NCBI RefSeq assembly: GCF_001909285.1
Contig: NZ_MRSV01000001.1
Span: 1,197,331-1,261,330, forward strand
Origin: Exiguobacterium profundum
Lineage (GTDB): Bacteria > Bacillota > Bacilli > Exiguobacteriales > Exiguobacteriaceae
DNA: 64,000 bases
Direction: 5' to 3'
Shown here: positions 1-64,000 of the stretch, one piece after another
Position numbering within the stretch: the first letter of the stretch is position 1
How the letters are laid out: every line of letters begins with the position of its first letter
Program-made: the position numbers and the translations under genes
The notes under the pieces: generated by a model
The model's database searches: none
What the model was told of the DNA's origin: nothing
What the model saw: the letters and a program-made list of their open reading frames with translations, nothing else

Positions 1-339
1 CTTTCAGATATGACAGCTACTGGTCTTTCTGTTGATACAGTTGACATCGAAACACAAACAGGTGCTAACAGCGCAATCACTGTTATCAACAACGCAATTG
101 AAACTGTATCTTCTGAGCGTGCGAAACTCGGGGCAACACAAAACCGTCTTGAGCACACAATCAACAACTTGAACGTTGGAGCTGAAAACCTTCAAGCTGC
201 TGAATCACGTGTACGTGACGTAGATATGGCGAAAGAAATGATGAACTTCACGAAAAACAACATCTTGAACCAAGCTGCACAAGCAATGCTTGCTCAAGCG
301 AACCAACAGCCACAAGCTGTACTTCAGTTGTTACGTTAA
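1..339 (+). CDS. hag: Flagellin, C-terminal part (gene starts before the window)
   Basis: The reading frame is open from base 1 and ends with a typical flagellin C-terminus: the ERAKLGATQNRLEHTINNL helix, then AESRVRDVDMAKEMM and a final LQLLR. These residues form the D0/D1 coiled core of the filament, and the extreme C-terminus is the part bound by the FliS chaperone. The N-terminal D0/D1 region and any variable central domain lie outside the window. It is followed directly by a strong terminator and then by a glycosylation block, so it is probably the main filament protein and the likely substrate of the downstream Maf transferase. It differs clearly in sequence from the second flagellin at 15346-16248. 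Confidence 0.95.
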   Translation, partial: LSDMTATGLSVDTVDIETQTGANSAITVINNAIETVSSERAKLGATQNRLEHTINNLNVGAENLQAAESRVRDVDMAKEMMNFTKNNILNQAAQAMLAQANQQPQAVLQLLR

Positions 340-360
340 GATTCATTTAAAACCATATAA

Positions 361-397
361 AAAGGGAAACGGACATAAAGTCTGTTTCCCTTTTTTT
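361..397 (+). terminator. Rho-independent terminator of the flagellin gene
   Basis: An inverted repeat (361-373 with 381-393, loop of about 7) is followed by a run of seven T. It lies about 20 bases after the flagellin stop, so flagellin is probably transcribed apart from maf. Confidence 0.85.
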
Positions 398-423
398 AAA
401 TAAATTTGTCAGTCTATCGATAT
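397..423 (+). promoter_or_regulatory. Sigma-D-like promoter for the maf-pse block
   Basis: TAAA at 397-400 and ATCGATAT at 416-423 are 15 bases apart, close to the Bacillus flagellar sigma-D consensus TAAA-N15-GCCGATAT. The position, 60 bases before maf, suits a late flagellar promoter. The TAAA overlaps the end of the terminator. The assignment rests on two short motifs only. Confidence 0.5.
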
Positions 424-483
424 TCATATATTGAAATTGTATACTATATACAGATGAACTTTTAAAACATAAAGGAGTACCTT

Positions 484-2385
484 ATGTCACAACTGCGAAA
501 CATCGTAAAAGAGCTTCGGGACATCTCAAATCAAGTTGTCCTCTTAGTTGAAAACGAAAAGTGGGATGTCCTCGACGAGATTGTGGGAATCATTCGACTA
601 TTTGGCGAAAATATTCATTCTAATGGAATTCGTACAGTAGAACATGTATCGGATCTCCAAGCCATCAAGAAAGAGAATTTACAACTGTATGTCAATGTTG
701 TCTATGATAATTTGCAATTATTAATTACAGAATATGAAGCATTAATAGAAGTAGAACATCAGAATCAAATCGTCTTCCCGTTCCGCTATCATGAGAACGA
801 GATGGCTCTTATAAAGCAGAACGATAGTAGCCACTATTTTGTGAGTGAAACGCTTTTAGAGTTTGAGCGGTTGCGAGCCGAGATTGCTGATGACACGGAA
901 GCTATTATCCTTTTAGGGTATGGAAGTGGGCTGTTTCATGCTGAATTGATAAAACAATATCATGTCTTGACGATTGATCCCCTCAACTTACCGTCAAATA
1001 TTAAAAGTGATTCAGTCTTGTCTTTTCTTGATTCGCAAGACGATTATAAAACGTTATTGCAATCAAAGTTTCAATCGTTTATTGGTTTGAAAACGGAAGT
1101 TATTAAACATCCACTTTATGAGGATACAAAAACGTTACTTGAATTATTAAAATTGGTTCGAAATTATTTGAGCGAAAGTCGAATTGATTTAACGACACGT
1201 AAAGTGTACACGGAGAGCTGGTATCAAGAATCGTTTCAAAATGCGAGCTACCTAAACCGGCATTCAGATCGTCTTTTTAACATCGATTGTCTCAAACATA
1301 AATATAAAGGAAGCCATGCGCTAATGATTGCAGGGGGGCCTTCACTAGAAGATGCAATCCCTTATCTTAAACAGGCTCAGCACGCTTACTATATCATTGC
1401 GATTGGTCAGACAGTTAAAGTTTTACTGGAGAATGAAATCCGACCGGACTTTGTCATATCGATTGACGCTGGTGAAGCTAACGCTCATTTCTTCAACGAT
1501 ATTGAAATTGATGTCCCACTTGTCTATTCGTTACAAGTGAATCATCAGATTCCACAACGAGCAAAGGGGTTACTTGTCCCTTATGCTGATGCCAAGATTA
1601 CACAAGATTTGCTACCTTATACAAAAATAGTTTTCAGTACGTACCCTACGGTGGCGTTAGCAGCGGTTGCATTTGCGAACTATTTGGACTTTGATTCAAT
1701 TGGATTGATCGGACAAGATTTAGCATTGCGAGAAGGTGAATATTATAGTGCTTCGGTCAAACAAGCTTCTTCAAACGATGGTCAGTTCACTAAAACGTTA
1801 TATGACGTACCATTGAATAATGGTGAGATGGGGAAAACCACACCAATCTTATTTGGTTTTTTAACTAGTTACCAAGCATTAATCAAGTCACAGCTCGGAT
1901 TAAAAGAAAAACTAGTCAACTACGCGGAGAAAGGTGCTCGAATTGAGGGAGTTTCGTATCAATCCCTTGAAAGGCTCCACACCACACCGATTCAAAAACA
2001 GAAACTTGAACAAGTCAAAGAATCAGAATTGAATGTCCCGATTGAGCATGTACAACAATTACTTGATAGTGTGAGCGAACGATTGCAAATGCTTGAAAAA
2101 CGATTGGGTCGCGCTATAAATCAAAAAGCGGTCACCATCGATGAGTTTGAAAAAATGCTACGGGATTGGGATGCGATGATTGAAGCGCCATCTTTCCGCA
2201 CACATATCATGCCGCTTCAACTCGTCAATTTATTAATCATTCAAAATAAAATTAAATTCCATAATCGATATAATCGAACGAGTGCATTACGTCTTTCGAT
2301 TTTGTCGCGAATGTTTGAGTCGATTCAAGAACTACAAACTCAACTTCACACGATAAAACAAGCGTATGCAGAAACCATTAAGTAA
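484..2385 (+). CDS. maf: Motility accessory factor (Maf), nonulosonate transferase acting on flagellin
   Basis: A 633-residue protein with the DUF115/MAF_flag10 core: ALMIAGGPSLEDAI, a pattern shared with MptE-like pyrophosphokinases, followed by AIGQTVKVLLENEIRPDFV and DAGEAN, then a glycine-rich IGLIGQDLAL stretch. Maf proteins of Gram-positive and Campylobacter-type bacteria transfer CMP-activated pseudaminic or legionaminic acid to Ser/Thr of flagellin. The start at 484 has an AAAGGAG ribosome site eight bases upstream. It heads a co-directional run with the pse genes, which make the donor sugar. The N-terminal 250 residues are poorly conserved in the family. Codon use is AT-leaning compared with the housekeeping genes downstream. 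Confidence 0.88.
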   Translation: MSQLRNIVKELRDISNQVVLLVENEKWDVLDEIVGIIRLFGENIHSNGIRTVEHVSDLQAIKKENLQLYVNVVYDNLQLLITEYEALIEVEHQNQIVFPFRYHENEMALIKQNDSSHYFVSETLLEFERLRAEIADDTEAIILLGYGSGLFHAELIKQYHVLTIDPLNLPSNIKSDSVLSFLDSQDDYKTLLQSKFQSFIGLKTEVIKHPLYEDTKTLLELLKLVRNYLSESRIDLTTRKVYTESWYQESFQNASYLNRHSDRLFNIDCLKHKYKGSHALMIAGGPSLEDAIPYLKQAQHAYYIIAIGQTVKVLLENEIRPDFVISIDAGEANAHFFNDIEIDVPLVYSLQVNHQIPQRAKGLLVPYADAKITQDLLPYTKIVFSTYPTVALAAVAFANYLDFDSIGLIGQDLALREGEYYSASVKQASSNDGQFTKTLYDVPLNNGEMGKTTPILFGFLTSYQALIKSQLGLKEKLVNYAEKGARIEGVSYQSLERLHTTPIQKQKLEQVKESELNVPIEHVQQLLDSVSERLQMLEKRLGRAINQKAVTIDEFEKMLRDWDAMIEAPSFRTHIMPLQLVNLLIIQNKIKFHNRYNRTSALRLSILSRMFESIQELQTQLHTIKQAYAETIK

Positions 2386-2426
2386 CAAGTAGCGCCAATC
2401 ATATATTTATTAGACATTGTGCATGA

Positions 2427-3410
<984 letters not shown>

Positions 3411-3451
3411 GGAAGACGGCATAGTCATTTTTTGATGAGAGTAAGTTTAGA

Positions 3452-4624
3452 GTGATTGATCAACCTGTAAGAAACACGTTTCTGCCTTATGGCAGACAAT
3501 GGATCGATGAAGAAGATATTCAAGCTGTGGTCGACACGTTACGAGGTGACTTTTTAACAACTGGTCCTGCTGTTGATGAGTTTGAACAAGCAATCGCTCA
3601 GTATGTTGGAGCTCGATATGCTGTCTCCTTTTCTAATGGGACGGCCGCCCTACACGGTGCCTGTTTTGCAGCAGGAATTGGTGAAGGGGATGAAGTAATT
3701 ACCACTCCGATGACATTTGCAGCTAGTGCGAATTGTGTTCTTTATCAAAAAGGAATACCTGTATTTGCTGACATTGATCCAACGACGTATAACTTAGACC
3801 CGAATGCGATTGAACAAGCCATCACTCCACGCACAAAAGCCATCATCCCTGTCCACTTTACAGGTCAACCTGCAGCGATGCAGGAGATTCATCGAATTGC
3901 CGAACAACATGACTTAGTCGTCATTGAAGATGCGGCTCATGCGTTAGGTGCCACCTATCAAGGGAAACGAATCGGTGCACTAAGTGATATGACGATGTTT
4001 AGTTTTCATCCTGTTAAACATATTACTTCGGGTGAAGGTGGAATCATCACGACAAATGATGAAGTGTATTATCGTAAATTATTACAATTTCGGACCCATG
4101 GAATTACAAAAAGTGCTGAACAGTTAGTTGATCACCATGGTCCTTGGTACTACGAAATGCAGTTTTTGGGTTTCTTTTATCGAATGACAGATATTCAAGC
4201 TGTCCTTGGAACAAGCCAATTGAAGAAGATTGAACGATTTATTGAGTTACGAAAATACTATGTTTCTTTATATAATGAGGCATTTCGCGAGTTATCTGAA
4301 ATTACGATACCGCATCAAGATGAAAGTGGAGAGTCCAGCTGGCACTTATATATCATTCGCTTAAATCAAAACCGGTTAAACGGTTCACGGAAAGAACTAT
4401 TTGAGGCCTTATTAAATGAAAACATTGGAGTCAACGTCCACTATATTCCTGTTCATTGGATGCCATATTATCAAGAGCTAGGGTATGAAAAAGGGATTTG
4501 TCCACACGCAGAAACGCTATATGAAGATATCATTACACTCCCTCTATTTCCTGCGATGACTGAGGAAGATGTGTACGATGTGATCGATGCGGTGAAAAAA
4601 GTGTTAAAACGATATGGGAAGTGA
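3452..4624 (+). CDS. pseC: UDP-4-amino-4,6-dideoxy-AltNAc transaminase, PseC
   Basis: A 390-residue PLP-dependent aminotransferase of the DegT/DnrJ/EryC1 family. It aminates C4 of the PseB product. Motifs: SNGTAALHGA for the cofactor phosphate, EDAAHALGATY, and FSFHPVKHITSGEGG, in which Lys189 is the Schiff-base lysine. The start codon is GTG at 3452; no earlier start gives the expected N-terminus (RNTFLPYGRQWI). The gene sits between PseB and the cytidylyltransferase and ends three bases before the next start, so translation is probably coupled. Confidence 0.93.
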   Translation: MIDQPVRNTFLPYGRQWIDEEDIQAVVDTLRGDFLTTGPAVDEFEQAIAQYVGARYAVSFSNGTAALHGACFAAGIGEGDEVITTPMTFAASANCVLYQKGIPVFADIDPTTYNLDPNAIEQAITPRTKAIIPVHFTGQPAAMQEIHRIAEQHDLVVIEDAAHALGATYQGKRIGALSDMTMFSFHPVKHITSGEGGIITTNDEVYYRKLLQFRTHGITKSAEQLVDHHGPWYYEMQFLGFFYRMTDIQAVLGTSQLKKIERFIELRKYYVSLYNEAFRELSEITIPHQDESGESSWHLYIIRLNQNRLNGSRKELFEALLNENIGVNVHYIPVHWMPYYQELGYEKGICPHAETLYEDIITLPLFPAMTEEDVYDVIDAVKKVLKRYGK

Positions 4625-4627
4625 AAA

Positions 4628-5365
4628 ATGGCTATGAAAACGGTGGCGATTATTCAAGCACGGATGGGCTCAACGAGGCTTCCTGGGAAAGTATTGATTA
4701 AACTGCAAGGTCGCACGGTGCTTGACCATGTGATTACTCGAGTAAAACAAGCGAAATTAATTGATGAAATCATCGTTGCAACGACAACTTTGAGTGAAGA
4801 CGATGTATTGTCGGAGGAAGCAAAGCGATATGGTGTTCGTGTGTATCGAGGAAGTTCAGATAACGTACTGAGTCGATACTATGAGGCAGCTATGGAAGCC
4901 GAAGCTGATGTGGTGATTCGAATCACTTCAGATTGTCCCTTGATAGATCCTTTCGTAATAGACCAAATGATTGAAACGTATCATAATAATCGATACGACA
5001 TTGTAACAAATGCGGGCCAGGATTTGAGTAAAAGAACATTTCCACGAGGTTTAGATATTGAAATTTTCTCGAGTGAATTACTAAGCGATGCATTTAATAA
5101 CCATAGTGAAGATTATCATATAGAACATGTTACACCCTATATGTATGAAAAAAGTCAAAATGTATATCATCATATTAACCCAATAAATGCATCGAACTAT
5201 CGATTGACTTTAGATACTGAAGAAGACTTAGAACTGATTACAAGCATATATAAGAAACTTTATACAGGAACTCACTCATTTTATTTATCTGAAATTTTAA
5301 ATCTATTGGAAAATAACCCAGATCTAAGTATCATCAATTCTCATAAAAAAAAAAAAAAATATTAA
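4628..5365 (+). CDS. pseF: SpsF-like cytidylyltransferase, likely CMP-pseudaminic acid synthetase (PseF role)
   Basis: The N-terminal AIIQARMGSTRLPGKVL is the nucleotide-binding signature of SpsF/PseF-type cytidylyltransferases. Also seen are RGSSDNVLSRYY and RITSDCPLIDP, the last carrying metal-binding acidic residues. In pse loci of Gram-positive bacteria this SpsF-type enzyme takes the place of the Campylobacter PseF and activates the finished sugar with CTP; the specific substrate is inferred from the neighbours. ATG codons at 4628 and 4634 are both possible starts. The C-terminus is KKKKKY, encoded by a 15-A run (5345-5359) that may be a sequence artefact, so the true C-terminus is uncertain. 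From about the middle of this gene the sequence becomes distinctly AT-rich. Confidence 0.85.
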   Translation: MAMKTVAIIQARMGSTRLPGKVLIKLQGRTVLDHVITRVKQAKLIDEIIVATTTLSEDDVLSEEAKRYGVRVYRGSSDNVLSRYYEAAMEAEADVVIRITSDCPLIDPFVIDQMIETYHNNRYDIVTNAGQDLSKRTFPRGLDIEIFSSELLSDAFNNHSEDYHIEHVTPYMYEKSQNVYHHINPINASNYRLTLDTEEDLELITSIYKKLYTGTHSFYLSEILNLLENNPDLSIINSHKKKKKY

Positions 5366-5394
5366 TGTAGATCTGACAAAGGATATGTATTTGT

Positions 5395-6366
5395 ATGAAT
5401 ATTATAATTTTCACTGAGGGTGGAAACGATAACGGATTTGGTCATATTTCTAGATGTAGTGCATTATATGATGAAATTGTATTGAGGGGATTGAATGCAA
5501 AACTCATTGTTAATACCGATTTAGAAAGAATTGAAATGTTATCCAATAAAGAATATGAGATAGCTGATTGGTTATCTTTATCCTATCTTGAAAGGAATTC
5601 ATTTGACCAAACATATTGCATCATTGATTCATATATTGCTGATATAGAAGTGCTTGAATATATTAAGTTAAAATCAGTTAATTGTATGTATATTGATGAT
5701 TACAATAGACTAAATTATCCAAAAGGAATTACTTTGACTCCTGCATTAATCAAAGAATCATCAGTTAAAAATAACGAGAATGAACTGAGCGGACCAGATT
5801 ATATTATTTTGCGTAAAGAATTCACTAACAAGCGAGAACGAATCATTAATGAGAAAAAAAAAAAAGTCCTTGTTACTCTAGGTGGATCAGACGCAAAAGG
5901 ATTGACAGAAGAAATAATCAAGAAAGTAATTCCCCATTTTCCATTATTCTCTTTTGATATAGTGTTAGGGAACGGAAAAAGCAGTCCTGAACTTATAGAC
6001 GAAAATAGAATCGAGAATGTAAATATTATTAATAATGCAAGTGCTTATGAAATGAAAGAGTTAATGATTGATTCCGATTTTTCTATTACTGCTGCTGGAC
6101 AAACTGTATATGAATTAACTGCTACGAATACTCCTTTCATACCAATCAAAACTGCTGAAAATCAACAAAACAATATAAATGGATTGTTTGATTTCAATGT
6201 AATTAATTGTTTGATTGACTCAGATGATCCTTTTTGGATTGAAATCTTACTTTTTGAGATTAATCGCTTAAAAACTTATGACAGTAGATTAGAGTTCTAT
6301 CATAGATCAAAAGGTTTAATTGATGGTCGTGGATGTAAGAGAATAGTTGATCGATTGTTAAAGTAG
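5395..6366 (+). CDS. pseG: UDP-2,4-diacetamido-2,4,6-trideoxy-altropyranose hydrolase, PseG
   Basis: A 323-residue GT-B-fold nucleotide-sugar hydrolase. The N-terminus EGGNDNGFGHISRC carries the PseG signature with catalytic His17. The middle has VLVTLGGSD and the C-terminal half AAGQTVYELTATNTP, the usual UDP-binding half. It removes UDP from the diamino (or N-formylated) altropyranose to give the free sugar used by PseI. A 12-A run (5854-5865) encodes KKKK before VLVTLGGSD. The gene is strongly AT-rich, unlike the flanking flagellar genes, which suggests separate acquisition. Start ATG 5395; the upstream region lacks an obvious ribosome site apart from AAAGGA about 16 bases away. Confidence 0.9.
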   Translation: MNIIIFTEGGNDNGFGHISRCSALYDEIVLRGLNAKLIVNTDLERIEMLSNKEYEIADWLSLSYLERNSFDQTYCIIDSYIADIEVLEYIKLKSVNCMYIDDYNRLNYPKGITLTPALIKESSVKNNENELSGPDYIILRKEFTNKRERIINEKKKKVLVTLGGSDAKGLTEEIIKKVIPHFPLFSFDIVLGNGKSSPELIDENRIENVNIINNASAYEMKELMIDSDFSITAAGQTVYELTATNTPFIPIKTAENQQNNINGLFDFNVINCLIDSDDPFWIEILLFEINRLKTYDSRLEFYHRSKGLIDGRGCKRIVDRLLK

Positions 6367-6380
6367 AGGTGTTTGTTGTA

Positions 6381-7223
6381 ATGAGGATGATATTTTGTGG
6401 TTTTGGTAAACTAGGAAAAGTTTGTTTAGATACTTTAATTCAAAACAAGTATGATGTTGTGTTTGTATTAACTCATAAAGACATGAGTGAGCATAGTGTG
6501 GATTCATACTGTGAAGTTAATAATATTCCCTATTCCTATATAGATGTAAGGAAAGAAGGAAATAAGCTACTGGAACAAATCTTAATCGAGAATTCTATCT
6601 ATCTAGTGAGTGTAAATTACAGATATATTTTACCTTCTAAAATCATTAATTCTGTGGAGGTGGCTATAAACCTTCATGGGTCATTATTACCAAAATATAG
6701 AGGAAGAACCCCACACGTTTGGAGTATCATAAATGGCGAAACATACAGCGGTGTTACTTCACACTTAATTGACGAAGGTGTAGATACTGGAAATATAATT
6801 AAGCAGATACGAATTAAAATTGAGGAAGATGATACTGGGTATGACTTGTTGATAAAGTTTAAAAAAGAATACCCGGACTTACTATTGGACTCTTTGACAG
6901 ATATACAGAGTGGAATATTGCCTAAAGTACAGAATGAAAGTCAAGGAAGTTACTTTGGAAGAAGAACTCCTGAAATGGGCTACATAGATTTTTTTAAAAA
7001 TACTTTTGAAGTAATTAATTTTGTGAGAGCACAAGCTAAACCATATCCAGGTGCTTATTATTATTTGAAGAATGGCAGTAAGATAATTATTCATAAAGTA
7101 ATTCAATGCTCTGATTCAATAAGTAACTTGGACAATATTGGCGTAATTGAGAAAATCGATAGTGACTACTATGTACGGTGTAAAGACAATGTTTTAAAAA
7201 TAGTTGACTATGAAATTATTTAA
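6381..7223 (+). CDS. Formyltransferase-fold sugar N-formyltransferase in the PseH position
   Basis: A 280-residue protein of the formyl_trans_N family (methionyl-tRNA formyltransferase and sugar N-formyltransferase fold). NLHGSLLPKYRGRTPHVW and the following GVTSHLIDEGVDTG carry the invariant Asn97, His99 and Asp135 that use 10-formyl-tetrahydrofolate. A tRNA formyltransferase is unlikely: the gene lies inside a sugar operon and resembles the sugar enzymes in size and motif spacing. No GNAT-type PseH acetyltransferase is present in the block, so this enzyme probably formylates the 4-amino group of the PseC product. The start at 6381 is preferred over GTG 6369 because GAGGTG at 6367-6371 serves as its ribosome site. 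Strongly AT-rich. Confidence 0.82.
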   Translation: MRMIFCGFGKLGKVCLDTLIQNKYDVVFVLTHKDMSEHSVDSYCEVNNIPYSYIDVRKEGNKLLEQILIENSIYLVSVNYRYILPSKIINSVEVAINLHGSLLPKYRGRTPHVWSIINGETYSGVTSHLIDEGVDTGNIIKQIRIKIEEDDTGYDLLIKFKKEYPDLLLDSLTDIQSGILPKVQNESQGSYFGRRTPEMGYIDFFKNTFEVINFVRAQAKPYPGAYYYLKNGSKIIIHKVIQCSDSISNLDNIGVIEKIDSDYYVRCKDNVLKIVDYEII

Positions 7224-7252
7224 ATGTGATTAACTACGAGGTGTGTATAAGA

Positions 7253-8296
7253 ATGCCTATTAATATTCAAGATATTTTTACAAAGAATTCTAAAAGTACA
7301 TTTATTATCGCGGAATTATCGGCGAACCATAATCAAGATATTCAGCTCGCACTTGATACAATAAAAGCTGCAAAGGATTCTGGTGCAGATGCAATTAAGT
7401 TACAAACTTATACTCCTGACACCATTACCATCCAATCAAGTAAAGAATATTTTACAATTAAAAGTGGTACGATTTGGGATGGTCGCACACTTTATGACTT
7501 GTACCAAGAGGCCTATACACCGTGGGAGTGGCATAAAGAGTTAATGGACTATGCAAAAGAGTTGGATATCGTTTGTTTTTCAAGTCCTTTCGACCCTACT
7601 GCTGTGGATTTATTAGAAAGCTTACAGGTACCTGCATACAAAATCGCTTCATTTGAAATCACTGATTTACCACTCATAGAATATGTTGCCTCCAAGAACA
7701 AACCAATCATCATTTCAACTGGAATTGCAACGCTTCAAGAAATTGAAGATGCAGTATCCGTTTGTCGTAAAGTTGGAAACGAGCAAATCATATTATTGAA
7801 ATGTACGTCAGCCTATCCAGCAAAAATTGAGGATGCGAATCTCGTAACGATGCAAAATATGAAAGAGACTTTCGGTGTCGAAGTCGGATTGTCGGATCAC
7901 ACGCTTGGAATCACTGCACCGATTGTGTCCGTTGCATTGGGAGCGAAGGTGATTGAAAAACATTTTATTTTAGATAAATCAATTGGTGGCCCAGACGCTA
8001 GTTTTTCTTTAGAGCCTCATGAGTTTAAAGCGATGGTCGATGCTGTTCGAGAAGCGGAACAAGCACTAGGGCGCGTCGACTATCAATAAAAAAAAAAAAA
8101 AGTGAAGAATCGTGAGTTCGCACGTTCTTTATTTGTTGTGAAAGATATTCAAGCTGGGGAAGTCTTCACGACTGAACATGTCAGGTCAATTCGTCCGGGA
8201 CATGGATTGGCTCCGAAACATATCGATTCCATTCTTGGTAAAGTGGCAAGAAAAGATATCGAGCGTGGAACACCAATGAGTTGGGATTTGATTTAG
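7253..8296 (+). pseudogene. pseI: Pseudaminic acid synthase PseI, interrupted by an in-frame TAA in a poly-A run
   Basis: The two parts are in the same frame: 7253-8086 encodes the NeuB/PseI barrel (IAELSANHNQDIQLALDTI, KLQTYTPDTIT, KCTSAYPA, GLSDHTLGI, EKHFILD), and 8090-8296 encodes the C-terminal SAF domain (REFARSLFVVKDIQAGEVF, RSIRPGHGLAPKH). Codon 279 is TAA (8087-8089), the start of a 14-A stretch (8088-8101). Without it the protein would be 347 residues, the normal length. The enzyme condenses PEP with the free sugar to make pseudaminic acid. The stop is probably a sequence artefact (see findings); if real, the SAF domain is lost. The start ATG 7253 has GAGGTG nine bases before it. 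It ends the sugar block. Confidence 0.85.
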
Positions 8297-8313
8297 TAAA
8301 TAAGATGATTGTC

Positions 8314-8340
8314 GAGGCGGCGGTTACGTCGCCTCTTTAT
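8314..8340 (+). terminator. Terminator after the pse block
   Basis: GAGGCG (8314-8319) pairs with CGCCTC (8330-8335) and is followed by TTTATTAT. The stem is short, so termination may be partial. Confidence 0.6.
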
Positions 8341-8365
8341 TATGTGTGAGAAAGAAGAAGAAACT

Positions 8366-8391
8366 TAAGGAAAAAGTATTTTGACCGATAT
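8366..8391 (+). promoter_or_regulatory. Sigma-D-like promoter of the flaG-fliD-fliS-fliT operon
   Basis: TAAG at 8366-8369 and ACCGATAT at 8384-8391, 14 bases apart, closely match the flagellar sigma-D pattern TAAA-N15-GCCGATAT. It lies 39 bases before flaG, where B. subtilis also has sigma-D control of this operon. Confidence 0.65.
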
Positions 8392-8429
8392 AAGAAATGA
8401 GACCATAACATGTGAGGGAGTAGAAGACT

Positions 8430-8801
8430 ATGAATCCGACCATTTCTGAAGTCAGACTTCACTTGCCTTCTTCTGTATTACCGTATGAGCAAACTAAAAA
8501 TGTGTTCGTTGAGGCCAATCAAACTCAACTCGCCGATGAAGGTATTGTTATTCTTCCGACGCCTCAACACATTACAAAGTTAGAGGCAGCGGTCGAGAAG
8601 GCGAATCAAGTCCTTGAAAAGCAACGTACCGGCTTGAAATTTATGAAGCACGAAAAACTGAATGATTATTATATTCAAATCGTCGATGCGAACAATGAAG
8701 TAATCCGTGAAATCCCAAGTAAAAAATCAATGGATTTCTTTGCGGCGTTTATGGAGTTTAATCATTTATTCGACGAACGAAAAAAAAAAAGGAGTGGGCA
8801 T
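8430..8801 (+). CDS. flaG: FlaG-family flagellar protein; its stop codon is missing here
   Basis: The first 118 residues form a FlaG (YvyC-like) protein: a variable N-terminus, then LKFMKHEKLNDYYIQIVD and NNEVIREIPSKK ending in FAAFMEFNHLFDER. FlaG influences filament length or FliD function and is normally a separate short protein just upstream of fliD. Here the expected stop falls inside an 11-A run (8780-8790). The frame stays open into fliD, giving an apparent 673-residue fusion. A single T to A change in a TAA codon would explain this. The ribosome site GGAG (8791-8794) for fliD is intact, so I treat flaG and fliD as two genes. Ribosome site GAGGGAG precedes the ATG at 8430. Confidence 0.8.
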
Positions 8802-10451
8802 ATGACATCACCAATTCGATTTGGCGGATTAGCCAGTGGGATCGATACCGATAGTATCATTAAACAAATGATGCAAGCAGAACGAATTCCAGTAGATCGT
8901 TTAGAACAGAAAAAACAATTGACCGAATGGCGGCGTGACTCTTATCGTGAGGTCAACCGTTCACTGTTAGCATTACGAAACAGCGCGGTCGATATGATGT
9001 TCAGCCGAAACTATTACGCAAAAACGGCTTCATCCTCTGATGAATCGCGTGTATCTGTCGTTGCAGGTCCATCAAGTGGAAACGCTTCGCTTACTATCAA
9101 TTCAGCGACGTTGGCTACCTCGGCTTCTCATGTAGCGGTGGCAAATGGTGGAGGCATCACAAATGACACGGCAGTTTCGACACTCGGGTTGGAGGTTGGT
9201 ATTCGGAAACAAACGTTAACTGCGGGAACAACTGAACTCGTAGTGAAACCGCTACCGAATAATCCGCCAACTTTTACGGATAAAGATGGTAATGCGATTT
9301 CGTTAGCACATACGTACGATGCGGCAACTGGGAAGATTACGTTCGATAGTGGAGTGACAATCCCTGAAGGTGCACAAGTCGTGTATGAAGCTGGCTATCA
9401 AGTTCGTTTCCGTAATGAAGACGGTGGAGCTTTACAGACAGTATATGTTGATGAGAATGCTAAGTTTAAAGATCTCGTTACCGCGTTGAATGGCACGAAG
9501 ACGGGAATTAGTGCGTTCTTTGATCAAACTTCAGGGCAGATTTCATTAACACGTAAAGACACGGGCGTGAAATCGATTATCGAATTTGAAGGCACTGCAG
9601 CTAAAGCACTATTTGGTTTAAATGGATCCGTAGCCGGGACGAATGCATCTGTGGATGTGAACGGCATTACGTTGACCCAAAGTTCAAACACCTTTACGAT
9701 TGATAATATGACCATCACATTGAAGTCCTCATTCAATGATGGCACTAAAGTAAACTTGTCCTCTGCGACAGACACTCAAAAAATCTTTGACGGAATTAAA
9801 GGGTTCGTTGATAAATACAATGAGACCATCGACCTCATGAACAAAAAGACACGAGAAGAACGATTCCGTTCGTTTTCACCGTTGACTCAAGCTCAACGTG
9901 ATGAGTTATCTGAAGACGAAATCAAGAAGTGGAAAAAAAAAGCGATGAGCGGTATGCTCCGCGGTGATACGATTTTACGCGGAACCATGGACAATCTTCG
10001 GAGCAAGTGGTCGGGTGCTACAGCTGCATCGAATGACGTCGAGATGTCACGATTGTTCCAAATCGGTCTTTCGACTGGAGCGGATTTCACCAATGGTGGT
10101 AAAATCGAACTCAATGAAGAGAAGCTGAAAGCGGCTATCGAAAAAGATCCGGAGCAAGTATATCAGTTGTTTACAGATGCTGAAACTGGATTATTGCCAC
10201 AAATCCGAGATGCTGCCAAAGATTCGCGCGATACGATTACACGAATCGCAGGAGCGGAAGGTTCTGGCGCACAAACCCATTCGATGGGGAAAGAAATGAC
10301 CGATATTGATTCGCGTATCAAGCGGTTAAATGATTTACTCGTCGATAAAGAAAACGCCTATTACCGTCGTTTCACAGCGATGGAAACAGCGATGAACCAA
10401 GCGAATGCTCAAGCGGCATCGCTGTCACAGTTTTTAGGCGGAGGCATGTAA
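8802..10451 (+). CDS. fliD: Flagellar filament cap protein FliD (hook-associated protein 2)
   Basis: A 549-residue protein starting IRFGGLASGIDTDSIIKQMM, the classic FliD N-terminus, with the FliD_C part (KGFVDKYNETIDLMNKKTREE, SGMLRGDTILRGTMDNLRS, LFQIGLSTG) and a C-terminal heptad segment ending LSQFLGGGM. It forms the cap under which flagellin polymerises. The start ATG 8802 has GGAG seven bases upstream. It is in frame with flaG because the flaG stop is missing. A 9-A run (9933-9941) gives WKKKAM where homologues usually read W-E-E-K-A, another possible artefact. fliS follows after 14 bases. Confidence 0.93.
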   Translation: MTSPIRFGGLASGIDTDSIIKQMMQAERIPVDRLEQKKQLTEWRRDSYREVNRSLLALRNSAVDMMFSRNYYAKTASSSDESRVSVVAGPSSGNASLTINSATLATSASHVAVANGGGITNDTAVSTLGLEVGIRKQTLTAGTTELVVKPLPNNPPTFTDKDGNAISLAHTYDAATGKITFDSGVTIPEGAQVVYEAGYQVRFRNEDGGALQTVYVDENAKFKDLVTALNGTKTGISAFFDQTSGQISLTRKDTGVKSIIEFEGTAAKALFGLNGSVAGTNASVDVNGITLTQSSNTFTIDNMTITLKSSFNDGTKVNLSSATDTQKIFDGIKGFVDKYNETIDLMNKKTREERFRSFSPLTQAQRDELSEDEIKKWKKKAMSGMLRGDTILRGTMDNLRSKWSGATAASNDVEMSRLFQIGLSTGADFTNGGKIELNEEKLKAAIEKDPEQVYQLFTDAETGLLPQIRDAAKDSRDTITRIAGAEGSGAQTHSMGKEMTDIDSRIKRLNDLLVDKENAYYRRFTAMETAMNQANAQAASLSQFLGGGM

Positions 10452-10465
10452 GAGGAGGAGTTTAA

Positions 10466-10840
10466 ATGGTAGCCAATCCATATGCAGCATATCAAAACAA
10501 TGCGGTCACGACCGCAAATCCACAGGAACTGACGCTTATGCTTTATGACGGAGCGCTCAAGTTCATGCGCCTCGCCAAGCTTGCAATCGATCAAGGTAAC
10601 CCTGATTTAAAGAACGTCAACATTCAAAAGACGCAAGCTATCTTTCGGGAACTTCGTCTGACACTCAATAAAGACATCGCTGTCTCAGCGAACTTAGATT
10701 CGCTCTATGACTACATGTGGCGCCGCCTCGTTGATGCGAACGTCAAGAACGATACAGCTATCCTTGACGAGGTACTTGATTTTACGACCGAACTACGTGA
10801 TACGTGGAAGGAAGCGATGAAACTCGCGAAGCAGTCATGA
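10466..10840 (+). CDS. fliS: Flagellar export chaperone FliS
   Basis: A 124-residue four-helix chaperone: NPYAAYQNNAVTTANPQELTLMLYDGALKFM is the diagnostic N-terminal pattern, with RLVDANVKND in the middle. FliS binds the C-terminus of flagellin and prevents early polymerisation. A strong AGAGGAGG ribosome site precedes the ATG. Its stop overlaps the next start (ATGA), so the two are translationally coupled. A divergent paralogue lies at 16232-16612 next to the second flagellin. Confidence 0.95.
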   Translation: MVANPYAAYQNNAVTTANPQELTLMLYDGALKFMRLAKLAIDQGNPDLKNVNIQKTQAIFRELRLTLNKDIAVSANLDSLYDYMWRRLVDANVKNDTAILDEVLDFTTELRDTWKEAMKLAKQS

Positions 10841-11190
10841 GACCGATTGATGAAATCATCTTAAAGACGCAACGCTTGAAAGAACTGCTCGCACAAGTCC
10901 CGGAAGAACCGACGTATGATACATGGATGGAACAAATCCATGAGCTCTTGGATGATCGGGAACAGTTGCTCGCAGCACACGGTCCCGATTTGGAAAAAGC
11001 CGATCAAAAGGTCCTCAGGCAACTCGTCGACGACAGTCAAAAGATTTCTCGTCTAATTGAAGCTGAACACCAGCGTCTAGGGATGACGCTCGGGACAGCC
11101 CGGATGGAACGAAAGACGGTCAAATCGTATGTCGACCCATATGAAGACGTCGATTCTAACTTTTCCGGTCTGTTCGACCAACAGACGTAA
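10837..11190 (+). CDS. fliT: FliT-like flagellar chaperone
   Basis: A 117-residue, largely helical acidic protein directly after fliS with an ATGA overlap, the place where B. subtilis encodes FliT. Seen: KTQRLKELLAQVPEEPTYDTW and DDREQLLAAHG, typical of short FliT chaperones that assist FliD export. Sequence similarity within FliT is low, so the name rests mainly on position, size and helical character. An upstream in-frame start at 10804 lies inside fliS and is less likely. Confidence 0.75.
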   Translation: MRPIDEIILKTQRLKELLAQVPEEPTYDTWMEQIHELLDDREQLLAAHGPDLEKADQKVLRQLVDDSQKISRLIEAEHQRLGMTLGTARMERKTVKSYVDPYEDVDSNFSGLFDQQT

Positions 11191-11220
11191 AAAGCTCGAG
11201 GGCATATGCCTTCGAGCTTT
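11191..11220. terminator. Bidirectional terminator
   Basis: An almost perfect palindrome, AAAGCTCGA to TCGAGCTTT, sits between convergent genes fliT and the DUF3021 gene and can end transcription from both sides. Confidence 0.85.
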
Positions 11221-11224
11221 TGTG

Positions 11225-11602
11225 TTAAGAGGCTTTGACTTGTCGACGCATCCGGATGATGAAATAAGAAGCGGTAAATAAAATCAGACCACTCACCGTG
11301 AAGTTTAAATAGAGACGTGCGGCATCTTGAAGCGATGTGATTGGCGTAGATTGACCGAACCAGAGAAGTGGTAGGATTGTCACGTGCATAACGCCCCAAT
11401 GAATGAAGATTTGTTTCTTGAACGACCACTGTTTGACTTCATAAATAACGCTTGTGAGCCCGAGGAAGAAGGCGACTCCTGCGTAGATAAACATTCCATG
11501 CACAGCCTCTGCATTCCCTGACCACCCTTGATAGAGAGCAAGTATCGCGAATGGCAGCGACCAAATGAGACTCCGTAGTATTCCTTTTTTCAATATTTGC
11601 AT
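11225..11602 (-). CDS. DUF3021-family membrane protein
   Basis: A 125-residue protein with four predicted membrane helices (SLIWSLPFAILALYQG, MFIYAGVAFFLGLTSVI, IFIHWGVMHVTILPLLW, YLNFTVSGLILFTASYFII) and a basic C-terminus, as in DUF3021. These proteins often accompany LytTR regulators, but none is seen here. The start at 11602 is chosen for its AAAGGAAG ribosome site; the longer frame to 11668 has none. The function is unknown. Confidence 0.7.
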   Translation of the reverse strand: MQILKKGILRSLIWSLPFAILALYQGWSGNAEAVHGMFIYAGVAFFLGLTSVIYEVKQWSFKKQIFIHWGVMHVTILPLLWFGQSTPITSLQDAARLYLNFTVSGLILFTASYFIIRMRRQVKAS

Positions 11603-11761
11603 ATGAATCTTCCTTTCATCGAATCGTTGTAAATGTATACGGCTGTGGAAAGGAAAAGTTTCATACAAAGGGTATAGATGAAATGACGTCTGTTTTCCGC
11701 TATAATCGGGTAAACATCAATGTAGCCGTTGCTTCTTTTCTGGAAAGAGGAGGGAAACGAG

Positions 11762-11947
11762 ATGCGTGAGAAAGAGTCCAAACCGATATCGTCACGGAAG
11801 CGCCGTTATTTCGTCTATGGTCCAGAGGGAGCGTACGATGAATACGTCGAACGGGACCCGAAACTCGAGGCGTACGTCGAGGACGATACGCCGTTTGAGG
11901 ATCGTCCCGACCCGTACGAGGAAGAAGAGCTGAAATCAAGAGGATAA
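11762..11947 (+). CDS. Small acidic hypothetical protein
   Basis: A 61-residue, highly charged protein with a basic N-terminus and an acidic C-terminal half, including RRYFVYGPEGAYDEYVERDP. The ATG at 11762 follows a very good AGAGGAGGG ribosome site, and a strong terminator follows, so a real monocistronic gene is likely. I do not recognise a family. Confidence 0.65.
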   Translation: MREKESKPISSRKRRYFVYGPEGAYDEYVERDPKLEAYVEDDTPFEDRPDPYEEEELKSRG

Positions 11948-11955
11948 GTATACAT

Positions 11956-11990
11956 GTCAAGGTCCGATTATGGACCTTGACTTTTATTTT
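11956..11990 (+). terminator. Terminator after the small acidic gene
   Basis: Perfect 10-base stem GTCAAGGTCC/GGACCTTGAC with a 6-base loop followed by TTTTATTTT. Confidence 0.9.
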
Positions 11991-12078
11991 ACCTGGAACT
12001 TTTTCTTAATACGGTACCGTCTGTCAATTCGTTATATTCGTCTTAACACAACATCACTTGGATTAAGAAAAGGGAGAG

Positions 12079-12717
12079 ATGAAGATGAAGATGAACATGA
12101 AACGATTTGGCTTACTGGTGGCGGTACCGCTCGCACTACTTGTCGGTTGTGGGGAAGCAGACGAACTGAAGACGACTGCGACGGATACGGAAGAAGTGGC
12201 AGAGGCGGAAGCGAACGTACCAGAGGAGACGACTGCTGAAGAGGCGGACGTCCAAGAAAGTGAACTCGGTACGAACAAGATCTACATGAAGAATAAGGCA
12301 CTCACGGTCACGGAGACGATGGGTCCGATTCAATTCGCCATCGACAAAGTACAGACGTCACGCCTCACGGTCGCAGAAGCTTATAGCGACTCATTCGATG
12401 GACAAGAAGAGGTGACGGTCGTCGCGATGAACATGTTGGTCGAGAATACGGTCGACGAGACGATGAGCTTCCATCCGAACCAGGCGACACTGGTGACGAA
12501 CACAGGGGAGCAGGTGTCTTCGGACTTATGGTTCTCAGATGACGTCGGTGGAGAATTTTTAGGAAAGGTGAAGAAAGAAGGGAACGTCCTCTTCTTCGTG
12601 AAAGCAAAACCAGAAGAGCTGACGGACTTGAAAGTCGTCATCGATGGACCATTCAACGAGAACTTCGACAAAGTGGCAGAAGACCGCTACGAATATACAA
12701 TTAACGTGACGAAATAA
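12079..12717 (+). CDS. Secreted lipoprotein with a DUF4352-like domain
   Basis: A 212-residue protein with a lipoprotein signal: basic start, hydrophobic LLVAVPLALL and lipobox LVGC (Cys24). A low-complexity acidic linker rich in Glu, Ala and Thr (residues about 25-65) is followed by a beta-rich domain with VTVVAMNMLVENTVDETMSFHP and ATLVTNTGEQVSSD, resembling the Ig-like DUF4352 fold. Four ATG codons lie close together at the start; the first follows AGGGAGAG. It stands alone between terminators. The ligand or role is unknown. Confidence 0.8.
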   Translation: MKMKMNMKRFGLLVAVPLALLVGCGEADELKTTATDTEEVAEAEANVPEETTAEEADVQESELGTNKIYMKNKALTVTETMGPIQFAIDKVQTSRLTVAEAYSDSFDGQEEVTVVAMNMLVENTVDETMSFHPNQATLVTNTGEQVSSDLWFSDDVGGEFLGKVKKEGNVLFFVKAKPEELTDLKVVIDGPFNENFDKVAEDRYEYTINVTK

Positions 12718-12720
12718 GAG

Positions 12721-12750
12721 TAGGCGTGCCGAATAAAATCGGTACGCCTA
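12721..12750 (+). terminator. Hairpin after the lipoprotein gene
   Basis: TAGGCGT and ACGCCTA with inner CCGA/TCGG pair around a short A-rich loop. There is no T run directly after it, so it may be a weak terminator or an mRNA-stabilising hairpin. Confidence 0.5.
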
Positions 12751-12866
12751 GTCTCATGGTTGATTATTACTACACAATAAGCATAGTAGTTAGCATAGAG
12801 AATATGAGAAGGGATTCTCATATTTTGAGAGTTCCTTGTATCTTAATTTTTTCTTTTTTTTTAATC

Positions 12867-13340
12867 TTAATTCTTAATGGGTACATATAAATCGACTTTA
12901 GATTTTCCGTCGGGATCTTCAGCTGGATTGTTCAAATTGAACTCCAAGGTATTTCTAGATTCGTCCACTGAATATTCGCGTTCTGGTAACCATTCTTCAA
13001 AAATATATTTATACGTCTCACTCAGTTTTTCTGGAGTATCGTAGAAATGGTGCACGATGTATTGACCACCTTCTAGCATTTTAAATTGTATCTCCCCGTG
13101 CCCTGTTTTATCAAAGTTTTTAGGAACTGTGACACAAGCATCATGTCTACATTCATGAGGATCAACATCGTTCGGATTATCTAATGAAATACCGATAAAT
13201 TGACTTGATGGAGGGTAAAGGTTGTGTTCCGTCGCCCAATGTATTAATTTCCCCCAATGTTCTTGTGGTTCAAAATAGCTACCCGTACGTCTGATAAATG
13301 CAATTTCAGTCTCAGGCAATTGCTTTAAAGTCATATCCAT
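12867..13340 (-). CDS. GyrI-like small-molecule-binding domain protein
   Basis: A 157-residue stand-alone GyrI-like (AraC effector-binding) domain: PETEIAFIRRTGSY near the start, FIGISLDNPN, HDACVTVP, GGQYIVHHFYDTPEKL and EEWLPEREYSVDE near the end. Such domains bind or hydrolyse small cyclic compounds or act as drug-responsive modules. It has no DNA-binding domain. An AT-rich stretch (12751-12866) without genes lies downstream. Confidence 0.8.
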   Translation of the reverse strand: MDMTLKQLPETEIAFIRRTGSYFEPQEHWGKLIHWATEHNLYPPSSQFIGISLDNPNDVDPHECRHDACVTVPKNFDKTGHGEIQFKMLEGGQYIVHHFYDTPEKLSETYKYIFEEWLPEREYSVDESRNTLEFNLNNPAEDPDGKSKVDLYVPIKN

Positions 13341-13438
13341 TTTGTAACCCCCATTAAGTTGACTGATTCAATTGTCTTGATGTACAAAAAAGTGCTTCAT
13401 TGAAATAATATCTCGTTGAAGTGTTGCAACAGGAATTA

Positions 13439-13939
13439 TTATTTACGCTGATGCGGCAACGGAATCGACAACACATTCCAGTCGCTCCCGGCGAATAGCT
13501 TCGACAGATAGACGATTTGTCCGACATGATACCCATAATGCGACACTTGACGTTCGATCGCGTCAATCACGGAATGCGCTTCCCCTCGAATCATCACGTT
13601 CTTCCCTAAGTCATCTGGTGTCAAATCAGCTAAGACATTATCCAACAGTTGCCAACGCTCGTCCCAAACCTTCATGAGCTCCGCACGGGATAGCTGCTGG
13701 TCCTCGAACTCGGCGTCCCGGTCACGGTCCGGCTTCTCGCCGTCTGTCGTCAAAAAATCGGTCCAACGCGACTTCATGTTATTCGCCATGTGCTGGATGA
13801 TCAGGGCGAGCGAGAGTGTGTCCGGCGCAAGTGTCTTGTGCAGGTCCTCTTCACTCACTTGGACGAGCGCACGCTCAGCGAGTTGTTTCTGGCTTTTAAA
13901 CGTAGCACGTACGGTATCGAGATATTGCGTTTCAAACAT
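13439..13939 (-). CDS. DinB-like DUF1572 family protein
   Basis: A 166-residue four-helix DinB-fold protein with three candidate metal-binding His: IQHMANN and SHYGYHVGQIVYLSK. DUF1572 members resemble bacillithiol transferase-like and stress-related DinB proteins, but the reaction is not known. Ribosome site GAGGAGG precedes the ATG at 13939. Convergent or co-directional neighbours do not clarify its function. Confidence 0.85.
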   Translation of the reverse strand: MFETQYLDTVRATFKSQKQLAERALVQVSEEDLHKTLAPDTLSLALIIQHMANNMKSRWTDFLTTDGEKPDRDRDAEFEDQQLSRAELMKVWDERWQLLDNVLADLTPDDLGKNVMIRGEAHSVIDAIERQVSHYGYHVGQIVYLSKLFAGSDWNVLSIPLPHQRK

Positions 13940-14013
13940 GAAAAGATCCTCCTCTTCGTATGTATCTGCTTTGAATATACCCCATATCTATCCCACTAAA
14001 AATTAAATTAATG

Positions 14014-14166
14014 TTATAGCAATTGAGATTCCATGTGATACATCCTGCAAGACGTCACCGCATAGTCGACATGAGGGTACTGGGTAGTCAATGTTGTGTG
14101 GATCTCTTATTCATCAATTGTGCCGATTGCGTTTGAATGTGAGTGGATGAGTGCGATTTTTTGTAT
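14014..14166 (-). pseudogene. Possible coding remnant between two genes
   Basis: On the minus strand one frame reads protein-like for about 50 codons (IALIHSHSNAIGTIDE, then a TAA at 14107-14109, then EIHTTLTTQYPHVDYAVTSC), without a start codon. It looks like the decayed C-terminus of a gene but I cannot name the family. The rest of 13940-14202 shows nothing else. Confidence 0.25.
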
Positions 14167-14173
14167 TCAAATA

Positions 14174-14196
14174 GTGTGAGACACAAGGTCCCACAC
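14174..14196 (-). terminator. Weak terminator after the DUF2225 gene
   Basis: GTGTG-GAC pairs with GTC-CACAC with one mismatch. Only a short AT tail follows on the minus strand. Confidence 0.45.
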
Positions 14197-14202
14197 TTCT
14201 GA

Positions 14203-14868
14203 TTAGGCATGTTCCAATCGAAACTCTTCCCAATGATCACGGGCCTGGTTTCGGATGCGCTCCGATACTTCTTTACTGCTTAAGAGAATCCCATACCAGC
14301 GGCGCGCGTCCTCGTAGTAGTCGAGCGCGGCCGACAAATCGGCAATCCGCAACATGAGCTGGTCGTACGGTAATCCGGTCCGAATCGGGTCCGTATACGC
14401 TTCTTGCACCTCATTGTATTTATCGAGCGTCCGCTGCATCCATTCCTTTTCAGACGCTGCATCCCCGATCAATCGGTACATCCATACGATTCGCATCCCG
14501 AGCATAGCGATGACAGATGGTTTTTGTCCGCTCAACTGGGCCGTCATGACGGCGAACTTATAGAGAAGGATGACGTGCTCATATGAACGGTCGCCTTTCA
14601 ACACATCCGGATTCACTTGATTGAAGTAGTTCGTCTCAAGCGCTTCTCGGTTATGTTTGCGCACCTTGTCGAACGAGTCGTGAAAGACGAGGTGACAATT
14701 GTCACAGACGGTCGGTTCGTATAAATAAGGATTCGGTCCATCATACGTTGTGTAGCCATCCTTCTCAACTTCGAGTGGACGGATGTGACGTGATAAGACA
14801 CGGTTCGTCTTACTTTCTTGTAAACAATACGGACATTTGACTTTCTTCAAAAACAAATGTTCTGCCAT
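14203..14868 (-). CDS. DUF2225 family protein with zinc-ribbon N-terminus
   Basis: A 221-residue protein. The N-terminal KVKCPYCLQ and CDNCHLVFHDSF give two CxxC pairs, likely a zinc ribbon. The rest is TPR-like helical, with RIVWMYRLIGD and ALDYYEDARRWYG. DUF2225 proteins are of unknown function and are widespread in Bacillota. It is the last gene of a minus-strand run containing yaaR and the second flagellin, nine bases after yaaR, so a surface or motility-linked role is possible but unproven. Confidence 0.85.
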   Translation of the reverse strand: MAEHLFLKKVKCPYCLQESKTNRVLSRHIRPLEVEKDGYTTYDGPNPYLYEPTVCDNCHLVFHDSFDKVRKHNREALETNYFNQVNPDVLKGDRSYEHVILLYKFAVMTAQLSGQKPSVIAMLGMRIVWMYRLIGDAASEKEWMQRTLDKYNEVQEAYTDPIRTGLPYDQLMLRIADLSAALDYYEDARRWYGILLSSKEVSERIRNQARDHWEEFRLEHA

Positions 14869-14877
14869 CTCGACACC

Positions 14878-15321
14878 TCACACATAGACATTGACGAGCA
14901 ATCCGCGAATTTCACCGACTTGGTCGAGTAGGGAAAGGCGAGAGGCCTCACCCGAGATGACCTGATCTGTCAGCGCGAGGAGTTTTTGGTCGACTTGTTC
15001 GACGACCTTATAAATCTTCGCGCGCCCGCGGCGATTGAATCCGCGTTTATCTTCGAGACGGAGTGCCGCGTCAACGGCCTCTTTCATAAAGTCTTTAATC
15101 ATTTGTTTGTATTCGGCAAGCGCTTCGACGGTCTGACTTTCAGCTAGAAGTTCTCCTTGTTCATGAATCGCGGCGATTTGACGTTGGAAGCGTTCATGCT
15201 CTCGATCTTCGCGCTTCTGACCGATCACATTTTGGAAGGAGACACCGGGTTCGACTTCGGCGCGCTTTGCCTTACTTGAGCCGAGGAGCGATTGCGTCTC
15301 CATGATGCGACGAATGTCCAT
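14878..15321 (-). CDS. yaaR: YaaR-like protein (DUF327)
   Basis: A 147-residue helical protein with the DUF327 pattern VSFQNVIGQ near residue 28, EYKQMIKDFMKEAVDAAL, and RGRAKIYKVVEQVDQKLLALTDQV. YaaR has no established function; its place 24 bases after a flagellin gene and in the same direction suggests it belongs to the minor flagellin operon. Ribosome site AAAGGA is seen upstream of the ATG. Confidence 0.85.
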   Translation of the reverse strand: MDIRRIMETQSLLGSSKAKRAEVEPGVSFQNVIGQKREDREHERFQRQIAAIHEQGELLAESQTVEALAEYKQMIKDFMKEAVDAALRLEDKRGFNRRGRAKIYKVVEQVDQKLLALTDQVISGEASRLSLLDQVGEIRGLLVNVYV

Positions 15322-15345
15322 ATGGGCAACCGTCCTTTCTTTAGG

Positions 15346-16248
15346 TTAGTTCAATAATTGTAACACGCCTTGCGGCAATGCGTTCGACTGGGCAATCATC
15401 GCCATGCCGGACTGGTTCAAAATGTTTAGACGTGCGAAGTCCATCATTTCACGGGCCATGTCGGCATCACGTATTCGTGACTCAGACGCCGTTAAGTTTT
15501 CTGAGCCGATGGCGACGACGCTGACGTTCGCCTCCAAGCGATTTTGGATGGCTCCGAGTTTTGAACGTTCGAGTGACACTTTGTTGATGGCTGCATCGAA
15601 TTTCGAAATGGCATCACCCGCATCCTCAGGTGTCAATACACTCAATGCATAATACGTTTCAGTGGGTGTCGTCGAATCGTTGTCATGGTCGACGGTAGGA
15701 AGTTCTCCGCCACCGGGTGTCGTCATCGTGATATTGAGTGCATGCGCCCGCATATCTTCCACATTTAAGATGACGGCTTCATTGTTACCTGCACCGATTT
15801 GGAAGAATAACGTATTATTGCCTTGCATGTATTCGCCATTCATAATTTTCTTTGAGTTGAATTCCGTCGTTTCGGCAATTCGTGTCACTTCGGCAGTCAA
15901 CGCGTTAATTTCTTCCTGGACAGCTTTGGCGTCGTCTTCACTGAGCGTTCCATTTGCTGATTGAACCGATAATTCACGCATCCGTTGGAGAAGGGCGTGT
16001 GTTTCGTTCATCCCGCCTTCGAGTGTCTGCGTGAGTGAGATACTGTCGAGCGTGTTGCGTTCTGCCATCGAGAGCGAGTCGAGGCGCATCCGCATTTTCT
16101 CTGAGATGGCGAGTCCTGCCGCATCATCAGATGCCTTGTTGATGCGAATCCCACTTGAGAGGCGATCCATCGTTTTTTTCATTGACGTTTGATTCAGGGA
16201 AAGAGATGTATACGCTTTTAATGCTTGGACGTTATTCGTAATTTTCAT
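15346..16248 (-). CDS. Second, divergent flagellin
   Basis: A 300-residue flagellin with an intact N-terminal D0/D1 (MKITNNVQALKAYTSL, MDRLSSGIRINKASDDAAG) and C-terminal D1/D0 (LGAIQNRLEANVSVVAIGSEN, RDADMAREMMDFARLNIL, GVLQLLN). The central region (about residues 175-210) is very short with Gly, Thr and Asp, so no large surface domain exists. It differs from the flagellin at the window start. The start at 16248 overlaps the end of the upstream fliS paralogue by 17 bases, so synthesis is likely coupled to that chaperone. The longer frame to 16446 is only a shadow of fliS. Confidence 0.92.
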   Translation of the reverse strand: MKITNNVQALKAYTSLSLNQTSMKKTMDRLSSGIRINKASDDAAGLAISEKMRMRLDSLSMAERNTLDSISLTQTLEGGMNETHALLQRMRELSVQSANGTLSEDDAKAVQEEINALTAEVTRIAETTEFNSKKIMNGEYMQGNNTLFFQIGAGNNEAVILNVEDMRAHALNITMTTPGGGELPTVDHDNDSTTPTETYYALSVLTPEDAGDAISKFDAAINKVSLERSKLGAIQNRLEANVSVVAIGSENLTASESRIRDADMAREMMDFARLNILNQSGMAMIAQSNALPQGVLQLLN

Positions 16249-16612
16249 AACGGTTTCCTCCAGTCGTGACAGGTTGGGTCTTGGCACGCTCCATTGCTTC
16301 ACCCCATGTTTGATCGAGGTCGCTTGCGAGCGTATGTAGTTCGGCGATTTTTTCCTTATCCTTGTCGATGATAGCTTCGACGCTGGCGTTTGCCATATAT
16401 AGATAAATTTCATCCAGTTGAGCCGCGATAATCCCGCCGCCGTCATGGAGTCCTTGGTGAAGTTTGACTAAAAGTTCACGGGCTTGACGAAGATGACGGT
16501 TTCGTTCGGCAATCGTCGAATCTTGCGCATGTTTATAGTGATAGACGAGTGCGTGAAGCATCGCCTGAGTCAGCTCTTCCGGCCTCATTTCATATAATTG
16601 GGTTGAATTCAT
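16232..16612 (-). CDS. fliS: FliS paralogue paired with the second flagellin
   Basis: A 126-residue FliS-fold protein: STQLYEMRPEELTQAMLHALVYHYKHA replaces the usual Y-x-x-x-N-P-x-E-L-x-L-M-L-Y-D pattern, and LDEIYLYMANASVEAIID matches the FliS core. It lacks the typical N-terminal NPYxxY motif, so it is diverged. It overlaps the flagellin start downstream and the flhB-like gene upstream, which supports a chaperone role for this flagellin. Confidence 0.8.
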   Translation of the reverse strand: MNSTQLYEMRPEELTQAMLHALVYHYKHAQDSTIAERNRHLRQARELLVKLHQGLHDGGGIIAAQLDEIYLYMANASVEAIIDKDKEKIAELHTLASDLDQTWGEAMERAKTQPVTTGGNRYENYE

Positions 16613-16899
16613 CTTTGTTCTCCTTTGATCGAATCAAGTTCCTCTATCAACAACAACACTTCTGCCATCACATCATAAAGTTGGGGTGGGATGGCGTCTC
16701 CTAGGTCAAGGTCGAGCAAATGGCCAAGCAAGGAATGGTCGTTCTCGACCGCTACTCCTCGGGCACGTGCTTCCTGTAAAATCTTTTCAGCGATGGCTCC
16801 GGTCCCGCGGGCGACGATGACGGGCGCTTTATCCGTCGTTTCATCATAGCGGACGACCGCGGCCGTCTTACGTTTCGTCAAATCCATGCGTTGGTACAT
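16609..16899 (-). CDS. ylqH: FlhB C-terminal-domain homologue (YlqH-like)
   Basis: A 96-residue protein matching the soluble C-terminal domain of FlhB/YscU export switch proteins: AAVVRYDETTDKAPVIVARG, ILQEARARGVAVENDHSLLGHLL and IPPQLYDVMAEVLLLIEELD. The membrane domain and the NPTH autocleavage motif are absent (NPTH position reads ETTD or similar). B. subtilis YlqH is the same kind of stand-alone protein; its role is unclear, perhaps substrate switching in flagellar export. It overlaps fliS by four bases (ATGA). Confidence 0.85.
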   Translation of the reverse strand: MYQRMDLTKRKTAAVVRYDETTDKAPVIVARGTGAIAEKILQEARARGVAVENDHSLLGHLLDLDLGDAIPPQLYDVMAEVLLLIEELDSIKGEQR

Positions 16900-16908
16900 C
16901 GGGACCTC

Positions 16909-18636
16909 CTAAATTCTAAAGTCATATCCTGTCGTCGGTGCTATCGTAGGCTCTTCGATGACACGATCAGCTTTCGTGAGCGGTTTGAACTGGGTCGTCA
17001 CACTCTTATATCCAATCGTCTCGAGCGTTTGTTCGATTTTCCCGAGAAGGGGACGAGCGAGTCGCTCGACCGTCGAATCGTCGTGCTCGAGTGTGAGTCG
17101 GAGGTTTCGATCTTTTGCTTCGAGTTTGACACCAATTTCTCCAAGACGTGGGGTCTCTAAACGAATGTAGAGGACACTGTTCTCCCAGTCGACAACGTCC
17201 CCGGCCTCCCGGTTTTGGATATGAACATGGATTCCGGTGTCGATCTCTTGAACTTTTGCCGGTAGGGCGAACAAGAGTTGATGGAGCTGACCGCCATCAA
17301 GGCGGTTGAGCGTCTGTTGGACTTGGAAGAACGAGGCGAGGCGTTGCGCCTCGGGGTTCGTCGTATCTCCACGTACCGATAAAGCTGATGTCGGCGTATT
17401 GGACGTCGCTTGGGCGAGCTGTGCCTGTGTCTGCACACGTTGCGCTACTTCCTGGATGTGTCGTCCAGATAATGTCGAATCGAGCTTGAGTGGCGCGACG
17501 GTCGGCATCTCGCCGGCACGTGTCGCCCCGTGTGGGATATATTCGATGCGTGTCTGGTTCGGCGCATAACGGAAATCATTCAGTGCCGCTCGGACCTCTT
17601 TGACGAGTGTCGCACTCTCTTGTGGTTTCGTCGCAAGCAACGACAACGCGACGTCGAGTTTGGCCGTCATGGCGACCAATTGCTTCTCTTGAGTCACGTC
17701 GGTATGAAGCAAGGCGTCCGTCTTTTGGACGAGTTGTGTCAGACGGGTCGAGACGGTCTCGAGGGCAGGGCGTGCCGCATGCGGGTTCGTCTCGATCAAC
17801 GTAGCAACTTGTCCGAGTTGTTTCGTGACGGTCGCCTGCTCGTTTCGGAACGTGTTCGTGACGGTCGCTAGATGTGACGTCACTTCCTTCACCATCACTT
17901 GCTTCCCGTTGATTGGAGGAAGCGGCATCGCTTGGCGCGATTCAGATTCAATCGGACGCGATGATATCGGTGTCGTCGGCGTGAGGTCACGGATGACCCG
18001 GTCAATCGTTTCCGGTGTCGGCGTGACGCGTTCACTCACGGGACGTGACAGATTGACGAGTTCGACATACCGCTCTTTTTGTGGGTAAGGAGCGTTCGGC
18101 GCCGGCGGTGTGATCTGTTGTTTCGCTTCGTTCAAAGAGAGGACGGCGATTTCCCGAGCCATCTCACGAGGAACGGTCGGAGTGTCGAGCGTCTTCAAAT
18201 GTAGGATGACGTCCCGCATGTCCCCTTTGAACGCCGTCTCGAGAAGGCGTACCGTGTCTTCGTTCATCGGCAAGCGTCCGGATTGTAGCAGACGGCTGAC
18301 CGCGCTTCGTACTTCAGGTGGAAGGGAAGCGAGGAGCGTCTGAATCTTCGCATCAAGCTTTGACGACGCGGACGCAGGTGGTGCGGATTCAAGTGTCTCT
18401 TCCTTTGGAGGAACGACGGTCGCCATCAAGACGCCGTCCTGTTCGGCGAGCGTCACTTGGAACGGGTTCGTTTTCGGAAGCCCATCTTTAAATGTGACCT
18501 CGACTTCTTCACCGTTGATCTTGACAATCGCGGAGTCGGGTCCTGTTTGTTTGACGAGTTCGGCCTTGTACGTCCGGTTCGTCTGGATGCCTGGTAAGAC
18601 CGAACTGACGGCGGTCGCTTGGGCTTGAATTTGCAT
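16909..18636 (-). CDS. YlqG-like protein with FliK C-terminal-like domain
   Basis: A protein of about 575 residues. The N-terminal part (TYKAELVKQTGPDSAIVKINGEEVEV) is beta-rich, the middle long, Thr, Gln and Pro rich and low complexity, and the C-terminal 100 residues (VLYIRLETPRLGEIGVKLE, LRLTLEHDDSTVERLARPLL) resemble the FliK hook-length control C-terminal domain. It precedes the FlhB-like gene by nine bases, and FliK and FlhB interact in flagellar hook-length switching, so the pair may act together on this minor flagellin. ATG 18636 has GAGGTG upstream; 18654 is the alternative. GTCGATAT at 18656-18663 (minus strand) resembles a sigma-D -10, but no -35 is visible. Confidence 0.7.
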   Translation of the reverse strand: MQIQAQATAVSSVLPGIQTNRTYKAELVKQTGPDSAIVKINGEEVEVTFKDGLPKTNPFQVTLAEQDGVLMATVVPPKEETLESAPPASASSKLDAKIQTLLASLPPEVRSAVSRLLQSGRLPMNEDTVRLLETAFKGDMRDVILHLKTLDTPTVPREMAREIAVLSLNEAKQQITPPAPNAPYPQKERYVELVNLSRPVSERVTPTPETIDRVIRDLTPTTPISSRPIESESRQAMPLPPINGKQVMVKEVTSHLATVTNTFRNEQATVTKQLGQVATLIETNPHAARPALETVSTRLTQLVQKTDALLHTDVTQEKQLVAMTAKLDVALSLLATKPQESATLVKEVRAALNDFRYAPNQTRIEYIPHGATRAGEMPTVAPLKLDSTLSGRHIQEVAQRVQTQAQLAQATSNTPTSALSVRGDTTNPEAQRLASFFQVQQTLNRLDGGQLHQLLFALPAKVQEIDTGIHVHIQNREAGDVVDWENSVLYIRLETPRLGEIGVKLEAKDRNLRLTLEHDDSTVERLARPLLGKIEQTLETIGYKSVTTQFKPLTKADRVIEEPTIAPTTGYDFRI

Positions 18637-18694
18637 GTTTGTCACCTCGACCATAATATCGACCTCTTTTTAAAAAAATGAAGCGATACAAAAG

Positions 18695-18724
18695 AAAAAA
18701 ACCTTCCGTCTTTTCGACGGAAGG
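18695..18724 (-). terminator. Terminator of comK
   Basis: On the minus strand CCTTCCGTC and GACGGAAGG form a 9-base stem with a short loop, followed by a T run, five bases after the comK stop. Confidence 0.9.
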
Positions 18725-18728
18725 CGTG

Positions 18729-19175
18729 TCAGGACTCGAGCACGGGGCTCGCGTTCAATTGTTGGAACCGGGCGACAAGTTCACCTGTCGCTTTGAGCTG
18801 GTTCCGGAGGACGTACGGTGTTGCGTTCGTTTGGATTTGATGTCCATCAGTCGTGAGGACAAGCCCGTTCGGCTCACCCTCAATGTTCAGTATGTCTCGA
18901 ATATGGGACCAGGCATACCATTCACAATCGTCTCGTTTTGGAGACTTCGTCGGGAAGAAGACGAGTCCAGTTGTCGGTTCAATCACGACAGGGACTTTCC
19001 CTTTTACGCCGGCGACGCGTTTGGCGATGAAGATTCTTTCCTCGATCGAGCTGTTGTACTGGCGGCAAGAAAGTTGCAACAACTGGTACGGCCGGAGCGG
19101 GGTTGAAATCTCGGTGCCATCCTCGAGAATGATCCGTGACTGCTTCATGATGTCAAAGCAAGGGAGAATCGCCAC
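18729..19175 (-). CDS. comK: Competence transcription factor ComK
   Basis: A 148-residue protein with ComK motifs: LQLSCRQYNSSIEERIFIAKR, PVVIEPTTGLVFFPTKSP (FFPTKSP is the family signature), CEWYAWSHI and YVLRNQLKATGEL. ComK activates DNA-uptake and recombination genes in competence. The open frame begins at GTG 19175, which lacks a good ribosome site. Upstream in the same frame are ITKR, EEKYR and then TAA (19212-19214), preceded by ATG 19235 with a fine GAGGAGG site. In B. subtilis the matching residues continue upstream of this GTG, so either the true start is ATG 19235 and TAA is a mutation or error, or a short leader is used. The C-terminus is shorter than in B. subtilis ComK. Confidence 0.78.
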   Translation of the reverse strand: MAILPCFDIMKQSRIILEDGTEISTPLRPYQLLQLSCRQYNSSIEERIFIAKRVAGVKGKVPVVIEPTTGLVFFPTKSPKRDDCEWYAWSHIRDILNIEGEPNGLVLTTDGHQIQTNATPYVLRNQLKATGELVARFQQLNASPVLES

Positions 19176-19211
19176 GGTTCGCTTTGTGATGCGATATTTT
19201 TCCTCAGAATT

Positions 19212-19246
19212 TTAGGAGCGCATACGCTGCACCATCCTCCTCGTAT
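19212..19246 (-). other. comK leader: ribosome site, ATG and in-frame TAA
   Basis: Minus strand: GAGGAGG, then ATG (19235-19233), six codons (MVQRMRS) and TAA, in frame with comK. It is either a 7-codon leader peptide or the true comK start with a nonsense base. Confidence 0.5.
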
Positions 19247-19409
19247 TAGATTTTCAGGATCGGCTAAAGACAAACGGCACAAACCTAAATCGTCCCTTCA
19301 ATGATATATCACAAAAAATGTAAATTCAACAAGACAATATGAAAAGTAGGGAAATATAATTCCAATGAAAGCCAAATGACGAAACGTTTACAAATATTTG
19401 AGAAAGTAT

Positions 19410-19438
19410 TTGTCACGCTTACAAGAAGGTGGTAAGAT
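19410..19438 (+). promoter_or_regulatory. Sigma-A promoter of the cold-shock gene
   Basis: TTGTCA (19410-19415), 17 bases, TAAGAT (19433-19438). The resulting leader of about 50 bases is typical for csp genes. The rest of 19216-19409 shows only an AT-rich divergent region for comK. Confidence 0.7.
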
Positions 19439-19494
19439 TAGCCGTAGAGGACAATCCTCTGTATTCTCCAATGGTGAAAGGAATGGATTTACAC

Positions 19495-19692
19495 ATGGTA
19501 GGTAAAGTAAAATGGTTTAACTCAGAAAAAGGTTTTGGATTCATCGAAGTTGAAGGCGGCAAAGACGTGTTCGTACACTTCTCAGCAATCCAATCTGAAG
19601 GCTACAAATCACTTGACGAAGGTCAAGATGTAGAGTTTGAAATCGTTGATGGCGAGCGTGGCCCACAAGCGGCTAACGTTGTAAAATTATAA
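19495..19692 (+). CDS. cspB: Cold-shock protein
   Basis: A 65-residue CSD protein with RNP-1 (KGFGFI) and RNP-2 (VFVHFSAI) on an OB fold; it binds single-stranded RNA as a chaperone in cold or growth transition. [18 protein letters not shown] is the standard N-terminus. ATG 19495 is preferred, with AAAGGA about 11 bases before it; ATG 19483 is in frame but would add residues absent in the family. The gene is followed by a strong terminator, so it is monocistronic. Confidence 0.95.
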
Positions 19693-19704
19693 TTTCAAAC
19701 CACG

Positions 19705-19740
19705 AAGCCGACTCCCTTGGGAGTCGGCTTTTATTTTTTC
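19705..19740 (+). terminator. Terminator of cspB
   Basis: Perfect stem AAGCCGACTCCC/GGGAGTCGGCTT with a 2-base centre and TTATTTTTT. Confidence 0.95.
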
Positions 19741-19859
19741 TACAAAATAAAAAAAGGCGTTTAAAAATGAGTGGAATGGGTATTTTCTTTCTATACCTTT
19801 CGCTCGTTCTAGGAAATGTTGAATTCGGAACAAAATTGTCATTATTTTCTGATGATAAC

Positions 19860-19890
19860 GTTTTCAATCGCAGCGTTTTCGGGGTATAAT
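19860..19890 (+). promoter_or_regulatory. Promoter of hpf, sigma-A and possibly sigma-B-like
   Basis: TATAAT at 19885-19890 overlaps GGGTAT (19882-19887), and GTTTTC lies 16 bases upstream. In B. subtilis hpf is under sigma-B and sigma-H, so the GTTT and GGGTAT pattern may be a general stress promoter; the spacer is longer than ideal. Confidence 0.4.
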
Positions 19891-19998
19891 ATGAGTGAGC
19901 CACCTGGTTCCCCTTTCTTTTTTAAGAAATGAAGCAGGAGATTCCGTCTCGTTCGACGAATCATTGGTTCAAGCGGTTATTTCTAAGGAGGAGTTCAG

Positions 19999-20562
19999 AT
20001 GATTTATAACATTCGCGGCGAAAACATTGAGGTCACACCAGCAATCAAAGACTATGTCGAGAAAAAGCTGGAGAAGTTGACTCGGTATTTCACAACTCCT
20101 ACGGATGCACAGACGGCTTACGTCAACTTGAAAGTGTATAACAAAAAAAAAAAAGTGGAAGTGACGATCCCGATGCCGAACTTGTTGCTCCGTGCTGAGG
20201 ACATCAACCTCGACATGTATGCGGCAATCGACCTCGTCGTCGATAAATTGGAACGTCAAATCCGTAAACACAAAACGAAACTCAACCGTAAAGGACGCGG
20301 GAAAGAAGGTGGCGTCGGCGAGTACTTCAAGTCTTTAGAAGGACCTGATGATACACCGGCCGTCTACGATGAGGACGAGGCAGAACTCGAACTCGTGCGG
20401 ACGAAACGCTTCACGTTGAAACCGATGGACACGGAAGAGGCGATTCTTCAAATGGATATGCTCGGTCACAGCTTCTTCGTCTTCTCAGACGCAGAAACGG
20501 GCAACACGAACGTCGTCTACCGTCGTAAAGATGGGAAGTACGGCTTGATCGAACCTGAATAA
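19999..20562 (+). CDS. hpf: Ribosome hibernation promoting factor, long form
   Basis: A 187-residue long-form HPF. N-terminal domain 1-100 (MIYNIRGENIEVTPAIKDYV, VTIPMPNLLLRAED, KLERQIRKHKTKLNRK) binds the 30S decoding region. The C-terminal dimerisation domain (RTKRFTLKPMDTEEAILQM, FFVFSDAETGNTNVVYRRKDG) joins two ribosomes into inactive 100S dimers. The order flagellar genes, hpf, secA, prfB is as in B. subtilis apart from the block at 11225-19740. A 12-A run (20143-20154) encodes KKKK in the loop before VEVTIPMP; Bacillus homologues have NDKESK-type residues there, so one codon may be missing. Ribosome site AAGGAGG. Confidence 0.95.
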   Translation: MIYNIRGENIEVTPAIKDYVEKKLEKLTRYFTTPTDAQTAYVNLKVYNKKKKVEVTIPMPNLLLRAEDINLDMYAAIDLVVDKLERQIRKHKTKLNRKGRGKEGGVGEYFKSLEGPDDTPAVYDEDEAELELVRTKRFTLKPMDTEEAILQMDMLGHSFFVFSDAETGNTNVVYRRKDGKYGLIEPE

Positions 20563-20577
20563 TAAACTTGACACTAC

Positions 20578-20606
20578 ACGACCTCCCGGCTTCGGGGGGT
20601 CGTTTC
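20578..20606 (+). terminator. Terminator of hpf
   Basis: CGACCTCCC pairs with GGGGGGTCG including a wobble pair, followed by TTTCCTTTT. Confidence 0.8.
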
Positions 20607-20619
20607 CTTTTGCCTTTCC

Positions 20620-20648
20620 TTGAAAGGTGGCACCACTTCGGTTAAACT
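20620..20648 (+). promoter_or_regulatory. Sigma-A promoter of secA
   Basis: TTGAAA (20620-20625), 17 bases, TAAACT (20643-20648), 54 bases before the secA start. Confidence 0.6.
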
Positions 20649-20701
20649 GTACATTAGGGAAAAAACATGCATTTTTTAGTGAGTGTTTAGGAGATATGAG
20701 T

Positions 20702-23224
20702 ATGGCGAACTTTTTGAAAGAGTTATTTGCTCCACAGAAACGAATGTTGAAAAAAGCAGAGAAAGCGGCCGACTTGATCGAGTCGTTCGCCGAACCAATC
20801 AAAGCATTGTCCGACGAACAGCTTCAGGCGAAGACGGAAGAGTTCCGGGAACGTCTGGCAAAAGGCGAGACACTTGACGACCTCTTGCCGGAGGCGTTCG
20901 CGGTCTGTCGTGAGGCATCGGAGCGTGTGCTCGGGATGCGTCATTACCGTGTCCAGCTCATCGGGGGCTATGTGCTCCATAACGGCGACATCGCCGAAAT
21001 GAAAACCGGTGAAGGGAAGACGCTCGTCGCGACACTTCCTGTCTACTTGAACGCGCTCACTGGCCGTGGCGTACACGTCGTAACGGTCAACGAATATTTG
21101 GCGAAACGAGATAAAGAACTCATGGAGCCGCTCTACTTCGCACTCGGTCTTTCAGTCGGCCTCAACGTGTCGAACATGGACCGTGTCGAGAAACAAGCGG
21201 CCTATAACTGTGATATCACGTACTCGACGAACAACGAGCTCGGATTCGACTACCTCCGTGACAACATGGTCCTTTATAAAGAAGACCGTGTTCAACGTGA
21301 GCTCTACTACACGATCGTCGATGAAGTCGACTCAATCCTCGTCGATGAGGCGCGTACTCCGCTCATCATCTCAGGATCGGCTCAAAAGTCGACTGAACTC
21401 TACACGCGCGCGGATGCGTTCGTCCGTACGTTGAAAGAGGAAGACGATTACACGGTCGACGTGAAGACGAAGTCGGTCCTCTTGACGGACCAAGGGGTCG
21501 ACCTCGCCGAGAAGTTCTTCGGCATCGACAACCTGTTCGCAATCGAGCACGTCGCCGTCAACCACCACGTCGGGCTCGCCCTTCGTGCAAACGCGGTCAT
21601 GCATCACGATATCGACTATATGGTACGTGAGGGGCAAGTCATGATCATCGACCAATTCACGGGTCGTGTCATGGACGGACGCCGCTACTCGGAAGGTCTT
21701 CACCAGGCAATCGAGGCGAAAGAAGGCGTCGAGATTCAACGCGAATCGATGACGCTCGCCACAATCACGTATCAGAACTACTTCCGGATGTACGAGAAAC
21801 TTGCCGGGATGACCGGTACAGCGAAGACAGAGGAAGAAGAGTTCCGTAACATCTACAACATGCAAGTCGTGACGATTCCGACGAACAAACCGATTCTCCG
21901 GGATGACAAGGCAGACCTCATCTTCAAATCGATGGAAGGCAAGTTCAAAGCCGTCGTGGAAGAGATTTCGGCAGTTCACGCAACGGGACAACCGATCCTC
22001 GTCGGTACGGTCGCCGTCGAGACATCTGAATACTTGAGCAAGCTTTTGACGAAGAAGAAGATTCGTCACGATGTCTTAAACGCGAAGAACCACGCGCGTG
22101 AGGCGGAAATCATCGAGAACGCCGGTCAAAAAGGTTCCGTCACGATTGCGACGAACATGGCCGGTCGTGGTACCGACATCAAGCTCGGAGAAGGTGTCAT
22201 CGACCTCGGTGGTCTTTACATCATCGGGACAGAGCGTCACGAATCACGCCGAATCGATAACCAGCTACGTGGTCGTGCGGGCCGTCAAGGGGACCCGGGT
22301 AAATCCCAGTTCTACTTATCACTCGAAGATGAGCTCATGCGTCGCTTCGGAACGGATAGCCTCCAAAGCATGATGGAGCGTCTCGGGATGGATGACACGC
22401 AACCGATTGAGAGCCGCATGGTCTCGAAAGCGGTCGAGTCAGCGCAAAAACGTGTCGAAGGAAACAACTACGATGCGCGGAAGCAGCTTCTCGGTTACGA
22501 CAACGTCATGGCGGACCAACGGAAGGTCATGTACAAAGACCGCTCGAGCATCCTCGAGAACGAGTCGGTCACGGATATCGTCCGTTCGATGATGGCACAG
22601 ACGGTCGAACTCGGTGTCGGTCAATACACGCCGATCGAACTCGTACCGGAAGAATGGAACATCGACGAGCTCGCGCACTGGGCCAACCAGACGCTCGCGC
22701 TCGAGAAGACGGTCGAAGGCAAAGACTTCTACGGCAAAGAGCGTGAAGAAATCATCGAGCTTCTCATGGAGCGCGTAAACGAGCAGTACGAGGCGAAACG
22801 TGAACTCGCGCCACCGGAACGCTTCAACGAGTTTGAGAAGATTATCGTGCTCCGTGCCGTCGACTCGCACTGGATGTCCCATATCGACCATATGGACCAG
22901 TTGCGCCAAGGGATTCATCTCCGCGCCTACGGACAGAACGATCCGCTTCGTGAGTATCAAGCGGAAGGGATTAACATGTTCGACGCGATGAACGCGGCGA
23001 TCTCAGAAGAAGTGACAGGCTTCGTCCTTCGTGCCGAAGTCGGGGACAACCTCCGACGCGAGAAAGTCGTCGAAGAGGAAGTCGCCGTATCAGGCAAGAG
23101 CGATACACCGGTCAAGAAGAAGCCGGTCCGTCGTTCGAAAGAAGACAGCATCGGTCGGAACGACCCGTGCTGGTGCGGTTCTGGTAAGAAGTTCAAGAAC
23201 TGTCACGGTAGACAACAGGCTTAA
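20702..23224 (+). CDS. secA: Protein translocase ATPase SecA
   Basis: An 840-residue SecA motor that drives preproteins through SecYEG. Seen: [29 protein letters not shown] (NBD1 with Walker A), [19 protein letters not shown] (Walker B), [24 protein letters not shown] (preprotein-binding boundary), [13 protein letters not shown] and [31 protein letters not shown] (NBD2), and the C-terminal zinc SEC-C motif [18 protein letters not shown]. The start ATG 20702 has AGGAG eight bases before; earlier in-frame starts would add residues foreign to SecA. Codon use is strongly biased to C- and G-ending codons, as in the highly expressed genes here. Confidence 0.98.
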
Positions 23225-23278
23225 TTATTGAAGAGGCGGGTCCGCTCGCCTCTTTCCTACGGAAAGGTGAATCACACT

Positions 23279-24379
23279 ATGGAAATTTCAGATATTCGGA
23301 ACGAACTAGAGGCGATGGCGAAACGCCTCGAGAATTACAGAGCGTCTCTCAACTTGACAGAGAAAGAAGCACGTATCGCCGAGCTCGAGAACGAGATGAC
23401 GTATCCAGACTTCTGGGACAACCAGGAGAAGGCACAAAAAGTCATCGACGAGTCAAACGGTCTCAAGGCGATGGTCGACAAGTATCAAGACCTCGCGAAC
23501 CAACATGAGGACGGCGAAGTGACGCTCGAACTCATCAAGGAAGAGCCGGACGCCGAGATGCAAGAAGAGCTCGGGGAATCGATTCAAGCGCTCAAGAAGG
23601 AGTTTGATGACTTCGAACTCGAGATCCTCTTGAACGGACCGTACGATGCGAACAACGCCATCCTCGAATTGCACCCGGGTGCGGGCGGTACCGAGTCACA
23701 GGACTGGGCATCGATGCTCCTTCGGATGTATCAACGTTTCGCTGACAAACAAGGCTGGAAAGTCGAGACGGTCGATTACCTCCCGGGTGAAGAGGCGGGC
23801 GTCAAGTCGGTCACGCTCCGCATCGTCGGTCATAACGCATACGGCTACTTGAAGGCGGAGAAAGGGATTCACCGCTTGGTCCGCATCTCGCCATTCGACT
23901 CGTCTGGCCGTCGTCATACGTCGTTCGTGTCATGTGACGTCATGCCGGAATTCGATGACGACATCGAGATCGAAGTACGGACAGAAGACCTCCGTATCGA
24001 CACGTACCGTGCATCAGGTGCCGGCGGTCAGCACATCAACACGACGGACTCTGCCGTCCGGATCACGCACGTGCCGACGGGCGTCGTCGTTTCGTGTCAG
24101 ACCGAGCGCTCACAGATCAAGAACCGTGAGTCGGCGATGAAGATGTTGAAAGCGAAATTGTACCAACGCGAACTCGACGAGCAGCAACGAAAACTCGACG
24201 AGATCCGTGGGGAGAAGACGGACATCGGTTGGGGTAGCCAAATCCGTTCGTATGTCTTCCACCCGTATTCGATGGTCAAAGACCACCGGACGAACCATGA
24301 AGTTGGGAACACGAGTGGCGTCATGGACGGTGACGTCATGCCGTTCATCGATGCCTACCTTCGTAAAACAAATATGTGA
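23279..24379 (+). CDS. prfB: Peptide chain release factor 2, continuous frame
   Basis: A 366-residue RF2 that ends translation at UGA and [23 protein letters not shown] carries the catalytic [16 protein letters not shown] follows. The recognition loop lies just after the N-terminal half. Unlike B. subtilis and E. coli, the first 30 codons contain no in-frame UGA with a CUU slip site: the place reads GCG TCT CTC AAC TTG ACA. The programmed +1 frameshift that autoregulates RF2 is therefore absent. Ribosome site GGAAAGGTG precedes ATG 23279. It follows secA, as in B. subtilis. Confidence 0.97.
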
Positions 24380-24382
24380 TGC

Positions 24383-24417
24383 ATGTGGCTCAAAGACACC
24401 TGTCTTTGGGCCATGTT
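24383..24417 (+). terminator. Strong hairpin between prfB and yvjA
   Basis: ATGTGGCTCAAAGACA and TGTCTTTGGGCCATGTTG pair over about 16 bases with a 2-base loop. No long T run follows, so it may be a partial terminator or mRNA-processing hairpin. Confidence 0.6.
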
Positions 24418-24440
24418 GTGTGTAAAGGAGACTTTCTTTA

Positions 24441-25298
24441 ATGAAGCAAATCGTCAAAGACTATCTGTATTTGTTGACCGGCTCAGTGTTCGTCGCCTCG
24501 GCCTTCAGCTTATTTCTGTTGCCAAACAATCTGGCATCAGGTGGGGTGAGCGGGATCTCGGTCATCACTTATGAACTGTTCGGCATCTCGCCGGGGGCGT
24601 TCCAGCTCGTGGCGAACGTGTTACTTCTGATTATCGGGTGGGCCATCCTCGGCCTCGGCTTCGGTGTGAAGTCGCTCGTCGGCTCCATCTTTTTACCGGG
24701 TGTCATTCTTTTCTATGAGGCGATCGATGCCGGTGCGGCTGTGGACGATACGCTCCTCGCGGCCATCTTCGGTGGTGTCGGCGTCGGTGTCGGACTCGGA
24801 CTCATCTTCCGTGGACGCGCCTCGACAGGGGGAATGGACTTGATCGCTCAGATCTTACATAAGTTCACGCACATCCCGCTCTATCTCTGTATCGCCATCC
24901 TCGATGGCATGGTCGTCTTGACCGCGGCCTTGACGTTCTCGTTCACGACCGGGCTCTATGCACTCATCGCATTATTCATCACGGTCAAGATGATCGACTT
25001 CGTCCAGCTCGGGTTCACACAGGACAAGATGGCTTACGTCATCTCGGAGAAGCGAGACTTCATCGTCCGGGCCGTCTTCGAGGAGCTTGACCGTGGTGCG
25101 ACAGAGATCCAAGCAATCGGAGCATACTCACGTCTCGACCGTCCGATGCTCATGATTGTTGTCCGTCAGAGCGAAGTGAGTCGATTGAAGGAAATCATCC
25201 GTCGGATTGACCCGGAGGCATTCCTTGTCTTCAGTGAGGCACATGAGGTGCTAGGACAAGGGTTTACGTCCGATAAGCGTTACATCAACGTACCGTAA
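24441..25298 (+). CDS. yvjA: YitT-family membrane protein (YvjA-like)
   Basis: A 285-residue protein with five or six membrane segments in the first two thirds (FVASAFSLFLLP, LVANVLLLIIGWAILGL, GGVGVGVGLGLIFRGRASTGGMDLIAQIL) and a C-terminal soluble DUF2179 domain (MAYVISEKRDFIVRAVFEEL, RGATEIQAIGAYS, RPMLMIVVRQSE). The family is common in Bacillota; function unknown, perhaps transport or ligand sensing. Ribosome site AAAGGAG is ten bases before the ATG. The position after prfB matches B. subtilis yvjA. Confidence 0.88.
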   Translation: MKQIVKDYLYLLTGSVFVASAFSLFLLPNNLASGGVSGISVITYELFGISPGAFQLVANVLLLIIGWAILGLGFGVKSLVGSIFLPGVILFYEAIDAGAAVDDTLLAAIFGGVGVGVGLGLIFRGRASTGGMDLIAQILHKFTHIPLYLCIAILDGMVVLTAALTFSFTTGLYALIALFITVKMIDFVQLGFTQDKMAYVISEKRDFIVRAVFEELDRGATEIQAIGAYSRLDRPMLMIVVRQSEVSRLKEIIRRIDPEAFLVFSEAHEVLGQGFTSDKRYINVP

Positions 25299-25406
25299 GT
25301 TGTGGAATCTTTGTGTACTTTTCGTGAGATTAGGTTAGAAAGCATACGTTAACGGCTATAATGGTAAATGTAGGTCATTTCTACAACTTAGGAGGGGAAC
25401 GTGGTT

Positions 25407-25742
25407 ATGAAAAAATGGATGATGGCCATCGGCCTCGGCGCCATGCTGACACTCGGCGCATGTGGCGGCGGTGAAGAAGAGGATACATCGAGCAACGGGG
25501 ATTCGGGCTCGAACACGGCATCGGTTGACGCGGAAGCGGTATACGCACAAAACTGTGCGGCATGTCACGGTGCGAACCTTGAAGGAATGAGTGGTCCGTC
25601 ACTCGAGCAAGTCGGTGCTCGTCTGTCGGCAGAAGAGATTGAAAACGTCATTCGAAACGGTCAAGGCGCGATGCCTGCGAACGTCATTGAAAAAGACGAA
25701 GAAATCACAGCGGTCGCCGCTTGGCTCGCTGAGAAAAAATAA
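25407..25742 (+). CDS. cccB: Membrane-anchored cytochrome c-551 (CccB)
   Basis: A 111-residue lipoprotein cytochrome: signal with lipobox LGAC (Cys19), acidic and Ser/Gly-rich linker, then the haem site CAACH within NCAACHGANLEGMSGPSLEQV, and a distal Met ligand in GAMPANVIE. It carries electrons from the quinol-cytochrome c segment to a caa3-type oxidase on the outer membrane face. GTG 25401 is an alternative start; ATG 25407 better fits GGAGGGG at 25391-25397. TATAAT at 25357-25362 may be its -10 box. A strong terminator follows. Confidence 0.95.
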   Translation: MKKWMMAIGLGAMLTLGACGGGEEEDTSSNGDSGSNTASVDAEAVYAQNCAACHGANLEGMSGPSLEQVGARLSAEEIENVIRNGQGAMPANVIEKDEEITAVAAWLAEKK

Positions 25743-25751
25743 GATGTGACA

Positions 25752-25795
25752 GCATGGGGTGTGTTCTACCTCATGCTTTTTTTATTTTTTTTTTG
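25752..25795 (+). terminator. Terminator of cccB
   Basis: AGCATG-GGT pairs with ACC-CATGCT, followed by a long T-rich run. Confidence 0.9.
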
Positions 25796-26197
25796 ATTGA
25801 AACGAGGTTATACAACAAATCTTAAATCGAAAAAATAGGCTCAAAGAAAATCGATACATTCATAAAGAATCCGAAGGTAGTATCATTTGAAGTGCGGTTT
25901 CAACATTCTCTTAGGGAATAAGAAAGCGAGTTTCTTCGCGACATTTTCACATCGAACTCAATCGAACTGAAACAATCCTGTAATGGTGTTTTAAAAGTCG
26001 GATTGATATAATTGTAGTCGCTTCAACATATGCCCTAGATGATTTTTTGACCAGGCTAACATAAAAAAGCGACACCTTGACAGAGGAAGTCGTTTCCTGT
26101 AAAAAAGACTCTAGGCGAAATATACAGTAACTAAAACAATTGATTCAAATTCGTCATAGATGCTTAAAAATAAAAAAAAAAGGGTAGGGAATACGTT
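25796..26197 (+). promoter_or_regulatory. Long leader region before ftsE with an extended -10 promoter
   Basis: This 400-base gap holds no recognisable gene. TGATATAAT at 26004-26012 is an extended -10 element with a weak -35 region. Further on there is an AT-rich stretch with a possible hairpin around 26084-26110, and a 10-A run (26172-26181) just before the ribosome site AGGGTAGGGA. The A run is one of the suspicious tracts, so the leader sequence near ftsE may be altered. Confidence 0.45.
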
Positions 26198-26884
26198 ATG
26201 ATCTCGATGCAAAAAGTCAGTAAAGTATATCCGAACGGCGTCGTCGCCATGGATGACCTCGATCTAGAGATTCGCGACGGCGAGTTCCTTTATGTCGTCG
26301 GGCCTTCCGGTGCCGGAAAGTCGACGTTCATGAAGATGATTTATCGTGAGGAGAAGCCGACAGCCGGTCAATTGTTGATTGACGGACTCGATGTCGGGAA
26401 AATTAAAGACCGACACGTACCGAAGCTACGCCGTCAACTCGGCGTTATCTTCCAAGACTTTAAATTGTTGCCGTCACTTACGGTATATGAGAACGTAGCG
26501 TTCGCATTAGAAGTTGTAGGAGCGGACACGTCTTCGATTCGGAAACAAGTCATGGATGTGTTGAACCTTGTCGGATTGAAGAACAAGGCGCGCAACTATC
26601 CGGACGAACTATCAGGTGGAGAACAACAACGTGTCTCGATTGCTCGCGCAATCGTCAATAAGCCAAAATTGATTATCGCCGATGAGCCGACAGGAAACTT
26701 AGACCCGGAAACAGCATGGGGTATCATGGAAGTGTTTGAAGAGATTCACCGCCGCGGAGCGACAATCGTCATGGCGACACACAACCGTGACATCGTCGAT
26801 AAGATTCGTCACCGCGTCATCGCGATTGAGAACGGGAAAGTCGTGCGCGATGAAGAGAAAGGAGCATATGGCTATGATATTTAA
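26198..26884 (+). CDS. ftsE: Cell-division ABC transporter ATP-binding protein FtsE
   Basis: A 228-residue ABC ATPase with Walker A GPSGAGKST, the Q-loop GVIFQDFKLLPSLTVYENV (typical of FtsE), signature LSGGEQQR, Walker B LIIADEPTGNLD and H-loop MATHN. FtsEX does not transport; it controls a cell-wall hydrolase at the septum by ATP hydrolysis. It overlaps ftsX by 11 bases and is followed by the M23 protein gene, its expected effector. Confidence 0.97.
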   Translation: MISMQKVSKVYPNGVVAMDDLDLEIRDGEFLYVVGPSGAGKSTFMKMIYREEKPTAGQLLIDGLDVGKIKDRHVPKLRRQLGVIFQDFKLLPSLTVYENVAFALEVVGADTSSIRKQVMDVLNLVGLKNKARNYPDELSGGEQQRVSIARAIVNKPKLIIADEPTGNLDPETAWGIMEVFEEIHRRGATIVMATHNRDIVDKIRHRVIAIENGKVVRDEEKGAYGYDI

Positions 26885-27776
26885 GACTGGATTGCGCCAT
26901 TTGCGTGAAGGGTTCAAAGGAACACTTCGGAATGGATGGATGTCGTTCGCGGCCATTAGTGCCGTGACCATTACGTTGCTACTTGTCGGTGTATTCGCAC
27001 TCGTCATGTTCAACATCAATGAAATTTCAGATAACGTCGAAAATGATGTCGAGATTCAAGTGTTCATCACTCGTACAGCGGATGAGAACTCGGTTGAGAA
27101 ACTCGGAGAGAACATTGAACAGGTGCCGGGTGTCTCGACGGTCACGTTCAGTTCAAAAGAAGATGAGCTAGCGAAGTTCCAAGACCAGCTCGGCGATGAT
27201 GCGGCTGCATACGGAACGGTCGAAAAAGACAACCCGCTCCACGCCCGCTATATCGTCAAAGCACAAGACCCGACAGAACTAGAGGAAGTGGCCAAATCGG
27301 TCGGTTCACTCGATAATGTGGACGATGTGAAATACGGAAAAGACTACATCGATAAAATGTTTGCCTTCTTCAACGGGATTCGCATCGGTGGACTCGCGTT
27401 GATTGTCGGTTTGACATTGATGGCGATGTTCTTGATCTCAAATACGATTAAAATGACAATCTTCTCGCGTCGCCGTGAGATTGAAATCATGCGACTCGTC
27501 GGAAAAAAAAACAGCTTTATCCGCTGGCCGTTCTTTATCGAAGGATTGCTCCTTGGAATGCTTGGGGCTCTCGTCCCGATTCTTGTCATTTATTTCGGAT
27601 ATGACGTTGCATATAGTGCTTTACAACCATCGCTTGATCAATTGAATAGTGATATATTTAAGTTGATTGATCCATCGACGCTAACAGTCCAAGTATCGCT
27701 TGTTTTACTTGCACTTGGTGCGTTCATCGGAATCTGGGGATCGACGACATCGCTCGGTCGTTTCTTGAAAATCTAA
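26874..27776 (+). CDS. ftsX: Cell-division ABC transporter permease FtsX
   Basis: A 300-residue permease: N-terminal TM1 (AAISAVTITLLLVGVFALVMF), an extracellular loop (DVEIQVFITRTADENSVEKL to DYIDKMFAFF), then three TM segments ending SLVLLALGAFIGIWGS. The loop between TM2 and TM3 reads RREIEIMRLVGKKNSFIRWPF; FtsX proteins nearly always read VGATN here. The KK comes from a 9-A run (27503-27511), a likely artefact (GCN ACN read as AAA AAA). The ATG at 26874 (nine bases after AAAGGAG) is preferred over 26868. Confidence 0.95.
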   Translation: MIFKTGLRHLREGFKGTLRNGWMSFAAISAVTITLLLVGVFALVMFNINEISDNVENDVEIQVFITRTADENSVEKLGENIEQVPGVSTVTFSSKEDELAKFQDQLGDDAAAYGTVEKDNPLHARYIVKAQDPTELEEVAKSVGSLDNVDDVKYGKDYIDKMFAFFNGIRIGGLALIVGLTLMAMFLISNTIKMTIFSRRREIEIMRLVGKKNSFIRWPFFIEGLLLGMLGALVPILVIYFGYDVAYSALQPSLDQLNSDIFKLIDPSTLTVQVSLVLLALGAFIGIWGSTTSLGRFLKI

Positions 27777-27799
27777 CTTAAATAAGGAGGAGTTGGCGG

Positions 27800-29125
27800 A
27801 TGAAACGTTCGCTTGCGCTAGGGTTGTGTGTATCGTTACTTGCCATGCCGGTCATGGCGACAGAGAAAGACACGTTGAAAGCTCGACAAGATCGACTGTC
27901 CAATGAGTTGGAGGAGTCGAAAAAAGCGCAGGCCGAGACGGATGCCGAACTCGAGATCACCGAGGCAGAGCGTGATGCCGTGAAGACGGAAATACACGTC
28001 GTCGACGACCGGTTGAATGAATTGAGCGAACAAATCGCCATTCAGCAGCATGAGGTCGATACAGCCCGGGCAGAACTCGAGTCGACCCGCCAACAACTTT
28101 CCGTTCAGGAAGAATACTTGGAAAGCCAGAAGGAACTCGTGAACGAGCGCCTTCGCGTTTTGCAAGTACATGAAGACACTTCCTATTTACAAGTCATTTT
28201 TGAGTCCTGTTCCTTCGGCGACTTCGTGACACGGGCTATGACGGCCCGCACGATCGCTGAACAGGACCGGGAGCTCATACATAATTATATGAGTGAGATG
28301 GAACGTTTGGAGTCGCTCGAGTCGACACAACGTACCCAGCTCTCTTTCATCAAGCAAAAAGAGCGCGAGCTCGTCATCACCAAGCAAGACCTTGACCGGA
28401 CGGCCGAGAAGAAACGTGACCTGTTGGTTGAACTGAACGAACAAGTAGAGCAGCTCGAGCTCGAAAAGATGACGCGCAGTGAAGAGCAGGCGGTCATGGC
28501 TGAACAGAACCGCATCATCAGTGAACAACTAGAGGCGATTGCGACTGCCGAACGAGAAGCCGCAGAGGCAGCGGAACGTGCCAAACGTGAAGCTGAGGCG
28601 CGTGCCGCTGAAGAGCGAGCACAAGCAGAAGCGGAAGCCCGTGAGTCGGAGGTCGAGGAGGCACCAGAAGTGACCGCACCAATCGAAACACCGACGAATG
28701 TGTCCACGTCCACGGGATTCGTTCGTCCTGTGTCCGGTTATGTGTCTAGTCCGTTCGGTCCACGAGACAACCCGTTGACAGGTGTGCCGGAGATTCACAA
28801 GGGCATTGACCTCGTCAATGCGTCTGGAACACCAATCGTGTCAAGCGCACCAGGTGTCGTCATCAAGGCGGCACCGGCGACCGGGTATGGAAATGTCGTC
28901 TTCGTTTCGCATGTCATCAACGGTGAGATTTGGACGACCGTCTATGCCCATTTAAATGCGATCACAGTCGGAGCCGGTCAACAAGTGGCGGCGGGACAGA
29001 CGGTCGGAACGCTTGGCAATACCGGCTGGTCGACGGGACCCCATCTTCATTTTGAGTTACACCGAGGGAAATGGGCACCGGGACAGCCGAACGCGATTGA
29101 CCCGACCCCGTATATTGGATACTGA
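27800..29125 (+). CDS. M23 murein hydrolase activator/hydrolase (EnvC/PcsB-like) linked to FtsEX
   Basis: A 441-residue secreted protein: signal peptide ending LLAMPVMAT, long coiled coil with many Glu and Gln (about residues 25-275), then an acidic Ala-rich linker and a C-terminal LytM (M23) domain: GYVSSPFGPRDN, HKGIDL (zinc His and Asp), YAHLNAI and GPHLHFEL with the HxH. All zinc and catalytic positions are present, so it may be an active endopeptidase rather than a degenerate activator. Position after ftsX and the coiled coil point to the FtsX partner role, like Streptococcus PcsB or E. coli EnvC. Confidence 0.88.
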   Translation: MKRSLALGLCVSLLAMPVMATEKDTLKARQDRLSNELEESKKAQAETDAELEITEAERDAVKTEIHVVDDRLNELSEQIAIQQHEVDTARAELESTRQQLSVQEEYLESQKELVNERLRVLQVHEDTSYLQVIFESCSFGDFVTRAMTARTIAEQDRELIHNYMSEMERLESLESTQRTQLSFIKQKERELVITKQDLDRTAEKKRDLLVELNEQVEQLELEKMTRSEEQAVMAEQNRIISEQLEAIATAEREAAEAAERAKREAEARAAEERAQAEAEARESEVEEAPEVTAPIETPTNVSTSTGFVRPVSGYVSSPFGPRDNPLTGVPEIHKGIDLVNASGTPIVSSAPGVVIKAAPATGYGNVVFVSHVINGEIWTTVYAHLNAITVGAGQQVAAGQTVGTLGNTGWSTGPHLHFELHRGKWAPGQPNAIDPTPYIGY

Positions 29126-29128
29126 CAG

Positions 29129-29170
29129 AAGCGGACGCGTCCCAAATATGTGGAACGCGTCCGCTTTTCC
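29129..29170 (+). terminator. Terminator after the M23 gene
   Basis: AAGCGGACGCGT and ACGCGTCCGCTT make a 12-base stem followed by TTCC; the T run is weak but the stem is long. Confidence 0.75.
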
Positions 29171-29226
29171 TCTAGTTTTTGCTATACTAATGAAAAGACT
29201 TACAAAGAGAAATGAGGGACCAACCC

Positions 29227-30630
29227 GTGAAAAATTCAACCGCAGGACTACTCGCTGGCACAACGTTCGTGGCTGGGGCCGGTGCAGGCCTTGCGACGAT
29301 GGCGTTTACAGACACATCGCTTCCCATTCACACGAATGCGGAAGGCTGGGATAAAGTCGACCAAGTACGTGATTTGATTGAAGAACATTCGTTACAGGAC
29401 ATCTCAGAAGACGATTTATTGACCGGTGCGCTCGACGGGATGACCGCAGCGCTGAACGACCCGTATTCGGATTTCTTGGATGCGGAAGAAACGTCACAAT
29501 TTACGGACTCGATTGAATCGAGTTTTGAAGGAATCGGCGCGACTTTGGAGAAGAAAGGAGAGGACATCTTAATTGTCGCTCCGATCAAAGGCGCTCCGGC
29601 CGAAGAGGCTGGACTTCGTCCTGGTGACATCATCACAGCGGTCGACGGGGAGTCGATTGAAGGGATGGATGTACAGGAGGCCGTCCAATTGATTCGAGGA
29701 GAAAAAGGGACGACCGTCACATTGACGATTCGCCGTGGAAGTCAGACGGCGGACTACGAGATCATACGTGACACGATTCCAATCGAGACGGTCTTCTCTG
29801 AAGTGAAAGAGAAAGACGGTAAAAAGATTGGGTATCTCCAAGTCACCCAATTCTCAGAACCGACGGCTGATGAATTCCTCGAACAACTCGAGCAACTCGA
29901 GTCAGAAGAAATCGATAGCTTGATCATCGATGTTCGTGGAAATCCGGGAGGTCTCTTGCCTGCCGTCATCGAGATGTCGGAAGGGTTCGTCCCGACATCA
30001 AAACCGGTCGTCCAAATCGAGAATGCGGACGGTGACCGTGATGCACAAAACGGTCGCGCTCGTGAAGCGAAACCGTATGACCTGTTTGTCTTGACGGATG
30101 AGGGTTCTGCCTCGGCATCTGAGATTTTGACTGGTGCGATGAAAGAAGGAGCAGGCGCGACCATCATCGGGACGAAGACGTTCGGAAAAGGTGTCGTCCA
30201 GACGGCGTTCGACTTAGAGGACGGCAGTAACTTGAAATTGACGACGAGCAAATGGCTCACACCGGACGGAAATTGGATTAACAAGAAGGGCATCGAGCCG
30301 GACATTGAAGTGGAGCAACCGGACTTCTTCAACGTGACCCGTGTCCTGACAGAAGAAGAGTCGCTCCAAGTCGGAGATTACGGTGACGCCGTCTCGAACT
30401 TGCATAAAATTTTAACTGGAATCGGCTATGAGCCAGGCGGTCAGCCGGGATATTACGGGGACACGATGGCGAACGCCGTGAAAGCATTCCAAACAGACAA
30501 TGGTCTCGAGGCTTCTGGAACTGTCGATGAAGAGACAGCCTCTGCACTCGAAGCGAAGTTGCTCGAAGCGATTCAAGATGAGGCGAATGACGCCCAATTG
30601 AATCGTGCGCTTGAAGAAGCCGCAAAATAA
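29227..30630 (+). CDS. ctpB: Carboxy-terminal processing protease CtpB-like
   Basis: A 467-residue S41 protease: N-terminal membrane anchor (TAGLLAGTTFVAGAGAG), PDZ domain (IGATLEKKGEDILIVAPIKG, GDIITAVDGESIEGMDVQEAVQLIRG), protease core with the catalytic Ser in TDEGSASASEIL and Lys in TFGKGVVQ, and a C-terminal peptidoglycan-binding domain (LQVGDYGDAVSNLHKIL, GYYGDTMANAVKAFQ). The GTG at 29227 with GAGGG eight bases upstream is preferred to ATG 29212, which lacks a site and would put charged residues ahead of the anchor. As in B. subtilis it lies downstream of ftsEX and before minJ. Confidence 0.9.
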   Translation: MKNSTAGLLAGTTFVAGAGAGLATMAFTDTSLPIHTNAEGWDKVDQVRDLIEEHSLQDISEDDLLTGALDGMTAALNDPYSDFLDAEETSQFTDSIESSFEGIGATLEKKGEDILIVAPIKGAPAEEAGLRPGDIITAVDGESIEGMDVQEAVQLIRGEKGTTVTLTIRRGSQTADYEIIRDTIPIETVFSEVKEKDGKKIGYLQVTQFSEPTADEFLEQLEQLESEEIDSLIIDVRGNPGGLLPAVIEMSEGFVPTSKPVVQIENADGDRDAQNGRAREAKPYDLFVLTDEGSASASEILTGAMKEGAGATIIGTKTFGKGVVQTAFDLEDGSNLKLTTSKWLTPDGNWINKKGIEPDIEVEQPDFFNVTRVLTEEESLQVGDYGDAVSNLHKILTGIGYEPGGQPGYYGDTMANAVKAFQTDNGLEASGTVDEETASALEAKLLEAIQDEANDAQLNRALEEAAK

Positions 30631-30658
30631 CGTTGTATGAAAGAAAGGGTTGGACCGC

Positions 30659-31813
30659 GTGGAAGTTGTACGAATGGGTGTTACGGCTTTATTGACGTTG
30701 TTAGGTAGTCCGCTGTTTTGGGTGACACTTGTCGCCCTTACATACATATCGCTGACACGGGTCAAGCGAGAACGGGCCATGTTCCGTTCGAGACGTCGCT
30801 CACCGAAGTCGGAATGGAGACATTTCATCTGGCCGAGTCTTCTGTTAGCGGTCCTCTCATCGGCCGTGACGATTTTACTCGAGACGACCATCACGTTTGA
30901 GTGGGCCGTCTCGTTCACGATTCTCTATACGCTCGTCGTCTTGACGATGCATCCGCGATTCTTTAATCCGGTGCTGCCTCTTCTCGTGTTGTTCGGGGTC
31001 GTCTTGTTACGCGATGTTGTCGCATATGGGGCGCTTCGTGATTGGGTAGCAGCACTCGCTCAGGTCGATTGGACGGTCTATGCGCTCACATTCGGCCTCG
31101 TCACCCTTGCGGAAGCGATTCTCTTGCGCTGGAACGGACCAAAAGAGACATCCCCGACCTTGATCTTGTCGAAACGGGGGCAGTTTATCGGAGGGCATGT
31201 CGTCAAACGGATTTGGTTTTTCCCGCTCGTCGTCTTCGTGCCACCGATGTTCGGTCTCGACTGGCCGATGGTGCCCATCATTCTTCCGATTCCCATCGGG
31301 GTCAGTTTATTGTCGACCGGCGCCTTACCAGGAACGCTTCTCGCACGATTGAGCAATTATCGTGCCGTACTCGCTTTGATCGCTCTCGGTTTATTCGGCC
31401 TCTCATATGCGTTTGAGATTCCATATGTCGACTATGTAGTATTGACGCTATTCGTCCTCTATGAGCTCGGCTTACAATGGATCAAACGCGAGAATCGGGG
31501 AACGACACCCGTTTTCATCAATGGAAACCGTGGGGCGGTCATCGTCGACACGTTACCAAACTCACCTGGGGAGACGATGCAGCTCATCCCGGGTGAATCG
31601 ATCTATAAAGTCAACGGGACGGTCATCACAGGAGGGCATAGTTTTTATGAGGCGCTCCAGCAACATAAGCCGTACATCAAACTGGAAGTATTGAATCTGA
31701 ACGGGGATATCCGATTCGTTCAACGAGCGATGTATGAGACCGATCCACATGAGCTCGGAATTTTGTTCGTCGGGGAACCAACGAGCCCGAGAGTTCGCTT
31801 ACGTAAACTGTAA
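30659..31813 (+). CDS. minJ: MinJ-like division-site determinant, membrane protein with PDZ domain
   Basis: About 384 residues: eight or so membrane segments (LFWVTLVALTYISL to YVDYVVLTLFVLYELGL), then a cytoplasmic C-terminal PDZ-like domain (GNRGAVIVDTLPNSPGETM, LIPGESIYKVNGTVI, FYEALQQHKPYIKLEV). B. subtilis MinJ has this layout and the same neighbour (ctpB). MinJ bridges DivIVA and MinD at the poles. The GTG start at 30659 is chosen because AAAGGG ends nine bases before it; TTG 30650 and ATG 30674 are alternatives. The name rests on topology and position. Confidence 0.78.
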   Translation: MEVVRMGVTALLTLLGSPLFWVTLVALTYISLTRVKRERAMFRSRRRSPKSEWRHFIWPSLLLAVLSSAVTILLETTITFEWAVSFTILYTLVVLTMHPRFFNPVLPLLVLFGVVLLRDVVAYGALRDWVAALAQVDWTVYALTFGLVTLAEAILLRWNGPKETSPTLILSKRGQFIGGHVVKRIWFFPLVVFVPPMFGLDWPMVPIILPIPIGVSLLSTGALPGTLLARLSNYRAVLALIALGLFGLSYAFEIPYVDYVVLTLFVLYELGLQWIKRENRGTTPVFINGNRGAVIVDTLPNSPGETMQLIPGESIYKVNGTVITGGHSFYEALQQHKPYIKLEVLNLNGDIRFVQRAMYETDPHELGILFVGEPTSPRVRLRKL

Positions 31814-31840
31814 GAGTATCCGTCATGGGTACTCTTTTTT
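31812..31840 (+). terminator. Terminator of minJ
   Basis: AGAGTA and TACTCT stem with 11-base loop followed by TTTTTT. Confidence 0.7.
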
Positions 31841-31849
31841 GCATACAAA

Positions 31850-31872
31850 TAGGGCACCCGTGAGGATGCCCG
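31850..31872 (-). terminator. Terminator of glpK
   Basis: On the minus strand GGGCA-CC and GG-TGCCC form a stem followed by TATTTG. It sits just after the glpK stop. Confidence 0.65.
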
Positions 31873-31878
31873 TTCGTC

Positions 31879-33411
<1,533 letters not shown>

Positions 33412-33424
33412 TCAAAATTATGTG

Positions 33425-34132
33425 TTAAGGGACGAGAATACCGTAGATGAGTGCGGCAATAATCGCACCGATAATCGGACCGACGACCGGGATCCATGAA
33501 TAACCCCAATCTGAAGATCCTTTTCCTTTAATTGGAAGGAATGCGTGTGCGATACGTGGCCCAAGGTCACGTGCCGGGTTGATCGCATATCCCGTCGTAC
33601 CACCGAGCGAAAGACCAATCGATACAATCAAGAAACCAACGATGAGTGGATTGAGTCCGTCTGCGAATGTGTTTGCCCCGAATGACAACAATGCAAAGAC
33701 AAGGACGAATGTTCCGATAATCTCACCAATCAAGTTGTACGGCGTGCTTCGAATACCTGGAGCTGTCGAGAACGTCGCCAGTTTTAAACCAGGATCGTCT
33801 GTCGCATCATAGTGCGGCTTGTAGTGGACATAAACCAAACATGCCCCGATGATGGCTCCAATAAACTGAGCGAGGATATAAAGTGGGACATCAGCCCATG
33901 GGAATTCGCCTGCTGTCGCGAGACCAATCGTGACGGCAGGGTTGATGTGAGCGCCTCCGTAAATTCCGGCTGCGTAGACCCCGACCATAACGGCAAGACC
34001 CCAACCCATTGTGATGACAATCCAGCCAGAGTTTTCCGCTTTGGAATGGCGGAGGACGACGCCGGCGACGACACCGTTACCGAGCAGAATCAATAGCATC
34101 GTACCAATAATTTCACTGACAAATGCTGACAT
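33425..34132 (-). CDS. glpF: Glycerol uptake facilitator (aquaglyceroporin)
   Basis: A 235-residue MIP channel with six membrane helices. The two NPA motifs are HINPAVTIGLATAG and GYAINPARDLGPRIAH; the latter's D after R (NPARD) marks glycerol-conducting facilitators. It admits glycerol by diffusion for GlpK to trap. Start ATG 34132 with GAAAGGGGAG upstream. Gene order glpF-glpK is as in B. subtilis, but no leader terminator for a GlpP antiterminator was seen between promoter and start. Confidence 0.95.
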   Translation of the reverse strand: MSAFVSEIIGTMLLILLGNGVVAGVVLRHSKAENSGWIVITMGWGLAVMVGVYAAGIYGGAHINPAVTIGLATAGEFPWADVPLYILAQFIGAIIGACLVYVHYKPHYDATDDPGLKLATFSTAPGIRSTPYNLIGEIIGTFVLVFALLSFGANTFADGLNPLIVGFLIVSIGLSLGGTTGYAINPARDLGPRIAHAFLPIKGKGSSDWGYSWIPVVGPIIGAIIAALIYGILVP

Positions 34133-34177
34133 GTGATACTCCCCTTTCTCCCTTATGCAATTTGACTTACCACTTCA

Positions 34178-34212
34178 TTATATGCCCAAAATGTAAGCGT
34201 TTTAAAACAGTG
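34178..34212 (-). promoter_or_regulatory. glpFK promoter with an overlapping catabolite-response-like site
   Basis: On the minus strand TATAAT (34178-34183) follows TTTAAA with an 18-base gap. The + strand sequence TGTAAGCGTTTTAAA at 34192-34206 matches the cre consensus TGWAARCGYTTWNCW except one base, suggesting CcpA repression. Confidence 0.5.
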
Positions 34213-34528
34213 TTTTAAAAAAATCCTACTTTTTTCCTACAAATGTTCACATTTACAGCTGTAAACTTCACAAAAGAGTTAAGAAGCAGAGCGAAACGTT
34301 CACGAAGTGGATGTTTTTTTCTTTTTTTTCAAGCATTCCAATTTACTAGGGACATAGTCCAATCTGAAAAGTGTAATGCTTTATGCCACAAAAGTGATTC
34401 TGTTGAAATCTTGATGTGATGATTTGGATGGAACAAGATGTTTCTTTTGACACAGTAAAGGAAAAAGAAATGAACAATGGATAGAATGAAAAAAAGAAAT
34501 AAAATGAATTAACCTACAAGCTAATAAG
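34213..34528. other. AT-rich intergenic region between glpF and uvrB
   Basis: About 315 bases of A+T-rich sequence with T runs and A runs. I see no open frame with a ribosome site, no RNA gene and no strong hairpin in it. The glpF promoter is at its left and the uvrB control region at its right edge. Confidence 0.6.
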
Positions 34529-34557
34529 CGAATATTTGTTCGTGTCTATGGTATAAT
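34529..34557 (+). promoter_or_regulatory. LexA (SOS) box and -10 of the uvrBA operon
   Basis: CGAATATTTGTTCG at 34529-34542 matches the Gram-positive SOS box CGAAC-N4-GTTCG with one change. TATAAT follows at 34552-34557, so bound LexA would overlap the RNA polymerase site. uvrBA is SOS-controlled in B. subtilis. Confidence 0.75.
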
Positions 34558-34594
34558 CAAGACACTTATGAAATGAGAAGGTGAGGAGTATCTT

Positions 34595-36565
34595 ATGGAA
34601 TCGATTCCGTTTGCATTACAATCTGAATTTCAACCAGGAGGCGACCAGCCTGAAGCGATTCGACAGCTTGTCGAAGGTGTAAATCGAGGTGACCGGTATC
34701 AGACGCTCCTCGGTGCAACGGGTACGGGTAAAACGTTTACCGTCTCGAACGTCATTCAAGAAGTAAAGAAGCCGACACTCGTTCTCGCCCATAACAAGAC
34801 GCTCGCCGGTCAGCTCTACTCGGAGTTCAAAGAGTTCTTCCCGAACAACGCGGTCGAGTACTTCGTCAGTTACTATGACTACTATCAACCGGAAGCGTAC
34901 GTGCCGTCGACGGATACGTTCATTGAGAAGGATGCTTCAATCAATGATGAAATCGATAAGCTGCGTCACTCAGCGACGTCGGCTCTCTTTGAGCGCGATG
35001 ACGTCATCATCGTCGCATCTGTCTCCTGTATTTATGGTCTCGGTAACCCGGAAGAATATCGGAGCCTCGTCTTGAGCCTTCGCGTCGGGAAAGAGATGGG
35101 ACGTGACGAGATGTTACGTAAACTCATCGACATTCAATATGAACGAAACGATATCGATTTCCAGCGTGGACGTTTCCGTGTCCGCGGGGACGTCGTCGAG
35201 ATCTTTCCAGCATCGCGTGACGAACACTGCATGCGCATCGAGTTCTTCGGAGACGAGATCGACCGCATCCGTGAGATGGATCCGTTGACGGGTGAAATCA
35301 TCGCAGACCGTGATCACGTCGCCATCTTCCCGGCATCCCACTTCGTCACACGCGACAAAAAATTGCAAAAGGCAATCGTCAACATCGAAGCGGAACTTGA
35401 GGAACAACTTGAGAAGTTCCGCGAAGAAGGGAAGCTCTTAGAAGCGCAACGACTCGAGCAACGAACGCATTACGATTTGGAAATGATGCGTGAGATGGGG
35501 TATTGTTCAGGAATCGAGAACTATTCGCGACACTTGAACTTGATGCCTGAAGGTTCAACCCCGTACACGTTAATCGATTACTTCCCGGAAGATTTTTTAC
35601 TCGTCGCTGATGAGTCGCACGTGACGCTCCCACAAGTACGCGGGATGTACAACGGGGATCAGGCACGGAAACAAGTGCTCGTCGACCACGGCTTCCGTCT
35701 CCCTTCGGCGAAGGATAACCGTCCGCTCAAGTTCGATGAGTTCGAGAAGAAAGTCTCACAAGCGATTTTCATCTCGGCGACACCAGGTCCGTACGAACTC
35801 GAACATACGCCGAACATGATTGAGCAAATCATCCGTCCGACCGGGTTACTTGATCCGACAATCGAGATTCATCCGATCAAAGGTCAGATTGACTACTTGA
35901 TGGATCAGATTCGCGAACGCATCAAGCGCGACGAGCGCGTGCTCGTGACGACGCTCACGAAGAAGATGGCAGAGGACCTATCCGATTACTTACGCGAAGC
36001 GGGAATCAAGGTCAACTATATGCACTCCGAAATCAAGACGCTCGAGCGAATCGAAATCATTCGTGACCTTCGTCTCGGTAAATATGACGTGCTCGTCGGA
36101 ATCAACTTGTTGCGGGAGGGTCTTGACATTCCAGAGGTCAGTCTCGTGACGATTCTCGATGCCGATAAGGAAGGATTCCTTCGTTCAGATCGTTCGCTCA
36201 TCCAGACGATTGGACGAGCGGCGCGTAACGCGAACGGACATGTCATCTTGTTCGCGGACAAGATGACCGATTCGATGGCGCGTGCCATCGAAGAGACGGA
36301 TCGTCGTCGGTCGATTCAACAGGCTTATAATGAAGAACATGGCATCACCCCGCAGACGATTCGAAAAGACGTCCGAGGGGTCATTCGGGCGACGGTCGAG
36401 GCGGAAGAGGAAGCACTCGAATCGCTCAGTACGATGAAGCCGGCCGAACGCGAGGCGGCGATTGCCAAGTTGGAAGAAGAAATGAAGCAAGCGGCACGCG
36501 ATCTCCAGTTCGAACGCGCGGCCGAATTGCGTGACTTAATCTTGGAGTTGAAGGTAGGGAATTAA
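34595..36565 (+). CDS. uvrB: Excinuclease ABC subunit B
   Basis: A 656-residue UvrB damage-verification helicase: [12 protein letters not shown] (Walker A, Lys46), beta-hairpin region [36 protein letters not shown] (motif II), helicase motifs [29 protein letters not shown] and QTIGRAARN, and the C-terminal UVR domain ([26 protein letters not shown]) that recruits UvrC. Start ATG 34595, ribosome site GAAGGTGAGGAG. Its stop abuts the uvrA start, so the two are translated together. Confidence 0.98.
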
Positions 36566-39439
36566 ATGGCTGAAAAGAAAAATGCGATTGTCATCAAAGG
36601 GGCACGCGTCAACAATTTAAAAAATATTGACATCGATATCCCACGTGACCAGCTCGTCGTCTTGACGGGCTTGTCCGGCTCCGGGAAATCGTCACTTGCG
36701 TTCGATACGATTTATGCGGAAGGACAGCGTCGGTACGTCGAGAGCTTATCCGCCTATGCCCGTCAGTTCCTTGGACAGATGGATAAGCCAGACGTCGATA
36801 CGATTGAAGGACTTAGCCCGGCCATCTCAATTGACCAGAAGACGACGAGTCGTAACCCGCGTTCGACGGTCGGGACGGTGACCGAGATTTATGATTACCT
36901 TCGTCTATTGTTTGCAAGAATCGGGAAACCGGTCTGTCCGAACCACGGCATCGAAATTTCGAGTCAAACGATTTCGCAGATGGTCGACCAGGTGATGGAG
37001 TTGCCGGAGCGGACACGACTCCAGATTTTGGCGCCAATCGTGTCGGGTCGGAAAGGGACGCACGTGAAAGTATTCGACTCGTTAAAGAAAGAGGGATTCG
37101 TCCGTGTCCGTGTCAATGGTGAAACGATTGAATTGACGGATGAGATTGAGCTCGATAAAAACAAGAAGCATTCGATTGAAGTCGTCGTCGACCGCCTCGT
37201 CGTCCGACCTGACGTCGAAGGGCGCCTCGCCGACTCACTCGAGACGGCATTACGTCTTGCGGACGGCCGTGTCATTATCGATAAGATGGATGGCACCGAG
37301 CTTCTCTTCAGTGAGCATCACGCCTGTCCGATCTGCGGATTCTCCATCGGCGAACTCGAACCTCGGATGTTCTCATTCAACTCGCCATTCGGTGCATGTC
37401 CGACGTGTGATGGTCTTGGGACGAAACTAGACGTTGACCCAGAACTCGTCATCCCGGACCCGTCGAAGACGTTGAAAGAGGGGGCGATTGCCGCATGGCA
37501 ACCGACAAGTTCCCAGTACTATCCACAACTTTTGGCTGCGATGTGCCAGCATTTCAACATCGACATGGACGTGCCGTTCGAGCGCCTATCAAAACGTGAT
37601 CAGGACCTCGTCTTGAACGGATCTTCGGAGGAATCGTTCCTCTTCCGCTACGAGAACGACTTCGGTCAAGTACGGACGAATACCATTTTCTTTGAAGGGG
37701 TGCTCCGTAACATCGAGCGCCGTTACCGGGAGACGACATCCGACTATATCCGTGAGCAGATGGAAATGTACATGGCGACACATGCGTGTCCGACATGTCA
37801 CGGCTATCGCTTGAAAGAAGAGTCGCTCGCCGTCAAGATCACGGGTCAGCACGTCGGGCAAGTGACGGAGAAATCGGTCGTGAACGCACTCGCGTTCTTT
37901 GAAGGACTCAACGAGCAGTTGAGCGAGAAAGAGATCGCCATCGCCCGTCTCATCCTCCAAGAGATTCGGGAACGACTCAGTTTTTTGAATAACGTCGGTC
38001 TCGACTACTTGACGCTCTCTCGTGCCGCTGGAACACTCTCGGGTGGGGAGGCTCAGCGGATTCGTCTCGCGACACAAATTGGGTCTCGTCTCACGGGTGT
38101 CTTGTATGTCCTTGACGAACCATCCATCGGTCTTCATCAACGTGATAACGACCGGTTGATTTCGACCCTCAAACAGATGCGGGACATCGGAAACACGCTC
38201 ATCGTCGTCGAGCATGACGAGGACACGATGATGGAAGCCGACTACTTGATCGATATCGGACCAGGCGCAGGAGAACATGGCGGACAGGTCATCGCAGCCG
38301 GGACACCGAAACAATTGATGAAAAATAAAAACTCGCTCACCGGTCAATATCTTGCCGGGAAGAAGTTCATCCCACTTCCGGCTGAACGGAAGATGCCAGA
38401 CGAACGTTTCTTAAAGATCGTCAAAGCAGAAGAGAACAACCTAAAAGACGTCGACGTTTCCATTCCACTCGGGATGTTCGTTGCCGTAACAGGGGTCTCG
38501 GGATCGGGTAAATCGACCCTCATCAATGAGATTCTCTACAAATCGCTCGCGCACAATATGAACCGGGCCAAAGCGAAGCCAGGCAAGCACAAGAAGATTG
38601 AAGGACTTGAGCATATCGATAAGGTCATCGATATCGACCAATCCCCGATTGGACGGACCCCTCGTTCGAACCCGGCCACGTATACGGGTGTCTTTGATGA
38701 TATTCGTGACGTCTTCGCCTCGACGAATGAAGCGAAGATGCGCGGCTATAAGAAGGGACGTTTCAGTTTCAACGTTAAAGGCGGGCGCTGTGAAGCATGT
38801 CGTGGGGATGGGATCATCAAAATCGAGATGCACTTCCTTCCTGACGTCTACGTTCCGTGTGAGGTCTGTCACGGGAAACGCTATAATCGTGAAACGCTCG
38901 AAGTGAAGTACAAAGGAAAGACGATCGCAGACGTCCTTGATATGACGATTGAGGAAGGACTCGAATTCTTTGACAAGATTCCGAAAATCAAGCGGAAGAT
39001 TCAAACGATTTATGACGTCGGTCTTGGCTATATGAAACTCGGTCAGCCGGCGACGGAACTTTCGGGTGGGGAAGCCCAGCGTGTCAAACTCGCTTCGGAA
39101 CTTCATAAACGGTCGACCGGGAAAACGATTTATATTCTGGACGAACCGACGACCGGTCTTCACGTCGACGACATCGCGCGCTTGTTGAAAGTGTTGCAAC
39201 GTCTTGTCGAGAACGGGGACACGGTGCTCGTCATCGAGCATAACCTCGATGTCATCAAGTCGGCCGATTATTTGATTGACCTCGGACCAGAGGGTGGAGA
39301 TGGTGGCGGACTCATCGTCGCAACGGGGACACCAGAAGAAGTCGCGGAAGTGTCAGGCTCGTATACCGGTAAGTATTTGAAGCCGGTTCTCGAACGAGAT
39401 GCAGCCCGAGTGAAACCGAAAGAAAGAAAAAAGAAATAA
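36566..39439 (+). CDS. uvrA: Excinuclease ABC subunit A
   Basis: A 957-residue damage-sensing ABC protein with two ATPase halves: [71 protein letters not shown] and [26 protein letters not shown]. Zinc sites are [16 protein letters not shown] with [11 protein letters not shown] and [36 protein letters not shown]. It loads UvrB on bulky lesions in nucleotide excision repair. It starts on the base after the uvrB stop. Confidence 0.98.
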
Positions 39440-39504
39440 GTATAGAAATGGTGAGAAACGGGAAGGTAATTGACGTGCAACCAAATTGAAGGGGGAAAAC
39501 GAAC

Positions 39505-40674
39505 GTGAAACAAGAAATGCGTGAACTGATTCTCCAGCAAGTGAAGGAAGGCAAGATGACGATCGAGGAGGCGATGACGCAACTCGAACGTCTCGAGCGA
39601 CTTGAACCGGAACAGGTTCAAGCGCTTGAAGAGCGACAGGATACAGAAAAGGTCGATGCCTATTCGGTTGAATCGCTCACAACGAAACTGACATCTGCAG
39701 TGGAAGGGCTCGTGACGAAACTTCGCGACAGCGACTTTTCATTCAGCTCGAACTTTGGTCCGGAAGTGACTTATTCGAAGTCGTTCCCGTTCACAGGTAG
39801 CGATATCTCGCTCGACCTGTTCAACGCGTCGGCGACAATTGTTTCGTCTGATGCCGAAGATTGTGAACTGATTGTCACGGGTCGTCCGCTTCGCCAACAA
39901 GACGCGGATAAGGCGCTCGAACAGTTACAGTCTGCGGTTAAGCACTCTGTCATTGGTGATCGTCTCGTCGTTTCGCTCCGTGATAAACTCGTCCGGGCCC
40001 ACGTGGAACTGTACGTCCCGCACCACCATTTCAACCATCTTCTTGTTCAAACGTTGAACGGTGAAGTCCGTGCCGATGGTCTCGATGTCGAGAACGTTCG
40101 TGTGCAAACCGCAAACGGGCGTGTCGTGCTCCATGACGTGCATGCATCCGAACTATTACTGAACACTGGGAATGGGACGGTCGAGGTCGAAGGTGTCGAA
40201 GCGGAACTCGTTCACGTTCGGACCGGAAACGGTGCCGTCATCGTCGGTGGGAAGTACGATAAAGCCTCCCTCAAGACCGGGAACGGAAACATCCGCGCGG
40301 AACTGGCGACAGCTCGTCCTGCGAAGTTTGAACTTGCGTCACTCGCCGGGAACATTCGACTCGTGTTACCACACGGCGTCGAGGTCGAAGGGGAGCTCGA
40401 GACGAACTTCGGTGGTCTGCATTGCTTGCTTGATGAGCTTGAAATCATCCGTGACCGCAAGGACGTCGCACAGCGTCGTCTAGAATTCTTATCAGGTCGC
40501 GGTCAAACCCCTCGTATCGAAGTAGAGGCGGGGACGCGTACCGGTACAATCGATTTGGAGCACGGTTCGGTCTATACGCCATCCACATTCCTCGATGAAG
40601 ATAAAGTGGAACCGGCTGACCCGGTCGATCCTGTCGACCCGGGCGATTTGAACAATCCGTTCCATCAACAATAA
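39505..40674 (+). CDS. yvlB: YvlB-like protein with SHOCT-like N-terminus and DUF4097 beta domain
   Basis: A 389-residue protein. The first 40 residues (MKQEMRELILQQVKEGKMTIEEAMTQL) form a short oligomerisation motif like SHOCT; the middle and C-terminal parts are beta-helix repeats (LNGEVRADGLDVENVRVQTANGRV, LLNTGNGTVEVEGVEAELV, VRTGNGAVIVGG, LKTGNGNIRAE) typical of DUF4097 adhesin-like proteins. B. subtilis yvlB lies beside uvrBA as well. The C-terminus is rich in Asp and Pro. Function unknown; envelope stress is a possibility from the yvlABCD operon in B. subtilis. Confidence 0.75.
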   Translation: MKQEMRELILQQVKEGKMTIEEAMTQLERLERLEPEQVQALEERQDTEKVDAYSVESLTTKLTSAVEGLVTKLRDSDFSFSSNFGPEVTYSKSFPFTGSDISLDLFNASATIVSSDAEDCELIVTGRPLRQQDADKALEQLQSAVKHSVIGDRLVVSLRDKLVRAHVELYVPHHHFNHLLVQTLNGEVRADGLDVENVRVQTANGRVVLHDVHASELLLNTGNGTVEVEGVEAELVHVRTGNGAVIVGGKYDKASLKTGNGNIRAELATARPAKFELASLAGNIRLVLPHGVEVEGELETNFGGLHCLLDELEIIRDRKDVAQRRLEFLSGRGQTPRIEVEAGTRTGTIDLEHGSVYTPSTFLDEDKVEPADPVDPVDPGDLNNPFHQQ

Positions 40675-40675
40675 G

Positions 40676-40708
40676 AAAATCCCGAAGGCTGAGCCTTCGG
40701 GATTTTTT
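40676..40708. terminator. Bidirectional terminator between convergent genes
   Basis: AAATCCCGAAGGCT and AGCCTTCGGGATTT pair over 14 bases with a one-base centre; T runs on both strands. Confidence 0.95.
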
Positions 40709-40710
40709 GA

Positions 40711-41067
40711 TTATAGATTCATTTCGTACTCCATCTGTTGCCAATCCATCATCTGTGTATCAAACAGAGTGAAGGCGCTGATAGCAAACACGATGAAGAG
40801 GACCGGTCCGGCAATCAAGAGAATGATTCCAAGAAGGCGCATCGACTTCGAGCGATTCCAATAGAAGATGATGGCGACAATCATGGAGATGAGCGCTCCG
40901 GACAAGAAGAATCCGATTATGTTCAAGATGAACAAGAGCAAGATCGTCTCGTTTTTCGTCGCGGCTTATTCTTTCCACATATCGATTAACGATTTGATGA
41001 TGTAAACGAGGGACCCAATTCCAATCACTAGCGCAAATAAGATGACAATTCCAAATAAACCTTCCAT
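40711..41067 (-). pseudogene. Small membrane protein gene split by an in-frame TAA
   Basis: A short frame 41067-40966 (33 residues, MEGLFGIVILFALVIGIGSL, ending in MWKE) has an excellent AGGAGGTGG ribosome site. After its TAA (40968-40966) the same frame continues with AATKNETI and an 80-residue membrane protein (ILNIIGFFLSGALISMIVAII, LLGIILLIAGPVLFIVFAISA). The downstream part has no ribosome site of its own; TTG 40941 is a poor start. The two parts together look like one four-helix protein of 117 residues with one nonsense codon. I do not recognise the family. Either a true pseudogene, a two-protein operon with weak coupling, or a base error at 40966-40968. Confidence 0.6.
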
Positions 41068-41215
41068 TATTCCACCTCCTAGTTAGCCTATACCCTACAT
41101 ACGAACGGTGTAATAGGATGGTTTCAACAATTTTTTGACACGTTCTTCATCACTTCCCTAGCCCGTCTTAGAAAGAGCTATGATACAATAATGAGCGTGA
41201 AAGGGGCAGATACTG

Positions 41216-42151
41216 ATGCAAAATATCGTACGTACCGCTCAAGTTGTTGAGCGTTTTAAACTTCAAGTTATTGCGGGAGAGGAAGGACTTCATCGACCGG
41301 TCGCAACACCCGACCTGAGTCGACCGGGTCTCGTCCTTGCTGGCTATTATACGCACTATGCCAAAAACCGCCTGCAAGTGCTTGGGAAGACGGAGTTGAC
41401 ATTCTATGCGAGCCTCTCGGAAGAGAAGCGTCGTGAACGAGCTAAAATCTTGTGTACGGAACAGACGCCAGGAATTTTAATCACGCGTGGCTTCGATATT
41501 CCAAAAGAAATCGAAGAAGAGGCGGAAGCGGCAAACGTTCCTCTCATGCGGACGAATGCGGTGACGACATCGATCGAATCACAAATTACGAACTTCCTAG
41601 AGATGGAACTAGCACCGATGACGGCGATGCACGGTGTGCTGGTCGATATTTACGGTGTTGGTGTCCTCATCAAGGGCCAGAGTGGTGTCGGGAAATCTGA
41701 GACGGCACTTGAACTCGTCAAACGGGGGCACCGCCTCGTCGCCGATGATTCAGTCGAGATTCGTCAAACGGGGGACCAGCTCCTCGTCGGATCAGCACCG
41801 AAGCTCATTCGTCACCTGCTCGAGATTCGTGGGATTGGCATCATCGACGTCATGACGTTGTTCGGTGCGGGTGCGGTTCGGTCGCATAAAAAGATCAGTC
41901 TCATCGTCAACTTGGAGAACTGGGACGCGGGCAAAGTATACGACCGTGTCGGACTCGACCACAACACGATGAAAATCATCGATAGTGAAGTTCCGCTCTT
42001 AACCATCCCCGTTCGACCTGGTCGAAACTTGGCAGTCATCATCGAGGTCGCAGCGATGAACTATCGTCTGCAAAATATGGGAATCAATACGGCTGAAGAG
42101 TTCGCAGAACGTCTCGCGAACGCGATTCAGGATACTGAAGGAGACTTGTGA
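41216..42151 (+). CDS. hprK: HPr kinase/phosphorylase
   Basis: A 311-residue HprK that phosphorylates Ser46 of HPr (and Crh), the signal for CcpA-mediated carbon catabolite repression. Walker A is GQSGVGKS (154-161), preceded by [15 protein letters not shown] with the conserved His; [20 protein letters not shown] is the HprK signature loop. Start ATG 41216, ribosome site AAAGGGG. First gene of hprK-lgt-ppaX-acetyltransferase, an order shared with B. subtilis. Confidence 0.97.
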
Positions 42152-42153
42152 GC

Positions 42154-42972
42154 ATGGTAGAACCGACATTTGATCGTGTGGCGTTTGAGATTGGCTCTTT
42201 GCCAATCTATTGGTACGGCATGATTATCGCCTTCGGGGCGATGCTTGGTCTCGTCCTCGCCTTATACGAAGCAAAACGTATCAATTATGATTCGGAACGA
42301 CTCGTGGATGTCGTCATCTGGTCGATTCCGATCAGCATCGTCTTCGCGCGCATTTATTACGTGACGTTCCAATGGGATTATTATTCAGAGAACCTCGGAC
42401 AAATCATCGACATTCGTCAAGGTGGGATTGCCATTCATGGAGCCATCTTCGGTGCTCTCCTTGTCGTCATCGTCTATTGTATGCGAAAGTCGATGTCGTT
42501 CTGGAAAGTGACGGACATCTTGGCGCCATCGCTTCTTCTTGGACAAGCCATTGGGCGTTGGGGAAACTTTATGAACCAAGAGGCACATGGTGGCGAGACG
42601 ACGCGTAGTTTCTTGCAAGATACGCTCATGCTACCAGACTGGATCGTCAATCAGATGTACATCGATGGGACGTATTATATCCCGACCTTCTTATATGAAA
42701 GTGTATGGAATATCATCGGGGTCATCCTTCTCGTCGCGTGGCGCATGATTGGCAATCCACGACGTGGGTATATCTTCTTGTCATACCTCGTCTGGTACTC
42801 AATCGGTCGCTTCTATATCGAGGGACTTCGTACGGATAGTCTCATGTCAGGAGATTTGCGTGCGGCGCAAATGGTGTCAATCGCCTTGATCCTCTTCGGT
42901 ATCGTCACGATGATTCTTCGTCGCAAGGCGAAACGTTACAACGACCCATCAGAGAAAGGATTGTTTGATTAA
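42154..42972 (+). CDS. lgt: Prolipoprotein diacylglyceryl transferase
   Basis: A 272-residue inner membrane protein with seven predicted helices. It attaches diacylglycerol to the lipobox Cys of prolipoproteins such as CccB and the 12079-12717 lipoprotein. Seen: [47 protein letters not shown] (the Lgt signature with catalytic Arg), [15 protein letters not shown] 42154, ten bases after GGAG, is preferred to the GTG 42148 that overlaps the hprK stop. Confidence 0.96.
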
Positions 42973-43622
42973 TGGATACGCTCTTATTTGATTTAGACGG
43001 TACATTACTCGATACGAACCCACTCATTATCGCGAGTTTCCGCCATACGTTCGACTATTATTTCCCGGAACATACGTATCGGGATGAAGACATTTATCGA
43101 TTCATCGGACCGACGCTCGAAAAGTCGTTCCGTGAACTCAACGAGCCGGAATGGAAAGAGATGCAAGCCTTCTATCGGAGCTTCAACATCGCCATGCATG
43201 ACCAACTCGTCGCAGAGTACCCAGGAGTCATCGAGGGGCTATATCGCCTTCATGCGAAAGGATACAAGATGGGCATCGTCACGTCGAAAGGTCGTCCAGT
43301 CGTCGAGCGCGGTCTTCGATTGTTCAACATCGACCACTTATTTGACGTCGTCGTGACAGCGGATGATGTCGAGAACGAAAAACCTCACGCTGAACCGGTC
43401 GAGCGTGCACTACAAGCACTCGACTCGTCACCAGAACGCGCCGTCATGGTCGGAGACAACGACACGGATATCTTCAGCGGGAAAAATGCCGGAACGAAGA
43501 CGGTCGCTGTCGGCTGGGCCCTCAAAGGGCGTCCATTCCTCGAATCGCTCGAACCGGACGTCATCATCGACTCGATGGAACATTTCGAGGCGTGGCTAGA
43601 CGAGGTCAGTATTCATGCGTAA
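42972..43622 (+). CDS. ppaX: Pyrophosphatase PpaX (HAD family)
   Basis: A 216-residue HAD hydrolase: LLFDLDGTLLDTNPLII (nucleophile Asp), GIVTSKGRPVVERGL (motif II Thr/Ser), EKPHAEPV (motif III Lys), and VGDNDTDIFSGKNAG (motif IV Asp residues). PpaX removes the pyrophosphate made by HprK's HPr-P dephosphorylation, so the linkage to hprK is functional. It starts at the last base of the lgt stop codon. Confidence 0.94.
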   Translation: MDTLLFDLDGTLLDTNPLIIASFRHTFDYYFPEHTYRDEDIYRFIGPTLEKSFRELNEPEWKEMQAFYRSFNIAMHDQLVAEYPGVIEGLYRLHAKGYKMGIVTSKGRPVVERGLRLFNIDHLFDVVVTADDVENEKPHAEPVERALQALDSSPERAVMVGDNDTDIFSGKNAGTKTVAVGWALKGRPFLESLEPDVIIDSMEHFEAWLDEVSIHA

Positions 43623-44097
43623 GACGACACGATATCACATCGAGGGACCGAATCCGCTTTGGCAAATGTATCAGACGATTCGCTTTCTGCGTGTCTTCAA
43701 AAACACGACTGTCGTTCTGGTCGGTCGTTACTTTCCGTCGGTGAAGGCAAAGCGTTGGCTTTACCAGACGTTCCTCGGGATGAATATCGGAGAATATAGT
43801 GCCCTTGCTCTCATGGTCACACCGGACGTCATGTTCCCGGAACGTATCACGATTGGTCGCAATACGGTCATCGGATTCAATTCGACGATCCTCTGTCATG
43901 AGTATCTCGTAGACGAGTATCGGATCGGGGACGTCATCATCGGTGATGGCGTATTGATCGGTGCGAACGTTACCATCCTGCCAGGGGTAACCATCGGGGA
44001 CGGTGCCGTCATCGGCGCGGGCGCGGTCGTGCACCGTGACGTCTTACCAGGAGAGCGGGTCATCGGTTCAAAGCTTCAATCGTTGACACATATTTGA
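43615..44097 (+). CDS. yvoF: Left-handed beta-helix acetyltransferase (YvoF-like)
   Basis: A 160-residue hexapeptide-repeat acyltransferase: ERITIGRNTVIGFNSTI, GDVIIGDGVLIGANVTILPG and GAVIGAGAVVHRDVLPGERV. N-terminal residues (RYHIEGPNPLWQMYQTIRFL) match YvoF, which lies in the same place in B. subtilis. The acceptor is unknown. It overlaps ppaX by eight bases; terminator 44159-44194 follows. Confidence 0.88.
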   Translation: MRKTTRYHIEGPNPLWQMYQTIRFLRVFKNTTVVLVGRYFPSVKAKRWLYQTFLGMNIGEYSALALMVTPDVMFPERITIGRNTVIGFNSTILCHEYLVDEYRIGDVIIGDGVLIGANVTILPGVTIGDGAVIGAGAVVHRDVLPGERVIGSKLQSLTHI

Positions 44098-44158
44098 CAC
44101 AATTTTTCGCAAAATGTTTTCATGAGTATTTTGTTCATACAGAATCAATAATACTTGA

Positions 44159-44194
44159 GCGGTATCACTTTTTTTTAAAGAGATGCCGCTTTTT
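44159..44194 (+). terminator. Terminator of the hprK operon
   Basis: GCGGTATC pairs with GATGCCGC (one wobble) around an A/T-rich loop, then TTTTT. The remaining bases 44098-44391 hold no gene. Confidence 0.75.
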
Positions 44195-44247
44195 CATGGA
44201 TAAATGTACAGAAATGAAGCTATCATATTTTCGTTCAAAAACAATTT

Positions 44248-44276
44248 TTGAACATAGTAAAAAATATTCATTATAG
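44248..44276 (+). promoter_or_regulatory. Candidate sigma-A promoter of the TPR-trxB run
   Basis: TTGAAC, 17 bases, TTATAG, at 44248-44253 and 44271-44276. The -10 match is imperfect. Confidence 0.4.
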
Positions 44277-44391
44277 AGGGAATATAGTCGCAATTTTTTT
44301 TATCTTTTTCAGTTGCCCTCGCTGTTCGAGTGCGGTATTCTTATCCCTGCAACAAAAAAAAGATTTAGAGATGATGTGGAGGATTTAGAAT

Positions 44392-45864
44392 ATGGAAGCG
44401 AACTATGAAGCAGTAATGACGCTACCCGAACCAGAATCTCCGCTCGCTGCGGAGCTCCACTACTATAGAGGTCGTCGTGCGTTACGTGAAGGTCGCCTGG
44501 ATGAAGCGACTTTTTTCATGTCTGAAGCGACAGCGGCAGCCACGCATCGCGTCGACTATCATAAACAGTACGCAGAACTGTTATTTGAAGTAGGGGAGGT
44601 CTACCACGCCAATGACGTGTGGAAACGAGTATTAGAGCTCGATGAGACCGCAACAGAGGCACTGTATCACTTAGCAAGCAACTGTGCCTATGTCTCTCAA
44701 TATGAGGAAGCGGCGCACTATGCATCCGAATATCTCGCCCGTGACACGAAAGGTCACTTCACGGAAGCCGTGCAATCCCTTCTTGAACTGATCGAACTCG
44801 AACAAGAGCTAGAGGACGAGGAAGAAGACGAATTGATCACGTGGCATACGGAAGCGCAGCGTCAAATCGATAAAGGACGATTGTTTGCGGCAAAGGCGAC
44901 ACTCGAGCGTCTCATCGGTCAATATCCATCGTTTTGGCCAGCATACAACAATCTGTCGGTCGTCAGTTTTTACCTTGGTGATGACCAAGCGGCATTCCGG
45001 ACGCTCGAATACGTGCTCGACCAAAATCCAGGCAACTTGCATGCAATCTTGAACACGATTCTCTTGCTCCATGAAGCGGGTCAATCGGAAGTGGCCCTGC
45101 AGTTGTCGACACCGCTCACACGTGTCCGTCCACTCCAATTTGACTTACGTTATAAATTGGCGACGACACTCGCGCTTGTCGGACATTACGACCGTGCATA
45201 TGAAGAACTGCGTCTATTGAAAGACCGCGGATTCCGTGGGGACCCATTGTTTGGGCATTGGCTCAGCGTGTCTGCCTATAAGACAGGACGACTTGAAGAG
45301 GCAGCCACCTACTTGAACAATGAAGAGATGAAACAGTTTGAAGAGAAACAAAGCTTCGACATCCGAGAAAACCTCGAATTTCGTTCGGCACTCGTCCAAG
45401 GATTGCGTCAAGAGAGCGACTTGGCTCGAATCGAGATTATCCGAATCATCGCCAACTTAAAAGATGACGAAGCGTTCGAAGCGCTTGCGCTCACGAATGC
45501 GGTGACGGAAAACGAGACGGTCCGTGCGTTCGCAGAGATGTGTCGTGCCGACCTTTGTCAGCAACCGTTCAAAGGAGACGTCCGGATCAAGCGTGCGTTT
45601 GATGCGCTCGTTTTGGCTGAAGCACATGTATCAGAAGCGGAACGGATGAGCCTAGAGGGCGACTTCTATGAACGTTTCGCGACGCTTCTGTTGTCTGATG
45701 AATCATTCATGGACGTAACGGCATCGGCCGCTGCGCTCGTCTGGATGTTTTATACGAAACGGGACGCATTGATTCTCGAAGATTGTGCGGACGCCTTCCA
45801 TCTCTCGGTCGACACGTTGACAGAGACGGTTCGTTCGTTCAAACGGACACTCGAACAAGCATAA
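44392..45864 (+). CDS. yvcD: Tetratricopeptide-repeat protein (YvcD-like)
   Basis: A 490-residue soluble protein made of TPR-like helical pairs (YRGRRALREGRLDEATFFMSEA, ALYHLASNCAYVSQYEEAAHYASEYL, AYNNLSVVSFYLGDDQAAFRTLEYVL, DLRYKLATTLALVGHYDRAYEELRLL) plus a C-terminal helical domain. B. subtilis yvcD, also a TPR protein, precedes trxB. Function unknown; it probably mediates protein contacts. Ribosome site GGAGGATTTAGA before ATG 44392. Confidence 0.85.
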   Translation: MEANYEAVMTLPEPESPLAAELHYYRGRRALREGRLDEATFFMSEATAAATHRVDYHKQYAELLFEVGEVYHANDVWKRVLELDETATEALYHLASNCAYVSQYEEAAHYASEYLARDTKGHFTEAVQSLLELIELEQELEDEEEDELITWHTEAQRQIDKGRLFAAKATLERLIGQYPSFWPAYNNLSVVSFYLGDDQAAFRTLEYVLDQNPGNLHAILNTILLLHEAGQSEVALQLSTPLTRVRPLQFDLRYKLATTLALVGHYDRAYEELRLLKDRGFRGDPLFGHWLSVSAYKTGRLEEAATYLNNEEMKQFEEKQSFDIRENLEFRSALVQGLRQESDLARIEIIRIIANLKDDEAFEALALTNAVTENETVRAFAEMCRADLCQQPFKGDVRIKRAFDALVLAEAHVSEAERMSLEGDFYERFATLLLSDESFMDVTASAAALVWMFYTKRDALILEDCADAFHLSVDTLTETVRSFKRTLEQA

Positions 45865-45899
45865 AGATAGACGATACCCTTACAGGTTTCTTATACTAA

Positions 45900-46886
<987 letters not shown>

Positions 46887-46896
46887 TTCAAGAAGG

Positions 46897-46932
46897 TAGG
46901 ACTGCGGGGAACCGCGGTCCTTCTCTTTTTTT
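46897..46932 (+). terminator. Terminator of trxB
   Basis: GGACTGCGG and CCGCGGTCC stem, four-base loop, then CTTTTTTT. Confidence 0.9.
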
Positions 46933-47006
46933 CGGACGTTTTTTATACTAGATGGAGAGAGCTACACACACGGCTCGGTTGTCAATTTTAAGGGGGCGTC
47001 AGCGAG

Positions 47007-47879
47007 ATGGAAGACTTTAAGGGATTAGAAGAATTGATCATCATCAGTGGGATGAGCGGGGCTGGGAAGTCGGTCGCCATGAATAGTTTCGAGGACCTCG
47101 GCTATTTTTGTGTCGACAACTTGCCACCGGTGCTCTTGCCACAATTGATTGATGTCATCAGCTCGGTCCGACCGAAAATCGCGGTCGCCATCGATACACG
47201 GACACGAGACTTTATCGATAGCTTATTCATCGTCATCGACGATTTGGAAAAAAAGAATGTGCATCCGCACCTGTTGTATTTAGAGACGCGGGACGACGTG
47301 CTCGTTCGCCGTTATAAAGAGACGCGACGGTCTCATCCGCTCGCACCGGAAGATGCGCCACTTGTCGGCATCAAGATGGAGCGCGAACTGTTAGAAGGGT
47401 TCCGTGATCGGGCTCACACGCTGTATGATACGAGTGAATTGAAGCCTCAGATGTTGAAGGACCGCATCCTCCAACAGTTCAACGAAGAACGGATCCCGTT
47501 CACAGTCAACTTCATGTCATTCGGTTTCAAACATGGGGTTCCGCTCGATATCGACTTGTTGTTCGATGTTCGCTTCATCACGAACCCATTCTATATCCCT
47601 GAGCTCCGTCCACTCACGGGTCAGACGACAGAAGTACAGGAATACGTCATGTCTCATCCGGAGGCACGAGCATTTTATAAAAAGTTGATCGACATGCTCG
47701 AGTTCCTTCTCCCGCAATATAAACGGGAAGGCAAGACGCAAGTCGTCGTGGCGTTCGGTTGCACCGGTGGGAAGCATCGGTCGATTACCTTCGCTGAGAA
47801 AGTGTCGGAGCACTTTGCTGAACGTTATAACGTGAAGACGGTCCACCGAGACCTCGCTCACGCGACGAAGGAGAAGTGA
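47007..47879 (+). CDS. rapZ: RapZ-family nucleotide-binding protein (YvcJ)
   Basis: A 290-residue GTPase/ATPase family protein: Walker [30 protein letters not shown] (Lys21), the RapZ signature [37 protein letters not shown], and C-terminal [17 protein letters not shown]. In E. coli RapZ delivers GlmZ to RNase E; in Bacillus YvcJ binds and hydrolyses GTP and affects competence-related processes, the target being unknown. Stop overlaps closely with the next start (one base between). Confidence 0.94.
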
Positions 47880-47880
47880 C

Positions 47881-48876
47881 ATGAGACGAGATCGGAAAGT
47901 AGTCGCTATCGGGGGAGGGACAGGATTGTCCACTCTCGTTCGTGGGTTGAAACATTATCCACTCGATATCACGGCAATCGTCACGGTCGGGGACGACGGG
48001 GGGAGCTCGGGACGTCTTCGTGACGAGTTTCATATGTTGCCTCCGGGCGATATCCGTAATGTCATCTTGGCATTGTCGGAAGTCGAACCGTTAATGGATA
48101 AGATTTTACAATACCGCTTCGATACGGGATTTGGTTTAGAAGGGCATTCCCTTGGAAACTTGATGCTCACGGCGGCGACCCACATCTGCGAAGGCTCGTT
48201 TGTCAAAGCGATCGATGTCATGTCGCAGCTCTTGAACGCACAAGGAAAAGTATTGCCGGTGACTGAGACGCTCATGACCCTCGCAGCCGAGTTTGAGGAC
48301 GGCACTATCGTCCAAGGGGAATCCAAGATCCCCCTTCATGAGCAACCGATCAAACGGATGTTTTTACTCGAAGAAGGCATTGAACCGGCCCCGGGCGTCG
48401 TCGAGGCGATTGAAGAGGCAGATGTCATCGTGCTCGGTCCAGGGAGTCTCTATACGAGTATCATCCCGAACTTGCTCATCCCAGCTGTACGGGAAGCCAT
48501 CATCCGCTCGAAAGTCCCGGTCGTCTATATTTGTAACGTGATGACGCAACCAGGTGAGACGAAAGGCTATGACGCGATGAAACACTTGAAAGTCATCGAG
48601 TCGTACCTTGGGAAGGCATCGATTGACACGATTGTCGTCAACAACGAACCGATTGAAGAAGAGTATTTGGAGCGTTACCGTGAGGATGGATCGGAAGAGG
48701 TCCGCTTCGATCGGAAGAAGCTCCGGAACTATGGGACGAACGTTCTCGCTGGGGACATCGTCGACTATAATCGGGAGTATATCCGTCATGATTCCGACGC
48801 CATCGCCGGACTCGTCATGCAGCGGGTACTCCGCATCAAGAAGCCGCGCTCGTTTCAAGAATTGGAACTGAAATAA
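47881..48876 (+). CDS. yvcK: YvcK (MgfK) carbon-metabolism and wall regulator
   Basis: A 331-residue CofD/YvcK-family protein: [70 protein letters not shown] and [16 protein letters not shown]. YvcK is required for growth on gluconeogenic carbon in B. subtilis and helps place PBP1. It has the UDP-sugar-binding fold of CofD but no transferase evidence. Positioned one base after rapZ. Confidence 0.95.
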
Positions 48877-48910
48877 AGATTGTTGGAAAGATAGAAAGGA
48901 GGGGGACTCG

Positions 48911-49864
48911 ATGAGCTTTGCATCAGATGTGAAGAAAGAATTGACACAACTCGAAGTGACCGACGCGGAAGCGAAAGCGGAACTGTCGGCACTCGTTCGG
49001 ATGAACGGGGTCATCTCGCTCGCCCTTGGACGAGGCATGACCTTAGACGTCTCGACGGAGAACGCCTCGATCGCCCGGCGGATTTACTCGTTGATGAAAC
49101 GCCTTTACGACCATCCGTTAGACTTGTTCGTACGGAAGAAAATGCGTTTGAAAAAGAACAACGTCTACATCGTCCGAGTGTCACAGCATGCGGAAACGAT
49201 GCTTCGGGATCTTGAGATCCTCGGAGAGAATTACGAGATGATTCGGACACTGAACTCGGATATGACGGGGGACGAGAACTTAGCGCGCGCTTACTTGCGT
49301 GGCGCCTTCCTCGCAGGCGGGTCAATCAACCATCCGAAAACGTCCTCGTACCACCTCGAAATCTATAGCTTGTACGAAAACCATAACCAGGCACTACGTG
49401 ATTTGGCGAACCGGTTTGAGTTGAATGCGAAGACGCACGAACGAAAAAAAGGGCATATCCTGTATATGAAAGAAAGTGAAAAGATTTCGGACTTCCTCAA
49501 GTTGATCGGGGCGACCCGGGGTATGTTGGAGTTCGAAGACGCACGAATCATCAAAGATATGCGAAACTCCGTCAACCGTCTCGTCAACTGTGAGACGGCC
49601 AACTTGAACAAGACGGTCGGTGCGGCATTGCGCCAAGTCGAGAACATCAAGTTCTTGGAGCGGACGGTCGGACTCGACGTCTTACCAAAAAAATTGCGGG
49701 AAATCGCCGAACTGCGCGTTACGCATCAAGACGTCTCGTTACAAGAGCTCGGGGAGATGCTCGAGTCCGGTCCGATCTCGAAGTCAGGAATCAACCATAG
49801 ACTTCGTAAAATTGACCAGATTGCCGAGCGCGTGCGCAGCGGCGATGAGATCGCATCCTCGTGA
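48911..49864 (+). CDS. whiA: WhiA DNA-binding protein
   Basis: A 317-residue WhiA. N-terminal LAGLIDADG-like domain: [46 protein letters not shown], and a C-terminal helix-turn-helix ([36 protein letters not shown]). WhiA regulates sporulation-linked division in Streptomyces and cell division in B. subtilis. In B. subtilis crh follows; here a ribbon-helix-helix gene does instead. Confidence 0.96.
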
Positions 49865-49869
49865 TGCGG

Positions 49870-49898
49870 TTGCGCCAAAACCATTCTTCCTATATAAT
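49870..49898 (+). promoter_or_regulatory. Sigma-A promoter after whiA
   Basis: TTGCGC (49870-49875), 17 bases, TATAAT (49893-49898), serving the small gene at 49951. Confidence 0.6.
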
Positions 49899-49950
49899 AA
49901 GCAATTGTGTATAGGTTTTATGAAAAGCGAGTAAAAGGAGCTTCATCATT

Positions 49951-50187
49951 ATGTCGAATGAAAAGAAAAGATTATCGCTCACGATTGACGCTAAGCTCGA
50001 CCAGGTCATCACAGAGCGTGCTAAAGAAATCGGAATTCCGAAAAGTGCACTCGTCACGTTCGCTACAAGCCTCTTCTTGAACCAGCTTCGTGCGGAAGAG
50101 TTGTTGAACGGGGACAAGAACGCAATCTACGAAGTCATTCGTAAAGACTACGAGTTGCTCACGAGCGTAAAGAATCTAGATAACTAA
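49951..50187 (+). CDS. Small ribbon-helix-helix-like protein
   Basis: A 78-residue protein: KKRLSLTIDAKLDQVITERAKEIGIPKSALVTFATSLFLNQ is the beta-helix-helix pattern of CopG/Arc regulators (RLSLTID strand, two helices with the IPKSAL turn). Probably a DNA-binding regulator; target unknown. Own promoter (49870-49898), good AAAAGGAG ribosome site and own terminator. It sits where Bacillus has crh. Confidence 0.75.
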   Translation: MSNEKKRLSLTIDAKLDQVITERAKEIGIPKSALVTFATSLFLNQLRAEELLNGDKNAIYEVIRKDYELLTSVKNLDN

Positions 50188-50190
50188 GTG

Positions 50191-50218
50191 AAAGGTTGAC
50201 TCCGGTCAGCCTTTTTTA
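50191..50218 (+). terminator. Terminator of the ribbon-helix-helix gene
   Basis: AAAGGTTGAC and GGTCAGCCTTT (wobbles) with a 3-base loop, then TTTT. Confidence 0.85.
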
Positions 50219-50280
50219 GTTGCATCTCTTTCAGAAATTTGGAATAGTGGTGATAATGAATTGGAACGGAGGTCGATCAA

Positions 50281-50796
50281 ATGGGTCAAATCTTACTCAT
50301 CCTACTACTACAACTAATCTACGTTCCGGTGTTAACGCTCCGGACGATCATGCTCGTGAAAGGGAAGACCGTCATCGCCGGTCTATTCGGAACGTTAGAA
50401 ACGCTCATCTATATTTTTGCGCTCGGCATCGTGTTCCAGGATCTGACGACGGTCGGTATGATCGTGTATGCGGTCGGCTTCGGGCTCGGAATCTTACTTG
50501 GCGGTTTCGTCGAACGAAAACTCGCCATCGGTTACAACATGATTCAAGTCCATACGAAAGAATATCCAGCGGAACTCATCCAACAGATGCGTGACAACGG
50601 ATATGGAGTTACGCATTATCAAGGTCAAGGACGTGACGGGGTCCGTTACCGTCTTGACGTATTGGCGGCCCGTACCCGGATGAAAGAACTGCGTGAACTC
50701 GTCGAGAAGCATGAACCGAAAGCGTTCCTCGTCGCATTTGACCCAATCGACTTCAAAGGCGGTTATATGATGAAAGGACTGCGTCGCCCGAAATGA
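50281..50796 (+). CDS. UPF0316 membrane protein (DUF5698 plus DUF2179)
   Basis: A 171-residue protein: three membrane helices (QILLILLLQLIYVPVLTL, GLFGTLETLIYIFALG, VGMIVYAVGFGLGILLGG) with the UPF0316 loop LRTIMLVKGKT, then a soluble DUF2179 domain (IQVHTKEYPAELIQQMRDNGYGVTHYQG, FLVAFDPIDFKGGYMM). The same C-terminal module occurs in YvjA. Function unknown. Ribosome site GGAGG before ATG 50281. Confidence 0.88.
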   Translation: MGQILLILLLQLIYVPVLTLRTIMLVKGKTVIAGLFGTLETLIYIFALGIVFQDLTTVGMIVYAVGFGLGILLGGFVERKLAIGYNMIQVHTKEYPAELIQQMRDNGYGVTHYQGQGRDGVRYRLDVLAARTRMKELRELVEKHEPKAFLVAFDPIDFKGGYMMKGLRRPK

Positions 50797-50803
50797 CGCA
50801 CAA

Positions 50804-50829
50804 GACTCACGAAAGTGGGTCTTTTTTTG
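50804..50829 (+). terminator. Terminator of the UPF0316 gene
   Basis: AGACTCAC and GTGGGTCT with a GAAA loop, followed by a T run. Confidence 0.85.
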
Positions 50830-50885
50830 TTAATTTTTGGATTTTATCTCGTGACAGGGAACTAGTGAAGAAAGGAGATGAGACC

Positions 50886-51329
50886 GTGAAACGAAATCGA
50901 CGTGTGTGGATGATCTTACTGTTTGTACTTGTCGGGGCGGGAATCGTTTATTTCGCCATGACCTTATTTGGGGATGGAGAGGACAGTGTCAAGCCGCCGC
51001 TTCCAACGATTCGGGTTGGTTCGGTATCGGCAGAAGTGGAACAATCGACGTACTGTTGGGAGACCGGCAATCAAGCGACATGCGCCGATTACGGACTACC
51101 GGAAGCGGACGATCTTCAACTGATCACTGTCAAACCGGGAGACCGGATCGATGTCGTCTATCATGCAGAACCGATGACATCGAGTTTCAATCGAATCGAG
51201 GATGGAGAACTCGTCTCTTCCGAACTCGTCGTTCCTGATGAGCCGGGCATCTATCTCTATGAAGTCGGCGGAGAGTGGTCGCAAGGAGATAGCCGATACG
51301 TCTTCGGTGTCCGGGTCCCTGAAAACTAA
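50886..51329 (+). CDS. Membrane-anchored hypothetical protein
   Basis: A 147-residue protein: basic start KRNRRVW, one membrane helix (MILLFVLVGAGIVYFAMTL), then an extracytoplasmic domain with a probable disulfide pair (YCWETGNQATCADYG) and an Ig-like beta pattern (LQLITVKPGDRIDVVYHAE, PGIYLYEVGGEWSQGDSRYVFGVRV). GTG start at 50886 has GAAAGGAGATG upstream. No family recognised; possibly similar to lipoprotein-like cupredoxin or secreted sensor domains. Confidence 0.75.
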   Translation: MKRNRRVWMILLFVLVGAGIVYFAMTLFGDGEDSVKPPLPTIRVGSVSAEVEQSTYCWETGNQATCADYGLPEADDLQLITVKPGDRIDVVYHAEPMTSSFNRIEDGELVSSELVVPDEPGIYLYEVGGEWSQGDSRYVFGVRVPEN

Positions 51330-51332
51330 TGG

Positions 51333-51363
51333 TTGACCTGCCTCTAAGGGGCAACTGTACAGT
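51333..51363 (+). promoter_or_regulatory. MerR-type promoter with 19-base spacer
   Basis: TTGACC (51333-51338) and TACAGT (51358-51363) are 19 bases apart, with the dyad TGCCTCTAAGGGGCA in the spacer, the arrangement that MerR-family activators untwist. It lies directly before the merR gene, so autoregulation is likely. Confidence 0.75.
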
Positions 51364-51385
51364 GAAAGTAGGAGGTGGGGAAACC

Positions 51386-52081
51386 GTGATTCCAATCGGA
51401 AGAGTCGCCCATGTGACCGGATTGTCGGTCAAGGCGATCAAATTTTATGAAGCGCGCGGATTGGTCCGCCCGACGCGGACCGAGAATCAGTATCGAATGT
51501 ACGGGATGGAAGAGATTCGACGGTTAAGTGAAATCAAACGATTACGTCAAATTGGACTCCGTCTAGAACAAATTCAATCGGGTCTACCGGTTGATACATT
51601 ACTAGAAACACGATTGGATGAAGTCCAGGCAGAAATCGAACGACTTCATCGAATCGAGAGGCAGATTCGATTGATGCAATCAGGAGGGAACGACATGAAG
51701 ATTCGATATGAGATGTTGAATGAAGCCATTTCCGTCTATGGATATGGTGGTACGTTAGAGGAGATTCCGAACATGTGGGCCAAGCTTCAACCAGAATTGA
51801 CGACAGACGAGTCGTACGGGGTCTGTCTCCCGCAGGAGAACGGTTATGTCGCGGGGATGACGAAGCCGGTGTCGGGAGAAAGTGCGCGAAGTGTCGAACT
51901 GACGAAAGGGAACTATATCGTCGCGACGGTGCAGGGAGGCATCCCGATGATTCCGTCTACGTATGAGCAGCTAGTAAACGTTCCAGATGTGACGCTACGA
52001 GACGCGGTCGACTTCGAGCGCTATATTCACGGTCAAGGTGGAGCGGACGACATCATTGAGATTTGGATGCCCATCGAATAG
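51386..52081 (+). CDS. MerR-family regulator with GyrI-like effector domain
   Basis: A 231-residue transcriptional regulator: N-terminal winged helix (IPIGRVAHVTGLSVKAIKFYEARGLVRPTRTENQYRMYG), coiled dimer helix (about residues 85-110, LDEVQAEIERLHRIERQIR) and a C-terminal GyrI-like drug-binding domain (KIRYEMLNEAISVYGYGG, SVELTKGNYIVATVQGG), an arrangement like BmrR/BltR multidrug sensors. Start GTG 51386, AGGAGGTGGGG upstream. No transporter gene is next to it, so besides itself the target is unknown. The promoter at 51333-51363 is probably its own operator. Confidence 0.88.
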   Translation: MIPIGRVAHVTGLSVKAIKFYEARGLVRPTRTENQYRMYGMEEIRRLSEIKRLRQIGLRLEQIQSGLPVDTLLETRLDEVQAEIERLHRIERQIRLMQSGGNDMKIRYEMLNEAISVYGYGGTLEEIPNMWAKLQPELTTDESYGVCLPQENGYVAGMTKPVSGESARSVELTKGNYIVATVQGGIPMIPSTYEQLVNVPDVTLRDAVDFERYIHGQGGADDIIEIWMPIE

Positions 52082-52084
52082 AAA

Positions 52085-52116
52085 AAAGAACGCATCCATC
52101 GATGCGTTCTTTTTTA
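52085..52116. terminator. Bidirectional terminator
   Basis: AAAGAACGCATC and GATGCGTTCTTT around a 4-base loop, T runs on both strands, between convergent genes. Confidence 0.95.
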
Positions 52117-54879
52117 GAGAAAATGATGGAGATGTAACGTATTTTTAGCTTGCTCCGGAGTGAGATGGAAGGCGTGCTCAGTAGCGCCCTCTAGTAAACT
52201 CTGTTCAATTGGCTCTAATTCATATGTGTAAATCCCGTCCTCGAAGTCGGGAGTTCCGATGATGTTGACAGGAATCGGTTGGTCCTGCGATTTCATCAGA
52301 ATGGAGAACTGTAAAAAATCGTTCGGTGGTAAAAACAAGGTCGTATATAATTTGAACGACTTACGATCTTCCATCGACACTAGAGCAGGTGCTCGACCCA
52401 AATCGGACGTGAACGATTGGATGCGAGAAAAAATCATTTGAACGGGAATCAGCATCGTATGGCCCTCGAGTGAACTCACTTCCGTCGGAGGCAAATACGT
52501 TTGATCAAGGAGACGAATCATCTGCTCGCTCTCGACCGGTGGACTGAAGAGATAACCTTGGATCGTTTGGACACCATGGTCCCGCAACCAATTCAAATCA
52601 CGGAAACATTCTACACCTTCGACGACGATATCCATGCCAAATTCTTTTGCGATATACATCAAGCTACGGACGATGGCTTGTGATTTCACATTTTGATGAA
52701 TGCCGTGTGCGAAAATTCGGTCGATCTTCATGATTTGGATATTATAATCCTGTACGTACGCGAGTGAAGAATAACCGGTACCGAAGTCGTCAAATGACAC
52801 GGTGATGCCGAATGCATTCAATGTCTCAAACACGGACTTCATTCGATCTCGGTTCTCCAATAGCGTCGATTCTGGAATTTCGATTTCTAAATAATGAGGT
52901 AGGATGTTGTGTCTCGTATAGGATTGTTGAATTTGTTGCATGTAGTTATCTAGATAGAAATAGGAAGCCGGAATGTTTATTGAAATCGGGATGCATGTCG
53001 GAAGCTGATTCATAAATCGACAGACTTCCTCGATTAAAAAGTCCGTCAATTCCACAATCTGTTGGTTGTGCTCAATCAACGGAATAAATTCAGCAGGCGA
53101 GATGGGTCCCCAAGTTGGATGTGTCCAGCGCATCAGTGCCTCAGCGCCAACAATTTCACCGGTCCACGCATGGACTTTCGGTTGATAGACAACAAACAGC
53201 TCCCTATTTTTGATGGCGGTGCGTAAATCATTGATCAACGTATAGCGACGCAAGGATGGCAAGTCAACGCTCGATGAATAGAACGCCAGATTGGAATGTC
53301 CCTGTGTGTAAGCGTGATTCGTCACCTGAACGGTATGGGCAATCAGTTCGTTCGCCGTCATCCCGTCATGTGGGGAGCGACAGACACCGACGGAAACGTG
53401 TGGGAAGATTTCATACTCACTGATGCTGTAAGCGCGTTCGGACAAGGTGGTCAACTTTTCACCGAAACGCCGGACTCTCTCATCGGTCCAATAACTAGGA
53501 ATCACGATGCAATATAAATCTTCATGAATGACAGCTAATAAGGCATCATCAGGAACGTAAGGTTGGAGCGTGCCGATCGTTACGGCATTCCATTCATCTG
53601 CTAATTCAAAGCCTAGTGTTTGTTTGACCTCCGCATAGTGGTTGAAGGAAATTCCAATCATCGTGACGGATTGCGCCTCTTCTAATAGTTCTTCGATATG
53701 TGTCTTTAACGTATCTCGATTGGCAATTCCCGTAATCGGGTCAACTGTCCGTAATGTGGTGATTTCTTGCTCCTGTTCTTGCAGTCGCGTAATATTTTTC
53801 AAATAGGAGCGGTAACCGGTTACATTTTTATTCTGATCCCAGATAGGTTCACGCTTTTCTTCCACCCACTTCAATTCATCCTTTACATAAACGCGATATA
53901 TGTAAGTAGCGGATTCTCCTTGTAACGTCTCATGACGTGATGAGGTGAGTAGTTCCAAATCTTCTGGATGAAGAAACTGCTTCCAAAATTCGAGCGTGAT
54001 ATCAGAAGGCTCAATCTCAAATCCAATCATACGGAATAGGCCAGGAGAAATGTGTTGGAACGTATCGCTCTGAAAATCAAACTCCATCATCCCGGCTTCG
54101 ATAAACTGATTGAATTTCTCAATCTTCTCATTGTCAGTTTGGTAGACCGATTGATCCATCACCGCGCATGTAAGTAGTTTTCGATCCATAGATAAATGGC
54201 TACGTACGACATAATGGTGGTATTGCGATTCTTCTAAATGAAAGATTCGAACAACAGACTCCCGCATCTCAATCTCAGGGTCGATCATCAACTCACCAAG
54301 AATCTTTAAATACACATTTAAATCATCTGGATGGAGTAACTGTTTGAAGAGTAGCGGTGTATGTGTATCCGATGAAATAGTGCTAAGTCCGAACATATCT
54401 TTCAATGATCCAAATGTCTCGAAATAGTGAGTCTCTAAATTGAACTCAAAGAGGGCGAGACCGTGAATGTCGCCGAAGACTTGACGATAAGCATCAAAGC
54501 GCATACGTTCTTGTGCGAGCTCATTTTCATATGTTCGCTCCATCACCGAGAACACTAAGGTAATCTCAGGGTGAACAGAAATAGGGACGGGCATCAATTG
54601 AAATAGACGATTCGACGGTTGAAGACGAACTTGAATCCCATCGTGTAACGAAGTCATGGATTCCGCAAAAGGGTCCAATTCGTTTGACAGTATTTCAACA
54701 AATTCTTCGATGGATTCTGAAAGCAACTTTTCGAACGAAGGGTTGACGAACCAAATTTCATCATCTTTAGTAAGAGCACATAGGGCTTCAGGTGAATGCA
54801 TCCAATATTCCAGTAATGAAGTATGATTATCCGAATCATCAAACGGAATAATTGAACTGAAATGTAATAATTTTTTCAA
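52114..54879 (-). CDS. PAS-GGDEF-EAL c-di-GMP phosphodiesterase-type protein with extra C-terminal domain
   Basis: A 921-residue soluble protein. Residues about 20-400 contain two or three PAS-like domains (MHSPEALCALTKDDEIWFVNPSFEKLL, YQTDNEKIEKFNQFIEAGMMEFDF). A GGDEF domain follows (DPITGIANRDTLKTHIEELL) but its catalytic loop reads IHEDLYCI instead of GGDEF, so no cyclase activity is expected. The EAL domain looks intact (GAEALMRW, SINIPASYF, EIPEST, DDFGTGYSSLAYV, MKIDR, VEGVE, QGYLFSPP). A 120-residue C-terminal extension of unknown fold follows (VQMIFSRIQSFTSDL to LEPIEQSLLEG). It probably degrades c-di-GMP in response to PAS signals and so would favour motility. Confidence 0.88.
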   Translation of the reverse strand: MKKLLHFSSIIPFDDSDNHTSLLEYWMHSPEALCALTKDDEIWFVNPSFEKLLSESIEEFVEILSNELDPFAESMTSLHDGIQVRLQPSNRLFQLMPVPISVHPEITLVFSVMERTYENELAQERMRFDAYRQVFGDIHGLALFEFNLETHYFETFGSLKDMFGLSTISSDTHTPLLFKQLLHPDDLNVYLKILGELMIDPEIEMRESVVRIFHLEESQYHHYVVRSHLSMDRKLLTCAVMDQSVYQTDNEKIEKFNQFIEAGMMEFDFQSDTFQHISPGLFRMIGFEIEPSDITLEFWKQFLHPEDLELLTSSRHETLQGESATYIYRVYVKDELKWVEEKREPIWDQNKNVTGYRSYLKNITRLQEQEQEITTLRTVDPITGIANRDTLKTHIEELLEEAQSVTMIGISFNHYAEVKQTLGFELADEWNAVTIGTLQPYVPDDALLAVIHEDLYCIVIPSYWTDERVRRFGEKLTTLSERAYSISEYEIFPHVSVGVCRSPHDGMTANELIAHTVQVTNHAYTQGHSNLAFYSSSVDLPSLRRYTLINDLRTAIKNRELFVVYQPKVHAWTGEIVGAEALMRWTHPTWGPISPAEFIPLIEHNQQIVELTDFLIEEVCRFMNQLPTCIPISINIPASYFYLDNYMQQIQQSYTRHNILPHYLEIEIPESTLLENRDRMKSVFETLNAFGITVSFDDFGTGYSSLAYVQDYNIQIMKIDRIFAHGIHQNVKSQAIVRSLMYIAKEFGMDIVVEGVECFRDLNWLRDHGVQTIQGYLFSPPVESEQMIRLLDQTYLPPTEVSSLEGHTMLIPVQMIFSRIQSFTSDLGRAPALVSMEDRKSFKLYTTLFLPPNDFLQFSILMKSQDQPIPVNIIGTPDFEDGIYTYELEPIEQSLLEGATEHAFHLTPEQAKNTLHLHHFL

Positions 54880-54990
54880 AATAAATCTCCCGATTTGGTC
54901 TACATTATCTATATATTCCTATTTATTATAGGTCTCTTGTTCAGAAAATAGGGTCAATATCTTTTTAATTTGCAGGTTTCAGAAGTCAAT

Positions 54991-55027
54991 AAAAAAGACA
55001 CACATCCAATTAGGATTGTGTGTCTTT
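54991..55027 (-). terminator. Terminator of clpP
   Basis: Minus strand AAAGACACACA and TGTGTGTCTTT, then TTTT. It sits eight bases after the clpP stop. Confidence 0.9.
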
Positions 55028-55034
55028 CGGAAAA

Positions 55035-55610
55035 TTAACGTGTCATGACTTTGTCGATGAGACCGTAGTCTTTCGCTTGGTCAGCTGCCATGAAGTAGTC
55101 ACGCTCTGTATCGCGCTCGATGACTTCAAGTGGCTGTCCAGTATTTTCTGCCATGATTTGGTTCAACTTCTCGCGCATCTTGATGATGCGTTCTGCGTGA
55201 ATCTTGATGTCTGACGCTTGGCCTTGTGTGCCGCCGAGCGGTTGGTGAATCATGATTTCTGCGTTCGGTAATGCGAAGCGTTTCCCTTTTTCACCGGCTT
55301 GGAGCAAGAAGGCACCCATCGATGCAGCCATTCCGATACAAATCGTCGACACGTTCGGCTTGATGAAGTTCATCGTGTCATAGATCGCCATACCCGCTGT
55401 GATCGAACCACCTGGGCTGTTGATGTAGAGTGAGATGTCCTTTTCTGGGTCCTCAGCCGCAAGGAAGAGGAGCTGTGCGACGATTGAGTTCGCGACGTTG
55501 TCGTCAATCGCACTTCCGAGAAGGATGATGCGGTCTTTAAGCAAGCGTGAGTAGATGTCATACGCGCGCTCCCCACGGCCTGTCTGTTCGATAACTGTTG
55601 GAATTAACAT
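55035..55610 (-). CDS. clpP: ATP-dependent Clp protease proteolytic subunit
   Basis: A 191-residue serine protease. Catalytic triad Ser97 ([11 protein letters not shown]), His122 ([10 protein letters not shown]) and Asp171 ([10 protein letters not shown]). It forms the tetradecamer barrel used with ClpX and ClpC ATPases. Start ATG 55610, ribosome site AAAGGAGG. The upstream CtsR operator shows heat-shock control. Confidence 0.98.
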
Positions 55611-55643
55611 TGAATCTGCCTCCTTTATGTAGGTTGTAATTTC

Positions 55644-55673
55644 ATCATACCTGTATAGTCAATGATGGTCAAA
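55644..55673 (-). promoter_or_regulatory. clpP promoter with CtsR operator
   Basis: Plus-strand AGTCAAT (55657-55663) and GGTCAAA (55667-55673), 3 bases apart, match the tandem heptamer of CtsR. On the minus strand TTGACC (complement of 55667-55672) and TATGAT (55644-55649) are a 17-base-spaced sigma-A promoter overlapping the operator. Confidence 0.85.
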
Positions 55674-55721
55674 CGATAGTCATCGTTTTTCACCTATTCC
55701 TCGATTTTCTTATCGTGAAAC

Positions 55722-55754
55722 GAAAAAGAGGCCAGGCAATCTGCCTGACCTCTA
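55722..55754 (-). terminator. Terminator of tRNA-Arg
   Basis: Minus strand AGAGGTCAGGCA and TGCCTGGCCTCT with a 3-base loop and TTTTT. Confidence 0.9.
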
Positions 55755-55761
55755 CATCTGA

Positions 55762-55834
55762 TACACCCGGAGAGATTCGAACTCCCGACACCTGGCACCG
55801 GAAACCAGTGCTCTATCCCCTGAGCTACGGGTGC
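55762..55834 (-). tRNA. tRNA-Arg, anticodon CCG
   Basis: A 73-base cloverleaf on the minus strand: 5' GCACCCG acceptor, D arm with GCTCAGGGGATAGAGC, anticodon stem CTGGT/GCCAG with loop TTCCGGT (anticodon CCG, reads CGG), T arm with GGGAGTTCGAATCTCTC. CCA is not encoded. Own promoter and terminator. Confidence 0.9.
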
Positions 55835-55853
55835 ATATCTGTGACACGAATTT

Positions 55854-55882
55854 ATTATACATTTGTTTTATTGAAAAAGCAA
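55854..55882 (-). promoter_or_regulatory. Sigma-A promoter of tRNA-Arg
   Basis: Minus-strand TTGCTT (complement of 55877-55882), 17 bases, TATAAT (complement of 55854-55859). Confidence 0.75.
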
Positions 55883-55952
55883 TCCTGTTCACATAGCTTT
55901 TTTGAGCGCGACGGAAGCGGGTTCGATACAATAGAAAAGAGGGGGGAGAACG

Positions 55953-57098
55953 ATGCAACGGCAGGAGCAAAAACAAATCCAGCAACAACAGATGACGCAA
56001 GACCTCGTGCAGCGGTTACCGGTCCTTGAGGCGGACCGTCTTGCGCTCGCATTCCGGCTGGCGCGTCTTGCGCGACATAACACGAACATTCAAATCGGGA
56101 GCGGGAGCATCGATTGGATTGCAGATGCGGCGAGCTCGTTTGAGGAGAAGCTGTTCACACAGATTCATGAGGGTAGCGGCAGTGAGGATGAGAAAGCGTT
56201 GCGACGACAACTCGTCCTCTTGCTCGACCATCGGGGATTATTGCCGGATGCGAACGAGGTGTTGGCGACACGACTCGGTGTCGACGTCACTCGAATCGAA
56301 CAGGCGAGGCAGGCGCTTTTATTTCTTGAACCGACGGGGATCGGGGCGAGAACAGAACGGGAGTGTCAATATCGACATGCGATCGAACATGAGGACCCTC
56401 GCATCGTCGATGTATTCGAAGCGATTGAGAGTGGGGTGGGTCCTCAACAGATGACGACTGCTCTTGCTATTTCAGAGGAGGAATTGGCAAGACTGGAACG
56501 AATCGTCGCGACACTTCCGAAACGTCCTCTATTATATGAAGAAACGGGTCACGTTTTTCCGGAAGTCGTGGTACGCTATGAAGAGGGGACACTCGTCACG
56601 ACGTGGCTCAGTCCGGAACTCGACGAGTCGCGTGTCGGGAATGACCGTGAGGCGAAATGGTGGATGACGTCCCTTTCGATGCGGAACGAAACGCTGCGTG
56701 AGATTTGGTCAATCATTGAAGCACGTCAGACCGAGTGGCTCAAAGGGGAACTTGTCCTTAATCCGTTGACCCGACGTACGGTCGCGCAGCTCATCGGAAA
56801 ACATGAATCGACGGTCGGACGAGCCATCCAAGGGAAGTTCGCCAAGACCGAGAGTGGCATCATGGAATGGCGACACTTTTTTGTTTTTTCTTCAAGTCGC
56901 GGGGATTCGCCATTTATGATTAAACGGGCACTCGCAGAACTGATTCAACGAGAAAAGGCACCACAAAGTGATCAGGCGCTTGCGAATGAATTGATTCGAT
57001 ACGGATATCAAGTGACCCGGCGGACGGTGACGAACTATCGGGAAGAGCTTGGATTCGGTAATTCGCGCGAGCGCGAGCGACAGGTATGGAAGGGATGA
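55953..57098 (+). CDS. sigL: RNA polymerase sigma-54 factor (SigL)
   Basis: A 381-residue sigma-54: Gln-rich region I (MQRQEQKQIQQQQMTQDLVQRLPVL), an acidic core-binding region, HTH-like segment (RRTVAQLIGKHESTVGRAIQGK, then the WRHFFVFSSS loop) and an RpoN box TRRTVTNYREELGF at the C-terminus, close to the canonical ARRTVAKYRE. It is shorter than the usual 430-440 residues. It needs an AAA+ enhancer-binding activator to transcribe; none is in the window. Ribosome site GAGGGGGGAG. The gene lies upstream of the thioredoxin-like gene and cggR. Confidence 0.93.
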   Translation: MQRQEQKQIQQQQMTQDLVQRLPVLEADRLALAFRLARLARHNTNIQIGSGSIDWIADAASSFEEKLFTQIHEGSGSEDEKALRRQLVLLLDHRGLLPDANEVLATRLGVDVTRIEQARQALLFLEPTGIGARTERECQYRHAIEHEDPRIVDVFEAIESGVGPQQMTTALAISEEELARLERIVATLPKRPLLYEETGHVFPEVVVRYEEGTLVTTWLSPELDESRVGNDREAKWWMTSLSMRNETLREIWSIIEARQTEWLKGELVLNPLTRRTVAQLIGKHESTVGRAIQGKFAKTESGIMEWRHFFVFSSSRGDSPFMIKRALAELIQREKAPQSDQALANELIRYGYQVTRRTVTNYREELGFGNSRERERQVWKG

Positions 57099-57103
57099 CG
57101 AAA

Positions 57104-57361
57104 ATGAAACTTACTTTATATAAACGTGATAATTGCTCACTATGTGACGAGGCGGTCGTCATGCTCGAATGGTTACAGGAAGATTATCCGATCGAACTCG
57201 AACAAATCGACATCACCGGGGATGAGGTGCTCGAGGCAAAGTACCTCTTTGAAATCCCCGTTCTCATACATGAAGGTGTGGTCATCAGTCAAGGGCGATA
57301 TGATGACAACAAAGTTGAAGATTTTGTTAAGTATACGCTTACAAAGAAAAAAAACGTTTGA
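57104..57361 (+). CDS. Glutaredoxin-like (DUF836) protein
   Basis: An 85-residue thioredoxin-fold protein: KLTLYKRDNCSLCDEAVVML with a CSLC redox motif, DITGDEVLEAKYLFEIPVL with a cis-Pro, and a Lys-rich tail (KKKN). It is likely a small thiol-redox protein. ATG 57104 is preferred (AAGG about ten bases upstream); 57086 and 57095 are alternative in-frame starts and lie within sigL. It ends just before the cggR promoter. Confidence 0.82.
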   Translation: MKLTLYKRDNCSLCDEAVVMLEWLQEDYPIELEQIDITGDEVLEAKYLFEIPVLIHEGVVISQGRYDDNKVEDFVKYTLTKKKNV

Positions 57362-57366
57362 AGGGG

Positions 57367-57395
57367 TTGCCAGACGGAAAAGTGATTGATAAGAT
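57367..57395 (+). promoter_or_regulatory. Sigma-A promoter of the cggR-gapA operon
   Basis: TTGCCA (57367-57372), 17 bases, TAAGAT (57390-57395). The CggR operator starts 15 bases after it. Confidence 0.75.
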
Positions 57396-57409
57396 GAACT
57401 CGTAGCGGT

Positions 57410-57443
57410 GGGACGCAAATAAAAAAGTGGGACAAAAGTTGTC
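57410..57443 (+). promoter_or_regulatory. CggR operator
   Basis: GGGAC (57410-57414) and GGGAC (57429-57433), the second followed after six bases by TGTC (57440-57443). This matches the B. subtilis CggR operator of two GGGAC-N6-TGTC units; in the first unit TGTC is replaced by AAAA. Confidence 0.75.
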
Positions 57444-57470
57444 CACACTGAAAGTCGAGGGGGTATGAGC

Positions 57471-58499
57471 ATGATCCAGCAACTGATTCACGTTCAGAAG
57501 CAAATTGTCCCTGACCTGCTCGATACGCTCCGACATCGTTACGATATCTTACATTATGTCCGCTTGATGCAGCCGATTGGCCGCAGGACACTCGCAACGA
57601 GCCTGGGACTGACCGAACGGGTACTCAGACGAGAAGTCGACTTTTTGAAAGATCAAGGTCTTCTTTACGTCGCTACTCAAGGAATTTCCCTCAGTGAGAC
57701 GGGACGAAACGTCTTACGAGACTTGCACGAGATCATGGGAGAACTTCTCGGGATCTCAGAAGTGGCAAGAGAGCTCGAAGAGAAATTAGGGGTTCGCCAA
57801 GTCGTCATCGTACCGGGTGACTCGGATGAGACATTCTGGGTCCAACGCGATATCGGACGGGCGGCGGTCACGCAACTAAAAGCGCGGCTCGCACCGGATG
57901 ATAATGTGATTGCGGTAACGGGAGGAACGACGATGGCATCGGTCGCGGCGATGATGTCGCCCGATAAAAAAGAACGCCCGATGCATTTCGTGCCCGCACG
58001 CGGAGGTCTCGGCGAAACGCTTGAACTTCAGGCGAACACCGTCTGTTCACGCATGGCGGACCGGGCCCACGCAGACTATCATCTTCTACATATTCCGGAT
58101 GAAGTATCACAAGAAACGTTCGACCGGATGGTGGAGGAACCTAGCATCAAAAATGTGTTGGAAATGATTAGAGCGGCGCGAATTGTGGTACATGGAATTG
58201 GTGAGGCAGAAACGATGGCAAAGCGCCGTCACGCATCACCGGAGCATTTGCGGATGATTGAACGGCATGACGCCGTCGCCGAGGCATTCGGATATTATTT
58301 CAATGCTGAAGGTGAGATCGTCCATCGCGTCAAGACGGTTGGAATCCAACTCGAAGAGCTGGATGACATGGATGCCGTCATCGCGGTTGCCGGAGGAAAA
58401 TCGAAGGCACAGGCGATCGCCGCTTATGCGAAACACACGTCGAACATCATCCTCGTCACAGACGAAGGTGCGGCGAAAGAATTATTAACTTGTTATTAA
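57471..58499 (+). CDS. cggR: Central glycolytic genes regulator CggR
   Basis: A 342-residue SorC-family repressor: N-terminal helix-turn-helix (RRTLATSLGLTERVLRREVDFLKDQGLLY) and C-terminal sugar-phosphate domain (VIAVTGGTTMASVAAMMSP, HFVPARGGLGETLELQANTVC, GIGEAETMAKRR). CggR binds fructose 1,6-bisphosphate, which releases it from the operator upstream of this operon. ATG 57471, with GAGGGGG ten bases upstream, is preferred over 57465. It is the first gene of cggR-gapA-pgk-tpiA-gpmI-eno. Confidence 0.95.
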   Translation: MIQQLIHVQKQIVPDLLDTLRHRYDILHYVRLMQPIGRRTLATSLGLTERVLRREVDFLKDQGLLYVATQGISLSETGRNVLRDLHEIMGELLGISEVARELEEKLGVRQVVIVPGDSDETFWVQRDIGRAAVTQLKARLAPDDNVIAVTGGTTMASVAAMMSPDKKERPMHFVPARGGLGETLELQANTVCSRMADRAHADYHLLHIPDEVSQETFDRMVEEPSIKNVLEMIRAARIVVHGIGEAETMAKRRHASPEHLRMIERHDAVAEAFGYYFNAEGEIVHRVKTVGIQLEELDDMDAVIAVAGGKSKAQAIAAYAKHTSNIILVTDEGAAKELLTCY

Positions 58500-58507
58500 A
58501 GAGTTGA

Positions 58508-59566
<1,059 letters not shown>

Positions 59567-59587
59567 TTTCGTGAACTAAATAGAATC

Positions 59588-59628
59588 AAATAGGAGCGGA
59601 AACAAGAGATTGTTCTCCGCTCTATTTA
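59588..59628 (+). terminator. Hairpin between gapA and pgk
   Basis: AAATAGgAGCGGA and TCCGCTCTATTT pair with an inner CAA/TTG pair. No T run follows, so it may be a partial terminator or processing site that sets gapA above pgk expression. Confidence 0.55.
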
Positions 59629-59663
59629 TGAAATGACACGCACGACATATGGAGGCGAAAGTT

Positions 59664-60848
59664 ATGAACAAACAGTCTATTCGTGACATCGATGTAAAAG
59701 GGAAACGCGTCTTTTGCCGCGTTGACTTCAACGTTCCACTCAAAGATGGCGTCATCCAAGACGAAACTCGGATCCAAGCCGCACTTCCAACGATCAAGCA
59801 CTTGCTTGACGGTGGTGCGAAACTCGTCCTTGCGAGCCACCTCGGTCGTCCAAAAGGCGAGAAGAACCCTGAGTTCTCACTTGCTCCAGTAGCGAAGCGT
59901 CTCGCTGAGCTCCTCGGAAAAGATGTACCGCTCGTCGAAGAAGCATACGGTCCGGTCGCAGAAGAAGCGGTCGCTAACCTCTCTGAAGGCGATGTCGTCG
60001 TTTTAGAGAACGTTCGTTTCTACCCAGGTGAAACAAAAAACGACCCTGAACTTGCAAAAGGATTCGCAGCACTTGCTGACGTATACGTCAACGACGCGTT
60101 CGGCGCGGCTCACCGTGCACACGCTTCAACTGAAGGGATTGCGCACCACGTGGACACAGCCGTTGCTGGTCTCTTGATGGAAAAAGAACTTGAAGTTCTC
60201 GGTAAAGCTCTTTCAAACCCAGACCGTCCGTTCACGGCGATTATCGGCGGGTCGAAAGTAGCGGATAAGATTGGGGTCATCGACCACCTTCTTGACATCG
60301 TTGACACACTCATCATCGGTGGCGGACTCTCGTACACGTTCTCGAAAGCACTCGGGCACGAAGTCGGAACGTCACTCCTTGAAGAGGATAAGCTTGACCT
60401 CGCTCGTCAATTCATGAAGAAAGCAGAAGACAAAGGCGTGAAATTCTTGATGCCTGTCGACTGCGTCATCACGAAAGAATTTGGCGAAGAAACGTATGTC
60501 GGCCCAGTCGATATCGACTCGATCCCAGCGGATCACATGGGTCTTGATATCGGACCGAAGACAGTCGAACTTTACGCGGACGCGATTCGCGAATCGAAAC
60601 TTGTCGTATGGAACGGACCGATGGGCGTATTCGAACTCGATAAATACGCAAACGGAACGAAAGGTGTCGCTCAAGCGCTTGCGGACAGCGATGCATACTC
60701 AATCATCGGTGGTGGCGACTCAGCAGCTGCGGCAGCCAAATTTGGTCTTGCTGACAAGATGAGTCACATCTCAACTGGTGGCGGCGCGTCACTCGAATTC
60801 ATGGAAGGCAAAAAACTTCCAGGTGTCGAGGCGTTGAACGACAAGTAA
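59664..60848 (+). CDS. pgk: Phosphoglycerate kinase
   Basis: A 394-residue [25 protein letters not shown] (substrate Asp, Asn, Arg), [64 protein letters not shown], and [14 protein letters not shown]. Transfers phosphate from 1,3-bisphosphoglycerate to ADP. ATG 59664 has GGAGG eight bases upstream; ATG 59649 overlaps that site. Confidence 0.97.
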
Positions 60849-60866
60849 TTTAGAGGAGGGTTATCG

Positions 60867-61619
60867 ATGCGTAAACCGATTATTGCAGGTAACTGGAAAA
60901 TGAACAAAACACTCTCGGAAGCTGTTGCTTTCGTTGAGGAAGTAAAAAACAACATCCCATCTACTGACAAAGTAGATGCAGCGATTGGTGCTCCAGCACT
61001 TTTCCTCGCACCGATGGTAGAAGCAGCTAAAGGGTCAAACTTGAAGCTCGGTGCACAAAACATGTACGACAAAGATAGCGGTGCTTACACTGGCGAAATT
61101 AGCCCAGCTATGGTCGCTGACCTCGGCGTGACTTACGTCATCCTCGGTCACTCAGAACGTCGCGAGTACTTCGGCGAATCAGATGCGTTCATCAACAGAA
61201 AAAAAAAAAAAGCGTTCGAACACGGTCTTACGCCAATCGTTTGTGTCGGTGAAACTCTCGAGGAGCGCGAAGGCGACAAGTTCGAAGAAGTCATCAAAAC
61301 ACAAGTCGAAGGCGGCCTCGCTGACCTCTCTGCTGACCAAGTCAAACAACTCGTCATCGCGTACGAGCCAGTTTGGGCGATCGGTACAGGGAAATCAGCG
61401 GACGAAGCGGACGCACAAAGCTCTTGTAAATATGTTCGCGACGTGGTGAAAGGTCTTTACGGTGAAGACGTAGCGGCTGCAGTACGCATCCAATACGGTG
61501 GATCTGTAAAACCAGAGAACATCAAAGAGTATATGGCACAGGAAGATATCGACGGCGCACTCGTCGGCGGTGCTTCACTTGAAGCCGCTTCGTTCCTCAA
61601 ATTGTTGGAGGCGATTTAA
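60867..61619 (+). CDS. tpiA: Triosephosphate isomerase
   Basis: A 250-residue TIM barrel: AGNWKMNKT (Asn and Lys), [15 protein letters not shown] (His), [12 protein letters not shown] (Glu, the catalytic base) and [19 protein letters not shown] phosphate loops. A 13-A run (61199-61211) encodes RKKKK after INR, where homologues read N-K-K-x-K-x-A-F; this changes residues but not the frame. Ribosome site GAGGAGGG. Its stop abuts the gpmI start. Confidence 0.96.
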
Positions 61620-63158
61620 ATGGCTAGACCAGTCGCACTCATCATTTTAGATGGTTTCGGGATGCGTGACGAATCGTTCGGAAACGCAGTCATGGCTGCG
61701 AACAAACCGAACTTCGATCGCTACTGGGAGCAGTATCCACATACGCTCTTAAACGCAAAAGGCGAGTACGTCGGTCTTCCGGAAGGACAGATGGGGAACT
61801 CGGAAGTCGGTCACTTGAACATCGGTGCCGGCCGAGTCGTCTATCAGTCACTCTCACGCGTGAACAACGCAATCAAAGACCGTTCGTTATTCGACCGTCA
61901 GGCGATGAACCATTTGGCAGGTCATGTGAAGAAGCATGATTCGAGCCTCCATATCATGGGTCTCGTATCAGATGGCGGGATTCACTCGCACATCAATCAC
62001 ATGTTTGCCATCGTTGAGTTCGCAAAACTCCACGGCATCGAAAAAGTGTACATTCACGCGTTCACGGACGGCCGTGACTGTGATCCGAAATCAGGAGCTG
62101 GTTTCCTCAAGGAAACAGAAGAAAAGCTTGCTGAACTCGGTGTCGGTCAAGTCGCTAGCGTGTCTGGTCGTTACTATGCCATGGACCGCGACAACCGTTG
62201 GGAGCGCGTCGAGAAAGTATACGACGTCCTCGTAAACGGTAAAGGCGAAGTTGGCACGGACCCAGTCGAAGTTCTCAAGACATCTTACGAGAACGATTTG
62301 ACGGATGAGTTCGTCTTACCAACTGTCATCGTAAAAGATGGCAAGCCGGTCGCGACAATCCAAGACAACGATGCCATCATGTTCTTCAACTTCCGTCCAG
62401 ACCGGGCGATCCAGTTGTCGAAAGTGTTCAAAGAGAAAGCCGGATTCAAAGGCTTCACACTCTCGGACAAGCATCCTGAGAACCTTCTCCTCGTTTCGAT
62501 GACGAAGTACTCAGATGATATCGACACGGATATCGTGTTCCCACCGGAAGATTTGAAAAACACACTCGGGGAAACGCTCTCTGCGCAAGGATACAAACAA
62601 CTCCGTGCCGCAGAAACAGAGAAATACCCACACGTCACGTTCTTCTTGAACGGACAAAAAGAACAACCATTTGAAGGTGAGGATCGTCTCCTTGTCCCTT
62701 CACCGAAAGTCGCGACGTACGACTTACAACCAGAAATGAGCGCATATGAACTCACGGACGGCTTGCTCGAGCGTATCGAATCAGATGAGTATGATGCATA
62801 CATCATCAACTTCGCAAACCCGGATATGGTTGGTCACTCAGGGAAGCTTGAGCCGACGAAGAAAGCGATCGAAGCGGTCGACGAATGCCTCGGTAAAGTA
62901 GTGGACGCATTACTTGCTAAAGGTGGAGCGGCCATCATCACAGCAGACCACGGGAACGCGGACATCGTCACGAACCCGGATGGCTCGCCGATGACGGCGC
63001 ACACGACGGAACCTGTTCCATGTATCGTCACAAAAGAGGGAGTCGAACTGAAACCAGTTCTCGAAGGCGCGCTTTGCGACCTCGCCCCAACGCTTCTTCA
63101 CCTTCTCGGTGGAGAGCAACCAGCTGAAATGACTGGTTCGTCAATCGTTACAAAATAA
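61620..63158 (+). CDS. gpmI: 2,3-bisphosphoglycerate-independent phosphoglycerate mutase
   Basis: A 512-residue alkaline-phosphatase-superfamily mutase: ILDGFGMRDE (metal Asp), GQMGNSEVGHLNIGAGRVVYQSLSR (phosphoserine Ser), LMGLVSDGGIHSHINHMF, TDGRDCDP, TADHGNAD (metal His and Asp) and NFANPDMVGHSG. Mn-dependent interconversion of 3- and 2-phosphoglycerate. ATG starts on the base after the tpiA stop. Confidence 0.97.
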   Translation: MARPVALIILDGFGMRDESFGNAVMAANKPNFDRYWEQYPHTLLNAKGEYVGLPEGQMGNSEVGHLNIGAGRVVYQSLSRVNNAIKDRSLFDRQAMNHLAGHVKKHDSSLHIMGLVSDGGIHSHINHMFAIVEFAKLHGIEKVYIHAFTDGRDCDPKSGAGFLKETEEKLAELGVGQVASVSGRYYAMDRDNRWERVEKVYDVLVNGKGEVGTDPVEVLKTSYENDLTDEFVLPTVIVKDGKPVATIQDNDAIMFFNFRPDRAIQLSKVFKEKAGFKGFTLSDKHPENLLLVSMTKYSDDIDTDIVFPPEDLKNTLGETLSAQGYKQLRAAETEKYPHVTFFLNGQKEQPFEGEDRLLVPSPKVATYDLQPEMSAYELTDGLLERIESDEYDAYIINFANPDMVGHSGKLEPTKKAIEAVDECLGKVVDALLAKGGAAIITADHGNADIVTNPDGSPMTAHTTEPVPCIVTKEGVELKPVLEGALCDLAPTLLHLLGGEQPAEMTGSSIVTK

Positions 63159-63185
63159 TACAACTATTTTTCAAACGAAAATTAG

Positions 63186-64000
<815 letters not shown>

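Follow-up and report, generated by a model that had tools for sequence, protein, structure and literature searches.

A formyltransferase probably replaces PseH in a flagellar pseudaminic acid operon of Exiguobacterium profundum

Introduction

Which enzyme acylates the amino sugar in a pseudaminic acid operon that has no recognisable pseH? This question is raised by a flagellar gene block of Exiguobacterium profundum, found in a stretch of 64,000 nucleotides (the window; assembly GCF_001909285.1, contig NZ_MRSV01000001.1, G000:C1:1197331-1261330), in which a formyltransferase gene at 6381-7223 lies where pseH might be expected. PseB and PseC make UDP-4-amino-4,6-dideoxy-beta-L-AltNAc, and the donors for acylation differ, i.e. 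acetyl-CoA for PseH versus formyl-THF for formyltransferases. The pathway consists of PseB, PseC, PseH, PseG, PseI and PseF according to excerpts of PMC5109656, which also describe Geobacillus flagellin glycosylation islands with Pse genes, no recognised pseH and several formyltransferases, one of which, fmt2, is present in both type III islands. In these excerpts fmt2 is not assigned to the PseH step, and the likeness of the islands to the window is one of description. A sugar of the predicted kind exists in nature, as 7-N-formyl (7-formamido) pseudaminic acid has been reported from Pseudoalteromonas distincta, judging from a title cited in PMC7281560, but there it belongs to a Gram-negative polysaccharide and not to a flagellum. 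In the open-licence PMC literature, as far as titles and the openings of abstracts go, no formyltransferase is reported in an Exiguobacterium pse operon, and the word formyl is absent from the main text, in the version available, of PMC8851196, which deals with Exiguobacterium and pseudaminic acid.

Results

The pse operon between flagellin and FliD

The genes from flagellin to FliD all lie on the forward strand and are closely spaced, in the order Maf-type protein, PseB, PseC, cytidylyltransferase, PseG, formyltransferase, PseI, FlaG and FliD. Below, G000 denotes the genome of the window, G009 and G016 two Exiguobacterium congeners, and L followed by a number a locus; the G009 contig matches Exiguobacterium sp. 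s122, of the same genus as G000. The features, in window positions, are:

10..339, + strand, C-terminal part of the flagellin gene, which starts upstream of the window (313-aa ORF in L009); flagellin profile match
484..2385, + strand, Maf-type (MptE-like) flagellin glycosylation protein, 633 aa; PF01973 122 bits, NF050051 PseD domain 62 bits (below cut-off)
2445..3410, + strand, PseB, UDP-GlcNAc 4,6-dehydratase/5-epimerase; TIGR03589 544.8 bits, cut-off 407.75
3452..4624, + strand, PseC, aminotransferase making the 4-amino sugar; TIGR03588 492.9 bits, cut-off 423.5
4628..5365, + strand, cytidylyltransferase in the PseF position; PF02348 130 bits, TIGR03584 (PseF) 31 bits against a cut-off of 205.7
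4930..7490 (approximate edges), no strand, segment that differs between the window and G016, formyl-type versus acetyl-type cassette; sliding identity and GC
5395..6366, + strand, PseG-like UDP-sugar hydrolase, 323 aa, without a fused GNAT; TIGR03590 124.5 bits against a cut-off of 153.55, PseG tree
6381..7223, + strand, formyltransferase in the PseH slot, 280 aa; PF00551 and PF02911, ArnA as best PDB match (1.2e-31), alignments
7253..8298, + strand, PseI, pseudaminic acid synthase; TIGR03586 447.7 bits up to 8089 (above cut-off), 538.6 bits with one stop inside
8430..10451, + strand, FlaG and FliD, a single ORF in the G000 assembly via a poly-A run at 8780-8790; FlaG and FliD Pfam matches

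As both the PseG and the cytidylyltransferase score below the NCBIfam cut-offs, their identities rest on a sub-threshold profile or a Pfam match together with position. A first-pass annotation of the window had described the block as containing PseB, PseC, a cytidylyltransferase, PseG and PseI without a GNAT-type PseH, and profile searches bear this out: PseB, PseC, PseG, PseI and a CMP-sugar synthetase occur together, and no PseH was found among the block ORFs of at least 80 aa.

The formyltransferase resembles ArnA more than PseJ

The formyltransferase ORF is intact, running from GTG 6369 or ATG 6381 to 7223 (284 or 280 aa), and is free of homopolymer runs (scanned for A or T of at least 9 and G or C of at least 8). 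Both of its domains score above their gathering thresholds (PF00551 89.1 versus 26.1 bits; PF02911 41.9 versus 21.1), confirming the first-pass assignment, and the catalytic set Asn97-His99-Asp135 lies where it had been placed and is invariant in an alignment of 13 sequences. With the N- and C-terminal domains and the catalytic Asn, His and Asp, the protein has the hallmarks of the N10-formyl-THF formyltransferase superfamily. Compared with PseH (the TIGR03585 GNAT) and with PseG-PseH fusions, it occupies the same place and would act on the same presumed substrate, but its fold family is unrelated.

Its best PDB match is ArnA (113 bits, 1.2e-31), followed by other sugar formyltransferases and Fmt, with PseJ far lower at 57 bits over 129 residues. 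The N-terminal formyltransferase of ArnA is 33-38% identical to the window enzyme and shares an FGRRTP stretch with it, and the ArnA substrate, UDP-4-amino-4-deoxy-L-arabinose, is likewise a UDP-4-amino sugar, as predicted for the window enzyme. However, ArnA carries a fused UDP-glucuronate oxidative decarboxylase domain and belongs to an arn operon, neither of which is seen here, where the surrounding genes are pse genes. PseJ (PDB 6ci2, 6ci4, 6ci5 and 6edk; presumably of Anoxybacillus origin) is alike in setting, being a formyltransferase among pse genes that stands in for pseH beside PseI, just as the window enzyme takes the pseH place beside PseG and PseI. The two differ in the enzyme itself: the PseJ chain has 192 aa versus 280 aa with a C-terminal domain, and the window enzyme is 24-26% identical to PseJ-type sequences and holds a separate tree position. 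By comparison, the protein of a Bacilli locus, L110, reaches 228 bits against PseJ; this PseJ relative also matches the formylation domain of gramicidin synthase.

In a tree of 28 chosen sequences, the window and G009 formyltransferases form a clade (support 100/98), joined by a distant protein of G214 (98/97). The PseJ-type clade, the Fmt-labelled sequences and the ArnA sequences all fall outside it, and several deeper forks are poorly resolved. Homology leaves the substrate of the window enzyme unfixed, since it is not PseJ-like and is 33-38% identical to ArnA. Being nearer the ArnA formyltransferase than PseJ, by sequence comparison, it was probably recruited separately.

The window formyltransferase was found in 2 of 19 genus genomes, and a search of a class sample of 398 genomes at 1e-30 gave three matches, namely G000, G009 and, weakly, G214. 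The G214 relative (252 aa, 35% identity, L126 7817-8572) lies about 20 kb from PseI, and a PseH-type GNAT is present in G214 as well. In a phylum sample of 398 genomes, which partly overlaps the class sample, there are 30 matches; apart from G000, they score 137 bits or less and are taken for Fmt- or ArnA-like proteins. Scanning genome contigs with two short peptide patterns returned one locus, that of Exiguobacterium sp. s122, and viral contigs gave no match to the patterns. Among plasmids 387 records match, 14 of the 15 matches listed being annotated arnA at 32-34% identity; among phages 44 records match, with 26-38% identity among the 10 matches listed, the best listed being an arn operon in a phage record. 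This record (L146; OQ572407.1, Pseudomonas phage Y5, unverified) holds a host-like arn operon with an ArnA-like 662-aa ORF and its neighbours, and is probably contamination.

No dedicated PseH was found in the genome

The first-pass annotation had proposed searching the genome for a distant pseH. Using TIGR03585, no protein above the cut-off was found in G000 or in any of the 19 genus genomes; G000 gave 20 weak GNAT matches, the best at 39.6 bits. As the PseH domain of G016 itself reaches only 38.8 bits, TIGR03585 is an insensitive test for pseH, and a profile of our own was therefore built from 12 PseH-type domains, picked from among the 34 loci with such a domain, with a second version omitting the G016 row. 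The full profile gave 151.8 bits for the G016 domain versus 58.6 for the best G000 GNAT, and the version without the G016 row gave 102.6 versus 59.0 bits, so that neither TIGR03585 nor the better profile finds a pseH in G000. The best G000 GNAT is unlikely to be a dedicated PseH, because proteins 94-95% identical to it occur in the congeners G001, G002 and G013, all three without a PseI match. G000 is a 2.92-Mb assembly of 21 contigs with base errors, so a missed pseH is conceivable, although G009 agrees.

Congeners differ by an acyl cassette

PseI is present in 3 of 19 genus genomes and in 4 of 38 family genomes. The gene layout of G009 matches that of the window; its formyltransferase is 71% identical to the window enzyme and its PseG is unfused. 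In G016, a 477-aa fusion of PseG with a PseH-type GNAT occupies the slot directly 5' of PseI, and the matches to the window formyltransferase in this genome are Fmt- and PurN-like, with no closer relative. Outside the differing segment, G016 is much nearer to the window than G009 is (PseB 99.4%, PseC 98.2%, FlaG part 97.4%, FliD part 97.8%, Maf 92.6%), in contrast to its cytidylyltransferase (69.7%) and PseG (37%).

The edges of this segment were located by DNA identity between the window and G016 in 60-nt steps. Identity is 0.90-1.0 in PseC and remains at 0.87-0.98 for 300 nt into the cytidylyltransferase gene, drops to 0.77 in the next step and then to 0.55-0.70, and in pseI rises from 0.32-0.78 over the first 240 nt to 0.87-0.98 thereafter. 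The segment (~4.93-7.49 kb) therefore begins inside the cytidylyltransferase gene, of which the first ~300 nt are G016-like and the remainder divergent (identity break near 4930-4990, with a poly-A run at 5345-5359 at the gene end), and finishes inside pseI. Its GC content is 28.5-33.6%, versus 41-45% in PseB, PseC, the 5' part of the cytidylyltransferase gene, the 3' part of PseI and FliD; Maf has 38.4% and the whole window 47.9%. Among the congeners, the G009 PseG and formyltransferase have 28.6% and 30.0%, and the G016 PseG-PseH 36.5%. The pattern reads as one cassette having been replaced by another via flanking homology, in either direction.

PseG history and the downstream enzymes

A PseG tree was built from 48 sequences of 51 Bacilli PseI loci, three of which gave no usable PseG match. 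The window and G009 PseG fall in a clade of five (support 100/100) whose other members, from G016, G270 and G278, are all PseG-PseH fusions, while the fusions of L120 and L125 lie across the midpoint root but near it; the tree program flagged long branches meeting between L117 and the window PseG group. According to this tree, G009 aside, the nearest relatives of the window PseG carry a fused acetyltransferase, instead of which the window has a separate formyltransferase. Single fused PseG-PseH proteins of 476-520 aa occur in 5 of the 51 loci (L044, L080, L081, L120 and L125; genomes G016, G270, G278, G089 and G087).

We also compared alignment columns of PseI, PseG and PseC between the five operons with a window- or PseJ-type enzyme and the 32 GNAT-only operons, leaving aside the two loci that have both enzymes (L083, L113), the three with other formyltransferase types (L086, L096, L117) and the nine with neither enzyme. 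No column is uniform in the five and at the same time rare (at most 15%) in the 32. Either PseG and PseI tolerate both acyl groups, or they adapt in ways invisible to this test.

Formyltransferases and GNATs around PseI in Bacilli

PseI scores above its cut-off in 50 of 398 Bacilli genomes, at 51 loci. Up to 19-20 kb around each locus was taken, with neighbours labelled by profiles grown from window and G016 proteins; L009, the G000 locus, ends inside pseI, and its downstream side was taken from the window. A PseH-type GNAT (at least 100 bits with our own profile) is found without a formyltransferase-like gene at 32 loci and the reverse at 8, with both at 2 (L083, L113) and neither at 9. Formyltransferase-like genes are thus present in 2 of 34 loci with a GNAT versus 8 of 17 without (Fisher p 0.0011, treating loci as independent and ignoring relatedness). 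As nine loci have neither enzyme, the absence of a neighbouring pseH is by itself no sign of formylation. L085, L089, L095, L099 and L125 are cut by contig ends, L099 (5.6 kb) and L089 being among these nine.

The window-type enzyme is found at L009 and L043. PseJ-type enzymes occur at L079, L107 and L110, where they adjoin pseI (on the opposite strand in L107) with no GNAT detected; L110 is so called by its PseJ match, and L079 and L107 by 50-54% identity to L110 and to each other. None of these five loci has a PseH-type GNAT. The first-pass suggestion that a formyl form in a flagellar setting with Maf would be notable in Bacillota was too strong, given that PseJ already has PDB entries and that 3 of the 51 Bacilli loci have a PseJ-type gene next to pseI, with Maf detected in two of them (L107 and L110).

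Other arrangements were seen as well. A third formyltransferase-like type, of 211-227 aa, lies next to or near PseI in L117 and L083, the L117 member being nearest to PDB 1zgh (named methionyl-tRNA formyltransferase), and a fourth, of ~270 aa, occurs in L086, L096 and L113, with the L096 copy directly before PseI and no PseG detected there. L118, L123 and L124 have ORFs of 591-607 aa, 4-5 kb before the main PseI, that match both PseI and cytidylyltransferase profiles and possibly belong to a second nonulosonic acid pathway.

Poly-A runs and the stop in pseI

The assembled pseI ORF ends at 8089, in a run of 14 A (8088-8101), with the C-terminal part continuing in the same frame; the first-pass annotation had not mentioned this. 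The pseI genes of G009 and G016 have no internal stop. Runs of at least 11 A (11-15 A) are found at 2524, 5345, 5854, 8088 and 8780 in the block and at 20143, 58863 and 61199 elsewhere in the window, which has no T-run of at least 11. Counting overlapping positions, G000 has 163 forward and 26 reverse matches to 12 A, compared with 0-6 per genome in 18 congeners. At 2524, 8088 and 8780, G016 has ordinary sequence of equal length; 5345 and 5854 were comparable with G009 alone, and no alignment was obtained at 20143. An ORF that we take to be gapA, a glycolytic gene, is split by the run at 58863. Similarly, FlaG and FliD, joined in the G000 assembly, are separate ORFs in G009 and G016.

Phase variation via poly-A tracts was considered and rejected, because 12-A matches are frequent and strand-biased in G000 and nearly absent from the 18 congeners, because G016 has ordinary equal-length sequence at three of the runs, and because one run sits in the putative gapA. 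Judged from these sequences, the runs are probably assembly or base-calling errors, with pseI, gapA and the FlaG/FliD boundary intact in the organism, and the pseI stop in particular is very probably an assembly artefact. Annotation of the whole G000 genome may be affected by such runs.

Discussion

From the comparisons above, the formyltransferase at 6381-7223 probably replaces PseH, a reading to which we assign a probability of about 0.85, and would give rise to 5-N-acetyl-7-N-formyl-pseudaminic acid. The PseH step is most likely carried out with formyl, in view of the slot swap between G016 and G009, the absence of a detectable pseH in G000 and the PseG tree. The role proposed by the first-pass annotation is thus well supported, and its chemical product remains a prediction. 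We infer the substrate, the formyl donor, the formyl position, the product and the attachment to flagellin as follows. Formyl would be moved from N10-formyl-tetrahydrofolate to the 4-amino group of the PseC product via Asn97, His99 and Asp135; PseG would then take off UDP, PseI would add phosphoenolpyruvate, and the cytidylyltransferase would activate the sugar to CMP-5-N-acetyl-7-N-formyl-pseudaminic acid, which the Maf protein would put on flagellin. Because the formyl enzyme sits where a close relative has an acetyl one, the flagella of this strain probably carry a formylated sugar.

Several other explanations were weighed. A GNAT encoded elsewhere on the chromosome might acetylate the PseC product, leaving the formyltransferase with a different sugar or a later pathway step. 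G000 does have many GNATs, including the 20 weak TIGR03585 matches and the one at 59.0 bits on the PseH profile, but proteins 94-95% identical to the latter in PseI-less congeners argue against this, as does the GNAT of 275-280 aa upstream of the operon, which is also present in G016 with its own PseH; moreover, from flagellin to FliD no ORF points to a second sugar pathway. We regard this explanation as unlikely. It is very unlikely that formylation is only transient, as in the ArnA/ArnD route, with later removal leaving a sugar with a free or differently acylated amine: the best solved relative is indeed the formyltransferase of ArnA, whose operon also has the deformylase ArnD, yet no deformylase-like gene was noticed by eye among the flagellin-FliD ORFs, the main ones belonging to other families.

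The truncation of the assembled pseI ORF at 8089 could mean that the operon is dead in this strain. Against this, the stop sits in a poly-A run of a kind abundant in G000 and scarce in its congeners, replaced by ordinary sequence in G016, and one similar run splits the putative gapA, which makes a dead operon very improbable. Hardly credible, finally, is a second methionyl-tRNA formyltransferase that lies in the operon by chance. Both Fmt domains are present and TIGR00460 gives 132.6 bits, though under its cut-off of 201.5; but a further Fmt-like protein of G000 (L029) clusters with Fmt-like sequences of three congeners (Fmt labels being ours), with the window enzyme outside this group, and two species share the formyltransferase at this position.

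A formyltransferase in the place of PseH already has a precedent in PseJ; what sets this case apart is the different type of enzyme and the clean cassette difference between close congeners. We would give even odds to a broader proposal, in which homologous recombination lets Exiguobacterium alternate between acyl types of its flagellar sugar by exchanging a ~2.5 kb cassette that extends from the interior of the CMP-sugar synthetase gene to the interior of pseI and contains pseG and the acyl enzyme. The acetyl form would be the PseG-PseH fusion and the formyl form would use an enzyme that came from the ArnA-like side, separately from PseJ, with the switch perhaps changing antigenicity or phage adsorption. 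With two flagellar operons that are almost the same to either side of the swap and differ in the acyl step and its neighbours, it would be possible to test directly how a formyl or an acetyl group on the sugar affects flagella, Maf specificity and phage adsorption. For annotation, pse operons without pseH should not default to diacetylated pseudaminic acid. In summary, our findings suggest that PseH has been replaced by a formyltransferase more than once, from different enzyme types.
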